Positions 1 to 64,000 of a DNA stretch of 64,000 nt are shown one piece after another. The notes below the pieces were generated by a model. It was not told where the DNA came from, ran no database searches, and saw nothing but the letters and a program-made list of their open reading frames with translations. Numbering within the stretch: the stretch's first letter is position 1; each line of letters starts with the position of its first letter. The position numbers and the translations under genes were made by a program. The stretch comes from Prochlorococcus sp. AG-402-L23. GTDB lineage: Bacteria; Cyanobacteriota; Cyanobacteriia; PCC-6307; Cyanobiaceae. The stretch is taken from positions 1 through 64,000 of the forward strand of contig QCIO01000001.1 of the NCBI GenBank assembly GCA_003216635.1, read 5' to 3'.

Positions 1-729
1 ACCGATAGCAACTACCGATCCGTCAGAAGAAAGACTGACTGAATATCCTGAATAATCATTTGCAGCTTCTCCATCAATATCATCGCCTACTTTTTCCCAA
101 CTCAAATGACCTTCCCAATTACTTAATACTTTTGGATCAATAATCTCTGAAAGTTTTTTATATCTTTTATTTTTATTGTTTTTTGTCCAGCAATGCTCTT
201 TGTCGATTATTTTTTCACTTGCATATACTTCAGCACCTGTAAATTGTTCTAATTTTTGAATCCATTTAGAGTTGCTCCCTACAAAACAACTCCATAAAAC
301 AATTCGCTGAAGACACCAATTATTTAATTTGTCTCTATGCTTTTCTAATTCAGAAGCATCAATAAATTGACCTCCAAGTTCAATTCCTTCATGGTTGCCG
401 TGGGCAATAATATGAAGTTCATCCACACTTTGGTGTTCTTTTTGCCTGCTATTAAGAAAGTTACTTATTAATACAAAGGGATGATTCTCTAATCCAATTG
501 ACAAGAAGGACTGCTTTGATCCTTGAATTAAGATATTCTCGTCTGAGGAAAATGAACTTGCTACAACAATATTTTGTTTAGCGAATTTATTGAAATTATT
601 TTTTAAGCAAGAAACTGATTCTTGATGCAATTGTTTATGTTTCTGATCCCTTTCTCTTGACTTAAATGCTTTAATACTTGATCTAAGAAAAGGTAATGAA
701 ATATCTTGATAAAAACTAGTTGGTATCAT
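1..729 (-). CDS. Large surface/adhesin-like protein, N-terminal part (DUF4347-like domain then start of repeat region); runs off window start
   Basis: Open minus-strand frame from ATG at 729 to the window edge; translation includes 'IIAHGNHEGIELGGQFIDASELEKHRDKLNNWCLQRIVLWSCFVG...GAEVYASEKII' (DUF4347-like) then 'ANDYSGYSVSLSSDGSVVAIG' (FG-GAP-like repeat). Confidence 0.7.
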   Translation of the reverse strand, partial: MIPTSFYQDISLPFLRSSIKAFKSRERDQKHKQLHQESVSCLKNNFNKFAKQNIVVASSFSSDENILIQGSKQSFLSIGLENHPFVLISNFLNSRQKEHQSVDELHIIAHGNHEGIELGGQFIDASELEKHRDKLNNWCLQRIVLWSCFVGSNSKWIQKLEQFTGAEVYASEKIIDKEHCWTKNNKNKRYKKLSEIIDPKVLSNWEGHLSWEKVGDDIDGEAANDYSGYSVSLSSDGSVVAIG

Positions 730-1061
730 CAAATGATTTATTTATTTTAATCGCCATTTATTTTTAAAATACTAACATTTTAAGCAGACATGTCTATAAA
801 AATAATTGTAAAAATATAAATTAAAAAATAAATTCTTCTGAAAACTTTTAAATTATATTTTTCTAATGATTTGAGTTTATTCGTTTTTATTGAAATTAAT
901 TTAATGATTAATAAAAAACTTTGATTTTGTATAAATCAATTTATATTTAATAGTTCTGCTGAATAAAATAAGAAAAAGAAGAAAAGTTAGATGCGTTTGT
1001 TTTTAAGAATCAAATATTGAGGTAAGCGGAGAAATTAGAAATAAAATAACAAAATAATATT

Positions 1062-1199
1062 TTGCAAATACTGAATTTTTACTATTTTGTATCAGCTACA
1101 TTTTTAAAGAAATCACAAACTGAAAATCATTTTAATCCCAAAAATGATGATCTACCTGATTGGTTTAGTGGATCTCCTGATTGGGAGAGAAGGAGCTAA
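1062..1199 (+). CDS. Possible short ORF (TTG start) ending ...LPDWFSGSPDWERRS
   Basis: Open frame, compositionally protein-like C-terminus; no good start. Confidence 0.25.
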   Translation: MQILNFYYFVSATFLKKSQTENHFNPKNDDLPDWFSGSPDWERRS

Positions 1200-1265
1200 T
1201 TGCCCCTTTTTTCAGATCGAATGTCAATAACTAACTAGTAGCGGTGGAGTATTAAGCGCTTCAAA

Positions 1266-1526
1266 TTATTCAACTGGAGTTAATGAATAACAAATGTCTT
1301 TATAACCATTTTCTTTATCCCACTCTTTCATCTCTGGAGTACTAGTAGCCGCTGCAAATCCTTCTAAATCCTTTACTTTAAGTATTAAGTGACTTTTATG
1401 TTCATTTACCTTGATGAGTTCATATTCTTCGACATATTTATGTCCCTCCTTTTCATGGAAATCAGCTACAAAGTTGTCAAAATCTTCAAAAGTACAATCA
1501 AAAGTTGAAACTATTAATGTGTTCAT
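1266..1526 (-). CDS. Hypothetical protein (86 aa)
   Basis: ORF track; protein-like composition, ATG start. Confidence 0.6.
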   Translation of the reverse strand: MNTLIVSTFDCTFEDFDNFVADFHEKEGHKYVEEYELIKVNEHKSHLILKVKDLEGFAAATSTPEMKEWDKENGYKDICYSLTPVE

Positions 1527-1573
1527 AAAAAAAGAGGGTTTTATCCCTCTATGTTAAATCGACTGTCAAACAA

Positions 1574-1696
1574 TTAATAATTAATTAATTTTCTCTTTCC
1601 ATCTCTAGTTTCTACTTTATTTATTCTTAACCCAACAAACAAAGCCCATATAAGTGCAAAGACAATTGGTAAGAAAATGATCGCAAGTTTCATCAT
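1574..1696 (-). CDS. Small single-TM protein (MMKLAIIFLPIVFALIWALFVGLRINKVETRDGKRKLINY)
   Basis: 40-aa ORF with one hydrophobic helix and charged tail, below ORF-track cutoff. Confidence 0.55.
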   Translation of the reverse strand: MMKLAIIFLPIVFALIWALFVGLRINKVETRDGKRKLINY

Positions 1697-1767
1697 TTTT
1701 TTAATCCTGTTATTTGCTCAAAAGAATAACCTTTAAATAAATAGGAAAAAATAGGTACTTTATCTAA

Positions 1768-1977
1768 TTAAGCAGCATCATATTCTTTATCATCTTCAAG
1801 CTCTCTCATAAATCTTTTATCTAATAAGTAATTGTCTATAAGCTCTAGATTGTTATTTTCTTTAATTTGTTTATCGCTGTTTAATAGTTCTCTTATGTAG
1901 TTATATACAAGCTCTTGATCGTATCCACTTTCTCTAATTTCTTTCAACATTTCGTCTGGAATTTGCATAATCGTCAA
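1768..1977 (-). CDS. Hypothetical protein (69 aa)
   Basis: ORF track. Confidence 0.5.
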   Translation of the reverse strand: MTIMQIPDEMLKEIRESGYDQELVYNYIRELLNSDKQIKENNNLELIDNYLLDKRFMRELEDDKEYDAA

Positions 1978-2184
1978 CCCCTATGTGACATTTTTAGAGG
2001 AAAATAAGCCTAAATAAGCAAGTAATAGAGCTATTTAGAGCAAATTAGAGCCTATATACGCATACTTACGAAAAAATAAGGAAAAAGCAAGAAAATCACC
2101 GTTAAGCAGAATTGGACTCTAAAGCTTATTGCCCCTTATTTTAGATCGACTGTCAATAATTAAACCGCCTGAAGTTCTCTTGAT

Positions 2185-2391
2185 TTAAAATTGATTATCT
2201 GAACTATCTTTCTTCCTTGTTCTAACTACTCCACTATCAACATATAGTTTATTAGCAAAGGTAGCTCTAAGTCTAGAATAATCATTTGTTTTCTTTCTCA
2301 ATCTTCCATATTCGTCTTTGTAGAAGAGGGATGTTTTGATTGCCTCTTCAAGGGAAGTTTTGGAAGTATTAATGTTGTGTATGTTTGTCAT
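2185..2391 (-). CDS. Hypothetical protein (68 aa)
   Basis: ORF track. Confidence 0.45.
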   Translation of the reverse strand: MTNIHNINTSKTSLEEAIKTSLFYKDEYGRLRKKTNDYSRLRATFANKLYVDSGVVRTRKKDSSDNQF

Positions 2392-2729
2392 TTTTAAATA
2401 GTAATTTTGAGAATTTATAGATTGTTATTAAATTTATAGATTGGTATCAATAGTGTTATTAATGGTTAATTGCGGCTGACACTATCCCTTTTATTTAGAG
2501 GAAGTTGGGAGTGGTTGGTATAGGTTAGAGAACGTGTTATAAGATATCCATTCACCCGCTCGACTTCGTCTCGCTGAGGATATACGTATAACTAACTTGT
2601 TGTCTTTAAGTTAGCCCTCCGCCCTCTGTCTTATAAGAACTACCGCCCGCCCTATAAGGTAGTAATTGCAGTTAGTTAAGTCTGCTGGTCAGTCAATTTT
2701 TAGTTAGGAGTTAGTTGTTGTCTTGTTGT

Positions 2730-2917
2730 CTTCCCCTGTATACATGACGGTTCGGTCTCCTCTCTATAGGTAGCGGTTTGGAGTTTCCCCTGTACACGGA
2801 GGTGTACCCCCTTTCTTCTGTTTACCTAAGGGTTTAGGTTTCCTCTGTTTAGATAACAGTTTGTAGGTTTCCCCTATATAGGTAACGGTTTAGTCTCCCA
2901 TATATACATAAGGGTAG
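2730..2917. repeat. Degenerate tandem repeat, about 7 units of 24-29 bp, consensus about TTTCCYCTRTATAGGTAACGGTTTAGG
   Basis: Manual alignment of successive units starting at 2731, 2756, 2784, 2812, 2839, 2868, 2894; unit length varies, no long ORF. Confidence 0.7.
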
Positions 2918-2963
2918 ATAAATGAACCTTGTGATGAGTGTGTTTTATGCCTTAACTTCATCT

Positions 2964-3113
2964 CTAATAAATTATGGTTGGCTTCAGTTGTATCCCTGCA
3001 ACTGCCTCATGACAACCATGTATTAATTCTAGGACTGCTGTCGTATTTATTGATTCAAAAAATATACCTCTTCCCGTACCTAATAGTTCCTCAAACCGAC
3101 CTATAAATTTCAA
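2964..3113 (-). CDS. Possible small ORF (TTG start) LKFIGRFEELLGTGRGIFFESINTTAVLELIHGCHEAVAGIQLKPTIIY
   Basis: Open 49-codon frame; partial similarity to the minus ORF at 3379-3603. Confidence 0.3.
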   Translation of the reverse strand: MKFIGRFEELLGTGRGIFFESINTTAVLELIHGCHEAVAGIQLKPTIIY

Positions 3114-3155
3114 GGCGATAGAAGGAAAATATAGGTATAGATCTAGGAGGTCTAA

Positions 3156-3338
3156 ATGAAACTATTCAATCAATTCACAATCCTTCCAAGATACCTAAAA
3201 GCATTTAATTATGCTGGAAACAGAATGGAAGAAATAACAAGAAATCTTGATAGAGATAACCATTTATTTGAAGACTATTGGAAGAGGGAATGCAGAGAAC
3301 ACCCAACTAATCAGCATTGTTTAGTCTATTGCGACTGA
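3156..3338 (+). CDS. Small Cys-containing protein with CP12-like C-terminal motif (CREHPTNQHCLVYCD)
   Basis: Strong SD (AGGAGG) before ATG; C-x8-C followed by VYxD resembles CP12 C-terminus (CxENPEAxECRVYDD). Confidence 0.6.
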   Translation: MKLFNQFTILPRYLKAFNYAGNRMEEITRNLDRDNHLFEDYWKRECREHPTNQHCLVYCD

Positions 3339-3356
3339 GAACTTTAATCTTAAGGG

Positions 3357-3385
3357 TTGACAACTGAGTATAAATACTCTATAAA
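3357..3385 (+). promoter_or_regulatory. Promoter TTGACA-N17-TATAAA with palindromic spacer GAGTAT-AA-ATACTC
   Basis: Read directly: TTGACA 3357-3362, TATAAA 3380-3385, 17-bp spacer with 6-bp inverted repeat. Confidence 0.65.
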
Positions 3386-3603
3386 TGAAGTGTAGTAAAT
3401 GCTACCAAATCGTCCGATCTGCTATTAGATAGACCGCAGTACGAATCAAGCCATAGGACGGGGACTTGATCAAGACCAGGAGCTGCATCATGGTAAACAT
3501 GTATTTTAACGGCAAATCTTTCGTATATTGCAAGAGCCAAGAAGAGAAAACAATAAAGCTTACTTATAGAGGCTCTAGTTACTTGAGATAAATAAAATCT
3601 CAT
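3379..3603 (-). CDS. Doubtful ORF (74 aa); region may instead be a plus-strand non-coding RNA
   Basis: ORF track; begins over the promoter/-10 region of the opposite strand. Confidence 0.2.
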   Translation of the reverse strand: MRFYLSQVTRASISKLYCFLFLALAIYERFAVKIHVYHDAAPGLDQVPVLWLDSYCGLSNSRSDDLVAFTTLHL

Positions 3604-3648
3604 ATCTATTAGATATTCAATAAACTATTTTTTTATAGATGTTATGCC

Positions 3649-3783
3649 ATGAAATTTACTAATTCTCCTTTTGCCATACTCGATAAGAACATGAACGCAT
3701 TAGATTATCAAAAAAGAAATTTAAAATATGAAGACTATTGGGGAAGGGAAAATGATAATCAAACAAAAGAAGATTTTAAATAA
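3649..3783 (+). CDS. Small protein related to the 3156-3338 ORF, lacking the Cys tail (MNALDYQKRNLKYEDYWGRE...)
   Basis: 44-aa ORF sharing KAFNYAGNR/NALDYQKRN and L(F/K)(E/Y)EDYW(K/G)RE with the ORF at 3156. Confidence 0.45.
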   Translation: MKFTNSPFAILDKNMNALDYQKRNLKYEDYWGRENDNQTKEDFK

Positions 3784-3834
3784 AGTACCTTTTGCCTTTT
3801 GCAGATAAATAATAATTTTTTTATATTGTAAAGT

Positions 3835-4020
3835 TTACTCTGCAATAATCTCCATTGCTTCAATAAGATTCTCTGTTGTTGGACGGTTGTACATCATTGT
3901 TACTTCTGATATCCCTGGGATTTTATGTCTAACTACATCCCAAATTCTATAAGGAGATACACCTTCATTTATTAGCGCAGTAATTACAACTCTTCTTAAG
4001 TCATGAGAAGTTAAACCATA
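3835..4020 (-). pseudogene. C-terminal fragment of a tyrosine recombinase/integrase
   Basis: Frame reads YGLTSHDLRRVVITALINEGVSPYRIWDVVRHKIPGISEVTMMYNRPTTENLIEAMEIIAE*, with HDLR, RHK and Y-box-like MMYNR; a stop lies immediately upstream. Confidence 0.7.
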
Positions 4021-4050
4021 TCAGGATAAATAATTTGTTTGCCAAAATAC

Positions 4051-4099
4051 TTGACGATCTATTTCTAGTGTATTTATATTGATAGTACACATGTATTAT
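4051..4099 (+). promoter_or_regulatory. Promoter TTGACG-N18-TATATT followed by imperfect inverted repeat ATAGTAC-N4-GTATTAT
   Basis: Shared with 6512-6559. Confidence 0.55.
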
Positions 4100-4105
4100 T
4101 ATGTA

Positions 4106-4405
4106 ATGACTTTAGGAGGAGCTAATGTTTGGACTAATTTTTCTTACGGTTATCGTAATGAATCCCCAAGTGGTTGGTTACTTAGCCCAGACCGCAGCAG
4201 ATTAATTTTATTTACAAGGAATAAAAAATCTCCAAGAAATAGTATGAGAATTTTTGCTCATACATATTATGCAAATGATCTTGGTGAGCCAATGGCAATT
4301 AAATCATCAACTCAAATGTATTTGGATAATGCTTGGGATAAATGGCATGACCTTCAATTAGAAGGTTGGACTTTTGAAGAACTTGAATTACCTGAATCAG
4401 TATGA
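4106..4405 (+). CDS. DUF1651-like small protein (start probably the internal ATG at 4106)
   Basis: GWLLSPDRSRLILF...AWDKWHDLQLEGW pattern; paralog of 6565-6855. Confidence 0.65.
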   Translation: MTLGGANVWTNFSYGYRNESPSGWLLSPDRSRLILFTRNKKSPRNSMRIFAHTYYANDLGEPMAIKSSTQMYLDNAWDKWHDLQLEGWTFEELELPESV

Positions 4406-4542
4406 CTAACTTAAATCCAATCAAAAAGAAACTATCAAAAGTAGATAGAAAGATATCTATTCAAGACTCATCAAAATTATTGGCAGAATTTTTTAATGGT
4501 GTTGTCATTGAACTTGATGAAGAATATAAATATGACTCATAA
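4402..4542 (+). CDS. Hypothetical small protein (MTNLNPIKKKLSKVDRKISIQDSSKLLAEFFNGVVIELDEEYKYDS)
   Basis: ATGA overlap with preceding gene; 46 codons. Confidence 0.5.
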   Translation: MTNLNPIKKKLSKVDRKISIQDSSKLLAEFFNGVVIELDEEYKYDS

Positions 4543-4684
4543 AGAATTGATAGATAAAGTTTCCGCAAATTTATTTAAACAAAGCGGAAAGTTAGAAAGC
4601 AGAAGATCTTGGTTGGTAATGAGAAATTATCTCGAGCAATTGGATAGCGAACAACTTAAATCCATGCTTAAGGACCACGGATGA
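4532..4684 (+). CDS. Hypothetical small protein (MTHKELIDKVSANLFKQSGKLESRR...); shorter start than in the ORF track
   Basis: Overlaps the stop of the preceding ORF, consistent with translational coupling. Confidence 0.5.
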   Translation: MTHKELIDKVSANLFKQSGKLESRRSWLVMRNYLEQLDSEQLKSMLKDHG

Positions 4685-4731
4685 TTTAAAAACTTTATTT
4701 ATGAATTATTTATTTGGTTTTTATTTTTTTC

Positions 4732-4824
4732 TTAATTCTTAGATAACCGTAAGTTCCAAAGCCAACCAAAAACATGTCCAAGTAAATATGCCAAGTAGGA
4801 AAAATCTGGTGTATTAATTCCATT
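4732..4824 (-). CDS. Very short hydrophobic ORF MELIHQIFSYLAYLLGHVFGWLWNLRLSKN
   Basis: 30-aa TM-like ORF overlapping the stop of the next gene upstream. Confidence 0.3.
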   Translation of the reverse strand, partial: NGINTPDFSYLAYLLGHVFGWLWNLRLSKN

Positions 4825-5572
4825 AACTTTTTATTGCCACTTGCCAATAAGGATAATCTAAATTTGATTTTTCTCTAATTAATTGTAATTTTCTAGAATT
4901 TATTTTTACTACTATTCCATCTGTTGGATATTTCCCAAAAAGCTTTCCTTCTAGCCATTGTTTTCTAAATACTGCGACTTGGCTCGTAAAGTTGCATGAA
5001 ATATCCTGAAGGATCGTGAAGCCAAGCTTAGAAAGACTCTTTTTGGACTCATATTGGTTAAGTTTTGAATTAAGTATTTGAAATGCGCAGAAGCTAAGAC
5101 TTTCAGGAAATGCTTCTTTAGCTCTGAGAAATCCAGAAGCGATTCTCTGGGAGATATTAGGACTTTGGTTGGGCGCGTATAATTCACCTCTAACTTGAAG
5201 AATTCCTCGTAAAGGGAAATTATTGGGAATGTCTTGGACTTTAATAAGTTTACCAGTAACATCAGTCCCTTTTCTTGAAATTGCTTTCTCTAAGTTTCCA
5301 TCCCTATATTGCAATGCGACAGCACAACCATCAATTTTAGGCTCAATTAATAATCTGGTATCTGCTAATAATCCTTTCAAAAATTTATCTAAAGTATCCT
5401 TTTCTAATGAAGGTAAAACTAGTTTATTTTTCTTTTTAAAGTAATCACAATTTGGGTTTGTTTTAAATAAATTCTTTTCAAGTTGGTCGAATTGCTTATC
5501 AGAAATTAAACCATTGCCATTTCTATAATTATCGTCATACCATTCAATTCGTTCTTCTAAATAAGTCTTCAT
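4823..5572 (-). CDS. Minimal NAD+-dependent DNA ligase-like protein (Ia plus adenylation domain only)
   Basis: EPKIDG (motif I), VRGELY, DGIVVKIN and C-terminal AIK as in the LigA adenylation domain; no OB, Zn, HhH or BRCT regions. Confidence 0.8.
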   Translation of the reverse strand: MKTYLEERIEWYDDNYRNGNGLISDKQFDQLEKNLFKTNPNCDYFKKKNKLVLPSLEKDTLDKFLKGLLADTRLLIEPKIDGCAVALQYRDGNLEKAISRKGTDVTGKLIKVQDIPNNFPLRGILQVRGELYAPNQSPNISQRIASGFLRAKEAFPESLSFCAFQILNSKLNQYESKKSLSKLGFTILQDISCNFTSQVAVFRKQWLEGKLFGKYPTDGIVVKINSRKLQLIREKSNLDYPYWQVAIKS

Positions 5573-5779
5573 TTAATACGATGGCTTAAGTATTTGGCTA
5601 GGTATCCAATTTGGTTTATCTATCATCCATTTTTCTATATCTTCATATTTAACAGTCCATAAAAGAAACGAAGAAATTTGTTTTAGAGATATGGCAATCA
5701 TATATCTTGTTTTTGGACTTATTGTTATAAATCCAAATAATAAAATTAATAAAATAAGCTTAAACATACCCTTAATCAT
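5573..5779 (-). CDS. Hypothetical membrane protein
   Basis: ORF track; N-terminal TM; abuts ligase gene. Confidence 0.45.
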   Translation of the reverse strand: MIKGMFKLILLILLFGFITISPKTRYMIAISLKQISSFLLWTVKYEDIEKWMIDKPNWIPSQILKPSY

Positions 5780-5810
5780 TTAAAAACTCAGCGTAATTTT
5801 TGCAAACTTT

Positions 5811-6068
5811 TTAATTAATGCAATTCTTATAACCTTCAATTTTCGCTAGTTCATCAATATTCAAACCTGTTTCTTCTAATAAAGTTTTTCTAATATCGTC
5901 TTTATTAAATTTAGTTAATGCTCCTTTCGTAGAGTACTTAATGCATTGGTTTTTATATTTTGCGTCTTTGACAACAGGAGATAAATAAAAACTAAACAAA
6001 ATGATAAAAGCCCCATAGGTTACAACTTTTCTGTGGTTTTTCCACCATTCATAAAATTTATTGGACAC
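5811..6068 (-). CDS. Hypothetical single-TM protein with two Cys
   Basis: ORF track; resembles 34917-35354 (PV(V/I)KxAKxKxxC). Confidence 0.55.
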   Translation of the reverse strand: MSNKFYEWWKNHRKVVTYGAFIILFSFYLSPVVKDAKYKNQCIKYSTKGALTKFNKDDIRKTLLEETGLNIDELAKIEGYKNCIN

Positions 6069-6142
6069 GAAAAATATATTACTAAACTTTATTTTAAATT
6101 GATTGTCAACAAATTACTTAAGTAATTTGTTGACTGCTTAAT

Positions 6143-6373
6143 TTAATGTTTTTCATTAACAGATCTAAGCCAGGAATAATATCTTGATTTTCTAATTCTT
6201 TGCTCTTTCGAGACTAATCTATCCGCAGATTCTAAAGGTGATTCTCCTTTCTCAACTTTTGTTGTAATAGATATACCAAAACCTTTTGCTTCAATTTTTG
6301 GAATGCCACCCTCCAAAAAAAATAGAAAAGACCAACCTTTATTCCATCCTAAATAGAAGGGATTTCGATACAT
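6143..6373 (-). CDS. Hypothetical protein (76 aa)
   Basis: ORF track. Confidence 0.45.
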   Translation of the reverse strand: MYRNPFYLGWNKGWSFLFFLEGGIPKIEAKGFGISITTKVEKGESPLESADRLVSKEQRIRKSRYYSWLRSVNEKH

Positions 6374-6511
6374 TTTATTTTATGGATATATTCTTTAATG
6401 ATATTTTCCTTTTGTAGGAGTTACTTGTATACCCTATTACCAAATAACAAGTTTAGGCTGATTATTTCTTGAAAGTAATTTTTGTATTTAAATAATTATC
6501 TGGACGAATAC

Positions 6512-6559
6512 TTGACGTCTCAGAGTAGTACATTTATATTAATAGTACAAAAGTATTAT
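6512..6559 (+). promoter_or_regulatory. Promoter TTGACG-N17-TATATT followed by ATAGTAC-N4-GTATTAT
   Basis: Copy of the element at 4051-4099. Confidence 0.55.
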
Positions 6560-6564
6560 CTCTT

Positions 6565-6855
6565 ATGGCATCAGGAGTTGCTAATGTTCGGACTAATTTT
6601 TATCGTGGCAGCCTTATTGACCCCCCAATTGGCTGGTTGTTTAACCAAAAAAGTGGTTTATTAATTTCTTTTGAGATTTATAAGAAAACTGTATCTAATA
6701 ACTTAAAAGTATATACTCACCTTTTCTATGCAAATGAATTAGGTGAGCCAGCCCAACTTAAAAATTCAAGATTTCACTCTGTTGAGTGTGCTTGTGAAAC
6801 ATGGAATGAGTTAATTTCAGGAGGTTGGCAAATTGTTACTAATAAATTCCAGTAA
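6565..6855 (+). CDS. DUF1651-like small protein, paralog of 4106-4405
   Basis: Shared (S/G)(G)xANVxTNF, GWLxxxxSxLxxF, YAN(D/E)LGEP, W..L...GW. Confidence 0.65.
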   Translation: MASGVANVRTNFYRGSLIDPPIGWLFNQKSGLLISFEIYKKTVSNNLKVYTHLFYANELGEPAQLKNSRFHSVECACETWNELISGGWQIVTNKFQ

Positions 6856-7194
6856 TCATGATTAATTTAAATCCTTCAAAATGGGAATATCTAAAAGAAT
6901 CTATCCTAAAACGAAAACGTACAAAGATTTGTATTACTTTCGATCACTTTCGCTAGAGCACTACAGAAACTTTTACTACTTTCTTTATATGTCCAAGAAA
7001 CGAAAAACACATGCCACAGGAAGATCATTTACTTAAAGGTTGTGAGTATTGGCAAAAAAAAATAGGACTATTTTTTCTCCTGAAGCTTCTTAATTATTCT
7101 CTAATTAAACTTCTCTAGGTAAAGATATTTAATTATGTAAACAAAGCATTATTTTATACAACTTAAAAAAATCTTTTTAAGTAATTTGTAAACT

Positions 7195-7296
7195 ATGGTT
7201 CAATTTTACTTTTCTATATTTCTATTAGTAGTGCTTACATTTTTTGCGCTTTTATTAGATGCACCAGAATTAGCTTCTTTAATACAAACATTTTAG
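7195..7296 (+). CDS. Small TM protein MVQFYFSIFLLVVLTFFALLLDAPELASLIQTF
   Basis: 33-aa ORF. Confidence 0.4.
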   Translation: MVQFYFSIFLLVVLTFFALLLDAPELASLIQTF

Positions 7297-7378
7297 AAAA
7301 TAATAAATCAGTATTTTTACTGATTTACTTTGTTTATAATTAAGTCCTACTTTTAACTTGTTGAATCGGAGGGATCTA

Positions 7379-7426
7379 ATGATTGACAGTCCACCAGAGG
7401 AGTTAGATTATAAAATTTATATCTAA
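7379..7426 (+). CDS. Micro-ORF MIDSPPEELDYKIYI
   Basis: Strong SD CGGAGGG 5 nt upstream of ATG, terminator just downstream. Confidence 0.35.
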   Translation: MIDSPPEELDYKIYI

Positions 7427-7446
7427 ATAAAACTAATGCTAAATCT

Positions 7447-7482
7447 GGAATGAATCTTCTATTGGAAATTCATTCCTTTTTA
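7447..7482 (+). terminator. Rho-independent terminator, GGAATGAAT...ATTCATTCC-TTTTT
   Basis: Perfect 9-bp stem followed by T-run. Confidence 0.8.
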
Positions 7483-7590
7483 ATTTCTTTCTAAAAAAAT
7501 GTGAAATTATGAATATTAAATTTTTAAGTAAAAAAATCTATTCATATTAAATTATTTAATATCACAGGCACTTCTGGATAGTTGCTAAAT

Positions 7591-7773
7591 TCATCTGAAT
7601 CCAAAGCCAGTTTTTTGTTCTCCCTTTCCTTCCCATTCTTTCATAATTAGTTTTAGTAAACTTTTAACTTCTAAATTCGAAGCTACAGTATCTTTTTGCA
7701 GATTTATACAAATGTTTTTTATTTCCTCATAATCATTATCTATTAATATTGTTTTTTGATCTAGATTAGCCAT
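7591..7773 (-). CDS. Hypothetical protein (60 aa)
   Basis: ORF track. Confidence 0.45.
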   Translation of the reverse strand: MANLDQKTILIDNDYEEIKNICINLQKDTVASNLEVKSLLKLIMKEWEGKGEQKTGFGFR

Positions 7774-7779
7774 TAAATT

Positions 7780-7977
7780 TTAAAAAGCTCCATTACAGTT
7801 AAATCCACTGCAGTTAATAACCCTAAAAATATTCATTATAAAGTCGTGGAATCTTTCATCATAAAAAAATGCCCAAGTTGTAAATATTGCAAAACCAGAG
7901 ACAGCAAAAGCAGCATATTGAAGCCAATGTATTCCATAGCTGTCGACTCCATTTTTATCAAAATCAGAATTACTCAA
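7780..7977 (-). CDS. Hypothetical small membrane protein
   Basis: ORF track; TM; resembles 12151-12306 (DSYGIHWL / SDYGMYWL). Confidence 0.5.
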   Translation of the reverse strand: MSNSDFDKNGVDSYGIHWLQYAAFAVSGFAIFTTWAFFYDERFHDFIMNIFRVINCSGFNCNGAF

Positions 7978-8075
7978 TTTCCTTTTTTACTTATAATAAA
8001 AAATTTTTTTTTTAAAAGGAGAGTTTGTTTTGAACGAGAAATTTATTTTTCCTAAAACTTAAAGATATTTATAGT

Positions 8076-8330
8076 TTAAATAAAACCAGGGATTATCCAC
8101 CCAAAAAAACCATAGTTTATTATTAATGCTAAAAACCCAACCATAGCTAATCTCCCATTTGTTATTTCGGCATTTTTCCAGAATTTACCTATATAGTTTT
8201 TTATTTTTTTCGAATTTTTGTCTATCAAATAATTCGGTTCTAAGGGTTCCTGTAACCTTTTGATCGCATATAAAGAGAATTGGATTGTAATTGCGATGAT
8301 AACAACTATAAAACTAGTAAGAGCATCCAT
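8076..8330 (-). CDS. hli: High-light-inducible (Hlip) chlorophyll-binding-like protein
   Basis: C-terminal NAEITNGRLAMVGFLALIINY matches ExxNGRLAMxGF. Confidence 0.85.
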   Translation of the reverse strand: MDALTSFIVVIIAITIQFSLYAIKRLQEPLEPNYLIDKNSKKIKNYIGKFWKNAEITNGRLAMVGFLALIINYGFFGWIIPGFI

Positions 8331-8686
8331 TTTTAGATTTCATATGTGATTAAGTATGCCAAAGAGTAAATGACATTTGTATGTATCAAATCATTCCTTA
8401 TTTCTGCTTTATTTACAGAGGAAATCTTAACTTGAATTATTAATAAAATGTAACATATTTAAAAAAAAATAGTATGAATTCTTACTTTTTCTTTTGATTT
8501 CACATTTAAGAAGGACTTAAATGTTACATTTATGTGTCAGGTATATCTAAAGAGTAATCTTAATTTAACTTAAGAATTAGCTTTAAATTTTTTTATATTC
8601 ACTAAAGTATAGTATTGAAAACTTTTTTTTAAAGAAATATATTTTCAATGTTATTTATTTAAAAAATTTTTAATAACTAGAAATTA

Positions 8687-8806
8687 TTACTTTTGTTTAA
8701 TTTCTGGAAGGTAGAATTTATTGCCTAATGTATAACCAATTGACATAAGTACGAACCCAAGAAGTTGAGGTAAATGAGAATTTGCAAGAGAGATTTTTTC
8801 AATCAT
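8687..8806 (-). CDS. Small TM protein MIEKISLANSHLPQLLGFVLMSIGYTLGNKFYLPEIKQK
   Basis: 39-aa ORF read manually. Confidence 0.45.
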   Translation of the reverse strand: MIEKISLANSHLPQLLGFVLMSIGYTLGNKFYLPEIKQK

Positions 8807-8867
8807 TTCTCAATCTATAAAAGAACATAATAATAAAAAATTTTTAATTTTGTAAGTCTATTTTTTT

Positions 8868-9029
8868 TTATTCTTTAATTTCACCAGATTTTTTTAGTGA
8901 ATTTACAAGTCTTTCATTTTCTGTTTTCAAATTTTCTAATGCAGATTTTGTAAATTGTTCTTTAGCCTCAAATTTTGCTGATGTTATAACTTTTTTATTG
9001 GGTAGTTTTTTCTTTGGTTCAGGCTTCAT
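8868..9029 (-). CDS. Small charged protein (KSALENLKTENERLVNSLKKSGEIKE tail)
   Basis: 53-aa ORF; related to 12829-12954. Confidence 0.5.
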   Translation of the reverse strand: MKPEPKKKLPNKKVITSAKFEAKEQFTKSALENLKTENERLVNSLKKSGEIKE

Positions 9030-9127
9030 ATTTAAAAACTTTTTAAAAATATTAGAAGTTATTTTTTTCGTACTAGGTATTATTTTTTACAGTTTTCTGG
9101 TTAATAATATTTGTTTACATAAACTAA

Positions 9128-9340
9128 TTAATCTTTATCTTTTGGTAGCCTCAACCATCCTGTAGTCCATTCTGATTTTAGTTTTGCCCATGAGATCCTT
9201 TTAATATCTTTTTTATTTTTGGTAGGAAAAATATCAACCCATCTATCTTCATTTTTACCACCATAAGCTTTAACTTGAAAATGCCTATTACCATTTAAAG
9301 TCTTTGGTGCTGTCCAACAAAGAGTAGGAGGCCATTTCAT
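9128..9340 (-). CDS. Trp-rich small protein, TIGR02450/DUF2389-like
   Basis: KWPP...NRHFQVKAYGGKNEDRWVDIF...ISWAKL...W..GW pattern. Confidence 0.6.
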   Translation of the reverse strand: MKWPPTLCWTAPKTLNGNRHFQVKAYGGKNEDRWVDIFPTKNKKDIKRISWAKLKSEWTTGWLRLPKDKD

Positions 9341-9365
9341 GAGAAATTTTAAATAGTTAAAAAAG

Positions 9366-9452
9366 CTAAAGGTTGCTTTGCCCAGTCAAAACTAAACCAT
9401 AATATGCAATCGTACCAAGAATAAGTACAATACCTAGTATTCTAATAATCAT
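9366..9452 (-). CDS. Very small TM protein MIIRILGIVLILGTIAYYGLVLTGQSNL
   Basis: 28-aa ORF read manually. Confidence 0.45.
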   Translation of the reverse strand: MIIRILGIVLILGTIAYYGLVLTGQSNL

Positions 9453-9547
9453 GATTTAATAATTTTAATTCCAAATTATATTAAAGAAATTTTATTTAAA
9501 AAAAATCTTTAAATTTTTATATATTTGAGTTGAAGATTCAAAATTTT

Positions 9548-9757
9548 CTAATTTCCCATTTTTTTATTTCTAACTATGGAGTGACAAGATTCAGGATGCC
9601 ATTCATTTTGAATCTTGCCAATGAAATCATAAATAAATGAATCGGGACATCCAGTTTCTTTTTGAAGTTCTGAAAGTTCTTCTTTAATGGATTTATATAC
9701 ACTCGTTATTACCCCAATATTTTCTTCTTGCGAGGGAGCCCATTCTTTTTTATCCAT
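9548..9757 (-). CDS. Hypothetical protein (69 aa)
   Basis: ORF track. Confidence 0.45.
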   Translation of the reverse strand: MDKKEWAPSQEENIGVITSVYKSIKEELSELQKETGCPDSFIYDFIGKIQNEWHPESCHSIVRNKKMGN

Positions 9758-9938
9758 TTTTACGGTTTAAATTATTTTCCACGATATCGTAATAGGGTAT
9801 ATCTCCATAATCAGCATCTGAACAACATAAATCACCATATAGTTCTTCTAACAAATCGTATGCATCTGAATACTTATCAAAACTTTGAGCGGTTAATTCG
9901 TCGTCTTTCCCATCAACTCTAATTATTTTGTAGCTCAT
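9750..9938 (-). CDS. Hypothetical protein (62 aa)
   Basis: ORF track; acidic, overlaps downstream gene by 8 nt. Confidence 0.5.
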   Translation of the reverse strand: MSYKIIRVDGKDDELTAQSFDKYSDAYDLLEELYGDLCCSDADYGDIPYYDIVENNLNRKNG

Positions 9939-10000
9939 ATTTAATTGGATGCAAAAAGTATTTTTTTTTGATTCATTAGATCAACTTGTAAATAAAAAAC

Positions 10001-10207
10001 TTATTTAGGAGCATTAGTTGGGTAAAGCTTCTGAATTTTATTTTTCTGAATTTCTATTTTTCTTCGTTCATATTTTTTTGCCATTATTTTTCTGATAAAT
10101 AATTGTGGGATAAGCCAAACTAATGCAATAGCTATAGCCATGAAAGCAGGATTTCTCCACGTTAACCTAATAATCTCTTGTATAAATTCTTGACTGAAAA
10201 ATTCCAT
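10001..10207 (-). CDS. Hypothetical membrane protein
   Basis: ORF track; TM plus basic tail. Confidence 0.45.
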   Translation of the reverse strand: MEFFSQEFIQEIIRLTWRNPAFMAIAIALVWLIPQLFIRKIMAKKYERRKIEIQKNKIQKLYPTNAPK

Positions 10208-10374
10208 ACTTTTTGATGATAAAATATCTTTGCTTTCTTTTATAAAATCTTTTAAATGTTAAATTTTATTATAACCTTAAAAAATTTTATAAGGAATTTT
10301 ATAAATTTTTTCTTTTTCTAGTTTGTTATCTTTATATTTGAATTTAGATTAATTTTTTATTTTTTAGTTTAGAG

Positions 10375-11040
10375 ATGTCGACTTATCTAATAACAGGATC
10401 AAATAGGGGTATTGGATTAGAACTATGTAGGCAAATTCATAAGAGGGGAGATAATGTAATTGCAACGTGTAGGAAAGCTTCAAAAGAACTTAGAGATTTA
10501 GGAGTGAGAATTGAAGAGAATATAGAAATTTCTTCTGATGAGTCGATAACAAATTTGTGTGAAAAACTATCTGGAGTTAATTTAGATTGCTTAATTCATA
10601 ATGCAGGAATTTATGAATTGAATTCTTTTGAAAGCTTAGATAAAAAAAGTATTTTGCGGCAATTTGAAGTCAATGCATTGAGCCCAATATGTATGACTCG
10701 ATCGCTTAAACATCTTTTAAAAAGATCTTCTAAAGTTGCTTTTGTCACAAGTAGAATGGGATCTATTGAAGATAATAGATCTGGAAGTTCTTATGGTTAC
10801 AGGATGTCTAAAGTCGCCTTGTCCATGGCAGCAAAGTCACTTTCTATAGATTTATCAAGAGAAGATATTTATGTAGCTATTTTGCATCCTGGGTTAGTGA
10901 GTACAAGAATGACTGGCTTTACAAGAAATGGAATTAGTCCTGAAGAATCAGCAAATGGCCTTTTAAAACGTATTGATTCTTTAAATAAAAATAACTCGGG
11001 TACATTTTGGCATGCCAACGGAGAAGTTTTGCCCTGGTAG
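10375..11040 (+). CDS. Short-chain dehydrogenase/reductase (SDR) family
   Basis: TGSNRGIG, NAG, YxxxK (YGYRMSK). Confidence 0.9.
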   Translation: MSTYLITGSNRGIGLELCRQIHKRGDNVIATCRKASKELRDLGVRIEENIEISSDESITNLCEKLSGVNLDCLIHNAGIYELNSFESLDKKSILRQFEVNALSPICMTRSLKHLLKRSSKVAFVTSRMGSIEDNRSGSSYGYRMSKVALSMAAKSLSIDLSREDIYVAILHPGLVSTRMTGFTRNGISPEESANGLLKRIDSLNKNNSGTFWHANGEVLPW

Positions 11041-11173
11041 TATCTTTACCTTTGTATTGAAGAGATTTATATCGTTAATTTGTTAAAAAACTTTTAAATT
11101 TTTAACGAATTTCTTTCCTTGTTCAATTCTATTAGTTATCTTTAAAATAAATATTAGTAAAGGAGGTGATTCA

Positions 11174-11296
11174 TTGTCGTATCTACCGAAAAATGCGGTT
11201 ATCAAAGGGGCCGTGAATTCAGTATCTTCATCACATTCATCGGTCTCTTTTTCTTTAATTAAGAAGAAAGGTTTTATCATCAATAGATTTATATAA
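11174..11296 (+). CDS. Short ORF (TTG start) LSYLPKNAVIKGAVNSVSSSHSSVSFSLIKKKGFIINRFI
   Basis: AAAGGAGGTGAT (near full anti-SD complement) just upstream; terminator downstream. Confidence 0.45.
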   Translation: MSYLPKNAVIKGAVNSVSSSHSSVSFSLIKKKGFIINRFI

Positions 11297-11315
11297 ATCA
11301 GTCTCTTAATAATTA

Positions 11316-11353
11316 AAAACTCTGCATCTCAAGTATTTGTAGAGTTTTTTTTT
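11316..11353 (+). terminator. Rho-independent terminator AAACTCTGCA...TGTAGAGTTTTTTTTT
   Basis: Imperfect stem with long T-run. Confidence 0.65.
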
Positions 11354-11383
11354 ATGAATTTAAAAAATTATTTAAAGCGTATT

Positions 11384-11485
11384 CTATCTTTTTTGTCCGA
11401 AGTAAATTAAGGCTAAAAAAGATAAAGTGCTTACCAAAGCGATTAAATACCACCCAGTTGAGGAGTTGCTAGTTACTTCTGTCAT
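11384..11485 (-). CDS. Small TM protein MTEVTSNSSTGWYLIALVSTLSFLALIYFGQKR
   Basis: 33-aa ORF. Confidence 0.5.
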   Translation of the reverse strand: MTEVTSNSSTGWYLIALVSTLSFLALIYFGQKR

Positions 11486-11577
11486 TTATTTTGATTTTTG
11501 TCGGAAGAATTGATTATTTGAGAGAAAATCATAATTGATATCATTAAAAAAACTAAAAGGATGTAGGTTACGTTCAT

Positions 11578-11832
11578 TTATAAAAAAATGCTAATTATCA
11601 AAAAGATTATTCCTAGAACTATCGTAACAATTGCTCCATCAACTAATAAGTCTTTCCATGTATAACTTTTTAGCATCTTTGCCTTATCTTGTTCACTCAT
11701 AAGGTTCTTCAACCAATTCCAATTTAAAAGCTGTGTCAATGCGACACCAAAAATTAAATGACCAGTCAAAATACCAATTAGATCAATTCTAGAAATATCT
11801 TTAGTAAGACTAGTAATAATGAAAAATTCCAC
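11578..11832 (-). CDS. Hypothetical multi-TM protein
   Basis: ORF track. Confidence 0.5.
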   Translation of the reverse strand: MEFFIITSLTKDISRIDLIGILTGHLIFGVALTQLLNWNWLKNLMSEQDKAKMLKSYTWKDLLVDGAIVTIVLGIIFLIISIFL

Positions 11833-12059
11833 TAGCTTTTGTCTTTATTAGATAAGGCTCCACCTTCTTCTTTGTATTTTTCCCAAGCTTCACTTATTTT
11901 TGATTTAGAGAAGTTTTGTTTCCCCTCAGAAAACTTATTTTTGAGATTATTAAAACTATCTGAAAGCTCTTTCTTTGTTGGTTCATCAAGAAAGTTTGAT
12001 GTCAATTTCCATAAATACCAGCTACTAGCTAGAAGAATAATTAATCCCAGTAATTGCAT
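11832..12059 (-). CDS. Hypothetical protein with N-terminal TM
   Basis: ORF track; abuts next gene. Confidence 0.5.
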   Translation of the reverse strand: MQLLGLIILLASSWYLWKLTSNFLDEPTKKELSDSFNNLKNKFSEGKQNFSKSKISEAWEKYKEEGGALSNKDKS

Positions 12060-12150
12060 ATTAGTTTTTAAACTATGCTACAACCTTTTAAATGGTTTCG
12101 ATAAATTAATTGATTTAATACTGATAGAATCATTTTTCTTTAAGTCTAAA

Positions 12151-12306
12151 TTAAAACTTTAACCAGTGAAAGAAAATTCTATCGAGTAACCAAATAGTTA
12201 GTCCCCCTTCTAAAAAAGCTAGCCAGTACATGCCATAATCTGAAAACCCCATTTGTTCTTTGACTGTTTTAATCAATTTTTTGTGAGCTTGAATGAGATC
12301 GTTCAT
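12151..12306 (-). CDS. Small membrane protein (KEQMGFSDYGMYWLAFLEGGLTIWLLDRIFFHWLKF)
   Basis: 51-aa ORF read manually. Confidence 0.55.
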   Translation of the reverse strand: MNDLIQAHKKLIKTVKEQMGFSDYGMYWLAFLEGGLTIWLLDRIFFHWLKF

Positions 12307-12323
12307 CAATAATTTAATTTGTT

Positions 12324-12575
12324 TTAAACCTGCTGAATTTCCTTAACTAAAAAACCCTTCCCATAGCAAGATAGACACGTTTTAGTCTCATCTAATGAAA
12401 TTCTTAGAAAACCTGCTCCATTACATCTAAAGCAGTTTACTTTAGTATTTGAATAGAGTTTTGACTTGATTTTAGCAGCACGATTTAAGTAAGAAACTGT
12501 TTCTTTACGTCCGTTTGCTTTAGCAGCTTTGTTTAAGAGGTTTTTGTAGTTGACTTTGAGTTCTTGGGTATTCAT
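12324..12575 (-). CDS. DnaJ-type zinc-finger small protein
   Basis: CFRCNGAGF...CLSCYGKGF (two CxxCxGxG-type repeats). Confidence 0.7.
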   Translation of the reverse strand: MNTQELKVNYKNLLNKAAKANGRKETVSYLNRAAKIKSKLYSNTKVNCFRCNGAGFLRISLDETKTCLSCYGKGFLVKEIQQV

Positions 12576-12828
12576 CTTTTAACTTGAACAATTTTTAAAA
12601 TATAGGTAAAAGGAATCAATAAATAATTAAAATAAGAACTATGAATTTACCGTTTATATTCCTAATCTGATCTCATGTTGAGATTAAGATAATATAACGG
12701 ATATTTTTTTTTTATGTTTATTTGAGGAGTACTATTTTTTTATTTTTAATAGAAAATTTATATTTGATGAACTAATTTTAAATTTAAGAGGTTTCTTGAA
12801 AAAAATATAATTTTGGTAAACCAGGAAA

Positions 12829-12954
12829 TTATCCAGCCTTTTTTAAATTTTTAACTAAAAAATCATTTTCGTTAGTAAGTACATCAAACTTTGATTTCTT
12901 AAGTTTTTCTTTGATTTCAGTAGTCGAATGTTTTTTTATTTTGTTGGGATTCAT
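12829..12954 (-). CDS. Small charged protein related to 8868-9029
   Basis: 41-aa ORF: ...SKFDVLTNENDFLVKNLKKAG. Confidence 0.45.
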   Translation of the reverse strand: MNPNKIKKHSTTEIKEKLKKSKFDVLTNENDFLVKNLKKAG

Positions 12955-13086
12955 AAGTTTTAAAAATCAATTTAAAAAAACATACAAACTAAATCTTACT
13001 GATCACGAAAATAAAATGTGGATATATTTTTTTAAAATGAGAAAATATTTTATTTTGCACATAGAAGCTTTAATTTAATCAACATA

Positions 13087-13127
13087 TTGTGGAAAACCCT
13101 GTTGAAAAACACTAAAAAAGTGGATAA
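13087..13127. promoter_or_regulatory. Cluster of DnaA-box-like sites
   Basis: TGTGGAAAA (13088-13096), TGTTGAAAA (13100-13108), AGTGGATAA (13119-13127), same orientation. Confidence 0.4.
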
Positions 13128-13490
13128 CTCTCGGGGAGCATGTTCAAAACAAGCTTTTCTCGGATAATTTTTAAGTATTTATACTTCATCAAGGGAAGTT
13201 TAAATATAGTTTAAAATACATCATAATCTATTGTTATAACTGTGGGATCATTACTTTTATATTTATAAAAAGGATTTTTTCTACAAATTAGTGTTGAGAA
13301 AATAATCAAAAAATTTATATTTGTATGATGTATCAAATTGACAAATAAAGTTAAGAAAAATAAAAGGAAACTTGAATTTTTGAAAAATTGTCTCAACTGT
13401 TTAAATTAAGTCTTGATTCGGTTTTCTCTATGGCAATATTTCTCAAACCTGAAATTAATCAAATAGGTTTGATTAAGTTAAAAATTTAAA

Positions 13491-13727
13491 ATGACAGAAG
13501 AAAAAAAGGATTCAAAAAAATATTCTGGAAAGAAAAACATCATGTTTGCTTATGGTTTTATAAAACTTGGTTCTAGTTTCGTATCTGCAATAGCTTTAGC
13601 TGCAATTGCTTTTGGGTTCTGTTCAGTAAAAAAAGAGTCTAAATTTTTCAATAAATGCGTTGTCGAAATTATTGAAGATGGGGGTACCAATTCTGAGGCA
13701 GTAAGGTATTGCAATGGGGGCAATTAA
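13491..13727 (+). CDS. Hypothetical single-TM protein with C-terminal Cys
   Basis: ORF track. Confidence 0.55.
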   Translation: MTEEKKDSKKYSGKKNIMFAYGFIKLGSSFVSAIALAAIAFGFCSVKKESKFFNKCVVEIIEDGGTNSEAVRYCNGGN

Positions 13728-13749
13728 AAGTCCAACACAAATAAATTAA

Positions 13750-13992
13750 ATGGATTCAGCAAGTGATTTAATTATTGACTCTTTGAAAGAGGAGCCAATT
13801 GGAGAAACTGATTATTTTATTTGGTTCATAACAGATATTGGCATTGTTGCCTTATTTAAAAGAGAGGAGAACTTTGAAACTTATAGTTCGAATGTCGAAA
13901 TTGAGGCTAATAAAATAGCTTTGGATATAACTAAAGAAGAAAAAGAGTATCTCAAAATAAAAGAGAAACAACTTTTCTTGTTTTATTCATAA
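13750..13992 (+). CDS. Hypothetical acidic protein
   Basis: ORF track. Confidence 0.5.
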   Translation: MDSASDLIIDSLKEEPIGETDYFIWFITDIGIVALFKREENFETYSSNVEIEANKIALDITKEEKEYLKIKEKQLFLFYS

Positions 13993-14010
13993 GTTATGAT
14001 CATTTTCGAA

Positions 14011-14202
14011 TTAGTAAGAGGGCTCAAGGTTAAAAGTAGGCTCTTTAATATTATTTTCGCTAATTAATTCGTATGTGAGCTCTTTATTTAGGGCATTTAT
14101 ATAGGATGTATAAAGTTTTCCCCAAACAAATTCAAATTCATCTTTACTTAAATTCTTGAAAAGAATTTCTCCTTTGAAGTAAATGTGATAAGAATCATTC
14201 AT
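14011..14202 (-). CDS. Hypothetical protein (63 aa)
   Basis: ORF track. Confidence 0.5.
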   Translation of the reverse strand: MNDSYHIYFKGEILFKNLSKDEFEFVWGKLYTSYINALNKELTYELISENNIKEPTFNLEPSY

Positions 14203-14300
14203 AGTGGAAAATTAATCTTATCCTTTTTAACGCAGCGAAATATGTATGTAGTATTAGGTGCTACTAAAAAGAAATTTATATTTAGAAGTTATAAATACTT

Positions 14301-14612
14301 TTAGACTATCCTCGTATTCATTTTTTGCTTTTTGAATAATCCTACTGTCTCATCAAGATCCATACAAGGCTGAATACTTATATCCATTAACCTTCTCCAC
14401 GGATGCCATTGTTTCCAAATTGTCTCAAGAGAATCTGCACTCACTACAGAATGTCCAATCCCATTTTGAACCATAAAAATCCAAGAATGAACCTCATAGT
14501 TTTCAGGTCTGTTTTGGGGACCACCTGATTCATACCAATTAATTAGCATTTCTGCCCCTTCTTCTTGATCCTCGCCATCTGTAAATTCGTAGGAAATTAA
14601 ATACCTTTGCAT
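14301..14612 (-). CDS. Hypothetical protein, DUF3303-like
   Basis: MQRYLISYEFTDG...GIGHSVVSADSLETIWKQWHPWRRLMDISIQPCMDLDE pattern. Confidence 0.5.
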   Translation of the reverse strand: MQRYLISYEFTDGEDQEEGAEMLINWYESGGPQNRPENYEVHSWIFMVQNGIGHSVVSADSLETIWKQWHPWRRLMDISIQPCMDLDETVGLFKKQKMNTRIV

Positions 14613-14894
14613 ATAGATTATTATTAAAATCTCTAAACTATTTTAACTCTAGATTTAGATATTGCCTCCCAATCTAATTAATGCTATGAAGTTTATAGAA
14701 GTGATTTTTTAAATGACCGAAAGATTTGGGAAAATTAAAAAGAATATTTTGACTAATTTTTCTTTTATAAATAAGACAATCTTGAAGTATTTTCAAAACC
14801 ATGATCTGTTCGTATAGCTCCAGTTAACATATAAAATTTGATACTTTTTAAAATACCTTAAATTAGTTACCATATTTATACTTTAGGGATACGA

Positions 14895-15278
14895 ATGAAA
14901 AATAAAAAAGACAATAGTGATCCAATTAATAATTTAGAGTATGAAAAAGTTCTAGAAGAAGAAATAATTAATTCATACGAAAGTAAATTGCAGAAAGATA
15001 CTTTACAAGATAGTAAAAAAAATAAATTTTACAGATTAAAAAGAACTCCATTAGAGATTGTAAATAGATTATTTTTCTTTTTCTTTATTGGAAGCTTTCT
15101 TTTCTCTTTGTTGTTAGCTTTTTCAGCAAGTAAGTTATGGTTCATACTTTATGTAATGAGTGCATTGTCATGTGTTTTCTATACTCCTAATAGAAAGGCA
15201 CTTAAAGAATTAATAGCAGCTTGGCCAAATATAGAGGATCTCATCAAAGGGAGGAGTTTGTGGAGAAAAGGAAAGTAA
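14895..15278 (+). CDS. Hypothetical 2-TM protein
   Basis: ORF track. Confidence 0.55.
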   Translation: MKNKKDNSDPINNLEYEKVLEEEIINSYESKLQKDTLQDSKKNKFYRLKRTPLEIVNRLFFFFFIGSFLFSLLLAFSASKLWFILYVMSALSCVFYTPNRKALKELIAAWPNIEDLIKGRSLWRKGK

Positions 15279-15375
15279 ATAGATTATGAAACTGTTAAGT
15301 TTATTTAAAAAATTGGTTTTTAAATATTCTTGTTCCATACATAGAGGGTACCGACAAGAAAAAAGAGGATAAAAA

Positions 15376-15513
15376 ATGAGTTTAATAAAGGTTGGAATTA
15401 TTGTTGAAATTTTTATGTTTGTGGGAGTTTTTTTATGGGTTAAGAAACTAAATAGTAAACAAAGTAGGCAATCATCTTTATCAAAAAAAATAATAAAAAA
15501 TCTCAAAATTTAG
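15376..15513 (+). CDS. Small TM protein MSLIKVGIIVEIFMFVGVFLWVKKLNSKQ...
   Basis: 45-aa ORF read manually. Confidence 0.4.
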   Translation: MSLIKVGIIVEIFMFVGVFLWVKKLNSKQSRQSSLSKKIIKNLKI

Positions 15514-15633
15514 AATTTTGATCACAAAATAAGGCATCTTTATAAAGAGATCACTTTTATGGAAAAATTTTTACTTTTCCCCTCTCACTTTGTCTATGAA
15601 ATCGGTTAGAACATCAACATCGTTATTAAAAAT

Positions 15634-15987
15634 ATGGTTTTCTCTATCCAAGGTCTTGCTCCAATAACCAATCCATTAAATAGTGTCTTAATAGAAAAGA
15701 AACTAATAAATGTTGATCAAAAGTTCATTCAACTCATTTCTCTTGCAGAAGGGTTACCTCGTACAGAAGTTATTGAAAGTGGAAGGAATTATTGGAGAGG
15801 TGTTTGTAGGAGCTTGATTTTTAGATTCCCTGATGACCTTGAAATTTTAAAGCTTGATGTAAGAAGTTACCTAGATAGATCAAAAGGAATAATCCAAATA
15901 AGATCTGCAGCAAGATTAGGTCAATCAGATTTAGGAGTTAATCTCAGAAGAGTGGAATACTTATTTAATCAATTAGAGAAAATTTAA
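15634..15987 (+). CDS. DUF1499-like protein
   Basis: YWRGVCRSLIFRFPDDLE...IQIRSAARLGQSDLGVNLRRVEYL. Confidence 0.75.
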   Translation: MVFSIQGLAPITNPLNSVLIEKKLINVDQKFIQLISLAEGLPRTEVIESGRNYWRGVCRSLIFRFPDDLEILKLDVRSYLDRSKGIIQIRSAARLGQSDLGVNLRRVEYLFNQLEKI

Positions 15988-16064
15988 TTAATCTGTTTTT
16001 TATAAATTTAAGGTTCTTTTTACTAAATAGTTGTGCTTTAATTCATAAGAATATTTGAATTGCC

Positions 16065-16196
16065 ATGGTAAAGATAATCTTAGTTGGAATTATTGTCGCT
16101 CTTGTATATTCTCAACCTGACCTTCGTCTTACAGTCGCTGATTGGTTAAAAGCAGCTTCTGATTTTCTTATTGAATCAGTGCAAGTAAAACCTTGA
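16065..16196 (+). CDS. Small TM protein MVKIILVGIIVALVYSQPDLRLTVADWLKAASDFLIESVQVKP
   Basis: 43-aa ORF read manually. Confidence 0.5.
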   Translation: MVKIILVGIIVALVYSQPDLRLTVADWLKAASDFLIESVQVKP

Positions 16197-16379
16197 ATTA
16201 ATTTTTAATAAAGCACTAGTTAAGACCTGAAACTGTAATCATTTGTTTGATGCAAACAGCTACGAAAATAAATATTATTATCCTGCTATATATATATTTC
16301 ACTTAAACAAATAAATAGTTTTAGGAACATAATAGAAAATTTTTTTGAAATTTTTGAATAGTTAACGATAATAAGGGAT

Positions 16380-17435
16380 ATGAAGCTTAGATTATTTGAG
16401 TTCTATTTTATTAAAGACTACTTAAGGCCTTGGTTTGGTCTTATTTATTCTTTATTCTTTCTGTTTTTTTTAGGTGCAATTGGCTATCGAATAACAGAGG
16501 GATGGGAATGGAGTGATTGCTTATGGATGGTTCTGATCACAATAACCACAATTGGTTTTGGAGAAGTTCAACCTTTAAGTCCTGAAGGCAGGATCGTAAC
16601 TGTTTTAGTAATCGTAGGCGGATTGATCTTTATTCAATTTACCTTTCAAAAAGCTGTTAGATTATTCGAATCCGGCTATTTTCAAAGAGTAAATGAATTA
16701 CGTTTTAAAAGAATTCTTAGAAAAATGGAAAATCATGTAATTTTGTGCGGATATGGGAGGGTAGGTCAGGAAATATCTAATCAAATTAAAACACAAAATA
16801 TTCCAATTATCGTCGTTGAAAGTGATGAAGATAGAAAAAAGATTGCTGAAGAAAATGGTTTAGAAGTGCTTTGCGCTGATGCAACTCTTGACGAGACTTT
16901 AAAACTGGCAGGATTAGAAAAATGCAAAAGTTTGGTCGTTACCTTACCTAATGATGCTGCAAATTTATATGTTGTTTTAAGTGCTAAAGGGATAAGAAGT
17001 TCCATAAGAGTAATCGCAAGAGCTGGAACTGAAGAAGCTGCAAGTAAATTGAGATTAGCTGGTGCAAGTATAGTTGTAAGCCCTTATATAGCTGCTGGAA
17101 GAGCAATGGCATCAATGGCTTTAAGACCAATTGCCATTGATTTTCTAGATCTTCTAGCAGGAAGTGAATGTGAAATTGAAGAATTTGAATTAAGTAATGA
17201 TATAAGTCTTTTTGAAACTGCAGAGAAAAGATCACTTTCTGAACTAGGAATAGGTAAAAAGAGTGGTGCAAAAATATTAGCCATTAAGGAAAACGAAAAG
17301 TTGTTCACTAATCCTGGGGGTGGATTTATTCTTCAACCAGGTCAGGTATTAATAGCCTTTGGTAGTAAAGAACAACTTAATATCTTGAACGGTTTATTAG
17401 GTAATCTTGTTGTGGCAGTTGAGCTCTTAAAATAA
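16380..17435 (+). CDS. Potassium channel with TrkA-N (RCK) and TrkA-C domains
   Basis: TTIGFGE filter; HVILCGYGRVGQ Rossmann motif; DATLDETLKLAG. Confidence 0.9.
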   Translation: MKLRLFEFYFIKDYLRPWFGLIYSLFFLFFLGAIGYRITEGWEWSDCLWMVLITITTIGFGEVQPLSPEGRIVTVLVIVGGLIFIQFTFQKAVRLFESGYFQRVNELRFKRILRKMENHVILCGYGRVGQEISNQIKTQNIPIIVVESDEDRKKIAEENGLEVLCADATLDETLKLAGLEKCKSLVVTLPNDAANLYVVLSAKGIRSSIRVIARAGTEEAASKLRLAGASIVVSPYIAAGRAMASMALRPIAIDFLDLLAGSECEIEEFELSNDISLFETAEKRSLSELGIGKKSGAKILAIKENEKLFTNPGGGFILQPGQVLIAFGSKEQLNILNGLLGNLVVAVELLK

Positions 17436-17631
17436 ATATCTAAAAATTAGATTTAATAAAAGGTATTTTAAAATATCTATTGACTATAAACACCTTATTG
17501 ACTTAATCGTCCTTTGAATTTTTCAAAGTAAGTAAGTTAAGGTAGATTGTAAAGAAGAGAAAATAAGAACAATCACGCTAAACTAAAAAAAGTAAATTAA
17601 AAATTATTAGTAAATTTACCATTTAAAAATC

Positions 17632-17970
17632 ATGAAAAAGCTATTAGTTTTTCTCATTCTTTTTATTACTTCTTGCAGTACAAAAGATAAACTATCAATT
17701 ACTAATGAAAATGAATTATTTTCTGTTACTAAAGATAATGCTTTGATTGTTTGTGGAGGTAAATCCAGATTAATTGAAAGTAAAAATGAAGAAATCATCA
17801 AGTTAGAAATTAAAGATTCTTCAAGTAGTGGAAAAGAAAAATTAGTTCAATTTACAATTGTAGAGACAGATAGAAAAGGAGGCAAATATAGAATTGTTAA
17901 TTGTTATCCAAATGAAGATCCAAAAAAATCGATAGTCAAAACAATCAAGACTAATTACAAATTAAATTAG
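17632..17970 (+). CDS. Hypothetical lipoprotein
   Basis: Signal with lipobox ...FITSC. Confidence 0.6.
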   Translation: MKKLLVFLILFITSCSTKDKLSITNENELFSVTKDNALIVCGGKSRLIESKNEEIIKLEIKDSSSSGKEKLVQFTIVETDRKGGKYRIVNCYPNEDPKKSIVKTIKTNYKLN

Positions 17971-17990
17971 TTCTAGGTCAACTATATCAA

Positions 17991-18344
17991 ATGAATATAT
18001 TTAAATTTCTATTTTTAGTTCCTTTCATAACGTTAATAATTTTTTTTCAGACAACCCTGCAAAGTAGATATCTTTTGGCTTTTGATATGAGAGATGGAGG
18101 AACAGTTTTTAAAAATGTTTGTGCAGGTTGCCATATAAGGGGTGGATCAGTTGTTCTTAAAGGATCTAAATCATTAAAACTTTCCGACCTTGAAAAAAGA
18201 GGAATAGCAGATGTAGATTCAATAGCAAAAATTGCAAATGAAGGGATTGGTTTTATGAAAGGTTATAAACATAAATTAAAGGAAGGGGAGGATAAGATTC
18301 TTGCACTATGGATTGTTCAAAATGCACAAAAAGGTTGGGAGTAG
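17991..18344 (+). CDS. Class I c-type cytochrome (c6-like)
   Basis: Signal peptide; CAGCH heme motif; FKNVCAGCHIRGG; GFMKGYKHKL. Confidence 0.8.
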   Translation: MNIFKFLFLVPFITLIIFFQTTLQSRYLLAFDMRDGGTVFKNVCAGCHIRGGSVVLKGSKSLKLSDLEKRGIADVDSIAKIANEGIGFMKGYKHKLKEGEDKILALWIVQNAQKGWE

Positions 18345-18713
18345 ATGAAAAGCTTATTTCTTACATCTTTTTTATTTCTATTAGCTGAATTTTGTTTTGC
18401 TGAGGAATTAATTAATTACACAATTACATCTGATTCTCAAGTTAATACTTTAGAAGGTGATTTGGAGGCTATGGGAAATGTAGTTATTAAAAGTAATGGT
18501 GGTAATTTTGAAGCTTACTCGGACAAGCTTTCTTTTGACAAGGATGATAAATCTCTAAAACTTTTTGGTAATGTGTATGTTAAAAATTTAGAGTCTGAAG
18601 GAATTTTAATTGATGAAACATCTGGAGATGAGTTGACCATATTTACTGATACAGGAATTTTTGAATTCAAATCTCAAAATAAAAACAGAGTAAAAACAAA
18701 AATTAAATTCTAA
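18345..18713 (+). CDS. LptA/OstA-like periplasmic protein
   Basis: Signal peptide; beta-jellyroll repeats LEGDLEAMGNVVIKS...LKLFGNVYVKN. Confidence 0.7.
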   Translation: MKSLFLTSFLFLLAEFCFAEELINYTITSDSQVNTLEGDLEAMGNVVIKSNGGNFEAYSDKLSFDKDDKSLKLFGNVYVKNLESEGILIDETSGDELTIFTDTGIFEFKSQNKNRVKTKIKF

Positions 18714-18878
18714 ATAAAGTGTTAATATTTAATTGAAAATTTTAATTTCTAGCTGAGCTCTTAATGCCGATATATTCATAATAATTTTTTATATCAAAAT
18801 AATTTGATTTATATATTTTTAAATCCAAACGAAAAAAGCTCTAATCAAGATTTAGTTTAAGAGAGGGTTAAGAACTAA

Positions 18879-18905
18879 TTAATTAAAAGATAAACTTTTA
18901 ATTAA
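18879..18905 (+). promoter_or_regulatory. Perfect 11-bp inverted repeat (TTAATTAAAAG-ATAAA-CTTTTAATTAA) upstream of pstS
   Basis: Read directly; AT-rich, possible Pho-type operator region. Confidence 0.5.
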
Positions 18906-18958
18906 AGAGTATTTGTGTTGAAATTAAGTGCTATAAATGTGTTGTCTTTCGTTAATTC

Positions 18959-19939
18959 ATGAAATCAATGAACATAGCTAAGAAAGCTTTGGTCTTTACA
19001 TCTGTAGTTGCCATTGCTGCTGGCACAAGTGTTTCGGCAAGAACAAGATTAAGTGGTGCTGGAGCATCATTCCCTGCCAAAATCTACACTCGATGGTTTT
19101 TTGATCTAGCAAAATCAGGTGGACCAAGAGTTAATTACCAAGCAGTTGGTTCTGGTTCTGGAAGAAAAGCATTTATTGATCAGACTGTTAACTTCGGTGC
19201 TTCAGATGATCCAATGAAAGATAAAGATATTGCAAAAGTTACTAGAGGATTAGTACAGATACCTATGGTTGGAGGAACTATTGCATTTGGTTATAACTAT
19301 GATTGCGATTTAAAACTTTCCCAAGAGAAAGCAGTACAAGTTGCTATGGGAATGATTAAAGATTGGAAAGAATTAGGTTGTAAACCAGGGAAATTGACTT
19401 GGACTCATCGTTCTGATGGATCAGGAACTACTAAGGCTTTCACAAACTCTATGGAAGCGTTTTCAAAAACCTGGACATTAGGCACAGGTAAGTCTGTAAA
19501 ATGGCCGGCAGGTGTTGGTGCTAAAGGTAATTCTGGTGTCGCAGGTGTTATTCAAAATACTCCTGGTGCAATTGGTTATGTTAACCAGTCTTACATAAAA
19601 GGTAATGTCAAAGCTGCAGCACTTCAAAATCTTTCTGGAGAATATGTAAAGCCTACTGTTGAGGCAGGAGCAAAAGCTCTTAATGGTATTACTTTAGATG
19701 AAAATCTTGCGGGTAAAAATCCTAATCCAACAGCAAAAGGAGCATATCCTATAGCTTCATTAACATGGATACTTGCTTATGAAGAGGGTAATGGTAGAAA
19801 CACTAAAGCTATCAAACAAGCCTTTAATACATTGTTAAGTGATGAGTATCAAGATAAGGCTTCATCCCTTGGCTTTATCCCCTTAAAAGGGAATATCCTT
19901 TTGAAATCTAGAGCTGCCATTGAAAAAATAGGTAGTTAA
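18959..19939 (+). CDS. pstS: Phosphate ABC transporter substrate-binding protein
   Basis: LSGAGASFPAKIYTRWF...; followed by pstCAB. Confidence 0.95.
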   Translation: MKSMNIAKKALVFTSVVAIAAGTSVSARTRLSGAGASFPAKIYTRWFFDLAKSGGPRVNYQAVGSGSGRKAFIDQTVNFGASDDPMKDKDIAKVTRGLVQIPMVGGTIAFGYNYDCDLKLSQEKAVQVAMGMIKDWKELGCKPGKLTWTHRSDGSGTTKAFTNSMEAFSKTWTLGTGKSVKWPAGVGAKGNSGVAGVIQNTPGAIGYVNQSYIKGNVKAAALQNLSGEYVKPTVEAGAKALNGITLDENLAGKNPNPTAKGAYPIASLTWILAYEEGNGRNTKAIKQAFNTLLSDEYQDKASSLGFIPLKGNILLKSRAAIEKIGS

Positions 19940-20044
19940 ATTTTTTCATTGATGTCAAATTATCATGACTTTCATATACCTTTAAGTCCTCTTAAAGTCT
20001 TTTACAGCATTTAGTAGTAGATTTATAGAGATATTCTTTTTTTA

Positions 20045-20992
20045 ATGGAAGAGAAATTAACTCTTTTCAAGAATCGTAAAAGATTCGGTATCGAAAAAAA
20101 TATAGATATTATCTTCAAGAATACTGCCCTAGTCTTGTCTAGTTTCGTAGCAATAATACTTTTAGGAATTATTTTAGTAGTCTTTTTTCAGTCATTTGAA
20201 TCCTTTTCAAGGTATGGATTGAAGTTTCTAGTGACCTCTGAATGGAATCCAGTAAAAGATGAATACGGAGCTTTTACCGCAATATATGGGACATTGGTAA
20301 CGTCATTTCTTTCATTATTAATAACTATTCCTTTAGGAGTTGGGACTGCAATATTTATTACCGAAGACTTTGTGCCTAAAGTTGTTAGAGAAATAATAGG
20401 TTCGTTTGTCGAATTACTAGCAGCTATACCATCTGTTGTGTTGGGGCTTTGGGCAATATTTGTTATGGAGCCTTTTTTTAGAGCATTTTTTGTCTTCTTA
20501 AATAATTTCTTTGGTTGGATACCTTTATTCAGTACAGAACCCACAGGCAGGAATTCCTTGCTTGCAATATTGATTTTAGTAGTAATGCTTTTGCCAATAG
20601 TGACTTCCATCGCTAGAGATTCACTGAATCAGGTTCCTAAAAAGTTAAGAAATGCAGCTTATGGAATTGGAGCAAGTAGATGGAAAACAATATTTTCAGT
20701 AATTTTGCCAGCAGCATTATCAGGAATTATGGCAGGAGTTCTATTGGCTTTAGGCAGGGCAATGGGTGAAACCATGGCAGTCACAATGATTATTGGTAAT
20801 TCAAATGCATTTAGTTGGTCTATTTTGTCTCCTGGATATACCATTTCCTCCATGCTTGCAAACCAATTTGGAGAGGCTGATGGAAGTCAGGTTTCATCAC
20901 TATTTTATGCAGCTTTTGTACTGATGATCCTATCTTTAGTGGTCAATATCTTTGCTCAATGGCTAGTTAAGAAATTTAGTCTCAAATATTAG
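20045..20992 (+). CDS. pstC: Phosphate ABC transporter permease
   Basis: Position and permease motif (GASRWKTIFSVILPAALSGIMAGVLLALGRAMGETMAV). Confidence 0.95.
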   Translation: MEEKLTLFKNRKRFGIEKNIDIIFKNTALVLSSFVAIILLGIILVVFFQSFESFSRYGLKFLVTSEWNPVKDEYGAFTAIYGTLVTSFLSLLITIPLGVGTAIFITEDFVPKVVREIIGSFVELLAAIPSVVLGLWAIFVMEPFFRAFFVFLNNFFGWIPLFSTEPTGRNSLLAILILVVMLLPIVTSIARDSLNQVPKKLRNAAYGIGASRWKTIFSVILPAALSGIMAGVLLALGRAMGETMAVTMIIGNSNAFSWSILSPGYTISSMLANQFGEADGSQVSSLFYAAFVLMILSLVVNIFAQWLVKKFSLKY

Positions 20993-20998
20993 ATAATT

Positions 20999-21892
20999 AT
21001 GAATTCACTCTATTACCAGAAAAGATTATCAAGAAATATAGGAGATAAATTCTTTACTTATTTATCAGTAATTTGTGCGCTGATAGCAATACTTCCTTTG
21101 ATTTTTCTGGTGACTTATATCCTTTACAAAGGTGGATCTCAAATTACAACAGAATTATTTACTTTGGAACCAAATCCTCCTGGAGATGATTTAGATGCAG
21201 GAGGTATTAATCCTGCATTAATAGGGACATTAATAATTACTAGCATTGCTTCAATTATTTCGATACCAGTAGGTGTTGGCGGTGGCATATATCTAGCTGA
21301 ATATTCTAAAGGTGGTTCTTTCCCAAGGTTTATTAGATTTGGGGTAAATGTTTTAGCGGGAGTCCCCTCAATAATTGCCGGTGTATTTATTTATGCCTTA
21401 ATTGTTTCAACAAAGATCTTATTTGGAAGTATGTACAGTGGCTTGGCCGGTGGTATGGCACTCTCAATATTGATGTTGCCTACTGTGATTAAGACCACTG
21501 ACGAAGGTTTAAAGTTAGTTCCTAACGAATTAAGATATGCGTCTCTTGGTGTTGGAGCAAGTATGTATACAACCATATTGAAAGTTACTTTGCCCTCTGC
21601 CTTTAGGTCTATTGCTACTGGAGTTGTACTTGGAATCGCAAGAGCTGCAGGTGAAACAGCACCTTTGATATTTACGGCTTTATTTTCTTACTACTACATA
21701 ACAGGCTTTGAAGACTTGTTTTATGAGATGGGTTCTTTGGCTGTATTGATATATAACTTTGCTCTTGAACCTTATGATGCACAGAATAAATTAGCCTGGG
21801 CAGCTTCCTTTATTCTTGTTTTGTCGATACTATCAGTAAATATATTTTCAAGGATTTTGGCAGCTTTTACAGAGAAAACTAAGAGAGTATAA
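20999..21892 (+). CDS. pstA: Phosphate ABC transporter permease
   Basis: GASMYTTILKVTLPSAFRSIATGVVLGIARAAGETAPLIFTA. Confidence 0.95.
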   Translation: MNSLYYQKRLSRNIGDKFFTYLSVICALIAILPLIFLVTYILYKGGSQITTELFTLEPNPPGDDLDAGGINPALIGTLIITSIASIISIPVGVGGGIYLAEYSKGGSFPRFIRFGVNVLAGVPSIIAGVFIYALIVSTKILFGSMYSGLAGGMALSILMLPTVIKTTDEGLKLVPNELRYASLGVGASMYTTILKVTLPSAFRSIATGVVLGIARAAGETAPLIFTALFSYYYITGFEDLFYEMGSLAVLIYNFALEPYDAQNKLAWAASFILVLSILSVNIFSRILAAFTEKTKRV

Positions 21893-22702
21893 ATGATTAA
21901 AACTAATAAAAAAATACCAAAGAATATCATTTTATCTCTTGAGAATGTTTCTATTAGCTATGGAACTTTTGAAGCAGTAAGAAATGTTTTTTGTAATTTT
22001 AAAAAAGGAAATATAACATCCCTTATTGGTCCTTCAGGTTGTGGTAAATCAACTGTTCTTAGATCTTTAAATAGGATGAACGATTTAATTCCTAATTGTT
22101 CGTTAAAAGGGACTGTCCTGTTTGATGGAACTAATATTTATGACAAAAGAGTAGATCCAGTCGAAGTAAGAAGAAGAATTGGAATGGTTTTTCAACAACC
22201 AAATCCTTTCCCGAAATCTATTTACGAAAATATTGCATTTGGGGCAAGAATTAATGGCTTTACTGGAGATATGGATGAATTAGTGGAAAGTTCACTTAGA
22301 AAAGCTGCCTTGTGGGACGAATGTAAGGATAAATTAAATGATAGTGGTTACTCTTTATCTGGCGGACAACAACAAAGACTATGTATAGCAAGAACCATCG
22401 CAATTGAACCTGAAATAATTCTAATGGATGAGCCATGCTCAGCCTTAGATCCAATTTCTACATTAAAAATTGAGGAGACGATGCACGCACTTAAGAAGAA
22501 TTACACAATAATAATCGTTACTCATAATATGCAACAGGCATTAAGAGTCAGTGATATGACTGCATTTTTTAATGCAATTGAGTATGAAGATGGTGATGGA
22601 GGGAAAGTTGGTTATCTTGCAGAATTTAATTCGACAAATAAAATTTTTAATTCTCCCAAAGAAAAAACTACTCAGGAATACATATCAGGTAAATTTGGCT
22701 GA
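21893..22702 (+). CDS. pstB: Phosphate ABC transporter ATPase
   Basis: Walker [23 protein letters not shown], Walker B. Confidence 0.97.
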
Positions 22703-22803
22703 TGTTTAATTTTTACTTTTAAAAGTTAAATTTTTACCCTTAAGAAAGGCAAGGGGTAGACAAACAGTATAAATACCTATATAGTTGTTTCGAATTAGTA
22801 AGT

Positions 22804-22899
22804 TTGTCTTTGAAAAACTATCCCATTTTACCTTTCTTGATTTTTGCAGGGGCTCTAATAACAACTGCAACAATAGGATTACCAGTATTTACTTCATAA
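22804..22899 (+). CDS. Very small TM protein (TTG start) LSLKNYPILPFLIFAGALITTATIGLPVFTS
   Basis: 31-aa hydrophobic ORF downstream of promoter-like sequence. Confidence 0.35.
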   Translation: MSLKNYPILPFLIFAGALITTATIGLPVFTS

Positions 22900-23095
22900 T
22901 TTAAAAGTATTTCTAATTCAGGTAATCTTATGGTTTCAATAATAAATAAAGAATTAATTGGAAGTCCTCATAAAACCTTAACAAAAGGAAATTTATTTGA
23001 CTTTACAAAAAAAAGAGAGAATATGAATCTGTGTGGGAGTAAAAAATCTGTATTAAAACCATTTTTAAAAGTGGTTAATTTCTAATTTATTTATC

Positions 23096-23242
23096 ATGGA
23101 TAAAACTAAAGAACAGTTAGAAAAATTAAGAGAAGTAGCAGAAGCCTCTCTTACAAAAACGGATGAACTTCAAAAAGTTCTTGCTCAAATAGAAGCTTTA
23201 ATGTCTAGAGAAGAATCACAAACATTATCAAAGAAGAAATAA
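23096..23242 (+). CDS. Small coiled-coil protein MDKTKEQLEKLREVAEASLTKTDELQKVLAQIEALMSREESQTLSKKK
   Basis: 48-aa ORF read manually. Confidence 0.55.
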   Translation: MDKTKEQLEKLREVAEASLTKTDELQKVLAQIEALMSREESQTLSKKK

Positions 23243-23351
23243 TTATTTAAAAAATAATTTTAGTTTTTGTACTTTTAATTACACCTCTACAATTCCATTG
23301 TAGTTATTAATTGTGTATGCAGAACCCGTTCCAAAGTTTTCTGTTAGGTCT

Positions 23352-23388
23352 CGAGGTCTTACCTTCTTTAAGTAAAAGACCTCTTTAA
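23352..23388. terminator. Hairpin GAGGTCTT...AAAGACCTC-TTT
   Basis: Inverted repeat with short T-run. Confidence 0.45.
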
Positions 23389-23425
23389 TTTGTTTGTTTT
23401 TATTATATTTTTATAACCTTCTTAT

Positions 23426-23728
23426 TTAGTTTATTACTTTATAGATTTCTTTCAAGCAGACATTTACATCGAAAGATTCAGTATTTACAACTTCTAATCC
23501 TGTTTTTTCTGTAACTTCAACAGTCGCATTGCATTCGTCTTGTTTAAGAGCCATGTAACTTGGCTTTTTATTTTCCATGTCTAATTCAACACTTGATTCA
23601 GTTTCTTCCTTATATTGCTCCATTACTAGTGTAAGTGCTTCTATCTCAACGGAAAAATTATCATTTGCTTTTGCTCCAAATGGGATCACAAGAAATGGAA
23701 ATAAAATCAAGGCTATTAATTTTTTCAT
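23426..23728 (-). CDS. Hypothetical exported protein
   Basis: N-terminal signal peptide MKKLIALILFPFLVIPFGAKA. Confidence 0.6.
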   Translation of the reverse strand: MKKLIALILFPFLVIPFGAKANDNFSVEIEALTLVMEQYKEETESSVELDMENKKPSYMALKQDECNATVEVTEKTGLEVVNTESFDVNVCLKEIYKVIN

Positions 23729-23936
23729 TTCTATAAAATGTGTTTATTTTTTTTATAACGTGTATTGTCTGCTAAAGAAAGGGTCATTAGCTATATAAAT
23801 TTTTTATTATCTATTTTTACTAGTAGAAAATAGATTTATTGAATTTAAATTAATTGATAAAAAAACTAAACGAGACTTTTAAGTATAAATTGGTATATAT
23901 AAATGAACAATTTAAGTCACTTCAATAGGATTTTTC

Positions 23937-24587
23937 TTAAGATTTCATTTCGATAATTTCTTCTTCAGAAACAATTGCCCATTTTTTAAATGCCTTTTTG
24001 CAGGGATATCCTCCTGTTAAGTCTCCAAATGCAGGTAAAAATAAAGTATTTTTATTCTTATCCATTGCAAAGCACCTAAATGATAATTTATCTCCATTGT
24101 TTTTTATAATTATTTTTGGATGATAATGTCCACAAACATTCAAGATTTTTTTGTTTTCTGAATTAACTGGCTCATGGCTAAAAGTAATATTTTTAGTTTT
24201 TCTAATATCAAAAATTTTTATATTTTTAATATCACAACCTACATCATGATTTCCTAGGACTAGTTCAACGTTAGTTTTTAGTAGTTCAGGAAGATCCTCA
24301 ACTTTTTTTTGAAGAGTTTTATCTATTGAATATTTGCTGTGGAATAAATCTCCTAATATTATTAACTTTTCAGGACTATATTTTTTTACTATTGTTTTTA
24401 TTCTTGCGAAATTGTATTTATCTGAATTATTAGTAAGAGGTATACCATTTTGCTGAAAATAATCAGCTTTGCCAAGATGAATATCGCATATTAACAACTC
24501 TTTTGATTCCGGTAGAAATAACGCTCTTGAAGGAAGCATCTCTAACAATGTATCTTCCCAACAAAATTTAAAAGAACTTTTTTTCAT
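23937..24587 (-). CDS. pdeM: Ligase-associated metallophosphoesterase (PdeM-like)
   Basis: GDLFHSK, LGNHD, GHYHP motifs; adjacent to helicase and ligase. Confidence 0.85.
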   Translation of the reverse strand: MKKSSFKFCWEDTLLEMLPSRALFLPESKELLICDIHLGKADYFQQNGIPLTNNSDKYNFARIKTIVKKYSPEKLIILGDLFHSKYSIDKTLQKKVEDLPELLKTNVELVLGNHDVGCDIKNIKIFDIRKTKNITFSHEPVNSENKKILNVCGHYHPKIIIKNNGDKLSFRCFAMDKNKNTLFLPAFGDLTGGYPCKKAFKKWAIVSEEEIIEMKS

Positions 24588-27086
24588 TTAATCACTATAT
24601 TTTTTTATAAGTTTTTCTACTCTTTTTTCTATTGGTTCATTGCTTAAAGTATTTTTAAGTCTTTCAACTAATAAAGGGAAAGCAAAAGGAGTTGGAGTTT
24701 TTATCTCGTTTAATAGCATTTTAAAATTTTTTAATCTTTCTAATGATCTAGATATTCTTTTATTTTCTAATTGATATTCTTTAACTTCTTGATGAGATTG
24801 TTTTATCAAAAGATGGCCTTCTTCATATTTAGTAAAGACATCGTAGAAAACACTTGAACTTATTTGAAGTTGAGAAGAAGTTTTTGTTTTGTTTGGATTA
24901 TTTTGATTTACTAGTCCACTTATCTGGGCAATATTTTTAAATCTACGTTTTGTTAATTCTGAAAAATTAATTGCATTTTCTAGATCTTCCTCTAATTTTT
25001 TGTTATCCAAAAAATAATCAGCTTCTTTTTTAATTATGGAAAAATCATAGTCTTCTGCAGTAGTTAAGCTGAATCCAAAATCATTAGCAGTAATACTAAA
25101 TGTAGATTGCTTTAATTTTGCTAATCTCAAAGCCCATAAAAATGCAATTCCTTCATTTACAAATTTGCCATCAATTGTAAAAACAAAAAGATTTGATAAA
25201 TCCTTGGTTTTATATATTTCTATAAGGAATTCATCTTTCTTTGGAATATTTGAAAGAACTTTTTGTTTCTTAAATATTGGGAGTAATGAATTGAGTTCAG
25301 GATTTAAGCAATCATAATTTTCTAGTTCGTTGCATATATTTATTTCTTTTCTCAAACTCTCACAAAGTAAATCAGAAATTGCCATTTGACCTCCAACCCA
25401 TGCAGGAATTAGAGAGCTTTTTTTTGTTGATTTTTTAACGTATAAAATCATATCTCTTATTCTTACAAATTGAATCATTTTGCCGGCAAAGTAAAATGTA
25501 TCTCCGGGATTTAATTTTGAAGCAAAATTCTCCTCTAAATTACCTAAGGATCTACCTTTTATATATTTGACATTCACAAATTTGTCACTTGTAATTGTCC
25601 CAATATTGAACTTATGCATTCTTATTAAAGATTTGTCTTTTACAAAATATTTAAAGTTTTCATTATTATTTTGTGATTCTTCTTTAATTATCTTTTTATA
25701 TTTTGGGTATGCTTTAAGACATTTTCCTCCATATTCTAAAAAGTCAAGACACCAATTCCAATCTTGATCTTTTAAGTTTCTATAACTCCAACAATTTTTA
25801 ATTCTTTCTTTCTCAATTTTCGGATCAAAGCCATTTCCGCATGCCAAACTTATTAGATGTTGTAGAAGCACATCATAAGATAATTCAGGAAGTCTAATTT
25901 CCTCAGATATACCACTTTTTATTATTCTTCTCATTGCACTGATCTCTAATAACTCTAAAGAATTAGTAGGCATAAAAATTATTTTTGATTTTCCGCCTGG
26001 TCTATGAGCACTTCTTCCCGCTCTTTGGATAAGTCTTGCTAAATTCTTTGCACTACCAATTTGAACTATTTGATCTACAGGTTGGAAGTCAACTCCCAAA
26101 TCTAACGAGCTGGTGCAGACTACCCATTTTATTAATCCGTCTTTAACCCCTTCTTCAACTCTTTTTCTATCTTCTTTATCGAGGGAGCCGTGATGAAGTG
26201 CGATTTTGTTTTCCATCTCTGGCAGCAAAAATTTAAGACATTGATACCATCTTTCAGATTGGTTTCTTGTATTAGTGAATAATAAGGTGCTTTTATTTTT
26301 ATCTAGGATTTTTAAAAGTGAAGAATGACTTCTGATTCCAAGATGGCCACTCCATGGAAAGGTCGTTTCCTCCTCTGGCAAAACGCTTATAATTTCTATC
26401 TCTTTTTGAATATTTGTACTTATAATTTTGGGTTTAATAGCGCTCATACCAACTATTGCTCTTGATGCTTCTTCAATATTTCCAATAGTTGCAGACATTG
26501 CCCAAATTTGTAAATTTTTTATATTACCTCTTAGCCAACTTAAAGATAACTCGCACTGGTTTCCTCTTTTACTACCCATTAATTCATGCCATTCGTCAAT
26601 TATTATTGATGTCAACTCCTTGAACAGATTATTAGATTCTTTATTAGAAAGTAAAAGAGATAAAGACTCTGGAGTGGTAATAAGAATATGAGGTGGTTTA
26701 GCTATTTGCTTTTTCTTTTCATATGGGGTTGTATCCCCATTCCTAATTTCAACAGTGATTTCTTTATTAAAATGTAAAGCTGCTAATTGTATGGAATTTT
26801 TTAGATCTCTACTTAGTGCTTTTAAAGGCGTTATTAATAATATTTGCACACTTTTATTATTTTTGGGATCGTCTATCTTTGATAAAGGTCCCATTAATGC
26901 AGCGTAAGTTTTGCCGCATCCAGTAGGAACTTGTATTATTCCATTTTTCCCATTTAAAAATGCTTTCCAAGATTCTATTTGATAGGGTAATGGCTCCCAT
27001 CCATTTGATAAGAAAAAATGTTTAATTTTAGAAATTAAATAATTTTGCTTACTATTTTGCTTATTATTTTGCGTAATATTTTTCAT
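24588..27086 (-). CDS. Ligase-associated DEXH-box (Lhr-like) helicase
   Basis: PTGCGKTYA, DEWHE, SATIG, QRAGRSAHRPGG. Confidence 0.9.
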   Translation of the reverse strand: MKNITQNNKQNSKQNYLISKIKHFFLSNGWEPLPYQIESWKAFLNGKNGIIQVPTGCGKTYAALMGPLSKIDDPKNNKSVQILLITPLKALSRDLKNSIQLAALHFNKEITVEIRNGDTTPYEKKKQIAKPPHILITTPESLSLLLSNKESNNLFKELTSIIIDEWHELMGSKRGNQCELSLSWLRGNIKNLQIWAMSATIGNIEEASRAIVGMSAIKPKIISTNIQKEIEIISVLPEEETTFPWSGHLGIRSHSSLLKILDKNKSTLLFTNTRNQSERWYQCLKFLLPEMENKIALHHGSLDKEDRKRVEEGVKDGLIKWVVCTSSLDLGVDFQPVDQIVQIGSAKNLARLIQRAGRSAHRPGGKSKIIFMPTNSLELLEISAMRRIIKSGISEEIRLPELSYDVLLQHLISLACGNGFDPKIEKERIKNCWSYRNLKDQDWNWCLDFLEYGGKCLKAYPKYKKIIKEESQNNNENFKYFVKDKSLIRMHKFNIGTITSDKFVNVKYIKGRSLGNLEENFASKLNPGDTFYFAGKMIQFVRIRDMILYVKKSTKKSSLIPAWVGGQMAISDLLCESLRKEINICNELENYDCLNPELNSLLPIFKKQKVLSNIPKKDEFLIEIYKTKDLSNLFVFTIDGKFVNEGIAFLWALRLAKLKQSTFSITANDFGFSLTTAEDYDFSIIKKEADYFLDNKKLEEDLENAINFSELTKRRFKNIAQISGLVNQNNPNKTKTSSQLQISSSVFYDVFTKYEEGHLLIKQSHQEVKEYQLENKRISRSLERLKNFKMLLNEIKTPTPFAFPLLVERLKNTLSNEPIEKRVEKLIKKYSD

Positions 27087-28723
27087 GATATTTTTTTCAT
27101 TAGTTCATAAGCATTCTCTAGGCTATCAGCATCATTGATTTTTTTATCTTTTCTCCATTTTGTTATTCTTGGAAATCTTACTGCTATGCCAGACTTATGA
27201 CGTTTTGAAATTTGTATTTTCTCAAAAGATATTTCGAAAACCATTTCTGGTTTTAACGATCGAACAGGACCAAATTTTTCTATTGTATTTTTCCTTATCC
27301 ATTTATCTAGCTCTTTAATCTCAATATTCGTTAAACCAGAATATGCACTTGCAAATTTAATTAATTCTTGGTCTTTCCATAATGCAAAACTATAATCTGT
27401 ATACAGACCAGCTCTTCTACCGCTACCGCCCTTAGCGTAAATTAGAACAGCATCCAGTTGCATAGGATCAACTTTATATTTCCACCAAATACCTTTTCTC
27501 CGCCCAGAGGAGTATATAGAAGTCTTTTTCTTAATTATTAATCCTTCAGTATTATTTTCTCGAGATTTTTCTTTATAAGTTAAAGCATTAGGCCAATCTT
27601 TAGGAAAGATTAAATCACATATTTTGAAAATATCAGAGATATTTTTCTCAGTGTTATTTTGCCATTTTGAAAAATATTTTTCTAACTCAATTCTTCTATT
27701 TTCTAATTTAATTTCTCTTATATCTCTTCCATTAATCTCTAAAAGATCATAAGCAATAAAAATAATTGGATATTTTATTTGGATTGATATAGTAGGAGAC
27801 TTTCTATTAATTCTTTTTTGAAGTAAAGAAAAATCAAAGGCAATTTGTTCTTTATAATTCCAAACTAATAATTCCCCATCAAGAACAAAATCATCTTTTA
27901 TATGAGACATTTTCTCTACTAATTCTGGAAAAGATTCATTGACTAATTCTTGCCCTCTTGTCCATAACGAAACATTGCCTGATCTTTTAATTAATTGCAT
28001 CCTTATACCGTCGTATTTCCACTCAAATTGAAATTCATTTATTGAATGATTAAAGATTTTATCTTCAATATTATTTGCTAAAAGAAATGGAAATGGTTTG
28101 GAATTTAACTCTTGAAGATTGATATTCTTATTAATTAAAAATTCATATGAATCAATTGATGGATTGAAATTACCCATCAATCTATGAGAAATAATTTCTT
28201 CATCAATATTAATTAGTTTTGATATTGATTTTGTAATTAATCCGATAGAGACTCCTACTCTAAAAGTGCCTGTAAGAATTTTATTGAAAATTAAATGGTA
28301 ATCTTCAGGTAATCTTTCCCAAATATTTTTAATTTGTAAATTTTTCTCCTCCTCATTAAGTTTTGATAACTCAGGTATTGTTTTGCTTAGTAATTCATTA
28401 AGACTTATATTTGATAATTTTTTATTTCTTGAAGTAGTTTTATTTTTAAGTAATAACGTTATTACCTCAGCAGAATCACCAACTTTTAAATAACAGGTAT
28501 CAATTAACCATTGAGGATATTCATATATTTGAGAAAAAATATTTTTTAAATATCTTCCACTAATAAATCTCTTATTACTTTTTCCAGTAAGTAAATATAT
28601 TGCCCATGAATTATCTATTGGTTCATTTGATAAAAAATATCTTTTTAAAACTTCAATTTTATTATTTGTACTATTAATTGAATCTAGATCGCCAAATAAT
28701 TCTGAAAACTTTTTTAAGCTCAT
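27083..28723 (-). CDS. ATP-dependent DNA ligase (LigB-type)
   Basis: EWKYDGIRMQL motif I, DGELL, EGLIIKK, WWKYK. Confidence 0.92.
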   Translation of the reverse strand: MSLKKFSELFGDLDSINSTNNKIEVLKRYFLSNEPIDNSWAIYLLTGKSNKRFISGRYLKNIFSQIYEYPQWLIDTCYLKVGDSAEVITLLLKNKTTSRNKKLSNISLNELLSKTIPELSKLNEEEKNLQIKNIWERLPEDYHLIFNKILTGTFRVGVSIGLITKSISKLINIDEEIISHRLMGNFNPSIDSYEFLINKNINLQELNSKPFPFLLANNIEDKIFNHSINEFQFEWKYDGIRMQLIKRSGNVSLWTRGQELVNESFPELVEKMSHIKDDFVLDGELLVWNYKEQIAFDFSLLQKRINRKSPTISIQIKYPIIFIAYDLLEINGRDIREIKLENRRIELEKYFSKWQNNTEKNISDIFKICDLIFPKDWPNALTYKEKSRENNTEGLIIKKKTSIYSSGRRKGIWWKYKVDPMQLDAVLIYAKGGSGRRAGLYTDYSFALWKDQELIKFASAYSGLTNIEIKELDKWIRKNTIEKFGPVRSLKPEMVFEISFEKIQISKRHKSGIAVRFPRITKWRKDKKINDADSLENAYELMKKIS

Positions 28724-28725
28724 AT

Positions 28726-29712
28726 TTATTTATCGAATAAAAGGACATTTATTGATTCCTCTTCAACTAAATATTTAGTTAAGGCTTCACTATCTCCATG
28801 ATGAAAAAATACATTTTTTGCTTCAGACTTTTTTACTACTTCCAGAATTCCATCCCAATCGGCATGATCAGAGATTGGGAATCCTTTATCATATCCTGAT
28901 CTTTTTCTTAGAGCTCTTATTGACATCCATCCACTTGCGAAAGCTGTTTGAATATTTTTGAAATTTTTTAGATAATAGCCCTTACTTAAAGATGGCGGTA
29001 ATAATATTAGACTTCCTTTAAGTTCATCTATCTTTTTTTTATTTTCAATTTTTATAGTATCTTTAATATCAATTCCAAGTTCCCTATAACTATTGTTTAT
29101 TTTATGAATACTGCCATTGGAATAAATATTTCCTTTAAAATTTGTTTTACTAATTTCGTTTAACAATCTCTGAGCTTTTCCAAGTGAATAGCAGAAAAGT
29201 AAAGAAGTTTTTTCTGGTGAATTAGTTATCCATTTTGAAATATCATTTGCTATTTTATTTGATTCATCCCACTTAAATATTGGCAAACCAAAAGTACATT
29301 CGCTTATTAAATAATCAGTTTTTACTATTTCATATTGTTTGCAAGTCTCATCTTTTTGAAGCTTAAAGTCACCTGAAATTAGCCATTTTTCTTCGGCAAA
29401 AATAAACCTTATTTGACTAGATCCAAGGATGTGACCGGATGGATGAAAAGAAATATTAATGCCATTTATCTTAAATTCTTCTCCATATTCAAAAGTCTTA
29501 ATTTTGATATTATCTCCAACTCTTTCTTTAAGAAGTATCGCAGTTTCCTTAGTAGAAAGGTATTCTTCACAGCCAAATGTAAAGTGATCAAAATGAGCAT
29601 GAGTTATTAATGCCTTTTTTACTGGCTTGCTTGGATCAATCCAAATATCAGCAAGTTCACAATAAAGATTTCCATCTTTATATCTAATTAAATATTCTTG
29701 TTTAGTTCTCAA
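28726..29712 (-). CDS. Ligase-associated metallo-beta-lactamase-fold exonuclease
   Basis: HAHFDHFTFG, GHILGSSQI, SDHADWDG. Confidence 0.9.
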   Translation of the reverse strand: MRTKQEYLIRYKDGNLYCELADIWIDPSKPVKKALITHAHFDHFTFGCEEYLSTKETAILLKERVGDNIKIKTFEYGEEFKINGINISFHPSGHILGSSQIRFIFAEEKWLISGDFKLQKDETCKQYEIVKTDYLISECTFGLPIFKWDESNKIANDISKWITNSPEKTSLLFCYSLGKAQRLLNEISKTNFKGNIYSNGSIHKINNSYRELGIDIKDTIKIENKKKIDELKGSLILLPPSLSKGYYLKNFKNIQTAFASGWMSIRALRKRSGYDKGFPISDHADWDGILEVVKKSEAKNVFFHHGDSEALTKYLVEEESINVLLFDK

Positions 29713-29747
29713 AACTACATCACTTACAATGAAGATAATTTAGCTAA

Positions 29748-30161
29748 TTATGCCCACGCTTGTTTTGATAAAGCTATGGCTGAAATTGTTAGTAAAGCAA
29801 TAACTACAAATTTGTTACTCCAATTAATCATGAATGAACTGATTTTGTTAAAAGAAACTCTATTAGATGGCACAATATTTTTCTGATTCAGAATGTGATG
29901 ATTTTCATTATTTTTTAAGTAATTTAAATTTTTAATCTCATTTATTAATTTAGATTCGCAAGTTGAGAGTTGTTCTACTTGATTTAATAAATCAATATCT
30001 TCTGGTCTTAATAAAGAATTTAATTCTTTAATTTGTCTTTCGTTTTTCACAAGAAATTCATTAACTATCTCATCTGTTCCTAATCCATTTTTTATATTTA
30101 AAAGAATATAATCTCTTTCCCAGGATTTTTCAAGAGAATTTAAAATTTTACTTATGCTCAT
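29748..30161 (-). CDS. Hypothetical protein with C-terminal TM
   Basis: ORF track. Confidence 0.55.
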   Translation of the reverse strand: MSISKILNSLEKSWERDYILLNIKNGLGTDEIVNEFLVKNERQIKELNSLLRPEDIDLLNQVEQLSTCESKLINEIKNLNYLKNNENHHILNQKNIVPSNRVSFNKISSFMINWSNKFVVIALLTISAIALSKQAWA

Positions 30162-30245
30162 TTTAAGTATTTTTACTTATGATAAATTATTGTTTTTTTC
30201 TTCTGTGGCTTATTCCTTTAAGTAATTAGAAAAAATTATTTTTAT

Positions 30246-30527
30246 TTAAGATTTACGAATAAGTCTGTTTGTAAAATATTTTATCTTAACCTTTTCTGCA
30301 ATTTTTTTAGAACTGCTTTTGGTTTTAACTTTATTTAAATTGATCACTTCATCTGACACATTTTTGCCCGTTTCAAAATAACTTTTAATTTTTTCTAATT
30401 CTTCTTCATTTAATCTTTTTGCCGCACCTTTTGCGTTGATTCCAAGTTTCTTGCACGCTAGTAATATTCTATTACTTTCGACATTAAGATCTTTGGCAAT
30501 ACTGAAAATAGGAGTGTTGATAGACAT
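30246..30527 (-). CDS. Stand-alone IF-2 N-terminal-domain-like protein
   Basis: IFSIAKDLNVESNRILLACKKLGINAKGAAKRLNEEELEKI resembles IF2_N domain. Confidence 0.6.
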   Translation of the reverse strand: MSINTPIFSIAKDLNVESNRILLACKKLGINAKGAAKRLNEEELEKIKSYFETGKNVSDEVINLNKVKTKSSSKKIAEKVKIKYFTNRLIRKS

Positions 30528-30623
30528 TATTTTTTACTATGGAATTTATTATTAATAATATATTTATAAATTAGAATTTAAATATATTTTTAACTATTAT
30601 TAATTACAAAATTTATTGTTTAA

Positions 30624-31943
30624 TTAGGCCACTTCATCTTCGAAATTATTTAAAGCATTAAACTTTTCTTTCATGGTCGGGTTATTTCTAGTTAATTTCT
30701 TTACTGTTAAATCTTGGGATTTGCTGTCAGCGGATAAAAGATGTTTTTTGGAAAGAATTAAAGCCTCCTTAGTTTTTTGTAAATGGGTTATTGATTTATC
30801 AATTTCTGAAATTGCATCATTAAATCTATCGTGGGCAAGTGAAACATTTTTACCAACTGCATTCTTAAATTGTTCAAGATTACTCTCAAAGTTAGTTATG
30901 TCATAATTCTCGCGTTTCATTAGATCAATTTGTGATTTGTATTTTAATGTTTCCATAGATGCATTTCTTAGTAGAGAAATAATGGGCAAGAAAAATTGTG
31001 GTCTTATGACATACATCTTTGGGAATCTATGTGAAACATCTACTATGCCTGCATTATATAGTTCACTATCTGGTTCTAACAGAGAAACGAGTACTGCGTA
31101 TTCACATGATTTTTGCCTTCTATCTTTATCTAATTCTTTTAAAAAATCTTCGTTTTTTCTTTTATTAGTTCCATTTAAACTTTCGTTCTTCATCTCAAAC
31201 ATTATAGATATGATTTCAGTTTTATTTGCATCAAATTCTCTAAAAATGTAGTCACCTTTACTTCCAGAAGTTGCATCATTATCCTTTTCGAAATATGAGT
31301 TTTTAAACGCAGAGGCACGATGCAGATTAAATTGGGTTTCACAATGAATTTCTAATGTTTCTCCTATCATCTTTGTAGATAATCTAGATTTCATTTCTCT
31401 TAACTCCTGAATAGTCAGGTCCCTTTCACTAATTTTGCTTTTAAACTTTTCTTCAATTAATTTTTCATTAATTGAATGTTCAAGCCTCATCTTTTCAATG
31501 GAATTTGTTAACGTTGAGTTCTCTTTTTCTAAATTAGTAACAGCTTCACTAACTTTGTTTTTTAAAGACAATTCTGAAATTAAAGACTGGTTTTTTATTT
31601 CATCCTTCAACTGGATTAATTCATTATTCAATGAATTAATTTTATTTGTTGCTTGATTTTTTAAATCATTAAGGGAATTTGTTTTCTTTTCTTCAGCTAT
31701 TTTTAATTTAGATTCAAGAGTTTGGATTTCAGACTCTTTAATGCGATTTTGCTCTATTAACTGTATTTTTAACTCACGTTTTAAAATTTCCAAAGCTTTT
31801 TTATTATCTTCTTCAGCCAAAATAAGTCTTTCTTTTATTTGTTTGTTAAATTCTTCGTCTTTTATCTGAAGAAGTATTTCTTCAAAGCTGCTGGGATCAA
31901 TTCGGAAAGTTTTGCCGCATGAAGGACATTTTATATCTTTCAT
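30624..31943 (-). CDS. DUF2130 family protein
   Basis: N-terminal CPSCGKTF, long coiled coil, then KMIGETLEIHCETQF...IMFEMKNE...DKDRRQKSCEYAVLVS... Confidence 0.85.
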   Translation of the reverse strand: MKDIKCPSCGKTFRIDPSSFEEILLQIKDEEFNKQIKERLILAEEDNKKALEILKRELKIQLIEQNRIKESEIQTLESKLKIAEEKKTNSLNDLKNQATNKINSLNNELIQLKDEIKNQSLISELSLKNKVSEAVTNLEKENSTLTNSIEKMRLEHSINEKLIEEKFKSKISERDLTIQELREMKSRLSTKMIGETLEIHCETQFNLHRASAFKNSYFEKDNDATSGSKGDYIFREFDANKTEIISIMFEMKNESLNGTNKRKNEDFLKELDKDRRQKSCEYAVLVSLLEPDSELYNAGIVDVSHRFPKMYVIRPQFFLPIISLLRNASMETLKYKSQIDLMKRENYDITNFESNLEQFKNAVGKNVSLAHDRFNDAISEIDKSITHLQKTKEALILSKKHLLSADSKSQDLTVKKLTRNNPTMKEKFNALNNFEDEVA

Positions 31944-32073
31944 TTTTAATTACAAAATTAAGATTAGAAAGGATTTAATATTCGAATTATTTAAAAAGAA
32001 TATTATTCTTGACTAAGAATAAACAATGATCCAATGTTATGCATTAAAAAATAAAATAATTACTCAATAAAAG

Positions 32074-32442
32074 TCATATTAATCCTGATTCCTTAAGGAT
32101 ATTTATTTTATTTGCTAATTCAATATCTGCGGAAGATATTGAGCGGTCTAAAGTTTTGTGAGATGAAACTGTGTAACCACTATCATCAACAAATTCGTGT
32201 TCAGCATCTTTTAAGTGAACATTCTCGTTTTGTAGATCTTTAATATTATCCGAATTGTATATATTTGACTTACTGATATTACTATATCCAAAATTCGCAA
32301 TTCCTCTGGCATCTAATGCTTCCTCAACTAATATTCCAACTACCTTAGATCTACTTATAGATTCGCTCTTGGATATTTCATCAATAATTTCAAGTACCCT
32401 TTTTCTAGGGAGATATCCTATTCTTTTAACTTTATTTTCCAT
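32074..32442 (-). CDS. Hypothetical protein, ribbon-helix-helix-like N-terminus
   Basis: RKRVLEIIDEISKSESISRSKVVGILVEEAL. Confidence 0.5.
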   Translation of the reverse strand: MENKVKRIGYLPRKRVLEIIDEISKSESISRSKVVGILVEEALDARGIANFGYSNISKSNIYNSDNIKDLQNENVHLKDAEHEFVDDSGYTVSSHKTLDRSISSADIELANKINILKESGLI

Positions 32443-32527
32443 GAGTCTTTACATATGTCAATATTGTAACACTTCTGTCAAATTAAATCGGATTTTGATT
32501 AGTAGCACTTATTTATAAATTTAAATA

Positions 32528-32875
32528 ATGAGATTAAAGTATAATTTTAAAGAACATTCATACAAAGTTATTTCTCAAATAGTCATGAGGATAGTTTTAT
32601 ATGGTTCTTCAAATTACTCTTTCAGATTGGGTCGGATTTCTGAAGTTTTCTTAATTAAAATTCCAAATATTATGAAAGATAAACTATATGATAATGCTGA
32701 TAGCTTTGCAATGTCATTTGATGAGGAATGGGAAAATATTGATTGTGATGATATACGATTAAAGATAGATAAGGTATTTGAACTTTTATCAGACCACCCT
32801 TTTTTAATATCTAATCCAGAAAATGCTAGAAAAATGGCAGAATTTAGGGTATTTTCATTAAAAAAATTTAAATAA
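32528..32875 (+). CDS. Hypothetical protein
   Basis: ORF track. Confidence 0.5.
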   Translation: MRLKYNFKEHSYKVISQIVMRIVLYGSSNYSFRLGRISEVFLIKIPNIMKDKLYDNADSFAMSFDEEWENIDCDDIRLKIDKVFELLSDHPFLISNPENARKMAEFRVFSLKKFK

Positions 32876-33217
32876 TTATTTTTAAATTTAATCTTCATTA
32901 CTTAAGATTTAAATAGTTGGTGAATTAAAAAAATCCCTTACTGTATAAAAATATTATTATGCCAATAATTGGACCTATCCCAAAAACAAAAAGTATTAAT
33001 TTTGCAGAATTTTTTGTTTGACCTAATTTATGATCTTTTAAATTTGAATTAGTTTGATTTTTTTTTGATTTTTTCTTTTTCATGAAGGATACATTTCTAT
33101 AACGCAACTTTAAAAGATTTTTATATGTTATGGAGTTTGAAATAATTTTTAAATTTAACAGTTTTAATATAAGAGTAAAAAGACCGTGTTGTATAATGTA
33201 ATGACAATAAAGCAAAT

Positions 33218-33427
33218 ATGAGTGCAACCAAGAGAGAGGAGGTATGTTCTCACCTTAGATACATAAGGTTAGAGCTCAGAGAAATGCATCAAATGCTTAT
33301 TAAAGAAGATTTGTTGCCAGATCTTAATGAAGCAAAGGAAGTTCATGCACAGCTTGATGCTTTATTGGATTTATTATTAGAAAAAAGAGTCAATAAGATA
33401 AAAAGCCAATTTTCAAACTTTGGTTAA
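33218..33427 (+). CDS. Small helical protein, paralog of 34659-34835
   Basis: ORF track. Confidence 0.6.
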   Translation: MSATKREEVCSHLRYIRLELREMHQMLIKEDLLPDLNEAKEVHAQLDALLDLLLEKRVNKIKSQFSNFG

Positions 33428-33437
33428 TTTGAATATG

Positions 33438-33632
33438 TTAAAGATAATTTGTAGCTGATTCTATTTTTTTTCGATTATCGTGCATTTGTTCTAATTTATT
33501 GTAAATTTCTTTAATTTGGATTTCTATTAGATCGGTTGAATTTATATTGCTTAACGCATCTAATGCTGATAAAAGACTCTCCTTGGCTTCAATTAAATGT
33601 CTACATTCTTTACTGCCTGCTTCGTATGACAT
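33438..33632 (-). CDS. Small helical protein
   Basis: ORF track. Confidence 0.5.
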   Translation of the reverse strand: MSYEAGSKECRHLIEAKESLLSALDALSNINSTDLIEIQIKEIYNKLEQMHDNRKKIESATNYL

Positions 33633-33773
33633 GGGATTTTTATAAAAAATAATTATCTCTAATATATTGAAAATTCTTCCGTATTGTTTGATACTCTTAT
33701 CAAATCAACGCTTATTATTGTAATTTTCAATACAGAATAAGTAATTATTTTTACTAATATTTAATAAAAACTT

Positions 33774-33956
33774 ATGCAAGAAAACTCCAATGATTATAAA
33801 TTCTGCATTAAGTTAGCTTTAGATAATGCAAAAAAAAGAATTAATCTACTAGAAAATTCTAATAAAAAGTGCGTCATAGAAGAATATAAGGAATGGATTA
33901 ATGATGGTTTAAATAAACATACAGTTTTACTGCTAAGAGATGATCCGATCATTTAA
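33774..33956 (+). CDS. Hypothetical protein (60 aa)
   Basis: ORF track. Confidence 0.45.
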   Translation: MQENSNDYKFCIKLALDNAKKRINLLENSNKKCVIEEYKEWINDGLNKHTVLLLRDDPII

Positions 33957-34266
33957 AATTAAATGAAAATTTTCTAATTCCTTTTATTCGAAGTAACCCA
34001 AAATAAAAAATAAAGGCTTGCAATAAAAATGATTGACAGGATAACAGTTAATGAAGAAAAATTATCCATATTATATCCATTTAAAATATTATTTTAACTA
34101 TAGCAGTTAGATTAAATACCTCTTACATTAAGTTCTCTTTGAAAAGAGAAAGAATAAATTTATTCAAACTTTTCTTTTCTAAAAATATTTTTTTATTCTT
34201 ATAGGTTTTTAATTTCTTAAAAATTAAATCAACTAAGTGTTCTGATTTTGGAGTCATATATTAAAT

Positions 34267-34641
34267 TTATTTTTCCAATAAATAAATTTTCTCTTCACCT
34301 ATTTTATCAGGCTTTGTTATTTTACATCCTTTATCTTTTTCCATATTACAATCTTTTGTGGCAGGAACAGATTTCCAGGTGCAAATTTTTTCTTGGGAAT
34401 CTTGTTTTAAAATATTCCATCCATCATCTAAGTATTCAGAAATACCATCCTCTCGACAAGAAAACTTTATTTCCATTCTTTTCTTTTCTGAATTAGGTTT
34501 CTCATTAATATTTTTTTTTAGATTATTTATGGGAAACTCTTTATTGATTGATGTCCTACAAGAACTTAAGAAAATTGCAATTAAAATTATTTGTGGAAAT
34601 TGTTTTATTATTTTCATTTTCTTAACTTTTGATAATTCCAA
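34267..34641 (-). CDS. Hypothetical lipoprotein
   Basis: Lipobox IFLSSC; several Cys. Confidence 0.55.
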   Translation of the reverse strand: MELSKVKKMKIIKQFPQIILIAIFLSSCRTSINKEFPINNLKKNINEKPNSEKKRMEIKFSCREDGISEYLDDGWNILKQDSQEKICTWKSVPATKDCNMEKDKGCKITKPDKIGEEKIYLLEK

Positions 34642-34658
34642 ATTATTTAAATTATAGT

Positions 34659-34835
34659 TTATTTTGATTCTATTAATTTTAATAGTTTATCCATTTTATT
34701 CATCAAGTTTTTTACATCATCTGGCTTCGGTAATATTAATTCTTCCGTAACTTCTAAATGTATCTTCTTTAAGTTTTGCCTCAAATCTTTTAAATGCATT
34801 TTTACAATTTCTTTTTTTTGTTTTATATCAGTCAT
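34659..34835 (-). CDS. Small helical protein MTDIKQKKEIVKMHLKDLRQNLKKIHLEVTEELILPKPDDVKNLMNKMDKLLKLIESK
   Basis: 58-aa ORF read manually, paralog of 33218-33427. Confidence 0.55.
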   Translation of the reverse strand: MTDIKQKKEIVKMHLKDLRQNLKKIHLEVTEELILPKPDDVKNLMNKMDKLLKLIESK

Positions 34836-34916
34836 AAGAATAAAATTTAAACTTTATTAAAGTTAAAGTCACTATCATAATATTGAGATGGTTATTTTTA
34901 GAGAATAATTAAAAAT

Positions 34917-35354
34917 TTAATTTTTTAAATTTTCTATTTCATAGATTTCTTCGCCACCATAACAAAAATTTGTAGATAACATTTTTATTTCCCTATTATT
35001 AATTCCGATTGTATTTTTATTCTTAATAATATAATTTTTAGCAATCGCTTCACAATCTAATTTGTTTTTTGCATGTTTAATAACTGGATAAAAATATGCC
35101 AATGTTGTAATTATAAAGAGTAATATTATTAATGATTTTTTATCATTTTTAATAAATTCTTTAGATGTTTTTTTAGCTTTTAATATTTTTATTAGTAATT
35201 TATCTGGTAATCCTAGTTGAACAAATAATAACTCTACCCACCATGGAAGATCCTTATCTTTCTTTTTCTTTGAGTTTTCGTAAGTATTCATTTTCTTAGC
35301 TTCATAGTTTTGGTCTCTAACCTCTTTGGGATTAGTTGTTTCTTTTTTACTCAT
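34917..35354 (-). CDS. Hypothetical single-TM protein with Cys pair
   Basis: ORF track; see 5811-6068. Confidence 0.55.
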   Translation of the reverse strand: MSKKETTNPKEVRDQNYEAKKMNTYENSKKKKDKDLPWWVELLFVQLGLPDKLLIKILKAKKTSKEFIKNDKKSLIILLFIITTLAYFYPVIKHAKNKLDCEAIAKNYIIKNKNTIGINNREIKMLSTNFCYGGEEIYEIENLKN

Positions 35355-35481
35355 ATCATCGAATGATTTATTTGGAATGTAGAGGTTTTATTTTGATTTG
35401 GAAACTATATTTTTATTTTATAAGTTTTAATTTAATTTATCTATGAATTTGAGTATTGTTAATTTGTATTTAAAAATTTAA

Positions 35482-35751
35482 ATGGCAAAAAAAAGAAGGA
35501 AGTTAAATAAAGATTTTGAGAAAATAATATATTCATCAAAAAAAAATGTAGAATTAGTATTGGCAAAAATCTATGATATCGATGATGAAGAAATACAAAA
35601 AGAATATATGAGTGCTTTTAACAGAGTGGTTAACTTATATGATGAATTAAAAGAAGATTATGAACGACAAGGATTTTCTGATAATTCAGAAGAACTTCTC
35701 ACAAGCTATAAAAATGCTTTTAATCTTTTTGAATCAGAATTTGAAATTTAA
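35482..35751 (+). CDS. Hypothetical protein
   Basis: ORF track. Confidence 0.5.
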   Translation: MAKKRRKLNKDFEKIIYSSKKNVELVLAKIYDIDDEEIQKEYMSAFNRVVNLYDELKEDYERQGFSDNSEELLTSYKNAFNLFESEFEI

Positions 35752-35764
35752 ATTTACTTTCTAA

Positions 35765-35971
35765 TTATCGTTTGTAAGGTTCTACAGGTATCTCAATAAA
35801 CTTTCCTTTATGGAGATTAGATCTTTTCTCTTGTAAATCTTTTATACATAAGGATACCCTTTTCTTTTTTGTGCAATATCTTTTTATTTGATAGTCAGTA
35901 AGCGATAATGATTCAGTACTAAATGAAAAAAAAAACAATAAAAACATAGAATAATTTAATACCAATTTCAT
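35765..35971 (-). CDS. Hypothetical exported protein
   Basis: ORF track; signal peptide. Confidence 0.45.
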   Translation of the reverse strand: MKLVLNYSMFLLFFFSFSTESLSLTDYQIKRYCTKKKRVSLCIKDLQEKRSNLHKGKFIEIPVEPYKR

Positions 35972-36011
35972 TTGTTCTCTCCTGACTATTTTCTAATTCT
36001 CTTTAATTAAA

Positions 36012-36290
36012 TTACTTTATATTATAAATATCAATAATTTTTTTTAATTCATCTTTACTTAAGTCTGTTGAAATAAAAACTTCTTGGGCTGTTTTACCCT
36101 TTCTTGCTATTGCTTTATATCCGTTTATAGTTTTCACTGACAATCTAATTATCAATTTAGAAGATCTTCCCCTTGCTCTTGAAATAACAGCTGGAGTTAT
36201 TGTTTTGATATTAATGTCCAGTGCTAACTTTTGGAGTATTGGAATTAAACCTTCTATATATGTACTATGATTTAAAACTAACCTTCCCAA
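36012..36290 (-). CDS. DUF2103-like protein
   Basis: MGRLVLNHSTYIEGLIPILQKLALD...KTITPAVISRARG...GYKAIARKGKTAQEVFI. Confidence 0.7.
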   Translation of the reverse strand: MGRLVLNHSTYIEGLIPILQKLALDINIKTITPAVISRARGRSSKLIIRLSVKTINGYKAIARKGKTAQEVFISTDLSKDELKKIIDIYNIK

Positions 36291-36406
36291 TTTAGATTTA
36301 TCTTTATTCTATTGAGAAAATTATGTTTCTGAGAAATTAACTTTAGCTTTAAAATGAATAAAAAATTTTGAGGTTCTGTTATATTTATAGAAGCGATTTA
36401 CATCTG

Positions 36407-36508
36407 ATGATCTTTCAAATAGGTTGGGCAGCATTGGCTGCGATTTTTACTTTTTCAATTGCCATGGTTGTTTGGGGAAGAAATGGTGACGGATCCATTG
36501 ATATATGA
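36407..36508 (+). CDS. petN: Cytochrome b6-f complex subunit PetN
   Basis: [33 protein letters not shown]. Confidence 0.95.
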
Positions 36509-36645
36509 TTTCATTTTTGACTTATGAAGTATATTTAAGTAAATTTCTCATCTTAACGTCTTTCGTTTTACTCATATTCATAACTTTCGCTGTAGTTTAT
36601 ATATCCTATGTCTCTTGGAAAGATAAAAAAAGATTAAACAAATAG
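36505..36645 (+). CDS. Small TM protein [46 protein letters not shown]
   Basis: ATGA overlap with petN; 46 aa. Confidence 0.55.
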
Positions 36646-36651
36646 ATATTA

Positions 36652-37305
36652 TTATTTTTGTTCCTTTTTCTTATCCTTAATTCTGAGCTCTTCAATTAAT
36701 TCTTTCGCTTGTTCCATTTTTGATATGCTGCTTTTATAAATTCCAATATCTTTTTCTGCTTTATTAGTAGATAAGCTTAAATCCTCAAAAATGTCAGAAG
36801 TAATCTTATTTATATCTGATTCATTTTTCTCTTTGAGATCTTGGGAGTTTGAAATTAATATATATATTCCTAAGTTCAAGATCCTTGAAGGATATAGTTT
36901 AGAATTGCTTTTCTCTTTTAATAATTTCAAAATATCTATAGATGTTTTATCATTGAATTCCTTTTGTGATTTTTGAGATATTTCATTGATGTCCTTCGCT
37001 TCAAAATTTGTAGAACTGCATATTGATTCAAAAAGAAGATCCAAATGTTTCTCAGGTTTATATCCTTTCATTAATTCCTTGAATGTTTCAGTGAGACCAA
37101 CACAAAAGAGATAATCCTGAGTAAATTCATTTTGATGATTTAGAAGATTGAGTTCGACAAGCATTTCATCAACTATTCTTTTATATAAACCAGGAATAAC
37201 GTAAGGGAATTTTTCATGAAATAACTTTTTGCTATCTGAAACAGTCAATTTTTCTTTCAATTTTTTATATGTAAACCTTAATAAGGTTAGCGTATGTTGA
37301 CTCAA
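36652..37305 (-). CDS. thf1: Thf1/Psb29 (Psp29)
   Basis: VSDSKKLFHEKFPYVIPGLYKRIVDEMLVELNLL...LCVGLTETFKELMKGYKPEKH. Confidence 0.8.
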   Translation of the reverse strand: MSQHTLTLLRFTYKKLKEKLTVSDSKKLFHEKFPYVIPGLYKRIVDEMLVELNLLNHQNEFTQDYLFCVGLTETFKELMKGYKPEKHLDLLFESICSSTNFEAKDINEISQKSQKEFNDKTSIDILKLLKEKSNSKLYPSRILNLGIYILISNSQDLKEKNESDINKITSDIFEDLSLSTNKAEKDIGIYKSSISKMEQAKELIEELRIKDKKKEQK

Positions 37306-37341
37306 TATCGTTAATATCTAATAAACAAGATAAATATTATT

Positions 37342-37929
37342 ATGATCCCTTTAGTTTTAGAAGAATCTGGCGGCAGTGAAAGAGTCTTTGATATTTACTC
37401 TAGATTATTAAGAGAAAGAATAATCTTTTTGGGAGAACAAGTTACTAGTGAAACTGCTAATAGAATCGTTGCTCAATTATTATTCCTTGAAGCAGAGGAT
37501 CCCGACAAAGATATATATATGTATATAAATTCTCCAGGAGGATCTGTCTATGACGGGTTGGGTATCTTTGACACAATGCAACATGTTAAGCCTGACATAC
37601 ACACAGTTTGTGTAGGTTTGGCAGCTAGTATGGGTGCATTTTTGCTTGCAGCAGGTACTAAAGGTAAAAGAAGCAGCCTTAGACATTCAAGAATAATGAT
37701 TCATCAGCCACTCGGAGGAGCTAGAGGTCAAGCCAGTGACATAAGAATTCAAGCAGATGAAATTTTGTTCTTAAAAGAGCGACTTAATACTGAATTATCA
37801 GAAAGAACTGGAAAAGATTATGACACTATCAAAGAAGATACCGATAGAGATTTTTATATGTCTCCAAATGAGGCTGTTGAGTATGGATTAATTGATCTGG
37901 TATTAGATAAGAAACCTATAAAAGTCTAA
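37342..37929 (+). CDS. clpP: ATP-dependent Clp protease proteolytic subunit
   Basis: [26 protein letters not shown]. Confidence 0.95.
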
Positions 37930-39881
37930 GTTAATAATTGAGGAGTTCTCTCTTTCGTAGGTATTTCGGTGAATTTGGAAAGAATTCTTACAAATTCTTC
38001 ACCGTCTAATGTTTCTTTTTCTATTAGTAAATCTACTATTTTGTCCATAGCTTCTCTATTCTTGTTGACTATAGCGTAAGTTTCTTTATAACATTCCTTG
38101 ACCATTACCCTTACACTTTCATCTATTTGTTTAGAGATTGAATCTGAAATTTCACTTCTAGTCATTAAATCTCTACCAACAAATACTTCTTGATTACCAC
38201 TTTCTAAAGCAATCGGACCTAAATTACTCATTCCAAATCTTGTAACCATTTGACGAGCCATGGAAGCAACCTGTTGGAAGTCACCTCCAGCTCCTGTTGT
38301 AATCTCACCTTTTCCAAAAACTACATCCTCAGCAGCTCTTCCTCCTAAAGCGCCCATTATTCTCGCTTTTAGTTGAGCTCTGCTAACGAGAGTTTGTTCA
38401 TCGTCTGGAGTAAACCAGGTTAATCCTTTAGCCTGTCCTCTTGGAATTACAGTCACTTTTTGAACAGGATCATGAGCTTTTACTAGTGAACCTATAAGAG
38501 CATGGCCAACTTCGTGATAAGCAATTAATCTCTTGCTTCTACCATCTGTTAATGGAGAACCTTCCATTCCTGCGACAATCCTATCTACAGAGTCATCAAT
38601 TTCTGAAATACTTATAGAGTCTTTTCTCCTTCTGGCAGTTAGTATGGCAGCCTCATTTAATAAATTTGCTAAATCTGCTCCAGTAAATCCTGGTGTTCTT
38701 CTCGCAATGCTTTCAAGTGTTAAATCCTCTTGAAGTTTCTTATTCCTAGCATGAACTTCCAAAATTGATAGTCTGCCCTTTATATCAGGTGCGTCTACAG
38801 TTACCTGTCTATCAAATCTTCCAGGTCTCATTAGAGCTGAGTCTAGAACATCGGGCCTGTTTGTGGCTGCAATTATTATTATGCCACTATTACCTTCGAA
38901 GCCATCCATTTCAGTAAGTAATTGGTTGAGAGTTTGTTCTCTCTCATCATTACCTCCACCAATACCTGCACCTCTTTGCCTTCCGACAGCATCGATTTCA
39001 TCAATAAAAATTAAACAAGGACTATTCTCTTTGGCTCTTTTGAAAAGGTCTCTAACTCTACTAGCTCCAACACCAACAAACATTTCAACAAATTCAGAAC
39101 CAGATAATGAGAAGAATGGTACACCTGCCTCACCTGCAATTGCTTTTGCTAATAGGGTTTTACCAGTGCCAGGAGGTCCTACTAATAGAACGCCTTTCGG
39201 AATCCTTGCTCCTACAGAAGTAAATTTTTCTGGTTTTTTCAGAAAAGTGACAACTTCTTGCAAATCCTGCTTGGCTTCATTAACACCTGCAACATCATCA
39301 AAAACTACTCCTGTTTCAGCTTCCATGGCAAATCTTGCCTTTGATTTCCCAAACTGCATTGCTTGACCAGGACCTCCAGGCATACCATTAGACCTCCTCG
39401 CTAACAAAATTAAACCTCCAATTAAGATAGCCGGGAAGAGTAAATTACCCAAAATTCCTAATGCGGGTGGGGCTGTTTTAACTGGATGAACATCAAAACT
39501 GATTCCCTCATTTTTTAAAATGTTTATAAGTTCAGGTGTTAAGCCGGGAAGATCTACACGCAACCTTTGAACTTTATTATCTAAATCCGAATCTATTGTT
39601 TCTATAACTGCATTTCTGCCTCCATCAAAAATATCAACAGATGTAACCCTTCCTGAATTAATGTAATCTAAAAATCTGCCGTAACTAACTCTTGCTACCG
39701 CAGAATTTCTTGGCGCTACAGTGGTCCCATTTGATTTCAGTGAATCAACATTACTTGAAGATAAAAATTGGTAAGAAAGCGCTATTACTAAAAGTATAGG
39801 TAAAGCCCATAAAATTAATGTTTTAAATTTATGATTCATTAATTTGTAGAAAGTTAATTCTACGATTCTAGACTGAATCAA
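37926..39881 (-). CDS. ftsH: FtsH-type ATP-dependent zinc metalloprotease (true start may be 39839, [11 protein letters not shown])
   Basis: [33 protein letters not shown] zinc motif. Confidence 0.95.
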
Positions 39882-39946
39882 TTCATTTCGTTGATGCTTT
39901 ATTTAACTTTATGCTTATACTACTCTTGAGTGTATCCAATTTATAA

Positions 39947-40162
39947 ATGAAATTTGAGATTAACGATAAGGTTAAGTTGATTGCGCCAGTCTCTTACTTT
40001 AAGACTTCAGATAATATGCCGATGTTAAGACCACCTGATCTAGTGGCAATTGATGAAATTGGAGAAATCCTATCAATCAAATCCCCATATACTGTTGAAG
40101 TGAAATTTAGAAGAGGTTCGTTTTTAATCGATATTGATAAGATTGAGAAAAAACTAACTTAA
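39947..40162 (+). CDS. DUF3148 / SipA-like small protein
   Basis: VKLIAPVSYFKTSDNMPMLRPPDLVAIDEIGEI. Confidence 0.65.
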   Translation: MKFEINDKVKLIAPVSYFKTSDNMPMLRPPDLVAIDEIGEILSIKSPYTVEVKFRRGSFLIDIDKIEKKLT

Positions 40163-41376
40163 AAATTTTTCTTCCACCTTTTAGAAATTTCTAGACATAT
40201 TTTTTCATTGCCAGAAATACTCAGAAAAGGTTTTGAAAAATACTTATTAGTTATTTTGAGAATATCTAAAGAAGATATTTCCGCTGTTTTTGAATTTAAA
40301 TCGGTCTCAGAAATTGGTGAAATACCATAACTAAATAATTGTATCTTTCTCTGTAAAATTTCATCTAATGATTGATTTCCTAATAGAAAAGAACCTTTTA
40401 GTTTTTCTTTTGCTAAAAATATTTCAGCGTCAGTCAGAGGATTAGAAAGTAAATTTCCCCATAATGTTGTTAAAAGTTCAAAAGCGAAAAGGGCTCGTTT
40501 ATTAGATACTGATAAATAAATTAAAAATGGGGCGTTCCCACTCCTCATAGGATAATAAACGCCTAAATCGTATGTTATACCATGTTTTTCTCTAAAAAGT
40601 TTAAATAAAGCAGCGCTCATTCCATAAGATAAATATGACTCCAAAATCTTAAGTGGTAAATATTCACTACTTTTTCGCGAGCAAGTTTGGTCTCCCATCA
40701 TTATTATTGTTTGATTTGAATCATTATTAATGTAATCAAATCTATTCAAAGGACTTAAATTATGATTTACACTTTCTGATTTTTCTTTTAGGATTTTTTT
40801 TTCTAATGTTCCAAAATTTTCTCCATTTATTTCGAGATTATTTGAAATTAAATACTTTTCTCTATTTTTGAAATTTTTAAACTCAAGCAAAACATCTTCA
40901 TAGGTAATCTTTGGGACATCATTTGCATTTCCAATTGTGTTAAAAGCATAAGGATGATTTGAGTAAACGATTTTTCTCCATTTTTCAAAACAGATATTAA
41001 ATGGATTCTCTTTATCTTTTTTAATGTAATTAATAGAAGATTTTTTTACTTTTTTAAATTCAATTTCCGAGAGAGTTGGCTTATTAATTATTAAATCTAA
41101 TAAGGGGAATAATTTACTGAAATGTTCATTTATGGATTTAATGCTTATTGAAATACCATCTTCAAATACTTCTTGATTTAATTCTGCTCCATAAGACTCA
41201 ATATACTCAGAGAGAGTGAAATTATTAAAACCTTCACATCCTCTGGTAAGTAATGAACAAAGGATCTTGTTTACCCCTTTTTTGCTGATAGTATCCATAT
41301 CACTACCCCCTTTAATCCAAATTGAAGCAATTGAAAAATTTCTTTTTTTGTAATTTAAATAGTATTTTTTTAACAT
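40159..41376 (-). CDS. M16 family peptidase-like protein lacking HxxEH
   Basis: M16 fold pattern, tandem with 41370-42620, no zinc motif seen. Confidence 0.8.
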   Translation of the reverse strand: MLKKYYLNYKKRNFSIASIWIKGGSDMDTISKKGVNKILCSLLTRGCEGFNNFTLSEYIESYGAELNQEVFEDGISISIKSINEHFSKLFPLLDLIINKPTLSEIEFKKVKKSSINYIKKDKENPFNICFEKWRKIVYSNHPYAFNTIGNANDVPKITYEDVLLEFKNFKNREKYLISNNLEINGENFGTLEKKILKEKSESVNHNLSPLNRFDYINNDSNQTIIMMGDQTCSRKSSEYLPLKILESYLSYGMSAALFKLFREKHGITYDLGVYYPMRSGNAPFLIYLSVSNKRALFAFELLTTLWGNLLSNPLTDAEIFLAKEKLKGSFLLGNQSLDEILQRKIQLFSYGISPISETDLNSKTAEISSLDILKITNKYFSKPFLSISGNEKICLEISKRWKKNF

Positions 41377-42620
41377 TTACCAGGGGATGCAACTAAAGTA
41401 TATTTTTCTCCACGGATATATTCTGTGATCTCTTTGAAGTTATCCAAGTCATTCCAATATTTTAAATGACTCTCTAAATTATTGATTGATGATTTTCTCC
41501 CCCAAAGAAGTTCATTTCCAAAGAATGAAGAGAGTTGTGTAGATGTCTCTAAATTAAAGATATAATTACTTTTCACAATATTTATTGCTTTTTTTATTTC
41601 ATCCAAAGCTAAGGCTTTACAATTTGAGATCTCATCAATAGTTTTATTAATTTGCTTTTCTACTAAATCAATATCTTTGGACTCACAACTTGCTTCCATT
41701 ATAAATAATCCGCCTAATTCTCCAGCATTTACATCTACATATACCGATTCAACAAGATTACTATCTTCTTTTAAAATTTTAACTAATCTGCTATTTCTTC
41801 CAACAGAGAGTATTGATGCTAATATCTCTAGTCCAATAATATTTTTTTGATAATTTAGGTTTGGGATAAACCAAGCCATAAAAATTCTTGAAAACTCTAA
41901 ATTATCAAACTTAACTGACTCTCTACCATTCCTAATTTTTAAAGAGGGTTTGTTTTTTAGATTTATTAAATTTGGACTTTTTTTTATGCCAGATAGATCA
42001 CTATTGTCAAAAATTTTATAAATTTCTTCAGAGAGATTCCCAGCAATTGCAATGCAAATTTTTTCGGTAGTGTAATGTTTGCTATGAAATTTTAAAAGGT
42101 CATTTATCTCTAAGTTTTTAATACTATGTTCAGTTCCCAGAATCGAATTGGCATAATTCGGACTTAACCAAACCCTTTTCAAAAAATAATTAAATAATCT
42201 TTCTTCAGGCTGATCATTTTGTTGTTTTATTTCATCAATAACTACCCCTTTTTCTTTTATAAATTCATCAGGATTAAAATCTGGAGCAACGACAATATTT
42301 GTCAAAAGAGCAAGTGATTCTTTAAAGTTACTTGGTGGAACTAAGACATGGTAATGTACATCATCATAACCTGTTGAAGCGTTACTTATTCCGCCTAGTG
42401 ATTCAATTTTATGGTCAAACTCACCTGGCATTATTTTGTTAGATCCTTTAAAAATCATATGTTCTAGAAAATGAGCAGTGCCATTTTTATCAACATCCTC
42501 AAAGGAAGAACCTGCTTTGCACCAAATATCAATGCTTATAAGCGGCAATTCTTTATTATCCACAAACACACATCTAGTTTTGCTTGAATGGGTGTAGTAT
42601 TTAACATCTCCTACGTTCAT
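41370..42620 (-). CDS. M16 family zinc peptidase
   Basis: GTAHFLEHMIFKGS (HxxEH). Confidence 0.9.
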   Translation of the reverse strand: MNVGDVKYYTHSSKTRCVFVDNKELPLISIDIWCKAGSSFEDVDKNGTAHFLEHMIFKGSNKIMPGEFDHKIESLGGISNASTGYDDVHYHVLVPPSNFKESLALLTNIVVAPDFNPDEFIKEKGVVIDEIKQQNDQPEERLFNYFLKRVWLSPNYANSILGTEHSIKNLEINDLLKFHSKHYTTEKICIAIAGNLSEEIYKIFDNSDLSGIKKSPNLINLKNKPSLKIRNGRESVKFDNLEFSRIFMAWFIPNLNYQKNIIGLEILASILSVGRNSRLVKILKEDSNLVESVYVDVNAGELGGLFIMEASCESKDIDLVEKQINKTIDEISNCKALALDEIKKAINIVKSNYIFNLETSTQLSSFFGNELLWGRKSSINNLESHLKYWNDLDNFKEITEYIRGEKYTLVASPGKC

Positions 42621-42637
42621 TTTGGTTCTCTCTTTAA

Positions 42638-43386
<749 letters not shown>

Positions 43387-43387
<1 letters not shown>

Positions 43388-44301
43388 TGAAATTAAAAAT
43401 ATTAAAAAATATATTTATTTATTTTTTATTATTTACACCAATATCTCTTGGTGTTGTTTCCTGTTCTGGAAATAATAAATATAGTTCAAAATTTAACGAG
43501 GAATTAACTTCAGATTTCATACCTCCTATTACGGCTGTTGCAGCACTAGGTCAACTTTCTCCTTCGGGAGAGATTAGGCAATTGGCAGCTCCAATAAGTC
43601 AGTTTGGCTCTTCCCCCCGAATTGTCGAGATTTTAGTAAACGAAGGAGATTTCGTAAAGAAAGGTGATATCCTAGCAGTCTTTGAAAATAGAGAAAATTT
43701 AATTGTTGACCTTGAAAGAAATGAAAATCTAATTAATACTATTAACGAAGAAATTACCCTAAAGAAAGATCAAATTCAAAGTTATGAGTTAGCTTTGAGC
43801 AAAGATGTATATTCTTTTGTAGAGTTTTCAAAGAGAAAAGATGAATTATTAAAATTGCAAAAACAGAAAATAAACCTTATTGGAGACCAAAAAAATATCA
43901 AGATAGATCTATTTAATTCAAAACTAAGGAGTCCAATTGATGGTTTTATCCTTGGAATAAATACGAGAGTTGGTGAGAGGCCTCAAAATGCAGGGATTTT
44001 GGATATTGGTGCTAGTCAAAAAATGGAAGCTTTGATAGAGGTTTATGAATCTGACATTGATAGAGTCTTTATCTCTCAGAATGTTGAATTGAGCAGTGAG
44101 AATGGCGGTTTCCAAAAAAATCTTAAGGGAAAGGTGATTATGATTAGTCCTCAGGTAAAACAACGAAAAGTTTTATCGACTGATCCGACAGGGGATGCTG
44201 ATTCACGAATTATCGAGGTACTAGTAAAACTAGAGCAAGATTCTATAGATATCGTTCAAAACTATGCAGGAATGAAAGTGATTGCAAAATTTATTCCCTA
44301 A
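43387..44301 (+). CDS. devB: ABC exporter membrane fusion protein, DevB-like
   Basis: HlyD-type sequence; lipobox-like VVSC; operon with devCA. Confidence 0.88.
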
Positions 44302-45473
44302 TGAGTTTTTCTTTTTTAAAATTTAGAAAAATTCCATTAGCTTGGTTGTTATTAACTAGACAACCATTAAGGCTAGCAGTTGCCATAGCTGGAATCAGTT
44401 TTGCAGGGATTTTGATGTTTATGCAATTAGGTTTTAGAGATGGTTTATTTGATACAAGCGTAACTATTCATAAACTTCTAGATGCCGATCTTGTTTTGAT
44501 AAGTCCCAGATCAAAAAGTTCTATAAGCATGAGTGGATTCCCAAAAAGAAGGTTAATTCAAACTCTCGCAGTAGAAGATGTTGAAAAAACTACTCCCGTT
44601 AATCTAAATTATTTACTTTGGAGAAATCCCGAAAATCTTAAAACTAGATCAATACTTGCATTAGGTTTTAATCCCTCCGATTCACTTCTTTTAGATGAGG
44701 GATTCTCAAAGAAAGCTTATAAATTGAGAAATCCATCAAGAGTTCTTTTTGACAAACTATCTAGACCTGAATTTGGACCAATTGAAGAATGGTTCTTATC
44801 TGAAAAAAAAGTTGAGACTGAGGTTGCTGGAAAAAGAGTAATTGTAGAGGGCCTTGTGGAGTTGGGACCATCTTTTGGTGCAGATGGTAATTTGATAACT
44901 AGTCGAGAAACCTTCTTAAGACTTTTTCCTGCTAATCCTACTGGCAGTATAGAAATTGGTTTGGTAAAGCTAAAAAAAGGATCTGATCCTGAATTGATTT
45001 CAAGGATATTAAATAACTCACTCCCAAATGATGTTAGGGTTCTTACAAAAAAACAGTTTATAGAATTTGAAAAGAATTATTGGAAAAATAGTACTGCAAT
45101 AGGTTTTATATTTAGTTTGGGAGCATTGATGGGTTTCGTTGTAGGGTGTGTGGTCGTTTATCAAATTCTTTATAGTGACGTTACAGACCACCTCCCAGAG
45201 TATGCCACCTTATTGGCAATGGGTTATAGACTTAAGTCCCTTTTCTTTGTCGTAGCTAGAGAGGGGTTTTTGTTGGCATTATTTGGTTATTTACCTGCTT
45301 ATCTCTCTGGTCAATTACTTTACTCAGTTATAAGGAAATCTACCAAACTCCCAATAATAATGGATGCAGATAAAACACTTTTAATTTTCGTATTAGTTTT
45401 AGTAATGTGTATGGGGTCCGCCGCTGTTGCGATGCGAAAATTAGTTGACGCTGATCCTGCCGAAATTTTTTAA
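44301..45473 (+). CDS. devC: ABC exporter permease, DevC-like
   Basis: RKIPLAWLLLTRQPLRLAVAIAGISFAGILMFMQLGFRDGLFD. Confidence 0.9.
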   Translation: MSFSFLKFRKIPLAWLLLTRQPLRLAVAIAGISFAGILMFMQLGFRDGLFDTSVTIHKLLDADLVLISPRSKSSISMSGFPKRRLIQTLAVEDVEKTTPVNLNYLLWRNPENLKTRSILALGFNPSDSLLLDEGFSKKAYKLRNPSRVLFDKLSRPEFGPIEEWFLSEKKVETEVAGKRVIVEGLVELGPSFGADGNLITSRETFLRLFPANPTGSIEIGLVKLKKGSDPELISRILNNSLPNDVRVLTKKQFIEFEKNYWKNSTAIGFIFSLGALMGFVVGCVVVYQILYSDVTDHLPEYATLLAMGYRLKSLFFVVAREGFLLALFGYLPAYLSGQLLYSVIRKSTKLPIIMDADKTLLIFVLVLVMCMGSAAVAMRKLVDADPAEIF

Positions 45474-45486
45474 CAATTAAAGATAA

Positions 45487-46215
45487 ATGGTTAAAGCTAA
45501 TAAATCAAAAAATAATGTTAAAAACCTTAAAACAGTATCAATAAATAATTTGAGTCACTTTTATGGAAAAAATGAGAATAAAAAACAAGTTCTTAATGAC
45601 GTTAATTTAAATATTGATAAAGGAGAGTTGGTTCTTTTAAAAGGACCTTCTGGATGTGGTAAAACGACTCTTCTAACATTAATTGGTGCCTTGAGAACCT
45701 GTCAAAGTGGAGATTTAACTGTTTTAAATAATCAATTAAATGGAGCATCAAGGAAAACTCGTCAGATTCTAAGAAGAAGCATTGGAATGATTTTTCAAGG
45801 TCACAATCTTCTGAGATGTTTAACAGCAGAACAAAATGTTCAGATGGGCGCCGATTTAATAAAAGGTTTAACATATTTGCAAAGACGTGAAATAGCAAGG
45901 AATTGGTTGTCAGCAGTAGGATTAGAAGAACATCATAAAAAGTTGCCAAATGACTTATCTGGTGGGCAGAAACAGAGAGTAGCAATTGCTAGAGCTTTAT
46001 CTGCTAACCCAAAACTTTTATTAGCTGATGAGCCCACTTCTGCTTTAGATAGCGTCACAGGAAGAGAAATTGTAACCCTTTTAAGAAAACTAGCAAAAGA
46101 GCAAAATTGTTCTGTACTTATGGTGACTCATGATCCAAGAATTTCTGATATGGCGGATAGGATATTAAATATGGAAGATGGTAAAATATATAGTGCTCAT
46201 AGTGAGCTAATATAA
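45487..46215 (+). CDS. devA: ABC exporter ATPase, DevA-like
   Basis: GPSGCGKTT, LSGGQKQRVAIARAL. Confidence 0.92.
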   Translation: MVKANKSKNNVKNLKTVSINNLSHFYGKNENKKQVLNDVNLNIDKGELVLLKGPSGCGKTTLLTLIGALRTCQSGDLTVLNNQLNGASRKTRQILRRSIGMIFQGHNLLRCLTAEQNVQMGADLIKGLTYLQRREIARNWLSAVGLEEHHKKLPNDLSGGQKQRVAIARALSANPKLLLADEPTSALDSVTGREIVTLLRKLAKEQNCSVLMVTHDPRISDMADRILNMEDGKIYSAHSELI

Positions 46216-46233
46216 TTAAAAGTTAAAAATTTC

Positions 46234-46383
46234 ATGTCTAAGAGAAGGAATCTAAAAAAAGAAAAGCAGGAACGTAATCGAGCCTATGCTAGAAAATTCA
46301 AAAAAAGGAAATTAAGAACTGATGGAAGACCTGATGGTGGAAACGTTACAGGTACAGCAAATAATGGCGGTGCTGCTGATTAG
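46234..46383 (+). CDS. Small highly basic protein MSKRRNLKKEKQERNRAYARKFKKRKLRTDGRPDGGNVTGTANNGGAAD
   Basis: 49-aa ORF missed by length cutoff. Confidence 0.65.
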   Translation: MSKRRNLKKEKQERNRAYARKFKKRKLRTDGRPDGGNVTGTANNGGAAD

Positions 46384-46444
46384 GGAATATCTTTTATTTT
46401 TATCTTTTGGAGTTCAATATATTATGCATATTTAAGACATAATC

Positions 46445-47356
46445 ATGAATGTAAGTATTGTTATACCGACTTACAATAGATTACCTATATTAGAGAAATG
46501 TCTCTTTGCGCTTGAGAATCAAAAATTAAATACAAATATCAGTAATTATGAAGTAATAGTAGTTGATGATGGATCAACTGATGGGACAACCTCATGGATA
46601 AATAAAAACAAAGCTAATCTCCCACACGTTATTCTATTTCAGCAAGAACATGGAGGACCTGCACTTGGAAGAAATCTGGGAGTAATTAAATCAAAATATG
46701 AAATTATTATATTTATTGATAGTGATCTTATTGTTTTAGATAATTTTATAAATTGCCACGTAGAAAAATTACTTGTCTCTTGGAGAAAAAATAATAAAAA
46801 ATGTTTTACCTATGGGTCGGTGGTCAATACATCTAATTTTCTAAATCCTCAGAGTGAAAAACATAAAATAATGGACACTTCTTTTGCTTACTTCGCTACT
46901 GGGAATGTTGCGATATCAAAAGAATTGATTTTAAGAGTCGGGTTATTTGATACTTCTTTTAGTCTTTACGGATGGGAGGATTTAGAACTTGGAGAAAGAT
47001 TAAAAAAAATTGGAACAAAATTAATTAAATGCCCAAATGCAGTAGGTTTTCATTGGCATCCACCATTTAATTGCGAACAAATAGATTCATTAATAGCTCA
47101 AGAAAAAGAAAGGGCAAAAATGGCTTTAGTGTTTTATAAGAAACATCCAAATTTAAGGGTTAGATTTATGATTCAGTTAACTCCTCTTCATAATTTACTT
47201 TGGCAAATTCTTTGCTTAGGAGGACTAATCAATATTGATAGAATCCTTCCTTTATTAAAATTTCTAGTAAATATAAGGAGAAATAGACTTGCACTTGAGA
47301 TACTTAGGATCCCTCTGAATATGATTTACATTAAACAGTTATCTAAATCAAGATAA
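46445..47356 (+). CDS. Family 2 glycosyltransferase
   Basis: VSIVIPTYNRLPILEKCL...VVDDGSTDGT...GWEDLELGERL. Confidence 0.9.
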   Translation: MNVSIVIPTYNRLPILEKCLFALENQKLNTNISNYEVIVVDDGSTDGTTSWINKNKANLPHVILFQQEHGGPALGRNLGVIKSKYEIIIFIDSDLIVLDNFINCHVEKLLVSWRKNNKKCFTYGSVVNTSNFLNPQSEKHKIMDTSFAYFATGNVAISKELILRVGLFDTSFSLYGWEDLELGERLKKIGTKLIKCPNAVGFHWHPPFNCEQIDSLIAQEKERAKMALVFYKKHPNLRVRFMIQLTPLHNLLWQILCLGGLINIDRILPLLKFLVNIRRNRLALEILRIPLNMIYIKQLSKSR

Positions 47357-47409
47357 AAAACTTTTAGAAATACACATCACTTGCTAGAATTGTTGAAATT
47401 AAATCCACA

Positions 47410-47472
47410 CATCTGACAGTTTCGGGTGATTTACTAAAATAATTCCCCGTCAGATGGAGGCTAACCCGAAAC
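47410..47472 (+). promoter_or_regulatory. rpsB 5' leader with predicted H-type pseudoknot
   Basis: Stem A CATCTGAC (47410-47417)/GTCAGATG (47449-47456); stem B GTTTCGGGT (47419-47427)/ACCCGAAAC (47464-47472); interleaved order. Confidence 0.75.
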
Positions 47473-47483
47473 CCTTTTAAATT

Positions 47484-48188
47484 ATGGCTGTTGTATCCCT
47501 ATCTGAAATGATGGAAGCTGGTGCCCATTTTGGGCATCAAACTAGACGTTGGAATCCCAAGATGTCTAAGTATATATATTGCGCTAGAAATGGAGTACAT
47601 ATTATTGATCTTGTAAAAACAGCATTGTGTATGAACAATGCTTATAAATGGACAAGAAACGCAGCAAAAAGTGGTAAACGCTTCCTATTCGTCGGTACAA
47701 AAAAACAGGCATCAGATGTAGTGGCTCAGGAAGCTAATAGATGTGGAGCTGCATATGTAAATCAAAGATGGCTTGGAGGGATGTTGACTAATTGGACAAC
47801 AATGAAAGCTAGGATTGAAAGATTAAAAGATCTAGAAAGAATGGAAAGTAGTGGTTCAATTGCAATGAGGCCTAAAAAAGAAGCTGCAGTTTTAAGGAGA
47901 GAACTTGAAAGATTACAAAAATACTTAGGCGGACTTAAGGGCATGAGAAGATTACCAGATGTTGTTGTTTTAGTTGATCAGAGAAGAGAATCTAATGCAG
48001 TACTAGAAGCTAGGAAATTAGATATCTCATTAGTGTCAATGTTGGATACAAACTGTGATCCTGATTTGTGTGAGATCCCTATTCCGTGTAATGATGATGC
48101 CGTTAGATCTGTGCAACTTATTTTAGGAAGACTTGCAGATGCTATAAATGAGGGCAGAAAGGGTTCTAATACTGAAAGAAAAAATTAA
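47484..48188 (+). CDS. rpsB: 30S ribosomal protein S2
   Basis: [21 protein letters not shown]... Confidence 0.98.
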
Positions 48189-48230
48189 ATTCTAATTTAA
48201 AACTTACTAATTACTTTTTTATTACTTCAA

Positions 48231-48887
48231 ATGGGAAACATTACAGCAAAACTTGTAAAAGATCTTAGAGACAAAACTGGCGCAGGAATGATGGATTGCA
48301 AAAAAGCACTTAAGGAAACTGATGGAAATATTGATAAAGCTTTAGAATGGTTAAGAAAGAAAGGCATAGCCAGTGCTGAAAAAAAATCGGGAAGAGTTGC
48401 GGCTGAAGGCTCAATTGGTAGTTATATACATACTGGATCAAGAGTGGGTGTTCTACTTGAATTAAATTGTGAAACTGATTTTGTTGCTAGAGGTGATATT
48501 TTCCAATCTCTGTTGAAAGATGTCTCAATGCAAGTGGCAGCGTGCCCAAATGTTGAGTATGTCGCAATTGATGAAATACCAGAAGATGTCGTGAAAAAAG
48601 AAAAGCAGATTGAGATGGGGAGAGATGATTTATCTGGAAAACCAGAACAAATTAAAGAAAAAATAGTTGAAGGGAGAATAGCAAAAAGACTTAATGAGCT
48701 AGTTTTGCTTTCACAACCTTATATTAAAGATAGTTCTCTTACTGTCGAGGATCTCATTAAACAAGCCGCTGCAAAAATTGGGGAAAATATCAAAGTAAGA
48801 CGATTCACAAGATATACATTGGGTGAAGGTATCGAAAAAAATCAGATGGACTTCGCTGAAGAGGTTGCATCAATGCAATCAAACTAG
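48231..48887 (+). CDS. tsf: Elongation factor Ts
   Basis: [16 protein letters not shown]... Confidence 0.98.
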
Positions 48888-48891
48888 TCAC

Positions 48892-49977
48892 TTGAATGAT
48901 TTGAATAATTTCAATAATTACCTAGATGTAGATAAAATTAATTCTCAATTAGAGAGAGCAGAAATACAAAAAAGAATATTAATTAGAAATATTTATAGGG
49001 AATATGAATTTTATCTTAATATAGTTAGAGATTTACTTTATATTTCTGTAGAAAAAGGGCTTAACCAAATTTATAGTTATCCAACAATTAATGATAATTT
49101 CTTAAATGAAAATGAATTTTGTGGTCTCTTTGAAAAGAAAATATGTGAACTTATTTATACGAATTTGCCTTTATTAACAGTAGAACAATTAAAAATAAAT
49201 GAAATTGAAAAACAGATAAATAAGGAAATTAATATTAATAGTGTTGATAATTCCATAAAAACAAAGGATGACGAAAAAGAAAAATTGAAATATGAAGATG
49301 GTTTTCAATTAGAAGAACCCATTCAGTTCGAGATTAGTAATGATATTTCAAATACTTCTGAATATTATCAAGTTGATAATTATGAGAAATACGTATCACT
49401 TGAAATAGATAATAACGACCATAAAAATTATCTAACTAATAAAAATATTTTTGAAAATTTAGGAGTTGATAAACAATTTATTTCTTCTTTACTTGAATTA
49501 ATTGAGGAAGTAAAGGTTGAAAAACCAAGTCATTCAGAAAAAGACAATATCAATCAAATGCATATTTCGCCCAAATATCATAGCCTTGAAAATTTTGATT
49601 TATTAGACAAGTCATTGGAAAATTTACTATTAAACCTTTCATACAAGATTAACCAAGAATTATTTAAGGCCAATCTAATAAAAAAGATGATATCTAGAGA
49701 TTCCTTTGAGTACTTAGTAGGCAAAAAATTGTTGATAAAACACCCATATCCTTTTGTAATTAATTTCGAATTTAACTTAAATCGGTCATCATTAAGCGGC
49801 AATAATCTTCCAAGTATTATTTTCTTTAATATATCTACTGTTGAGTTAGAGTTTAAAAATTTAAATCTTTCTATTCAAAGGAATAAAATAAATGATCTGA
49901 AAAATCAATTTCAGCATTTGATTAAAAAAGAGACATACTGGAGGCAAAAAGAAATAACTTTGAATAAGATACGTTGA
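48892..49977 (+). CDS. Hypothetical protein (track start 48823 lies inside tsf; likely TTG start at 48892)
   Basis: In-frame TTG after tsf stop; upstream of recG. Confidence 0.6.
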   Translation: MNDLNNFNNYLDVDKINSQLERAEIQKRILIRNIYREYEFYLNIVRDLLYISVEKGLNQIYSYPTINDNFLNENEFCGLFEKKICELIYTNLPLLTVEQLKINEIEKQINKEININSVDNSIKTKDDEKEKLKYEDGFQLEEPIQFEISNDISNTSEYYQVDNYEKYVSLEIDNNDHKNYLTNKNIFENLGVDKQFISSLLELIEEVKVEKPSHSEKDNINQMHISPKYHSLENFDLLDKSLENLLLNLSYKINQELFKANLIKKMISRDSFEYLVGKKLLIKHPYPFVINFEFNLNRSSLSGNNLPSIIFFNISTVELEFKNLNLSIQRNKINDLKNQFQHLIKKETYWRQKEITLNKIR

Positions 49978-49999
49978 AAAAATAATTCTTTTTTCAAAT

Positions 50000-52456
50000 G
50001 TGACTATTAGCGGGAATAATAATAAATTTATTAAAGATTGGATAAGACCGCTTCAAAAGTCTCTTACTATTGAAACTGAAAACAAATTTATTAATACTTT
50101 AGGAAGAGAAAAATATTTTAATGATTATCTGCATGAATCATTGAAAAAACTAGGTAATCTAAATCTCTCAGACGAATATTTAAGGATATTTTATGAATTT
50201 TCTAAAAAATATAATGAATATAATAAATTAGATGAAAATCAAAGAAAAAGGTTAATTATAGATACAAGAAAAAATCTTTATAAACTAAGTAAAACGCTAG
50301 AAATAGAAAGTTCTAATAATATTTCTAATAATGTTTTTCTAAATAAAGCTGATTCAAGTTTGTCTTTTGATTCAGATATTTCATTAATAAAAAATGTAGG
50401 AAAAGTTTATAAAAATAAGCTTAATGAATTAGGGATATTTCATATAAAAGATCTAATTAATTATTTCCCACGAACGTATCTTGACTATACGAATAGAGTC
50501 AAGATAATAAATTTAAAACCAGATAATTTATACACGTGCATCGCAAACGTTAAAAGATTTTATATTCATAAGAGTAAAAAAAATAATAATTTATCAATAA
50601 TGAATATAGTAGTTTCTGATGAGACGTCTTCAATAAAGGTTACAAAATTTTTTTTAGGAAGAAGATTTAGATCTTACTCCTTTTTCACCTCTCAAAAGTC
50701 TTTGTATACTATTGGTACCAAATTAGCAATTTCCGGTAAGGTTAAATTGACAGAGTATGGCAAAACTTTTGTAGATCCGCAGATTGAAATTCTTAAGGAT
50801 AACAATGATAATTTTAATTTCTCAGGCAAAATATTACCCTTGTATTCATTAGGTGAAGCATTATCAAATATGAGTTTTATAAAACTTATGAAAAAGGTAC
50901 TAATTTATGCAAAGCAATATCCAGAAATTTTAAATAAAAAGCAACTTGATTCATTATCTCTATTATCAAAAGGAGAGTCGTTGATTAATATTCATTTTCC
51001 ACCAACTCAACAGTCACTAATTGAGTCAAAAAAACGTTTGGTTTTTGATGAGTTGTTCCTACTGCAAATAAAGTTTCTACTAAGAAAAAGGAAGACGAAT
51101 AAAAATGTAACTTCCCAACAATTACCTCAAAAGAAATCTTTATTAAAAGAATTTTTAAATACTTTTCCTTTTGAATTAACAAAATCTCAAGAAAATGTTT
51201 TAAATGAAATTAAGAAAGATTTATCTAATCCCGAACCAATGTCTAGATTGCTTCAGGGAGATGTGGGAAGCGGTAAAACCATAATTGCAATAGCGTCTCT
51301 TTTACTTGTCATTGAAAAAAACCTGCAAGGTGCATTTATGGTTCCAACTGAAGTATTGGCAGAACAGCATTATAAAAATTTATTGAAATATTTGAACCCC
51401 CTTTTAGTTTCTGTTGAACTACTTACTGGGAATACTCCTCAAAAAAAGAGAAAAGAAATTTTCTCTAATTTGAATAATGGATTAGTTGATATCCTCGTAG
51501 GTACTCATGCATTACTTGAGGATAAAGTCATCTTTAATGCATTAGGGATGGTCGTAATTGATGAACAACATAGATTTGGAGTTACTCAAAGAAATAGATT
51601 ACTAAATAAAGGAGAAAATACTAACTTGTTATCAATGACAGCAACACCAATTCCAAGAACTCTTGCGCTCTCTATTTATGGTGATTTAGATGTGAGTCAA
51701 ATTACAGAACTTCCTCCTGGAAGAGTTCCTATAACTACAAAAATAATTTCAGAAGATGATTTAACTAACTTGTTCAAGATTGTTGAAGATGAGATCAATA
51801 AGGGAAAGCAAGCTTATGTGATTTTGCCACTTATAGAAGATTCAGAAAAAATGAATTTAAGCTCCGCCAAGAAAACATTCAAACATTTATCAGAAGAGGT
51901 CTTTTTTAACAAAAAAGTTGGATTATTACATGGCAAATTAAGTTCACAAGAAAAGAATGAAGTAATTAATTCTTTTTTAAAGAATGAAATTAATATATTG
52001 GTTTCAACCACAGTAATTGAGGTTGGCATTGATGTGCCTAACGCCACAATTATGATTATTTATAATTCGGACAGATTTGGATTGTCCCAGCTACATCAAT
52101 TAAGGGGGAGAGTTGGTAGAGGATCAACAAAATCTTTTTGTTATCTGGTAACCTCCGATAAAAATGGATTAGAAAATAAACGACTTTGTGTGTTGCAAAA
52201 ATCTAATGATGGCTTTTATATTGCTGAAAAAGACTTGGAGCTTAGAGGACCAGGCCAGATTTTAGGGTATAGACAATCCGGATTGCCTGATTTTGTACTG
52301 GATAATTTACCTAACAATAAATTTCTTATTGATAAGGCGCGTGAAGAGGCTATTAAGATTGTTAGTTATGATCCTGATTTTAAAGAAAATATTGTTTTAA
52401 GGAATATACTTATTGATAATTCTGACAATAAATTCATTCATGATTTCTTAAATTGA
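50000..52456 (+). CDS. recG: ATP-dependent DNA helicase RecG
   Basis: GDVGSGKTI, DEQHRFGV, MTATPIPRTLALS, QLRGRVGRG. Confidence 0.97.
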   Translation: MTISGNNNKFIKDWIRPLQKSLTIETENKFINTLGREKYFNDYLHESLKKLGNLNLSDEYLRIFYEFSKKYNEYNKLDENQRKRLIIDTRKNLYKLSKTLEIESSNNISNNVFLNKADSSLSFDSDISLIKNVGKVYKNKLNELGIFHIKDLINYFPRTYLDYTNRVKIINLKPDNLYTCIANVKRFYIHKSKKNNNLSIMNIVVSDETSSIKVTKFFLGRRFRSYSFFTSQKSLYTIGTKLAISGKVKLTEYGKTFVDPQIEILKDNNDNFNFSGKILPLYSLGEALSNMSFIKLMKKVLIYAKQYPEILNKKQLDSLSLLSKGESLINIHFPPTQQSLIESKKRLVFDELFLLQIKFLLRKRKTNKNVTSQQLPQKKSLLKEFLNTFPFELTKSQENVLNEIKKDLSNPEPMSRLLQGDVGSGKTIIAIASLLLVIEKNLQGAFMVPTEVLAEQHYKNLLKYLNPLLVSVELLTGNTPQKKRKEIFSNLNNGLVDILVGTHALLEDKVIFNALGMVVIDEQHRFGVTQRNRLLNKGENTNLLSMTATPIPRTLALSIYGDLDVSQITELPPGRVPITTKIISEDDLTNLFKIVEDEINKGKQAYVILPLIEDSEKMNLSSAKKTFKHLSEEVFFNKKVGLLHGKLSSQEKNEVINSFLKNEINILVSTTVIEVGIDVPNATIMIIYNSDRFGLSQLHQLRGRVGRGSTKSFCYLVTSDKNGLENKRLCVLQKSNDGFYIAEKDLELRGPGQILGYRQSGLPDFVLDNLPNNKFLIDKAREEAIKIVSYDPDFKENIVLRNILIDNSDNKFIHDFLN

Positions 52457-52513
52457 AAACTGTCATTGTAATTTATGATATATATGCCACTATAAATCAA
52501 TTGCAAATTTCAA

Positions 52514-53197
52514 TTGAAAATTTGGAATAAAATACCAATTAAAGACAATGGAGATAAATTAATAGATATACCTAGCTGCTTAAAGTTTTTGGATCCCCAC
52601 CCTTACTTTCATTTGGGAGCACCTTACAAAGATAAAACTTCTATTTGGAAATTAAGAGAGGAGGTCGTAGATAGATTAGTAAAAGTAAATGATTATTTGA
52701 TATCTAAGAGTAGTTTTTACCTTTTGATTTATGACAGTTGGCGACCTCTAGAAGTCCAGGAATTTATGTTTAAAAGAGCATTTTTATTAGAGTGTGAAAA
52801 ATCCGATATTTATGCTTCTTTTAAAAATAGAAAATCTTATCCATCCATTTTAAAAAAAGTTGAAAAATTTTGGGCATATCCTTCTTATGACTCTAGATGT
52901 CCTCCACCTCATTCGACTGGGGGTGCATTGGATGTTTGTTTATCAGATAAAGAAGGAATTCTTGTTGAAATGGGAAGCATGGTTGATCAAATGGATGAGA
53001 CCTCAAATCCTAATTTTTATGCAAACATAAAGAATGAAGAAGCAATTATTTGGAATAGTAGAAGAAATTTATTAAGGGAAATTATGACTAAATTCGGATT
53101 TGCTCAACATCCTAATGAATGGTGGCATTTTAGTTATGGTGATCAATTATGGGCTTGGAAAAATAAAAAAGCAAATGCTCTTTATGGAAAAATTTAA
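52514..53197 (+). CDS. D-alanyl-D-alanine dipeptidase (VanX-like)
   Basis: SWRPLEVQ, HSTGGALDV, EWWHFSYG. Confidence 0.85.
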   Translation: MKIWNKIPIKDNGDKLIDIPSCLKFLDPHPYFHLGAPYKDKTSIWKLREEVVDRLVKVNDYLISKSSFYLLIYDSWRPLEVQEFMFKRAFLLECEKSDIYASFKNRKSYPSILKKVEKFWAYPSYDSRCPPPHSTGGALDVCLSDKEGILVEMGSMVDQMDETSNPNFYANIKNEEAIIWNSRRNLLREIMTKFGFAQHPNEWWHFSYGDQLWAWKNKKANALYGKI

Positions 53198-53200
53198 ATT

Positions 53201-54988
53201 CTATTGATTTTTATTTAGTAAATTCAATATATAATTTTCATCTTGAGTATTTATAAAATCTCCGAAATCCAAATCCAAATTACCCTTCCAATTATCAAAT
53301 AATGGTTGAAGAGTTTTTTCTAAATCGTTAAGTTCCATTCTTTGTAAGAATGGTTTAGCAAGCCTTTGTAGATTTTTACTTCCCCCCAACCATAATTGGT
53401 ATTTGTTTTGACCACTCCCAACAAGTGCTAATTCGGCCATATAAGGCCTGGTACATCCATTCGGACATCCTGTCATTCTAAATAATATTGTTTTTTGTAT
53501 TTTTAGATCTAAAAGTAAATTTTCAATCCTTTTTAATACATCAGGTAATATTCTTTCGGCTTCAGTCATCGCAAGACCACAAAGTGGTAAGGCAGGACAA
53601 GCTAAAGCGTGTCTTTGTATTTCATTAATGTTTTCTAAATTTTTGTATCCAATTTTTGATAGAGATTTTTGAATTTCACCTTTGTTTTTATTGGCGATAT
53701 TACAAAGTAAAATATCTTGATTAGGTGTAAGTCTTAAATCTAAATTATATTTTCTAACGATACTTGATATGGTATTTTTCTTCTCTCCAGATAATCTCCC
53801 TGATAATAATGGTAAACCTACGAAATAGGAGGTTTTATTTTGTTTATGCCAACCTAGATAATCAATAAGAACCTTATCTGGTTCTTTTCTAATTTTTTTA
53901 ATTTCTTTTTTGAAATACTTATCAAAAAGTATCTTTTTGAACCATTTAATACCTTTTCTATGAAGAAGATATTTCATTCTCGAATTTTTTCTTGATTTTC
54001 TATCACCATAATCTCTTTGAATAGCAACAATACTTTGTATTAATTCATAAATATCAGGTTCTTCAACATATCCAAGTGGATCTGCAATTCTAGCAAAGGT
54101 CTCTTCATTATTATGTGTACGACCCATACCACCTCCAACATAGAAGTTGCACCCTTCTAAGTTTCCATCTTTAGAAGTAAAGGCCACTATTCCTATGTCA
54201 TTGGTAAGAAGATCAACGGAATTGTCCCCAGGAACTGTCACAGCACATTTGAATTTTCTCGGTAAATAAGTTGAACCATAAAGAGGTTCATCTTTTATTC
54301 CACTAAAAACATTATCTTTGAATTGGAGCTTCCTTATTGCTTCAATATCTTTGTCAGGTTTTATGGTGTACTCTAAATCCCCATCAGCCCAAAGCTCTAA
54401 AAAAGTACCTTGGCCAGCCATTGGGGTGAGAAGATCTGCAACTTTTTTTGCCAATGCTCTTGCAATTTTATAGTCTGGCGAAGCAAATGGAGCAGCAGGG
54501 GCCATAACGTTTCTATTTATGTCTCCACATGCAGCTAATGTGGAGCCCATTGAATTTACTATTGTTTGAATTACTTCCTTTAGGTTCTCCTTTCTAATCC
54601 CATGCATTTGAAAGGCTTGTCTTGTAGTGGCCCTAAGTGTTCCATTGCCTAGTTTGTCAGATAATTCATCTAATGCTAAAAATAATTTCCCAGGGACTTC
54701 ACCGCCGGGATTTCTTAACCTAAGCATCATTTGCCAATCTTTACTTTTGCCCGGCCTTCTATTTTCCCTGTTATCTTGTTGATAACTACCATGAAATTTT
54801 AATAACTGAACTGCATCATTGGTAAAATGATCGCTCTCATTGACTAATTCCGTAGCAAGTGGTTCTTTAAGAAATTGACTACTTTTTTTAAAATTTTCAA
54901 ATTTAGAAACTTCTAGTCCATTTGCTAAACAAACAGTTTCTTCCTTGGTTGGATCTTTTTTCTTTTTTACTTTCTCAACCTTGATCAA
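53201..54988 (-). CDS. sir: Ferredoxin-dependent sulfite reductase
   Basis: LRATTRQAFQMHG; Cys cluster (ACPALPLCGLA / TGCPNGCTRP). Confidence 0.92.
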   Translation of the reverse strand: MIKVEKVKKKKDPTKEETVCLANGLEVSKFENFKKSSQFLKEPLATELVNESDHFTNDAVQLLKFHGSYQQDNRENRRPGKSKDWQMMLRLRNPGGEVPGKLFLALDELSDKLGNGTLRATTRQAFQMHGIRKENLKEVIQTIVNSMGSTLAACGDINRNVMAPAAPFASPDYKIARALAKKVADLLTPMAGQGTFLELWADGDLEYTIKPDKDIEAIRKLQFKDNVFSGIKDEPLYGSTYLPRKFKCAVTVPGDNSVDLLTNDIGIVAFTSKDGNLEGCNFYVGGGMGRTHNNEETFARIADPLGYVEEPDIYELIQSIVAIQRDYGDRKSRKNSRMKYLLHRKGIKWFKKILFDKYFKKEIKKIRKEPDKVLIDYLGWHKQNKTSYFVGLPLLSGRLSGEKKNTISSIVRKYNLDLRLTPNQDILLCNIANKNKGEIQKSLSKIGYKNLENINEIQRHALACPALPLCGLAMTEAERILPDVLKRIENLLLDLKIQKTILFRMTGCPNGCTRPYMAELALVGSGQNKYQLWLGGSKNLQRLAKPFLQRMELNDLEKTLQPLFDNWKGNLDLDFGDFINTQDENYILNLLNKNQ

Positions 54989-55075
54989 AGGACCTAAAAA
55001 TATCTCTTTTTATACATTAGCGAAAAGCTTATTTAACTGGTAGTAAATTATAGTAAGTGAAGTCATATTTTTTTC

Positions 55076-57238
55076 TTGTCTAAATATTTACTTGAGATAG
55101 GAACAGAAGAGTTGCCCGCAAAATTTTCTCATTCTGTTCTAGAGCAATTTAAATCTCTAATAGAATTTGAATTGGATAAAAAGTTAATCAAATTCGAATA
55201 TATAGTTGTTACCTCCACACCAAGGAGGATAGTTCTACTTCTCGAAGGTTTAGTTGATTATGCAGAAGATAAGATAATAGAAAGAAAAGGGCCTAAAGCA
55301 AACTCAGCTTATTTAAATGGATGTCCTACTAATGCTGCTTTAGGATTTGCTAATAGCTTAGATATAGATGTAGGTGAGCTAAAAATAAAAAACACAGAAA
55401 AGGGTGATTTTGTATTTGGAAAGAAAATTGAGAAAGGATTATCAACAAAAATTACTTTGTCTTCGATTATCCCAAAATTAGTAAAGAGTCTTCAAGGCCC
55501 TCGATTTATGAAATGGGGGACTGGGAACATAAAATTTTCAAGACCTATTAGGTGGATTGCCTCTATTTATAATGATGAAATTCTTGATTTTGAATTTGAT
55601 GAATGTGATCCAAAGATCAAAATAAGTAACAAAACAAAAAGTCATAGGCTAATCAATGAAGTTTTAGAAGTTCAGAATCCTGATGATTTTTTTGAATTAT
55701 TGAAACGAAATAGAGTAATAGCTATTCGAAAAGAAAGAAAAGAAAAAATTGAAAGTTTAATAAATCAAGCATCTAAATCTTTAAATCTGAAACCTGACCT
55801 TTCAGAAGGATTACTAAATGAACTAACTGATTTAGTTGAATGGCCAGACTTAGTTATTGGCAAATTTAGTGATGAATTTCTTGATCTTCCGGTTGAAGTT
55901 CTCTCAACAGTCATGAAAAATCATCAGAGATACGTTCCTCTTTTATTGAAAAACAAAAGTTTTTCTAAACTAGATTTAAGCTCTGAAAAAAATATTAGTA
56001 CAACTTTCTGCGTTATTTCAAATGGTCTTGAAGAATCAAATAATAATATTGCCAAAGGTAATGAGAAAGTATTAAGGGCAAGGTTTTCAGATGCAAAGTT
56101 TTTCGTAGAAAGTGACAAAAAGGTTGCTTCAATCGAAAGAAATGAAAAGCTTAAATCTGTTTCATATTTGAAAGGACTTGGAAATATATTTCAGAGGGTA
56201 GAAAGGATAGAGGAAGTTACTAAAAAAATTCTTAAATTTTTAAATGATAAGTCTTTAGAAGAAAAAAAAATAATAGAAGCTGCTAAATACTGTAAAAACG
56301 ATTTATGTAGCGAAATTGTTTTCGAATTCCCTGAGCTGCAAGGAATAATGGGTGGTAAATATCTTAAATATGAGGGATTTAGTGAGGATGTTTGCTTGGC
56401 TGTCGCTGAACATTATTTACCTTCTTTTTATAAAGATGCTTTGCCCTCCACAAAATATGGTGCAATAGTTTCCATAGCAGATAAGGTCGAAACTTTAATA
56501 AGTATATTTATTTCTGGTAAACGTCCCAGTGGATCATCTGATCCTTATGCATTAAGAAGAAATTTGAATGGAGTGATTAAAATAATTTGGGATTATGAAC
56601 TTGATTTGCCTTTAGATAAATTATTCAACAAACTTATTGATTTTTGGAAAATCCTATTTCCGAATTTAAACTTCTCAAGAGAAACAGTATTTAATGATTT
56701 AAATGATTTTTTAATTCAAAGAATTGTTAGTCATCTAGAAGAAATATCACTAAGTAAAGAATTAATAAAGGCCGTTTGCTCTTCTGATGAATTATCTCAA
56801 ATAAGAGTATTGAATATTGTTGATCTTAAAAATAGGATTAAATCTATTGTGAATTTTAACGAAAAGGATAATTTTGTTGAAATCCAGAAGGTAATCACTA
56901 GGGTAAGCAAATTAGCAAATAATAGTGATCTTTCAAGAGACGTTCTCTCAACAAGAGATTATGTAAACACAAAACTTTTTGAAAAAGATTGTGAATTGAA
57001 AGTTTTTGAATTTATTGGAGAACTAGAAAAACTTTTTTCGGAAGATTATTGCAATTATTTGGAACTTCTAAATTTGTTTGAGATTAATGTAAACACTATT
57101 GAGGATTTATTTGATAATGAAAAGGGAGTCCTAATAATGTCAGAGGATTTAAAAATAAGAAATAATAGACTCAATTTGTTGAGCTTAATTAGAAATTATT
57201 CTCTACAAATAGCCGACTTTACACTTTTGAACTCTTAA
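55076..57238 (+). CDS. glyS: Glycyl-tRNA synthetase beta subunit
   Basis: LLEIGTEELPAKF...; DPYALRRNLNG. Confidence 0.95.
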   Translation: MSKYLLEIGTEELPAKFSHSVLEQFKSLIEFELDKKLIKFEYIVVTSTPRRIVLLLEGLVDYAEDKIIERKGPKANSAYLNGCPTNAALGFANSLDIDVGELKIKNTEKGDFVFGKKIEKGLSTKITLSSIIPKLVKSLQGPRFMKWGTGNIKFSRPIRWIASIYNDEILDFEFDECDPKIKISNKTKSHRLINEVLEVQNPDDFFELLKRNRVIAIRKERKEKIESLINQASKSLNLKPDLSEGLLNELTDLVEWPDLVIGKFSDEFLDLPVEVLSTVMKNHQRYVPLLLKNKSFSKLDLSSEKNISTTFCVISNGLEESNNNIAKGNEKVLRARFSDAKFFVESDKKVASIERNEKLKSVSYLKGLGNIFQRVERIEEVTKKILKFLNDKSLEEKKIIEAAKYCKNDLCSEIVFEFPELQGIMGGKYLKYEGFSEDVCLAVAEHYLPSFYKDALPSTKYGAIVSIADKVETLISIFISGKRPSGSSDPYALRRNLNGVIKIIWDYELDLPLDKLFNKLIDFWKILFPNLNFSRETVFNDLNDFLIQRIVSHLEEISLSKELIKAVCSSDELSQIRVLNIVDLKNRIKSIVNFNEKDNFVEIQKVITRVSKLANNSDLSRDVLSTRDYVNTKLFEKDCELKVFEFIGELEKLFSEDYCNYLELLNLFEINVNTIEDLFDNEKGVLIMSEDLKIRNNRLNLLSLIRNYSLQIADFTLLNS

Positions 57239-58559
57239 CTTTAATGCCTCCCTTTATTGAATAATTTTCTAGCATTTTTTCTACTTCTTTATTTTCCCTA
57301 ACAGCACTATCAACGGGTTTATATTTTAGAGGTGCTAGGGCTTTCCCTCTTAAAATCGAACCAAGTGTAAGCATTGTAATTTTAATTTGCTGTAATGGTC
57401 GCATGGAGACTACTCTTTTGTATAAGTAACTATCAAAAGTAAGTCTTTGTACATCCATGTCATCACACATCTCAACAAAGGCTTCTCTAGCAGAATCATT
57501 TCTGTAGAAAATATTTTGAAGGATTTCCAGCACCTTATAAGTTGTGCCATATTTTTTATCCCATTTTTTAAGATAGTTTTTTAAATCTTTTTCTGATGGA
57601 ATTTCTTGACCGTTTTTTGATGCTTCAACAATTTCTTCAGCACACATTCTTCCGCTTTTTGCAGCAAAATAAATACCCTCTCCAGAACTTTTTGTAACAT
57701 AACCAGCTGCATCACCGACCAATGCCATTCTCCCAACTACTCTTCTTGGCCTTGGATGCTCTGGAATAGGGTGAGCTTCTACCTTTATTACTTCACCATT
57801 AACAAGTCTTTTCTTTGCCCTGTTTCTTACACCCTCTTGAAGTCCTTTAATTAATGACTGATTCTTTTGCATGGTTCCAGTGCCCACCGCAACATGATCA
57901 TATTTAGGAAATACCCACCCATAAAAATCAGGAGAAACATCAGTTCCGACATACATTTCAGCAAGATCTTCGTAGTAACTCATTTCTTCTTTAGGCAATT
58001 TAATTCTTTCCTGAAATGCTATAGCAACTTTGTAGTCTCCTGCATCCATTGCTTTTGCGACTCTGCTATTGGCTCCATCAGCTCCGATCAAAAGATCGAC
58101 AGTAAGCTCTTTGAGTTCACCTTTTTTATCTCCATTCGTAAAATCTGAGTAGGAAAGCTTATATGGCCCTTGATTATTATCGCCGGTATCAATAGAAGTA
58201 ACTAATCCATTTATTAATGTAGCACCAAGATCTGATGCTCTGTTGCGCATAAAGGCATCCATAACTTCTCTTCTACACATCCCAATAAACTCATTATCAC
58301 TTTTCCCGTAAACTCTATCTAAACTTATATCTACCTCTCTATTTGATGGAGATATCATTCTCATATGCCTTACTTTTCTATCAATAATTGACTCAGGTAA
58401 ATCAAATTCTTCGACCATGCAAAGTGGAATTGCACCTCCACATGGTTTCGCATTATCTAATTTTCTCTCGAAGAGCCAAGTTTTTATTCCAGCTTTAGCA
58501 AGTATTTCTGCCGCACATGAACCACTTGGACCTCCACCAATAACAGCTACCCTCAACAT
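57219..58559 (-). CDS. chlP: Geranylgeranyl reductase
   Basis: GGGPSGSCAAEILAKAG; KPCGGAIPLCMVEEF. Confidence 0.93.
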   Translation of the reverse strand: MLRVAVIGGGPSGSCAAEILAKAGIKTWLFERKLDNAKPCGGAIPLCMVEEFDLPESIIDRKVRHMRMISPSNREVDISLDRVYGKSDNEFIGMCRREVMDAFMRNRASDLGATLINGLVTSIDTGDNNQGPYKLSYSDFTNGDKKGELKELTVDLLIGADGANSRVAKAMDAGDYKVAIAFQERIKLPKEEMSYYEDLAEMYVGTDVSPDFYGWVFPKYDHVAVGTGTMQKNQSLIKGLQEGVRNRAKKRLVNGEVIKVEAHPIPEHPRPRRVVGRMALVGDAAGYVTKSSGEGIYFAAKSGRMCAEEIVEASKNGQEIPSEKDLKNYLKKWDKKYGTTYKVLEILQNIFYRNDSAREAFVEMCDDMDVQRLTFDSYLYKRVVSMRPLQQIKITMLTLGSILRGKALAPLKYKPVDSAVRENKEVEKMLENYSIKGGIKVKSSKV

Positions 58560-58671
58560 ATGAAAAAAAATATTACTGTATATAAAAACTACATCTTTTT
58601 TGCTTATAAAAGTGCATTTCTTAAAATAATAGTTAATATCGAAATATCTTTTCCAAATTCACTTCTAAATA

Positions 58672-59385
58672 TTGGAATTAAACAAAGATATCGATCAATT
58701 TGATATACCACTTGCCAAAAGAACTTACCTAAATAACTCAAATTCAGCATTATTAAAAAAATTATTAATATTTTCTCCATTTCTTCTTCTTATAGTTTCT
58801 TTCGCTGCATTGCGATTTATTAGAAATGTAGAATTAATACCTCTTAATAATCTCAAATTTCAGGTTGAAAGAAATCATGATGCCAGAATTTTAGGCCATC
58901 TTCCCTATAACGAAACTCCTAAAGAGAAACTAGTTTTAATTGAGTCTAATATTGAAGTTCATATGGATATGCGCGATTCTCTACTAAAGATGAGAGAAGA
59001 AGCTAAAAAGGATGGGATATATTTGGTCTTCTTGAGTGGTTTTAGATCAATAAATTTGCAAAACGATATCTTTTATTCTTTAAAATCTATTAGAAATCAA
59101 GAAGCGGCAGAAAGAGCTAGAGTTTCAGCCCCTCCAGGTTATTCTGAACATAGTACAGGTTTCGCAATCGATATTGGTGATGCTACTCAAAGAGAGACAG
59201 ACTTCGAATCCGACTTCGAAAATACTGACGCCTTTAGATGGCTAATAAAAAATGCAGCTAAGTTTCACTTTAAGTTATCGTTCAACAAAGATAATAAATA
59301 TATAGATTACGAACCCTGGCATTGGAGATATGAGGGGTCAATTGAAGCATTAAAAGTTTTTGAAAGTTCAAATAGAAAATCATAA
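58672..59385 (+). CDS. D-alanyl-D-alanine carboxypeptidase family (VanY/M15)
   Basis: SGFRSINLQ, SEHSTGFAIDIGD, EPWHWRYEG. Confidence 0.85.
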   Translation: MELNKDIDQFDIPLAKRTYLNNSNSALLKKLLIFSPFLLLIVSFAALRFIRNVELIPLNNLKFQVERNHDARILGHLPYNETPKEKLVLIESNIEVHMDMRDSLLKMREEAKKDGIYLVFLSGFRSINLQNDIFYSLKSIRNQEAAERARVSAPPGYSEHSTGFAIDIGDATQRETDFESDFENTDAFRWLIKNAAKFHFKLSFNKDNKYIDYEPWHWRYEGSIEALKVFESSNRKS

Positions 59386-59514
59386 ATCTGATTCATTAAT
59401 TAAATTATTCAATATGATTATGTTTTTCAAAGTCTTAAAGAGAAAATTCTCATAATAAGCATTCTTTGAGTTAGCCTTAATAGAGTTAATCTACTATCTA
59501 TATAAAATTTATAA

Positions 59515-61311
59515 ATGTCATCTTCGATAAAAGAAATTAGGAATGTTGCAATTATTGCCCACGTAGATCATGGTAAGACAACTCTTGTGGACGCATTGTT
59601 ATCTCAATCAGGAATATTTAGAGACAATGAAGTCATTCCTACATGCGTAATGGATTCGAATGATCTAGAAAGAGAAAGAGGAATAACAATACTCTCAAAA
59701 AATACTGCAGTGAACTATAAAGATACCAGAATTAACATTATAGATACTCCAGGACATGCAGATTTTGGAGGAGAAGTAGAGAGGGTTTTGGGAATGGTTG
59801 ATGGTTGTCTGCTTATCGTTGATGCAAATGAGGGACCGATGCCTCAAACAAGATTTGTTTTGAAAAAAGCATTAGAAAAAGGACTTAGGCCTATAGTTTT
59901 TGTAAATAAAATTGATAGGCCAAGAGTAGTCCCAGAAATAGCAATTGATAAGGTCTTGGATTTGTTTTTAGAATTAGGAGCAGATGATGATCAATGTGAT
60001 TTCCCTTATCTTTTTGGAAGCGGCCTTTCTGGTTTTGCAAAAGAAGAGATGGAATCTAATAGTGAAAATATGATGCCTCTTTTTGAAGCTATTATTAGAC
60101 ATGTTCCACCTCCAGTAGGTGATGCCAATGAGCCTCTTCAGCTACAAATAACTACTTTGGACTATTCTGATTTCTTAGGCAGAATTGTAATTGGAAAAAT
60201 TCATAATGGAACTATAAAAAATGGTCAACAAGCTAGTTTAATTAAAGAAAATGGTAAAACTATTAAAGGAAAGGTTAGTAAATTACTTGGATTCGAAGGA
60301 TTACAAAGGATTGATATAAATGAAGCATTTGCAGGAGATATCGTTGCCGTTTCTGGTTTCGATGACGTCAATATTGGAGAGACCATAGCATGTCCCGATT
60401 CTCCCCATCCACTTCCATTAATCAAAGTTGATGAACCCACTTTAAATATGACTTTTGTTGTTAACGATTCTCCATTTGCAGGTAAAGAAGGGAAATTTGT
60501 TACTAGTAGACAATTAAAAAATAGATTGGAGAGGGAACTTTTAACAAATGTTGCGCTAAGGGTCGAAGAAACTGATTCTCCTGATAGGTTCTCAGTTTCA
60601 GGAAGAGGAGAATTACATTTAGGTATTTTGATTGAAACGATGAGAAGAGAAGGATTCGAGTTTCAAATATCACAACCTCAAGTGATTTTTAGAGAGATTG
60701 ATAATGTTGAATGTGAGCCTATAGAGACTTTGGTCCTAGATGTGCCTGAAGTATCCGTTGGTTCTTGTATAGAAAAACTTGGATCGAGAAAGGCAGAGAT
60801 GAAAAACATGCAGACAAGTTCAGATGGGAGAACTCAATTAGAGTTTCTTGTCCCATCAAGAGGACTTATTGGATTTCGTGGTGAATTTGTTCGAATAACA
60901 AGAGGTGAAGGTATCATGAGTCACTCATTTTATGAATATAAACCTAAAACAGGAGATTTTGAAACTAGAAGAAATGGAGTCCTTATAGCTTTTGAGGAAG
61001 GTGTGGCGACATTTTATGCCTTAAAGAATGCTGAAGATAGGGGAGTCTATTTCATTAAACCTGGAGTTAAAGTTTATAAGGGAATGATAATTGGAGAGAA
61101 TAATCGACCTCAAGATCTTGAGTTGAATATTTGTAAAACTAAGCAGTTGACTAATATGAGGTCGGCAGGGGCAGAAGAACTTGATACTTTGCAGTCTCCT
61201 GTTGATATTACCCTTGAAAGAGCACTCGAATATATCGGTCCAGATGAAATGCTAGAGGTAACACCAGATTCAATAAGAATGAGAAAAATAAATAAAAAGA
61301 AAAGAAATTAA
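59515..61311 (+). CDS. typA: Translational GTPase TypA/BipA
   Basis: [30 protein letters not shown]. Confidence 0.97.
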
Positions 61312-61322
61312 TAATTAGTTTC

Positions 61323-61691
61323 ATGAAAGAAGAAAGTACAAAAAGTTTTAAAGATTCTCTTTTTACTGCTTTAAATCTTTTTAACAATCATCAATGGTAT
61401 GAGGCTCATGATGCTTTTGAAGAAATATGGAATTCCGTTGATGGTGACGAAAGACAAGTTATCCAGGGAATTTTACAAATATCTGTTTCTCAGTTTCACT
61501 TAAGTAAGGGTAATTTAAATGGAGCTACTATTTTGCTTGGAGAGGGTTTAGGTAGAATAAAAACTAGAACCAAGATTAATTTAGGAATTGATCTTGAATC
61601 CTTCTGCCAATCTTTGGAAGATTTATTGAGGAAATTACAATATAAAGAGCTATTAAATGATAACGATAAGCCTTTTTTGAAAACTCTTTAA
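61323..61691 (+). CDS. DUF309 family protein
   Basis: LFNNHQWYEAHDAFEEIWN...QGILQISVSQFHLSKGN. Confidence 0.8.
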   Translation: MKEESTKSFKDSLFTALNLFNNHQWYEAHDAFEEIWNSVDGDERQVIQGILQISVSQFHLSKGNLNGATILLGEGLGRIKTRTKINLGIDLESFCQSLEDLLRKLQYKELLNDNDKPFLKTL

Positions 61692-61777
61692 TGCATATGA
61701 ATATATCTTTATCTTCAATGAAATTATTATTTATTTTTTTTTCAAGAAAACAAGAAAACTAATCGATCTCAAGAACA

Positions 61778-62506
61778 ATGAATCTAAAAATTCATAATGT
61801 ATCCCTTTCAATTCAAGGAAGATTAATCGTAAATGATGTCTCCATAACTGTAAATCCAGGGGAAATTATAGGTTTGATGGGACCTAATGGTGCTGGGAAA
61901 ACTACCACTTTTAATCTTGCAGTTGGGAATATTAAACCTGATAAAGGTGAAATTTTTATGAATGGTAAAAATATAACCAATCTTCCTCTCCCAATTAGAT
62001 CAAGACTTGGGTTGGGTTATTTAACTCAAGAAGCGAGTATATTTAGAGACCTCACTGTTAAGGATAATATAGATTTGGCTTTGCAGAATTCATCTTATAG
62101 TAGAGCTGCAATCAGAAATAGAAGAGAACAATTAATTAATGAATTTAATTTGAATAATTTTGTAGATAATTATGGTTATCAACTTTCAGGAGGAGAGAGG
62201 AGGAGGTGCGAAATAGCAAGGGCTCTTAGTGTAGGTAGAAAAGGACCGAAATATTTGTTATTAGACGAACCGTTTGCTGGAATCGATCCTCTGGCGGTTA
62301 ATGATTTAAAGAAACTAATTTTTAAATTAAGTAGTGACGGGGTAGGAATTCTTATTACAGACCATAATGTAAGGGAAACCCTTTTAATTACCAACAAATC
62401 ATATGTATTAAGTGAAGGAAAAATTTTAGCTAACGGATCATCAGGTGAATTAGCTGATAATTCAATAGTCAAGAAGTACTATCTAGGAGATAATTTCAAA
62501 CTTTGA
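61778..62506 (+). CDS. lptB: LPS export ABC transporter ATPase
   Basis: GPNGAGKTT, GLGYLTQEASIFRDLTV, LSGGERRRCEIARAL. Confidence 0.93.
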   Translation: MNLKIHNVSLSIQGRLIVNDVSITVNPGEIIGLMGPNGAGKTTTFNLAVGNIKPDKGEIFMNGKNITNLPLPIRSRLGLGYLTQEASIFRDLTVKDNIDLALQNSSYSRAAIRNRREQLINEFNLNNFVDNYGYQLSGGERRRCEIARALSVGRKGPKYLLLDEPFAGIDPLAVNDLKKLIFKLSSDGVGILITDHNVRETLLITNKSYVLSEGKILANGSSGELADNSIVKKYYLGDNFKL

Positions 62507-62619
62507 AATGATTTTACAAAATAAAGTAAAACTTTATTATTAAAGATTTACTCATAAATAAATGATTTAAATTATTATTTGGTTGTCATAGAATATTAAA
62601 AATCGAATAAATTATTTGG

Positions 62620-63549
62620 ATGATACAAGATAATCTTTTTAAAAATTTATTATATGACCCAGTTTCACTCTTAGGTCTTTTAATCTTTTATTTTTTATTA
62701 ATTAATTTTCCAATATCTTTAGGTGCTGTTTTCAAAAAAAAACCTTCTTCTACTGTAAGACTCCTAACTATTTTAGCGAATTTATTAATAACATTACAAT
62801 TACTTTTTAGGTGGTCAATATCTGGACACTTTCCTATTAGTAATTTGTATGAATCTCTTTATTTCCTTACTTGGGGGATCACAATGGGACAACTATTGAT
62901 TGAAAGGGAATACCAATCTCCAATAATTCCCTCAATTGCCATAACTATTGAGTTACTGACTGTGGCCTTCGCTTGTTTTGTGTTGCCTGAAGATTTGAAA
63001 TTATCATCCAACTTGGTACCCGCTTTAAGATCTAGTTGGTTAGTAATGCATGTTAGTGTCGTAATGCTTAGTTATGCGGCATTAATAATAGGTTCTTTAC
63101 TTTCAGTTTCTGTTTTGTTCATTAATAAAAATAAGCCGCTTCAAATCAGAAGTAGCTCTACAGGTATTGGAGGGTTTAAAATTTCCAACAAGTATTCTAC
63201 AAATGATTTAGTTGAACCTATTGAATTTTCTCATTCTGAAGAATTAGATACATTAAGTTATCGTTCCATTTTAATCGGCTTTGTTCTTTTGACTCTCGGT
63301 TTAATTTCTGGTGCAGTTTGGGCTAATGAAGCCTGGGGCACATGGTGGAGTTGGGATCCAAAAGAAACATGGGCATTTATCTCATGGTTGTTTTATGCCG
63401 CTTATCTGCATATGAGAATAAGCAAGGGTTGGCAAGGACGCAGACCAGCAATATTAGCATCTACAGGCTTTTTAGTTGTTTTAGTATGTTATTTAGGAGT
63501 TAATTTTTTAGGAATAGGGTTGCATAGTTATGGCTGGATCTTTGGATGA
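62620..63549 (+). CDS. ccsA: Cytochrome c biogenesis protein CcsA (ResC-like)
   Basis: WGTWWSWDPKETWAFISW Trp-rich motif. Confidence 0.93.
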   Translation: MIQDNLFKNLLYDPVSLLGLLIFYFLLINFPISLGAVFKKKPSSTVRLLTILANLLITLQLLFRWSISGHFPISNLYESLYFLTWGITMGQLLIEREYQSPIIPSIAITIELLTVAFACFVLPEDLKLSSNLVPALRSSWLVMHVSVVMLSYAALIIGSLLSVSVLFINKNKPLQIRSSSTGIGGFKISNKYSTNDLVEPIEFSHSEELDTLSYRSILIGFVLLTLGLISGAVWANEAWGTWWSWDPKETWAFISWLFYAAYLHMRISKGWQGRRPAILASTGFLVVLVCYLGVNFLGIGLHSYGWIFG

Positions 63550-63573
63550 TTTGTTAATCATAAAGAATATTTA

Positions 63574-64000
63574 TTAAGGTTCTGAAAGAACATTCCCCTT
63601 TTGTGCTTCTTGTGCAACTTTTCTCAAGTCATCACATCCCTCTTTTAATGTTGGGTAAGCAAACATTCCACTACCTGCAATAAAACAATTGGCACCAGCA
63701 TCGGCACATTGTGAAATAGTCCAATTTGCTTTTATCCCTCCATCAACTTCAATGTCAACATTTAAGTTTTTTTCGATGACAAAGTTTCTTATTTCTCTGA
63801 TTTTATTAAGCATTGTTGGTATATAAGCTTGTCCTCCAAAGCCTGGATTAACTGTCATAACCAAAACATGATCAACCATATCCATAATGTTTTTAATCAT
63901 TTCAAAAGGAGTATGAGGGTTTAATGCAACAGAAGGAGATCCTCCTAAATCTCTTATTCTTCCGAGAACTCTATGCAAATGAATATTTGCTTCGGCATGA
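63574..64000 (-). CDS. rpe: Ribulose-phosphate 3-epimerase, C-terminal part; runs off window end
   Basis: HAEANIHLHRVLGRIRDLG..., VNPGFGGQAYI, DGGI. Confidence 0.92.
   Translation of the reverse strand, partial: HAEANIHLHRVLGRIRDLGGSPSVALNPHTPFEMIKNIMDMVDHVLVMTVNPGFGGQAYIPTMLNKIREIRNFVIEKNLNVDIEVDGGIKANWTISQCADAGANCFIAGSGMFAYPTLKEGCDDLRKVAQEAQKGNVLSEP

Follow-up and report, generated by a model that had tools for sequence, protein, structure and literature searches.

Glutamine-II riboswitches are ON switches that probably operate at the level of translation (PMC6698751, PMC6316151); they are located upstream of short open reading frames and occur in multiple copies in marine picocyanobacteria (PMC2864571, PMC6698751, PMC6316151). 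Glutamine is bound within the pseudoknot helix in the crystal structure 6QN3 (PMC6698751). Among small nitrogen-regulated proteins, gifB and PMM1846 are under the control of glutamine riboswitches, and NtcA represses gifA, gifB, and pirA from sites close to the transcription start (PMC6316151, PMC8092223); PMM1846 combines a glutamine riboswitch with an NtcA motif (PMC6316151). Marine picocyanobacteria reportedly lack both PirA and the inactivating factors (PMC8092223). In Prochlorococcus MED4, the yfr6 gene was mapped to complement 627729-627972, and the level of the Yfr6 RNA is reduced upon nitrogen depletion (PMC1242208). Earlier publications thus cover the riboswitch class, its structure, its behavior as an ON switch, and the small proteins with which it is associated.

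The locus analyzed here is part of a 64-kb stretch of Prochlorococcus DNA, to which we refer as the window. Like RF01704 and 6QN3, it possesses a full aptamer with P1, PK, and P2 (PMC6698751), and it resembles MED4 Yfr6 (an RNA of about 244 nt with a 33-aa frame) in its architecture, the offset of its start, the length of its leader, and the length of its peptide (PMC1242208). A likeness of the window peptide to the small nitrogen-regulated proteins GifB, PMM1846, and PirA (PMC6316151, PMC8092223) would follow from its proposed regulation. It is very likely that this locus is a micropeptide gene controlled by the nitrogen status of the cell, in which NtcA would block transcription under nitrogen shortage and glutamine would open translation.

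The glutamine-II aptamer and its copies

When all of the window was scanned against Rfam, two matches were obtained, and RF01704 was the sole match in this region; it covers positions 3408-3470 of the plus strand at full length (model positions 1-60) and scores 57 bits, with a gathering cut-off of 33. Judged by its sequence, this segment is a glutamine-II riboswitch. Mapped onto the 6QN3 numbering (PMC6698751), the PK helix is formed by 3411-3415 with 3456-3460, plus C3437-G3461, P1 by 3418-3421 with 3430-3433, and P2 by 3445-3452 with 3462-3463 and 3465-3470. The pairings CGTCC (3411-3415)/GGACG (3456-3460) and ATCAAG (3445-3450)/CTTGAT (3465-3470), which an earlier sequence-only reading of this DNA had picked out, correspond to the pseudoknot and to P2 of this fold, respectively. 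The ligand-site residues C1, G2, G18, C19, C39, G40, and G41 of 6QN3 are represented by C3411, G3412, G3436, C3437, C3459, G3460, and G3461, and the ligand-site pairs are kept in 113/113 distinct aptamer copies. Binding of L-glutamine and the ensuing activation, published for members of the class, would by analogy extend to the window copy; since the riboswitch would sense glutamine, it would report whether the nitrogen supply of the cell suffices.

The window class departs from 6QN3 in the pseudoknot triple. The crystal structure shows G35 in contact with the A37:U4 pair (PMC6698751), whereas the window class carries A35, C4, and G37 instead. Because U4:A37 is among the pairs that are not highly conserved across the glutamine-II family (PMC6698751), we did not treat the missing contact as excluding membership in RF01704. 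In the genus set, A35, C4, and G37 are present in all 91 distinct window-class copies, and G, U, and A in all 22 others; in a family-wide sample, A/C/G occurs in two copies, which are also the two with an MVNM[YF]FNG peptide. The three bases change in concert, and the change goes along with the peptide class. It may go back to a single event, and the substitutions were therefore not counted as independent covariation.

The genome from which the window derives contains five glutamine-II copies, and among 200 genomes from the genus 195 have one copy or more; the named matches to the aptamer pattern belong almost exclusively to Prochlorococcus or to unclassified Synechococcaceae single cells. A close paralog on another contig of the same genome (L003) has the same promoter, dyad, and peptide, and a third copy (L001) precedes a DUF4278 protein of 57-65 aa. 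A class that is more common in the genus specifies MTLIYRG peptides, which are 33 aa long and match DUF4278. In several genomes, two close window-class paralogs point in the same direction and are separated by about 11-22 kb (e.g., G063:C1 195870 and 184299; G237:C6 44021 and 55046); here they reside on different contigs. The fifth copy of the genome (L005, C8:10852-10914, minus strand; 41 bits) is divergent; it is nearly identical to the crystallized RS01 sequence, except that A replaces C at C17, it lacks GTA-N8-TAC, and it precedes a different peptide (MNNLLQIREKIKRANRL...). Glutamine-I aptamers were not found in this genome. A search for a phage origin gave no match among 50,697 phage records, and five matches of viral contigs to GGACGGGGACTTGAKCAAG were discarded as chance, the rest of the aptamer being missing. 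Yfr17, a known cyanobacterial RNA family, is present at 12980-13244 of the window (plus strand; RF02365, 81 bits).

Transcript boundaries, promoter and candidate operators

In genome G015, which we take to be Prochlorococcus MED4, a glutamine-II match at complement 627894-627956 lies inside the published yfr6 gene, and this places the published Yfr6 start 16 nt before the aptamer, at the first G of GTAGCAACCGCTAC. Yfr6 possesses a G35/U4/A37 aptamer and an MTLIYRG peptide, unlike the window copy, and the same genome contains a window-class copy at complement 350446-350508; orthology with Yfr6, a member of the MTLIYRG class, is ruled out, and the window copy is a paralog. If the distance of 16 nt between start and aptamer that was mapped for Yfr6 is applied to the window, its transcript is expected to begin at 3392, where GTAGTAAATGCTAC has its first G, within 1 nt of the position near 3391 that had been proposed from the sequence. 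Counting 244 nt, the length of MED4 Yfr6 (PMC1242208), from 3392 leads to an end at 3635, and the T-run at 3628-3634 (plus strand) is the probable transcript end; a canonical terminator was not found. The MED4 yfr6 gene has been described as adjoining a truncated DNA ligase (PMC1242208). In the window, a 249-aa ORF at 4823-5572 on the minus strand is similar to NAD-dependent DNA ligase in the front part of that enzyme only, and its score of 68 bits falls far short of the curated cut-off.

The element GTAGTAAATGCTAC (3392-3405, no strand assigned) fits GTA-N8-TAC, the loose consensus of NtcA sites, and begins right at the inferred start. Its placement over the start would suit a repressor site, in line with the published repression of gifA, gifB, and pirA (PMC6316151, PMC8092223), and by position and by analogy with these three genes NtcA would bind here. 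GTA-N8-TAC precedes 112 of 113 distinct aptamers at a fixed place, and 38/45 aptamers in the family-wide sample; its extended form, GTAGY-N4-RCTAC, has six sites in the genome, four of which stand before glutamine-II aptamers. The same element could also form a hairpin at the 5' end of the RNA. We consider it unlikely that it serves in this way only, as a stabilizer of the mRNA, and is no NtcA site. Such a role would agree with an element that begins at the inferred first transcribed base and whose inner pair is C-G, T-A, or T-G in 105/112 copies and C-A in four. The preference of the inner pair for T-G over C-A (26 vs. 4) suits an RNA hairpin no less than it suits a protein site, and the two readings are not exclusive. 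Against a hairpin alone stand the outer GTA and TAC, which are almost invariant and show no compensatory changes, a pattern that would be expected if they match the NtcA consensus, and the lowering of Yfr6 levels by nitrogen depletion (PMC1242208).

Upstream of the inferred start lies a promoter (3357-3385, plus strand) that consists of TTGACA (3357-3362), a 17-nt spacer, and TATAAA (3380-3385). The sequence-only reading had described this promoter, with a palindrome filling its spacer, as we found it. TTGACA-N16-18-TATAA[A/T] occurs only once when both strands of the 64-kb window are scanned, and the hexamers are kept in nearly all members of our homolog set (80 distinct loci from the same genus, in 79 of which the whole aptamer was found). 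The DNA downstream of it is indeed richer in GC than its surroundings, as had been remarked (0.40 at 3401-3600, compared to about 0.26-0.33 in most bins around it). Another GC-richer segment, at 2700-2960, contains degenerate repeats (tttcccctgtataca / ggtaacggttt) and no clear ORF.

The dyad in the promoter spacer, GAGTATAAATACTC (3366-3379, no strand assigned), may be the operator of some factor. A 14-nt dyad with six outer pairs would arise by chance in a 17-nt spacer of the same composition with a probability of about 0.003. Its core, AGTATAAATACT, is kept in the window-type copies and is missing from the MTLIYRG class of riboswitch copies. As an operator common to the genome, the palindrome was rejected: only two of the seven exact AGTATAAATACT sites in the genome are located between promoter hexamers, both at window-type riboswitch loci. 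One of the seven is found inside Yfr17, on the minus strand (13174-13185). That the dyad binds a dedicated regulator, which would give this paralog class an additional transcriptional input besides NtcA, is compatible with the best explanation of the locus; it strikes us as possible, if doubtful. Promoter spacers usually drift, whereas this dyad is conserved; its outer pair is mostly G-C or A-T in the window-class copies, and AGTATAAATACT is kept in two copies from outside the genus (L291 and L293) despite a slight shift relative to the -10 box. On the other hand, only two promoters of the genome carry the dyad, mixed outer pairs exist, much of the paired change is explained by two clades, and the sequence could serve the shape of the promoter. 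The GTA-N8-TAC element at 3392-3405, which had been overlooked in the sequence-only reading, appears to be the more general candidate operator.

The 33-codon reading frame

Behind a ribosome binding site (AGGAG, 3478-3482, plus strand) that is strongly conserved in homologs, a 33-aa ORF (MVNMYFNGKSFVYCKSQEEKTIKLTYRGSSYLR) extends on the plus strand from the ATG at 3490 to the stop codon at 3589-3591. The region had been thought to possess no plus-strand ORF, a view that does not hold, since the frame at 3490-3591 is conserved as a protein. Among 79 distinct homologs, 78 retain this frame over its entire length and one is frameshifted, and the Shine-Dalgarno sequence and the start codon are conserved as well. 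The mean minor-allele frequencies at codon positions 1, 2, and 3 are 0.016, 0.080, and 0.177, respectively, and dN/dS amounts to 0.11 over the whole frame and to 0.004 for codons 1-14. The coding strand is the plus strand. A 74-aa ORF on the minus strand (3379-3603) does exist and is the longest ORF over the region; it is broken in 65/80 homologs. A check of its codon-level conservation, suggested by the sequence-only reading itself, favors the plus strand: start and length of the minus ORF are kept in only 15 of the 80 homologs, and variation is lowest at a codon position that does not agree with its frame. The chance that it represents a real antisense gene is practically nil, and we rejected it.

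The proposal of a non-coding RNA was correct in that the plus strand specifies a structured, regulatory RNA, but this RNA is the 5' untranslated region of a small mRNA and does not stand alone. When Yfr6 was first described, it was seen as a distinct RNA of 244 nt that might have two functions (PMC1242208; PMC2518516), and the window transcript might by the same token act in trans, either as a stand-alone or as a bifunctional RNA with an incidental peptide. We regard this as very improbable: purifying selection acts at the codon level on the 33-aa frame and is strongest in codons 1-14, the ribosome binding site and the start codon are conserved, and the structured portion is a known cis-acting aptamer.

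The window peptide appears to be a divergent relative of the LTYRG/DUF4278 small proteins. It gave no match to DUF4278 (PF14105) in Pfam up to E = 10, whereas peptides of other riboswitch copies match this family with 32 and 42 bits (cut-off 25.3). In a profile comparison with DUF4278, 16 C-terminal columns align, comprising the LTYRGxxY end only (probability 93%). This C-terminus, which is common to it and the other riboswitch peptides, is all that the window peptide clearly shares with the riboswitch-linked DUF4278 peptides. Two small ORFs on the plus strand (3156-3338 and 3649-3783) flank the riboswitch gene and have an (F/Y)EDYW motif in common (EDYWKREC and EDYWGREN); the downstream one (3649-3783) is also found beside the window-class copy in G015.

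Proposed regulation by nitrogen status and its meaning

According to the mechanism that we propose, RNA polymerase would start at 3392, and under nitrogen shortage NtcA bound to GTA-N8-TAC over the start would block transcription. When nitrogen is plentiful, the mRNA would be made, and the aptamer at 3408-3470 would bind L-glutamine in its pseudoknot. Binding would turn on translation of the 33-aa peptide, as published for the class and as we infer for this copy, and the product would be a divergent relative of the LTYRG/DUF4278 proteins that are usually found downstream of these riboswitches. Translation as the regulated step is likewise what we infer for the window copy. GCAG (3436-3439) is predicted to pair with CUGC (3483-3486) beside the ribosome binding site with a mean probability of about 0.5; this linking-strand pairing to the Shine-Dalgarno region is not beyond that of shuffled sequences, 26/100 of which reach the same value, and CTGC is missing from one out-of-genus copy. 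Control of the Shine-Dalgarno sequence by this pairing, which would compete with ligand-site G18 and C19, is offered as a hypothesis only. The peptide itself would probably exert its effect by attaching to some protein involved in nitrogen assimilation.

Overall, the locus is a real, well-conserved element of a known kind and causes little surprise. The apparent novelty is small; it consists of a class of paralogs in which three bases of the pseudoknot triple differ in a concerted manner and whose promoter has an extra conserved dyad. One may, with considerable reserve, think of a distinct glutamine-II subclass, defined by A35/C4/G37, by a peptide family of its own (MVNM[YF]FNG...LTYRG), and by a AGTATAAATACT dyad bound by a regulator. 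If true, this would add a third input to NtcA and glutamine, and perhaps a shifted affinity for glutamine. The peptide family is nearly invariant, with first 14 codons that are nearly free of amino-acid changes.

The regulation of nitrogen assimilation in Prochlorococcus has been described as unclear, since it apparently lacks the classical inhibitors of glutamine synthetase (PMC6316151). Candidate replacements for these inhibitors are the glutamine riboswitches that are present in multiple copies and drive the production of tiny conserved proteins, and with its two natural variants the pseudoknot lends itself to comparing how a base triple may tune the affinity for glutamine. The highly conserved peptide encoded at this locus is a concrete candidate for binding to glutamine synthetase or PII.
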